A DNA stretch of 6,540 nt from positions 11,004 to 17,543 of the forward strand of contig JAOAGA010000034.1 of assembly GCA_026415985.1 (NCBI GenBank), given 5' to 3'. Made by a program: the position numbers and the translations under genes. This document shows, piece after piece, positions 1 to 6,540 of the stretch. The stretch comes from Pseudomonadota bacterium (GTDB lineage: Bacteria; CALINM01). A model generated the notes under the pieces. That model had not been told where the DNA came from. It searched no databases and worked only from the letters and a program-made list of their open reading frames with translations. How positions within the stretch are numbered: the stretch's first letter is position 1; the number at the start of each line of letters is the position of its first letter.

Positions 1-527
1 TTTACTTCTTCGAAGATCATCTTTAACCCTTTATCACACAGAGACCAATCTATATCCTCTGCAAAGGGGTTTATACCTGCCTCTGTTTGTGGAGACCACC
101 ACCCCGTGCAGAAATACTCAATCATGGTTTCTTCTGTAAATATATTCCCGTGGGCAAAGCCCGGCGGTATCCAGATCCATTCCGAATACTCTCTATCGGT
201 AAATGCAGGCATGTCATAGGCTATTATCTTGCCAAAAGTTGGAGAGTTCTTCCTGATATCAAGGGCTAAATCAATCATTCTTCCCCTTATAGTTCTAACA
301 AGCTTGCCCATATAGGGGTTCCATTGAAAGTGGAGGCCTCTGATAACATTTGCCTTTGAATAGCTCTCATTTGCCTGATAAAATTTGTATCCCTTTAAAA
401 AATCTAATCCTTCAATATCCTGTTGCCTGAAAACCTCTGTGAAATATCCCCGGTCATCTTTAAACTTGGCAAACTTAATGACCTTAATATCTTCTATTTT
501 TAAGCTCAATACCTCAAGAATTTTCAT
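1..527 (-). CDS. rmlC: RmlC-type dTDP-4-dehydrorhamnose 3,5-epimerase (partial, 3' end outside window)
   Basis: Cytosolic cupin enzyme. By family knowledge it epimerises C3 and C5 of dTDP-4-keto-6-deoxyglucose on the way to dTDP-L-rhamnose or a related deoxyhexose. The reading frame is open from the ATG at 527 to the left edge, giving 175 complete codons and no stop. The family is usually about 180-190 residues, so only the tail is missing. Visible landmarks are DRGYF at 25-29, QANESYSKANVIRGLHFQ at 51-68 with catalytic His66, MGKLVR with Lys75, DIRKNSPTFG at 90-99, WIPPGFAHG at 119-127, and EYFCTGWWSP at 137-146 with the presumed catalytic Tyr138. The two aromatics after CTG are Trp-Trp where RmlC has Tyr-Tyr. 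The region that normally carries the Asp paired with the catalytic His reads INPFAEDIDW and is about two residues short. The start overlaps the upstream glycosyltransferase by 14 bases with only a weak A-rich ribosome site. A related sugar epimerase of the same family is possible. Confidence 0.9.
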   Translation of the reverse strand, partial: MKILEVLSLKIEDIKVIKFAKFKDDRGYFTEVFRQQDIEGLDFLKGYKFYQANESYSKANVIRGLHFQWNPYMGKLVRTIRGRMIDLALDIRKNSPTFGKIIAYDMPAFTDREYSEWIWIPPGFAHGNIFTEETMIEYFCTGWWSPQTEAGINPFAEDIDWSLCDKGLKMIFEEV

Positions 528-1443
528 AATCGATTTCTTTCTTTACCGAATACTCCCTTTCTTTTACATAAAAGCTTGTAAGAAGCTCACCAATAAGACC
601 AATTGATATAAATTGTATGCCTACAATCATATTAAGGATTCCCAATAAGAGTAAGGGTAGTCTTCCGAGTATTCCACCAAACTTGAATCTAAGGTAGGCG
701 ATATAAAGATTAATTATAAACCCGATTGATAAAAGGATGAGTCCGAGTATACCGAAAAAATGGAGTGGTTTTTTCCCGAACTTGCCCAGAAACACTACGG
801 TCATTAAATCAAAAATACCTGCGATAAATCTTTTTGCACCGAACTTACTTTTTCCAAACCTTCTTTCACTATGTTTAACCTTTTCTTCATAAACCTTAAA
901 CCCTTTCATATAGGCTAAATGAGGCATAAACCTATGTAGCTCACCATAAATTGAAACTTCCTTTGCAACTTCTCTCCTCATGACCTTAAGACCACTATTC
1001 ATGTCGTGAATCTTTAATCCGGTAAGTGAAGAAGTAACATAATTTATCACTTTAGATGGCAATCTTTTACTTATAGGATCTAATCGTGGATATTTCCAGC
1101 CTATAACAAAATCATAACCTTCTTCTAATTTTTTAATAAGTCTCGGAACCTCTTCAGGTTGATCCTGCAAGTCTGCATCCATTGTAACAATGATTTCGCC
1201 CTTAGCCTTGCTGAAACCTGCTGCTAAGGCTGGTGATTTTCCGAAATTTCTTCTAAAGGATATTATCTTAACCCGTTTGTCTCTTTCGGCGAGCTCTTCG
1301 AGAATAGATAAGCTTTTATCGGTACTACCGTCATCAACAAAAATATACTCTACATTGTCGTCTTTAAAAACATCAGAGAGTCTTTCATAGAGAGGTTTTA
1401 AGCTTTCTTCTTCATTTAAAAGGGGTATAACTATTGATATCAT
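514..1443 (-). CDS. GtrB/DPM1-like family 2 glycosyltransferase with two C-terminal membrane helices
   Basis: Predicted to transfer a sugar from a nucleotide donor to polyprenyl (undecaprenyl or dolichyl) phosphate on the cytoplasmic face. The 309-residue protein has a GT-A domain at about 1-215: ISIVIPLLNEEESL at 2-15, VDDGSTD at 36-42, the metal-binding DADLQDQPEE at 89-98, HDMNSGLK at 146-153 and GELHRF at 167-172, ending with a basic RRFGKSKFG segment typical of this group. Two hydrophobic helices follow at about 228-250 and 262-288, the architecture of GtrB, ArnC and bacterial DPM-like enzymes. The ATG is forced, because an in-frame TAA lies only 9 bases upstream. No Shine-Dalgarno sequence precedes it, and a candidate extended -10 element sits 8 bases upstream, so a leaderless mRNA is possible. 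It follows a 78-base gap after the DUF2304 gene and overlaps the epimerase start by 14 bases. The sugar transferred cannot be read from the sequence. Confidence 0.92.
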   Translation of the reverse strand: MISIVIPLLNEEESLKPLYERLSDVFKDDNVEYIFVDDGSTDKSLSILEELAERDKRVKIISFRRNFGKSPALAAGFSKAKGEIIVTMDADLQDQPEEVPRLIKKLEEGYDFVIGWKYPRLDPISKRLPSKVINYVTSSLTGLKIHDMNSGLKVMRREVAKEVSIYGELHRFMPHLAYMKGFKVYEEKVKHSERRFGKSKFGAKRFIAGIFDLMTVVFLGKFGKKPLHFFGILGLILLSIGFIINLYIAYLRFKFGGILGRLPLLLLGILNMIVGIQFISIGLIGELLTSFYVKEREYSVKKEIDYENS

Positions 1444-1451
1444 AGGTTTTT

Positions 1452-1460
1452 AAAATAACA
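1452..1460 (-). promoter_or_regulatory. Candidate extended -10 promoter of the GtrB-like gene
   Basis: On the minus strand this reads TGTTATTTT, a TGnTAnnnT extended -10 pattern, with the -10 hexamer ending 8 bases before the forced ATG at 1443. A normal -10 to +1 distance would place the transcription start about 2 bases before the ATG, giving a nearly leaderless transcript and explaining the absence of a Shine-Dalgarno sequence. A weak TTTAAA lies about 17 bases upstream as a possible -35. The DNA is A+T-rich, so chance is a real alternative. Confidence 0.3.
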
Positions 1461-1521
1461 CAAATGAACTTTTTTTTAAACTTAAAATAAATCCATATTA
1501 ATGATTATATGTCATTACAAG

Positions 1522-1863
1522 TTAGAAATTATCTTCTCTATCTTTTTTTATAAGAGCAATCTCTCTTACTATCTTTGTTATATTTCTTTCTATTTGTTCT
1601 ATTTTTTCATAGATTTTAAAGAGCGTATAAAAAATGACAATAATAGATATATAAATAAAAAAATCGGCACCGCGGGTAATATTAAAAAATTTAGCTATTT
1701 TGTTTGTTTCTTCAGGAAAAATTATTGCAAGCAAGACAAAAAGCCAGAAAGATATAAAAATAAAAAACCTTCTGAGTCTTATCTCACCTCTCTTAAATGA
1801 AAATATGTTCCATATAATAATTAAAAGAACTATGGCTCCAAAAAAGATCTGATATTTAAGCAA
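1522..1863 (-). CDS. DUF2304 family small membrane protein
   Basis: A 113-residue protein with the DUF2304 (PF10066) layout: hydrophobic helices at about 5-23, 33-50 and 66-82, an RGAD motif at 64-67 just before the third helix, then a charged amphipathic, probably coiled-coil tail at about 83-110 (KIYEKIEQIERNITKIVREI). The biochemical function of the family is not established. Its genes are often found next to polyprenyl-phosphate sugar synthase-like GT2 genes, as here. The start is TTG, preceded by a strong AAGGAGG with a short 4-base spacer. It overlaps the upstream GT2 by 8 bases, which implies translational coupling. I infer that it helps recruit the otherwise soluble GT2 to the membrane, much as small subunits support DPM1 in eukaryotes. 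That role is a hypothesis. Confidence 0.85.
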   Translation of the reverse strand: MLKYQIFFGAIVLLIIIWNIFSFKRGEIRLRRFFIFISFWLFVLLAIIFPEETNKIAKFFNITRGADFFIYISIIVIFYTLFKIYEKIEQIERNITKIVREIALIKKDREDNF

Positions 1864-2542
1864 AAAACCTCCTTTTAAGCATTCTGTAAAGAATATTTAT
1901 TGCGTTTATATTTTTCTGCCCCTTCTTTAATGAGTAGTCGGTGTATCTTATAGTTACAGGGACTTCCTTGAATTTAAGACCTTCTTTCACAATCTTTTCG
2001 AGAAGTTCCGATGCATAGGCGAATCTGTCTTCGGTAAAAGATATCTTTCTAAACACGTCTGCCTTAAAGGCCCTCATTCCATTATGAACATCGGTAAGTT
2101 TGATGCCATACAAAAAATTAGTAAATGCTATTCCTCCCTTTAAGATTAACTTTCTTAACAGGGGGATTCCTTTAACAGAACCAATAAAGCGTGAGCCAAA
2201 AACTACATCTACGTTTTCTTCTGAAATGGGTTTTACTAAATTTTCAATATCATCGGGGTTGTGCTGACCATCGGCATCAAAATGAACAATTACTTTAAAC
2301 CCCTTTTTTAAAATATATTCCGTCCCCGTTTGGAGGCTTGCACCCTTACCACGATTAATTATATGCCTCAATATTACAATATCAAAATTCCTAACAATGT
2401 CATAAGTTCTGTCAGTAGAACCATCATCAACAAAAACAATATTAAAGAAACCTCTTTTAATAAGCCCTTCTATAACTTCTTTGACTACCTTTTCTTCGTT
2501 CAGAGCGGTCATCAAAATGGCTATCTCTTTTTTGTCAATCAA
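1856..2542 (-). CDS. Family 2 glycosyltransferase, DPM1-like polyprenyl-phosphate sugar synthase
   Basis: Predicted cytosolic GT-A enzyme of 228 residues that loads a sugar onto polyprenyl phosphate. Motifs counted from the TTG at 2542: ALNEE at 13-17, VDDGSTD at 38-44, NRGKGASLQTG at 63-73, the metal-binding HFDADGQH at 87-94, GSRF at 116-119, DVHNGMRAFK at 151-160, a helix with Glu179 (ELLEKIVKEG), and VPVTIRYTDYS at 194-204 followed by KKGQ. There is no transmembrane segment, unlike the GtrB-like paralogue downstream, so membrane association may depend on the adjacent DUF2304 protein. The frame extends to another TTG at 2563, but I prefer 2542: AAGGGG lies 6 bases upstream of it, and the overlap with the STT3 gene falls to 8 bases. 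The donor sugar is unknown. Glucose, mannose or N-acetylhexosamine transfer would all fit the family. Confidence 0.9.
   Translation of the reverse strand: MIDKKEIAILMTALNEEKVVKEVIEGLIKRGFFNIVFVDDGSTDRTYDIVRNFDIVILRHIINRGKGASLQTGTEYILKKGFKVIVHFDADGQHNPDDIENLVKPISEENVDVVFGSRFIGSVKGIPLLRKLILKGGIAFTNFLYGIKLTDVHNGMRAFKADVFRKISFTEDRFAYASELLEKIVKEGLKFKEVPVTIRYTDYSLKKGQKNINAINILYRMLKRRFFA
1868..1874 (-). promoter_or_regulatory. Ribosome binding site for the DUF2304 gene
   Basis: The minus strand reads AAGGAGG, a near-perfect Shine-Dalgarno match, 4 bases before the TTG at 1863. It lies inside the end of the upstream GT2 gene. It supports the TTG start, since no ATG or GTG lies nearby in frame. Confidence 0.7.
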
Positions 2543-4652
2543 GTTTAACCCCTTTTGAGCCAACCTTTGCTAAATCAATATCAAAAGTTTTTCCTTTTAA
2601 AACCGCCTCTTCAGAAAGATATAATGGGAGTTCCTTCCCGTCATAATTTAAGGTAGAGGTCTCAACGAAGCTCATCCCTTGCACTCCTGTGCTGTAGGGT
2701 ATTGTAAAACTTACAAAACCGGAAGAATCGGCCTTATATATTTGAGAAAAAATTATTCTCTGATAGGGTGTTCTTAACTTAATTATTACTGAGGCAGATT
2801 TATTCTTTCCTAAATAAGCCTTTAATCTTGCCCCTTTAACATATTCAAAAATTTTTACCCTCTTTCTCTGGTCCTCAGGGTTTATAAAATCCCCGATTAA
2901 TCTATAGTTGCCCATGTAGTTGTCGCCATGTTTACCATCAAATAAAAAGAGCATACCATAAATTCTTTGATGAGGTTCAATATAGGGATATCTGATAAAC
3001 TCAAAGGAACCCTGATCTCTGCCCAAACCCGGAATAACAATATATTTAACATTATATTTATCTAAAAGACTTTTAAATACCTCTTCTTCTGCGGTAATCG
3101 ATATTTTCACGCTGTCGATAAACCCTTCCTGATTGCTGACAAGGAGAGCATTATTTGTAAAAACCGGTCTTTGTGCAATGTGAACCAAATAATATCCCTG
3201 ATACCAGGGGGCATAGACGGTATAATCGGGTATTTTTTGCCAATCAAAGACATTTGAAGAAGGTTTTGGCGTATTATTTCTAAGCCAAAGATAGGCGCTT
3301 CTGATATCTTTATTAATTATCGAGTCAAATATGTTTTTTGTAAGATAAACCCCCTCCGTAAAGCTAATTATGACCGGCAAAATTAGTATTATCCCTAAAA
3401 CACCTTTTTTGAAGAAATATAGTCTATCCCACAGATAGAAAAAGGATATGACAATAAAAGGGGCGTATATATACCCGAACCTTCTTTGATTATAGGATAA
3501 TAGGGCAAAGAAAATTATATAAAATAATGTATATATAAAGGAAAAACGCCTATCCTTTATCAAAAATAAGATTAGAAAAGGAGGAAAAAGTAAGTAATAG
3601 AAGTAGTTAAGCCCCTTGAAGAACTCTAAATTTATCTTGCCGGAATAAAATTTTATATCAAGCACCGATTTCATCTCAAGGATGGAGATAAAGCCCTTTT
3701 CTTTTTTTGCGAAAAACAAAAAACCTTTATATATCTCTTCTTTCAGCAACCAGAAAATCAGAATGGATATAATAAGAGATATTATTGTAGCTAAAGCCTT
3801 TTTTCTGATTGAAAAATAGATGACAAGAGATATGAAAGAGATTAGACCAACAGTAAAGGCGGAAAAAAAGGAGTATCTGCCGTAACTTACAAACTCGGTA
3901 TAAGGCATAACAATGATATTTAGAAAAAGAATCAAGATGGATACAGTTAAACAATTCAACCCAAAATCAAGAAATATCTGCCAGTTTCTTTTTAATATCC
4001 CGTAGGTAAATAAAAAAAGGACTGTTAATCCTAAATAAAGTATAGCTCCCTGCCATACAAGAAAAAGAGAAAAGGTAAAGAAAATATATAGAAATCTGTT
4101 TAACCGGGTCTTTTCCTCTAAAAACTCTCCTAAATAGTAAAAACTCATAAGAGCTAAAAATGTTTCAATGGCGTGATGGTCTCCTGCCAACGCAATGGTG
4201 TACCAATAATGAAGGGGAACTATAGTAGCTACCAAGGCACAAATGATAGCTATGAATCTTCTTTCAAAAATTTTTTTCGCGAAAAGATATACAGGAATTG
4301 CAATCATAGCACCAAAAAAGACAGAGGTCATGGAAGTTACCAACTCAACGGTATGTTCTGTGGGAGAACCTAAGCCGAAGATAAAGGACAGAAGGGCAAG
4401 AAAAATCGGATAGAAGGGCGGACTTGGAAACTCGGATAATTTCGGATAACTTAAGAAAATATCAGCCATAGGAATTTCAGGAAAGTTGTGTAAGATAGTT
4501 AATACCCTTCTTACGTAATAGCTATTATCTGGCTGGTAAAAGAGTATCGGTGATTCATTTATCCTCTCCCAAAAAGGAATAACCCTTATTAAAAACCCGA
4601 AAAAAACTATAAAAAAAACTGATAAGTTTTCAACTGACAGGTATTTTCTCAA
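2535..4652 (-). CDS. STT3/AglB/PglB-type oligosaccharyltransferase
   Basis: A 705-residue GT-C membrane enzyme predicted to transfer a glycan from a lipid carrier to Asn side chains outside the cytoplasmic membrane. About a dozen hydrophobic helices fill residues 10-430, and a soluble domain follows. Family landmarks: Asp42 in QPDNSYYVRR (first catalytic acidic motif, external loop 1); GDHHAIE at 157-163 (second acidic/metal motif, Asp158 and Glu163); Glu326 in SILEMKS (equivalent of the TIXE/SVSE loop); QRRF at 389-392; and APWYQGYYLVHIAQRPVFTNN at 481-501, which occupies the WWDYG position but lacks its Asp. The C-terminal part (VKGARL at 605-610, IPYSTGVQG at 651-659) looks like the beta-sandwich domain seen in archaeal AglB. 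The start is TTG at 4652, supported by GGGGGAG 7 bases upstream. It overlaps the upstream GT2 by 23 bases and the downstream GT2 by 8. Family assignment is firm, but substrate and sequon are not. Confidence 0.9.
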   Translation of the reverse strand: MRKYLSVENLSVFFIVFFGFLIRVIPFWERINESPILFYQPDNSYYVRRVLTILHNFPEIPMADIFLSYPKLSEFPSPPFYPIFLALLSFIFGLGSPTEHTVELVTSMTSVFFGAMIAIPVYLFAKKIFERRFIAIICALVATIVPLHYWYTIALAGDHHAIETFLALMSFYYLGEFLEEKTRLNRFLYIFFTFSLFLVWQGAILYLGLTVLFLFTYGILKRNWQIFLDFGLNCLTVSILILFLNIIVMPYTEFVSYGRYSFFSAFTVGLISFISLVIYFSIRKKALATIISLIISILIFWLLKEEIYKGFLFFAKKEKGFISILEMKSVLDIKFYSGKINLEFFKGLNYFYYLLFPPFLILFLIKDRRFSFIYTLFYIIFFALLSYNQRRFGYIYAPFIVISFFYLWDRLYFFKKGVLGIILILPVIISFTEGVYLTKNIFDSIINKDIRSAYLWLRNNTPKPSSNVFDWQKIPDYTVYAPWYQGYYLVHIAQRPVFTNNALLVSNQEGFIDSVKISITAEEEVFKSLLDKYNVKYIVIPGLGRDQGSFEFIRYPYIEPHQRIYGMLFLFDGKHGDNYMGNYRLIGDFINPEDQRKRVKIFEYVKGARLKAYLGKNKSASVIIKLRTPYQRIIFSQIYKADSSGFVSFTIPYSTGVQGMSFVETSTLNYDGKELPLYLSEEAVLKGKTFDIDLAKVGSKGVKLD
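2549..2554 (-). promoter_or_regulatory. Ribosome binding site that decides the start of the DPM1-like GT2
   Basis: AAGGGG on the minus strand with a 6-base spacer to the TTG at 2542. The alternative TTG at 2563 has only AAAGG immediately against it, too close to work, so this site favours the shorter protein. Confidence 0.6.
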
Positions 4653-5580
4653 TCCTGATCTCCCCCTCTCTGATCTTTTTAAATGGTGCCCTCAAAATAC
4701 CATAGATGGTTCCTATGCCATAAATTATATGTAATAAAAAACTTGTAAATGGTAAAACTAATATCCGTAAATCCTTGTCTTTTATAGCCTTCATTACACT
4801 GTCAATTAACAAAATAAGAAAATACACATAAATTGGATAGAGAAAATAGCCCCCCTTAAACAAAGAAAAAATTAGATAAATCAGGAAAAATAGGGGGACA
4901 AAATTTGTAAAATTAAAGCTTTTAGGATAATAAACCGTTTGTTCGCCTCTTCCTCTTCCGTAGTTAAATACCTGTTTAATAAAGGCCTTTAGTGTCTGTC
5001 TGGGGGTTCTGATTATATAGGCAGAAGGGTCGTATATAATCTTTTTCCCGCTGACCCTTACCTTTTCCATCAACTCGTTTTCTTCATTCGGGTATAGCCT
5101 CTCATTGAGTCCGCCATAAAAAAGAAAATCCTTCTTTTTCATAACCATATTACAAAGGATGACCTCTTTTTCAGTTGTTTCTCTGACTTCTCCGGTTTTT
5201 AAATATCTGCTTCTTGAAGATCCGGTGCAAAATAAGGACTCAAATGTTTTACCAAAAACAAAAGGCAGGAGAGGTAGTTTATCAGGTTTAATACTTGGCC
5301 CTCCTGCAATACTAACATTATCATCAGCCATTAAATGATTAACAAGTTTCATTAGAGTGTCTTCGGCAGGCAAGGAATCATTGTCAAGAAAATAAATAAT
5401 CTCCCCTTGAGCTATAGATACAACTCTATTTCTCTGCATAGAGGGGTTTTTACCATAGACCAGATATACTTCTAAAAGTTCTTTGGGATAATTAAGTCTT
5501 TTAACTGCTGAAAGAGCTATAGGCTCAAGCCCCGGCTTGACGGGGATAACTATCGTTACCTTAGGTAGTTTATGGTTCAT
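4630..5580 (-). CDS. Membrane-anchored family 2 glycosyltransferase
   Basis: A 316-residue GT2 with an N-terminal GT-A domain (about 1-205) and three hydrophobic segments near 219-231, 234-251 and 263-295. The N-terminal beta strand reads KVTIVIPVKPG at 7-17. Instead of the usual DDGSTD, the next strand leads into VYGKNPSMQRNRVV at 41-54, the variant seen in a subset of GT2 proteins. The metal-binding motif is FLDNDS at 64-69, and GGLNERLYPNEENEL at 146-160 occupies the acceptor/catalytic acid region, with Glu156, Glu157 and Glu159 available. A basic FNYGRGRGEQ at 195-204 precedes the membrane segments. It probably adds a sugar to a lipid-linked glycan that STT3 uses, since STT3 overlaps it by 23 bases. 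The ATG is forced by an in-frame TAA about 15 bases upstream. No Shine-Dalgarno is visible, and a candidate extended -10 lies 9 bases before it. Donor and acceptor cannot be predicted. Confidence 0.9.
   Translation of the reverse strand: MNHKLPKVTIVIPVKPGLEPIALSAVKRLNYPKELLEVYLVYGKNPSMQRNRVVSIAQGEIIYFLDNDSLPAEDTLMKLVNHLMADDNVSIAGGPSIKPDKLPLLPFVFGKTFESLFCTGSSRSRYLKTGEVRETTEKEVILCNMVMKKKDFLFYGGLNERLYPNEENELMEKVRVSGKKIIYDPSAYIIRTPRQTLKAFIKQVFNYGRGRGEQTVYYPKSFNFTNFVPLFFLIYLIFSLFKGGYFLYPIYVYFLILLIDSVMKAIKDKDLRILVLPFTSFLLHIIYGIGTIYGILRAPFKKIREGEIRIEKIPVS
4660..4666 (-). promoter_or_regulatory. Ribosome binding site for the STT3 gene
   Basis: GGGGGAG on the minus strand, 7 bases before the TTG at 4652 and inside the coding sequence of the preceding glycosyltransferase. 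It supports the TTG start and the 23-base gene overlap. Confidence 0.6.
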
Positions 5581-5589
5581 ATTAAAAAT

Positions 5590-5598
5590 ATTTTATCA
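5590..5598 (-). promoter_or_regulatory. Candidate extended -10 promoter of the GT2-STT3 segment
   Basis: The minus strand reads TGATAAAAT, an extended -10 (TGn plus TAAAAT, 5 of 6 to TATAAT), ending 9 bases before the ATG at 5580. The predicted transcription start is about 3 bases before the ATG, compatible with a leaderless message and with the missing Shine-Dalgarno. No good -35 is visible; TCTAAT lies at the expected position. The same TTTGTG followed by W-TA precedes the other ATG that lacks a ribosome site, at 1443. Confidence 0.35.
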
Positions 5599-5613
5599 CA
5601 AAAGGGTCTATAA

Positions 5614-5667
5614 TTAGAAGGTAAGAGCTATCTCTCTACCTTCAACGACATCTTCTTTGTTATTCAT
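5614..5667 (-). CDS. Possible 17-codon small ORF overlapping the DUF2723-like stop
   Basis: I do not recognise this peptide. The ATG at 5667 overlaps the upstream stop in an ATGA, and AAGGAG at 5682-5677 lies 9 bases upstream, so it has a better ribosome site than the glycosyltransferase that follows. It encodes MNNKEDVVEGREIALTF and stops with TAA at 5616-5614. A hairpin (5643-5617) occupies its second half and ends exactly at the stop codon. It could be a leader peptide coupled to the hairpin, the remnant of a decayed gene, or coincidence. The charged composition shows no membrane or signal segment. Short length keeps confidence low. Confidence 0.3.
   Translation of the reverse strand: MNNKEDVVEGREIALTF
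5617..5643 (-). other. RNA hairpin in the gap before the GT2 gene
   Basis: The minus-strand arms GAAGGTA and TACCTTC pair, and inside them AGAG pairs with CTCT around an ATAG loop, leaving one bulged G on the 5' side: 11 base pairs in 27 bases. It begins 20 bases after the stop of the DUF2723-like gene. The downstream TAATTATAG is not a U-tract, so it is not a standard intrinsic terminator. Roles could include mRNA 3'-end protection, a processing site, an attenuator tied to the small ORF, or a non-canonical terminator. Confidence 0.45.
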
Positions 5668-6540
5668 TTAAAACTACTCCTTAAGCTTGAATAGAAGCTA
5701 AAGGCAGTTCTTTCATTTTTATTATTTCTTAATTGTTCCATATTTAAGAGCGAAATCTCTTCTATTATTTTGTCTGATCTGTCAAAGGAGTTTATTCTCA
5801 AAAAATCAGGGTTAAGGTTGTCGGTCTTTTGGTATTCGTAGAAGGGACCATTAATATCAAGCTTTAAACTCACTGGCAGTTCTTTTTTGTCTATAAATGT
5901 CAGAAAGACTCTTTTATTATTAAACTCCTTCTGAAATAATATCACTGCCTTAAGAATGGCCTTTTTGTTATCTATCTCCCCTTCGTAACCCTTTGTATAG
6001 GTAGTTCCAAACTTTATACTTTCCCTGAAATTCCATTTTTTACCTAACATGGACAGGGGAACAAGGGTAATATCCTCTCTGAATTTACAAACCTTCTGTT
6101 CAAAAAACATTGGAAAGTCTTCCTCTCCTCCCTGATTTATTAAAATAGCATTTCGAGGAAGCATAGCCATTTTTGATTTTGTAAAGTTATAACTTTTATG
6201 ACTAAATTTCGTTAGCTCAAAATTAAACAGGTAATTTTTCAAGTTAACCAAGAGTCCTATTGTTATTATCCCTATCAGAATTATCTGGAATGGTTTTTTC
6301 AGATAGTAAAGAGATTCACCTGCAGTGTAGGCAAGAATAAAGTAAACCGGTAAAAAGAATGGGCTATAGGTTATATACATCTTTTCTGGTTCAATCTCAT
6401 CATAACCAAGCAAAATAACGACAAGAACCGAATAACAAAGGATTATAAAGATATTCTTAATAAAAAGGTTTCTGTTTTTCAAAAAGACAATTATTAATGC
6501 AAGAAAGGCAATAAGAGAGTTTAATATCCCTATCTCATAT
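5664..6540 (-). CDS. DUF2723-like multi-pass membrane protein (partial, C-terminal 291 residues)
   Basis: The frame is open to the right edge, so this is the C-terminal part of a longer protein. The TTG at 6482 should not be taken as its start, because the residues before it (EIGILNSLIAFLALIIVFL) form a membrane helix. Counting from the window edge, hydrophobic helices lie at about 5-20, 28-45, 57-78 and 84-100, followed by a soluble tail. The tail contains AMLPRNAILINQGGEEDFPMFFEQ at 125-148, then FREDITLVPLSML at 153-165 and a Trp at 169. This resembles DUF2723 proteins (protein O-mannosyltransferase-like, related to TMEM260), where a strand ending in N/G-G-D-n-D-x-F-P is followed by R-x-D-V-x-V-V-N-x-S-L-L. 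By that resemblance it may be a GT-C sugar transferase acting outside the membrane. The catalytic N-terminal loops are not in view, so function is inferred only from the tail. It is separated from the next large gene by 83 bases. Confidence 0.65.
   Translation of the reverse strand, partial: YEIGILNSLIAFLALIIVFLKNRNLFIKNIFIILCYSVLVVILLGYDEIEPEKMYITYSPFFLPVYFILAYTAGESLYYLKKPFQIILIGIITIGLLVNLKNYLFNFELTKFSHKSYNFTKSKMAMLPRNAILINQGGEEDFPMFFEQKVCKFREDITLVPLSMLGKKWNFRESIKFGTTYTKGYEGEIDNKKAILKAVILFQKEFNNKRVFLTFIDKKELPVSLKLDINGPFYEYQKTDNLNPDFLRINSFDRSDKIIEEISLLNMEQLRNNKNERTAFSFYSSLRSSFK

Follow-up and report, generated by a model that had tools for sequence, protein, structure and literature searches.

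The DNA analysed here is a window of 6,540 nucleotides that occupies positions 11004–17543 of the 17543-nucleotide contig C89 and runs to the contig end. It carries an operon whose most plausible role is protein glycosylation through a lipid carrier, built around a putatively active member of an uncharacterised STT3 class lacking the WWDYG motif. That the cluster is fed by polyprenyl-phosphate sugars and that its STT3-type enzyme glycosylates protein at a non-classical acceptor is, in our estimate, about an even bet (probability roughly 0.5). The evidence comprises the observed gene order, homology, a predicted fold, the catalytic residues, the class-wide loss of WWDYG and the adjacency of pilin genes in relatives.

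The contig belongs to a 1.57-Mb metagenome-assembled genome (G000), 84% complete, whose hot-spring host we infer to be a member of the uncultured candidate phylum CALINM01; a Baikal hot-spring survey named this 'new phylum CALINM01' (PMC12730654). Two genomes of the same family alone, G001 and G002, served as near relatives for comparison (contigs CALINM010000118.1 and JAOABK010000015.1, respectively).

All genes of the window lie on the minus strand. The overlapping set begins with a GT2 glycosyltransferase with weak MftF/AglG-like matches (4630–5580), for which 64% identical orthologs occupy the corresponding place at loci L019 and L021 of the near relatives. It continues with an STT3/AglB-like GT-C membrane protein of 705 residues (2535–4652), a DPM1/PpgS/AglJ-like GT2 (1856–2542; GT2 family E 1e-28) whose ortholog in L019 is 69% identical and holds the same place, and a small DUF2304 membrane protein (1522–1863; PF10066, E 7e-23). 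The coordinates bear out the overlaps given in the original prediction: 23 bases between the GT2 and the STT3-like gene, 8 between the STT3-like and DPM1-like genes, and 8 between the DPM1-like and DUF2304 genes. They also place after this set, as described there, a GtrB-like GT2 and an RmlC-like gene. The former, an ArnC/GtrB-like protein with C-terminal hydrophobic segments (514–1443; PRK10714, E 1e-57, below cut-off), follows DUF2304 after a 78-base gap, and the latter, a dTDP-sugar epimerase homologue cut by the window end (3–527; PF00908, 7e-39), overlaps it by 14 bases. The start of the DPM1-like gene was set at the TTG at 2542, which matches the start in a relative; the first possible TTG is at 2563. 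Past the RmlC-like gene and outside the window lie a DAO-family FAD oxidoreductase, a GT4 and, identified by eye, DedA-like and ClpB-like genes. At the other side, the contig end cuts a membrane protein of which the C-terminal part is present (5664–6539). It has no family match and does not adjoin the cluster in G001 or G002, and its pattern recalls that of DUF2723/TMEM260-like GT-C proteins.

The Pfam STT3 model (PF02516) matches neither the 705-residue protein nor any other protein of G000. The assignment was examined at the levels of profile, fold and residue. TIGR04154 matches with E 8e-50 and 170 bits, the cut-off of 450 not being reached, and models of the AglB core and of the long peripheral domain (AglB_L1) give weak matches. 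A profile built from five same-lineage relatives finds Archaeoglobus fulgidus AglB (AfAglB) over its whole length (E 1e-51) and human STT3A/B at E ~1e-11. The AlphaFold model (pLDDT 82) shows a predicted GT-C fold with a periplasmic AglB/STT3 core domain, matching human STT3A with a Z score of 29.7 and AfAglB (3waj) with 29.2 over 623 of the 705 residues; weaker structural matches are PglB (~23), DPY19 (23.3), Pmt4 (~20) and ArnT (17–18). Residues D42, D158, H160, E326 and R391 align with D47, D161, H163, E360 and R426 of AfAglB. The EL1 aspartate, the EL2 DxD/DHH motif (D158-H159-H160), the glutamate of TIxE (S-I-L-E326) and the conserved arginine are thus all present, and the same five AfAglB positions are almost invariant across 34 bacterial relatives. 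Archaeal AglB (AfAglB-L; 3waj, 5gmy and 7e9s) resembles the window protein in fold, in its full-length match, in the long peripheral C-terminal domain and in the catalytic Asp, DHH, TIxE Glu and Arg, but the two are only 20% identical, WWDYG is replaced by PWYQG, PF02516 is silent on the window protein and the host is bacterial. Sequence and model together support a real STT3/AglB homologue with its catalytic residues intact. The STT3 identity first proposed stands as to homology, fold and catalytic residues, and fails on the Pfam match and the WWDYG motif.

WWDYG of AfAglB aligns with P482-W-Y-Q-G486 in the window protein. This motif, together with DK/MI, builds the Ser/Thr-binding pocket behind the sequon (PMC8342417); loss of the pocket is judged here on its WWDYG part. 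The motif region is covered in 33 bacterial relatives from Myxococcota, Planctomycetota, Gemmatimonadota, Marinimicrobia, Fischerbacteria and unnamed phyla. None of them has the first Trp (W550) or the Tyr (Y553), 8 have the Asp (D552), 24 the second Trp and all 33 the Gly. Further cases were sought phylum-wide in small phyla, comprising 24, 2, 4 and 2 genomes. PF02516 hits in the same 386-genome sample served as a control: the 13 classical bacterial oligosaccharyltransferases (OSTs) examined among them all retain WWD(Y/F)G, with an EL2 motif of DTD/DTM type, which argues that the loss is specific to the class. One bacterial AglB proper, at L029 (Dehalococcoidia), retains WWDYG, so that neither the DHH type nor a bacterial host simply accounts for the loss. 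The 5.2-kb contig carrying this canonical AglB is circularly permuted, with a terminal repeat, and may be mis-binned or a mobile circle. Since WWDYG was the feature tested and is absent, the window protein is not counted as a classical N-OST.

In phylogenetic analysis the class without WWDYG falls on the AglB side, separated from PglB (support 100). A first tree gave the class a single origin (SH-aLRT 97); in a second tree, from which the motif columns and long branches were removed, it was not cleanly apart from two AglB-type rows. The claim of a strict single clade was dropped for this reason, and our conclusion is limited to the class being nearer AglB than PglB. G000 also encodes a second paralogue on contig C128, 28% identical and likewise without WWDYG (SWHLG), and G002 encodes a third type of 832 residues with PWDHG, adjoining a DPM1-like gene. 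The C128 paralogue lies at L012 (9508–17322) with flavodoxin-like, GT2, PMT_2-type GT-C, RmlD-like and Nudix-like genes. The original prediction had named a separate complete OST operon in the genome as evidence against itself; none was found, only this paralogue.

The sequence of the DPM1-like GT2 points to a probable polyprenyl-phosphate-sugar synthase. Its best NCBIfam match is PpgS (E 4e-52), with AglJ at 2e-28, both below curated cut-offs; against the PpgS equivalog it scores 176.8 bits where 370 are required. The ArnC/GtrB-like GT2 is probably a second such synthase. PpgS (Rv3631) produces polyprenyl-P-GalNAc, and the small membrane protein Rv3632 is thought to anchor it (PMC3485146, PMC6487176). 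The window shows the same type of arrangement, a DPM1-like GT2 adjoining a small membrane protein, and from the role of Rv3632 beside PpgS the DUF2304 protein is probably the membrane partner of the DPM1-like enzyme. The likeness to the Mycobacterium tuberculosis pair lies in this juxtaposition, whereas the acceptor there is arabinogalactan and the window enzyme falls below the PpgS cut-off. A DPM1-like gene stands next to an STT3-like gene at four more loci (L020, L026, L083 and L088), and L088 has a DPM1-DUF2304 pair with the same 8-base overlap.

The cluster recurs in both near relatives, although without RmlC and, in G001, with a deletion. In G002 (L019) the gene order is otherwise identical, with overlaps of 20 (GT2/STT3), 8 and 8 bases; the 8-base overlaps shared at both DPM1 junctions indicate that the arrangement is not due to chance. 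The order is also kept in G001 (L021), and the ArnC/GtrB-like GT2 has orthologs 77–80% identical in the two loci. In the G001 copy the STT3-like gene is incomplete and the DPM1-like gene for the most part missing: on its contig C118 (L016/L021, 4573–5389), the STT3-like gene ends after ~235 homologous codons, and what is left of the DPM1-like gene, its final ~30 codons, is joined to it in another frame. This junction reflects either one deletion that removed both functions together or an assembly collapse. RmlC, missing from the cluster in both relatives, was rejected as a core part. The window RmlC-like protein scores 139 bits against the TIGR01221 cut-off of 155.75, and it carries FCTGWW in place of the KCTDYY of its RmlC-like counterpart at L088. 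A Trp here replaces the Tyr that we take to be catalytic, so the protein may be no true 3,5-epimerase.

The view that the cluster spans a whole pathway, from sugar nucleotide synthesis to transfer, was not supported. RmlC is not conserved, and searches of the incomplete genome G000 (84%) found no RmlB over cut-off, no PglC/WecA-type transferase (PF02397 giving no match) and no Wzx-type flippase (PF01943). G001 and G002 do have members of both PF02397 and PF01943 elsewhere in their genomes. G000 has a single PF00953 protein, which its position between MurF and MurD identifies as MraY. The lack of PF02397 and PF01943, with MraY the sole PF00953 protein, is in keeping with a donor that the DPM1-like enzyme makes on polyprenyl monophosphate, a weak argument given that 16% of the genome is missing. 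By PF02397, PF01943 and the WWDYG motif, no Campylobacter-type pgl gene set (PglC transferase, PglK/Wzx flippase and a PglB with WWDYG) was recognised in G000. PglB of Campylobacter and Desulfovibrio (GT66) is likewise a bacterial enzyme of STT3 fold (Z 23), but PglB-type enzymes differ from the window class in their DTD/DTM-type EL2 motif, their intact WWD(Y/F)G and their separate, fully supported group in the trees. Of the original suggestion, the joining of an STT3 homologue and lipid-carrier sugar synthases in one operon, its distance from Campylobacter-type pgl loci and its uncharacterised lineage are supported, while N-glycosylation is unsupported, the WWDYG sequon-recognition motif being gone.

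Candidate acceptors are encoded beside several relatives of the enzyme. In six lineages (L082/L087, L084, L086, L088, L091 and L092) a type IV pilin or pseudopilin gene lies at most ~1 kb from the STT3-like gene. All six proteins scanned, from L082, L084, L086, L088 and L092, score over the Pfam N_methyl cut-off, as does a pilin of the more distant L160. Across 31 loci with 12 pilins, 2.1 would be expected no further than 1.1 kb from the STT3-like gene and 7 are observed (P 0.0017), a value flattered by the pattern having been noticed before it was tested; 25 of the 31 loci have no pilin near, and pilins are common in general. Four of seven pilins examined (those of L082, L084 and L088, and one of the L086 pair) lack the sequon N-X-S/T, as would be the case were the enzyme no longer dependent on it. 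Genes adjacent to pilins have earlier been shown to encode their glycosyltransferases, namely TfpO, TfpW and PglL (PMC11841053, PMC3643930). These share with the six lineages a membrane glycosyltransferase gene beside a pilin; none is reported as STT3-like in the cited literature, PglL and PilO/TfpO being related to O-antigen ligases, and the window cluster lacks a pilin gene. Our search of the open-access literature found neither bacterial STT3 proteins lacking WWDYG nor STT3-type pilin transferases, which does not prove their absence. A pilin as the window's own substrate was considered and set aside, none being encoded on the 17.5-kb contig C89 or at the paralogue locus. With no pilin or other obvious substrate on the window contig, the acceptor evidence comes from distant relatives (~20–27% identity). 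TPR-membrane proteins, TMTC-like by eye, adjoin the STT3-like genes of L084, L159 and L160, with pilins nearby in L084 and L160, and may serve the same system as additional glycosyltransferases.

One alternative is that the protein is an ordinary AglB-like N-OST acting on Asn-X-Ser/Thr, its pocket rebuilt by other residues so that the loss of WWDYG is functionally neutral. The catalytic residues, TIxE and the long AglB_L1 domain do resemble archaeal AglB, and the AglJ-like and AglG-like glycosyltransferases recall the Haloferax pathway. We regard this as unlikely, if a serious contender, because WWDYG is the described Ser/Thr pocket (PMC8342417), two of its residues are lost in every one of the 33 relatives, and most of the pilins examined near relatives have no sequon. 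Slightly less likely still is that the enzyme instead decorates lipid A, O-antigen or another envelope polysaccharide in the manner of ArnT or mycobacterial Emb/Aft. Two polyprenyl-P-sugar synthases in the cluster, one of them ArnC-like, would suit such a role, as would the nearby GT4, RmlC-like and other sugar genes, and ArnT and AftA match the fold at a lower Z of 16–18. The Z of ~29 for STT3/AglB, however, is far above the 13–18 of ArnT/Emb, the OST-type TIxE Glu and DHH are kept, and relatives adjoin pilins. A DPY19-like reaction, in which polyprenyl phosphate donates one sugar to a protein residue other than Asn, suggested by DPY19 C-mannosyltransferase being the top non-OST structural match and using Dol-P-Man (entry title 7zli) and by the DPM1-like synthase in the operon, is very hard to credit at just 10% sequence identity and with the positions equivalent to the OST metal site and TIxE conserved in the STT3-like class.

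Under the preferred reading of an STT3-type protein glycosyltransferase, the chemistry, donor identity, flipping and acceptor are deduced as follows. The DPM1-like GT2, anchored at the membrane by DUF2304, would load a sugar onto polyprenyl phosphate, and the ArnC-like GT2 would produce a second polyprenyl-phosphate sugar; other glycosyltransferases of the cluster may lengthen the glycan. A carrier would flip the loaded lipid across the membrane, where the STT3-like enzyme would pass the sugar or short glycan to an exported protein by means of its catalytic Asps, DHH and TIxE Glu. With the Ser/Thr pocket of WWDYG lost, the classical Asn-X-Ser/Thr sequon is probably not what the enzyme modifies; TIxE and the EL1 Asp, acceptor-binding elements of known OSTs, are retained, so Asn could still be the acceptor under another +2 rule. 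In some relatives the acceptor is probably a type IV pilin.

More broadly, and tentatively, many bacterial phyla could possess an undescribed class of AglB-like protein glycosyltransferases without WWDYG, fed by polyprenyl monophosphate sugars, acting at non-sequon sites and devoted to type IV pilins in several lineages, of which the window would be the CALINM01 representative; we think this possible but somewhat against the odds. The Asn-X-Ser/Thr rule is usually taken as universal for STT3 enzymes and is tied to WWDYG. If the reading is true, a widespread bacterial class that has the catalytic residues but no WWDYG would be a natural test of the motif's role, and glycoengineering may gain from it a new sequon or a new linkage of sugar to protein. 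It would also suggest STT3-type pilin glycosylation in phyla where none is known.
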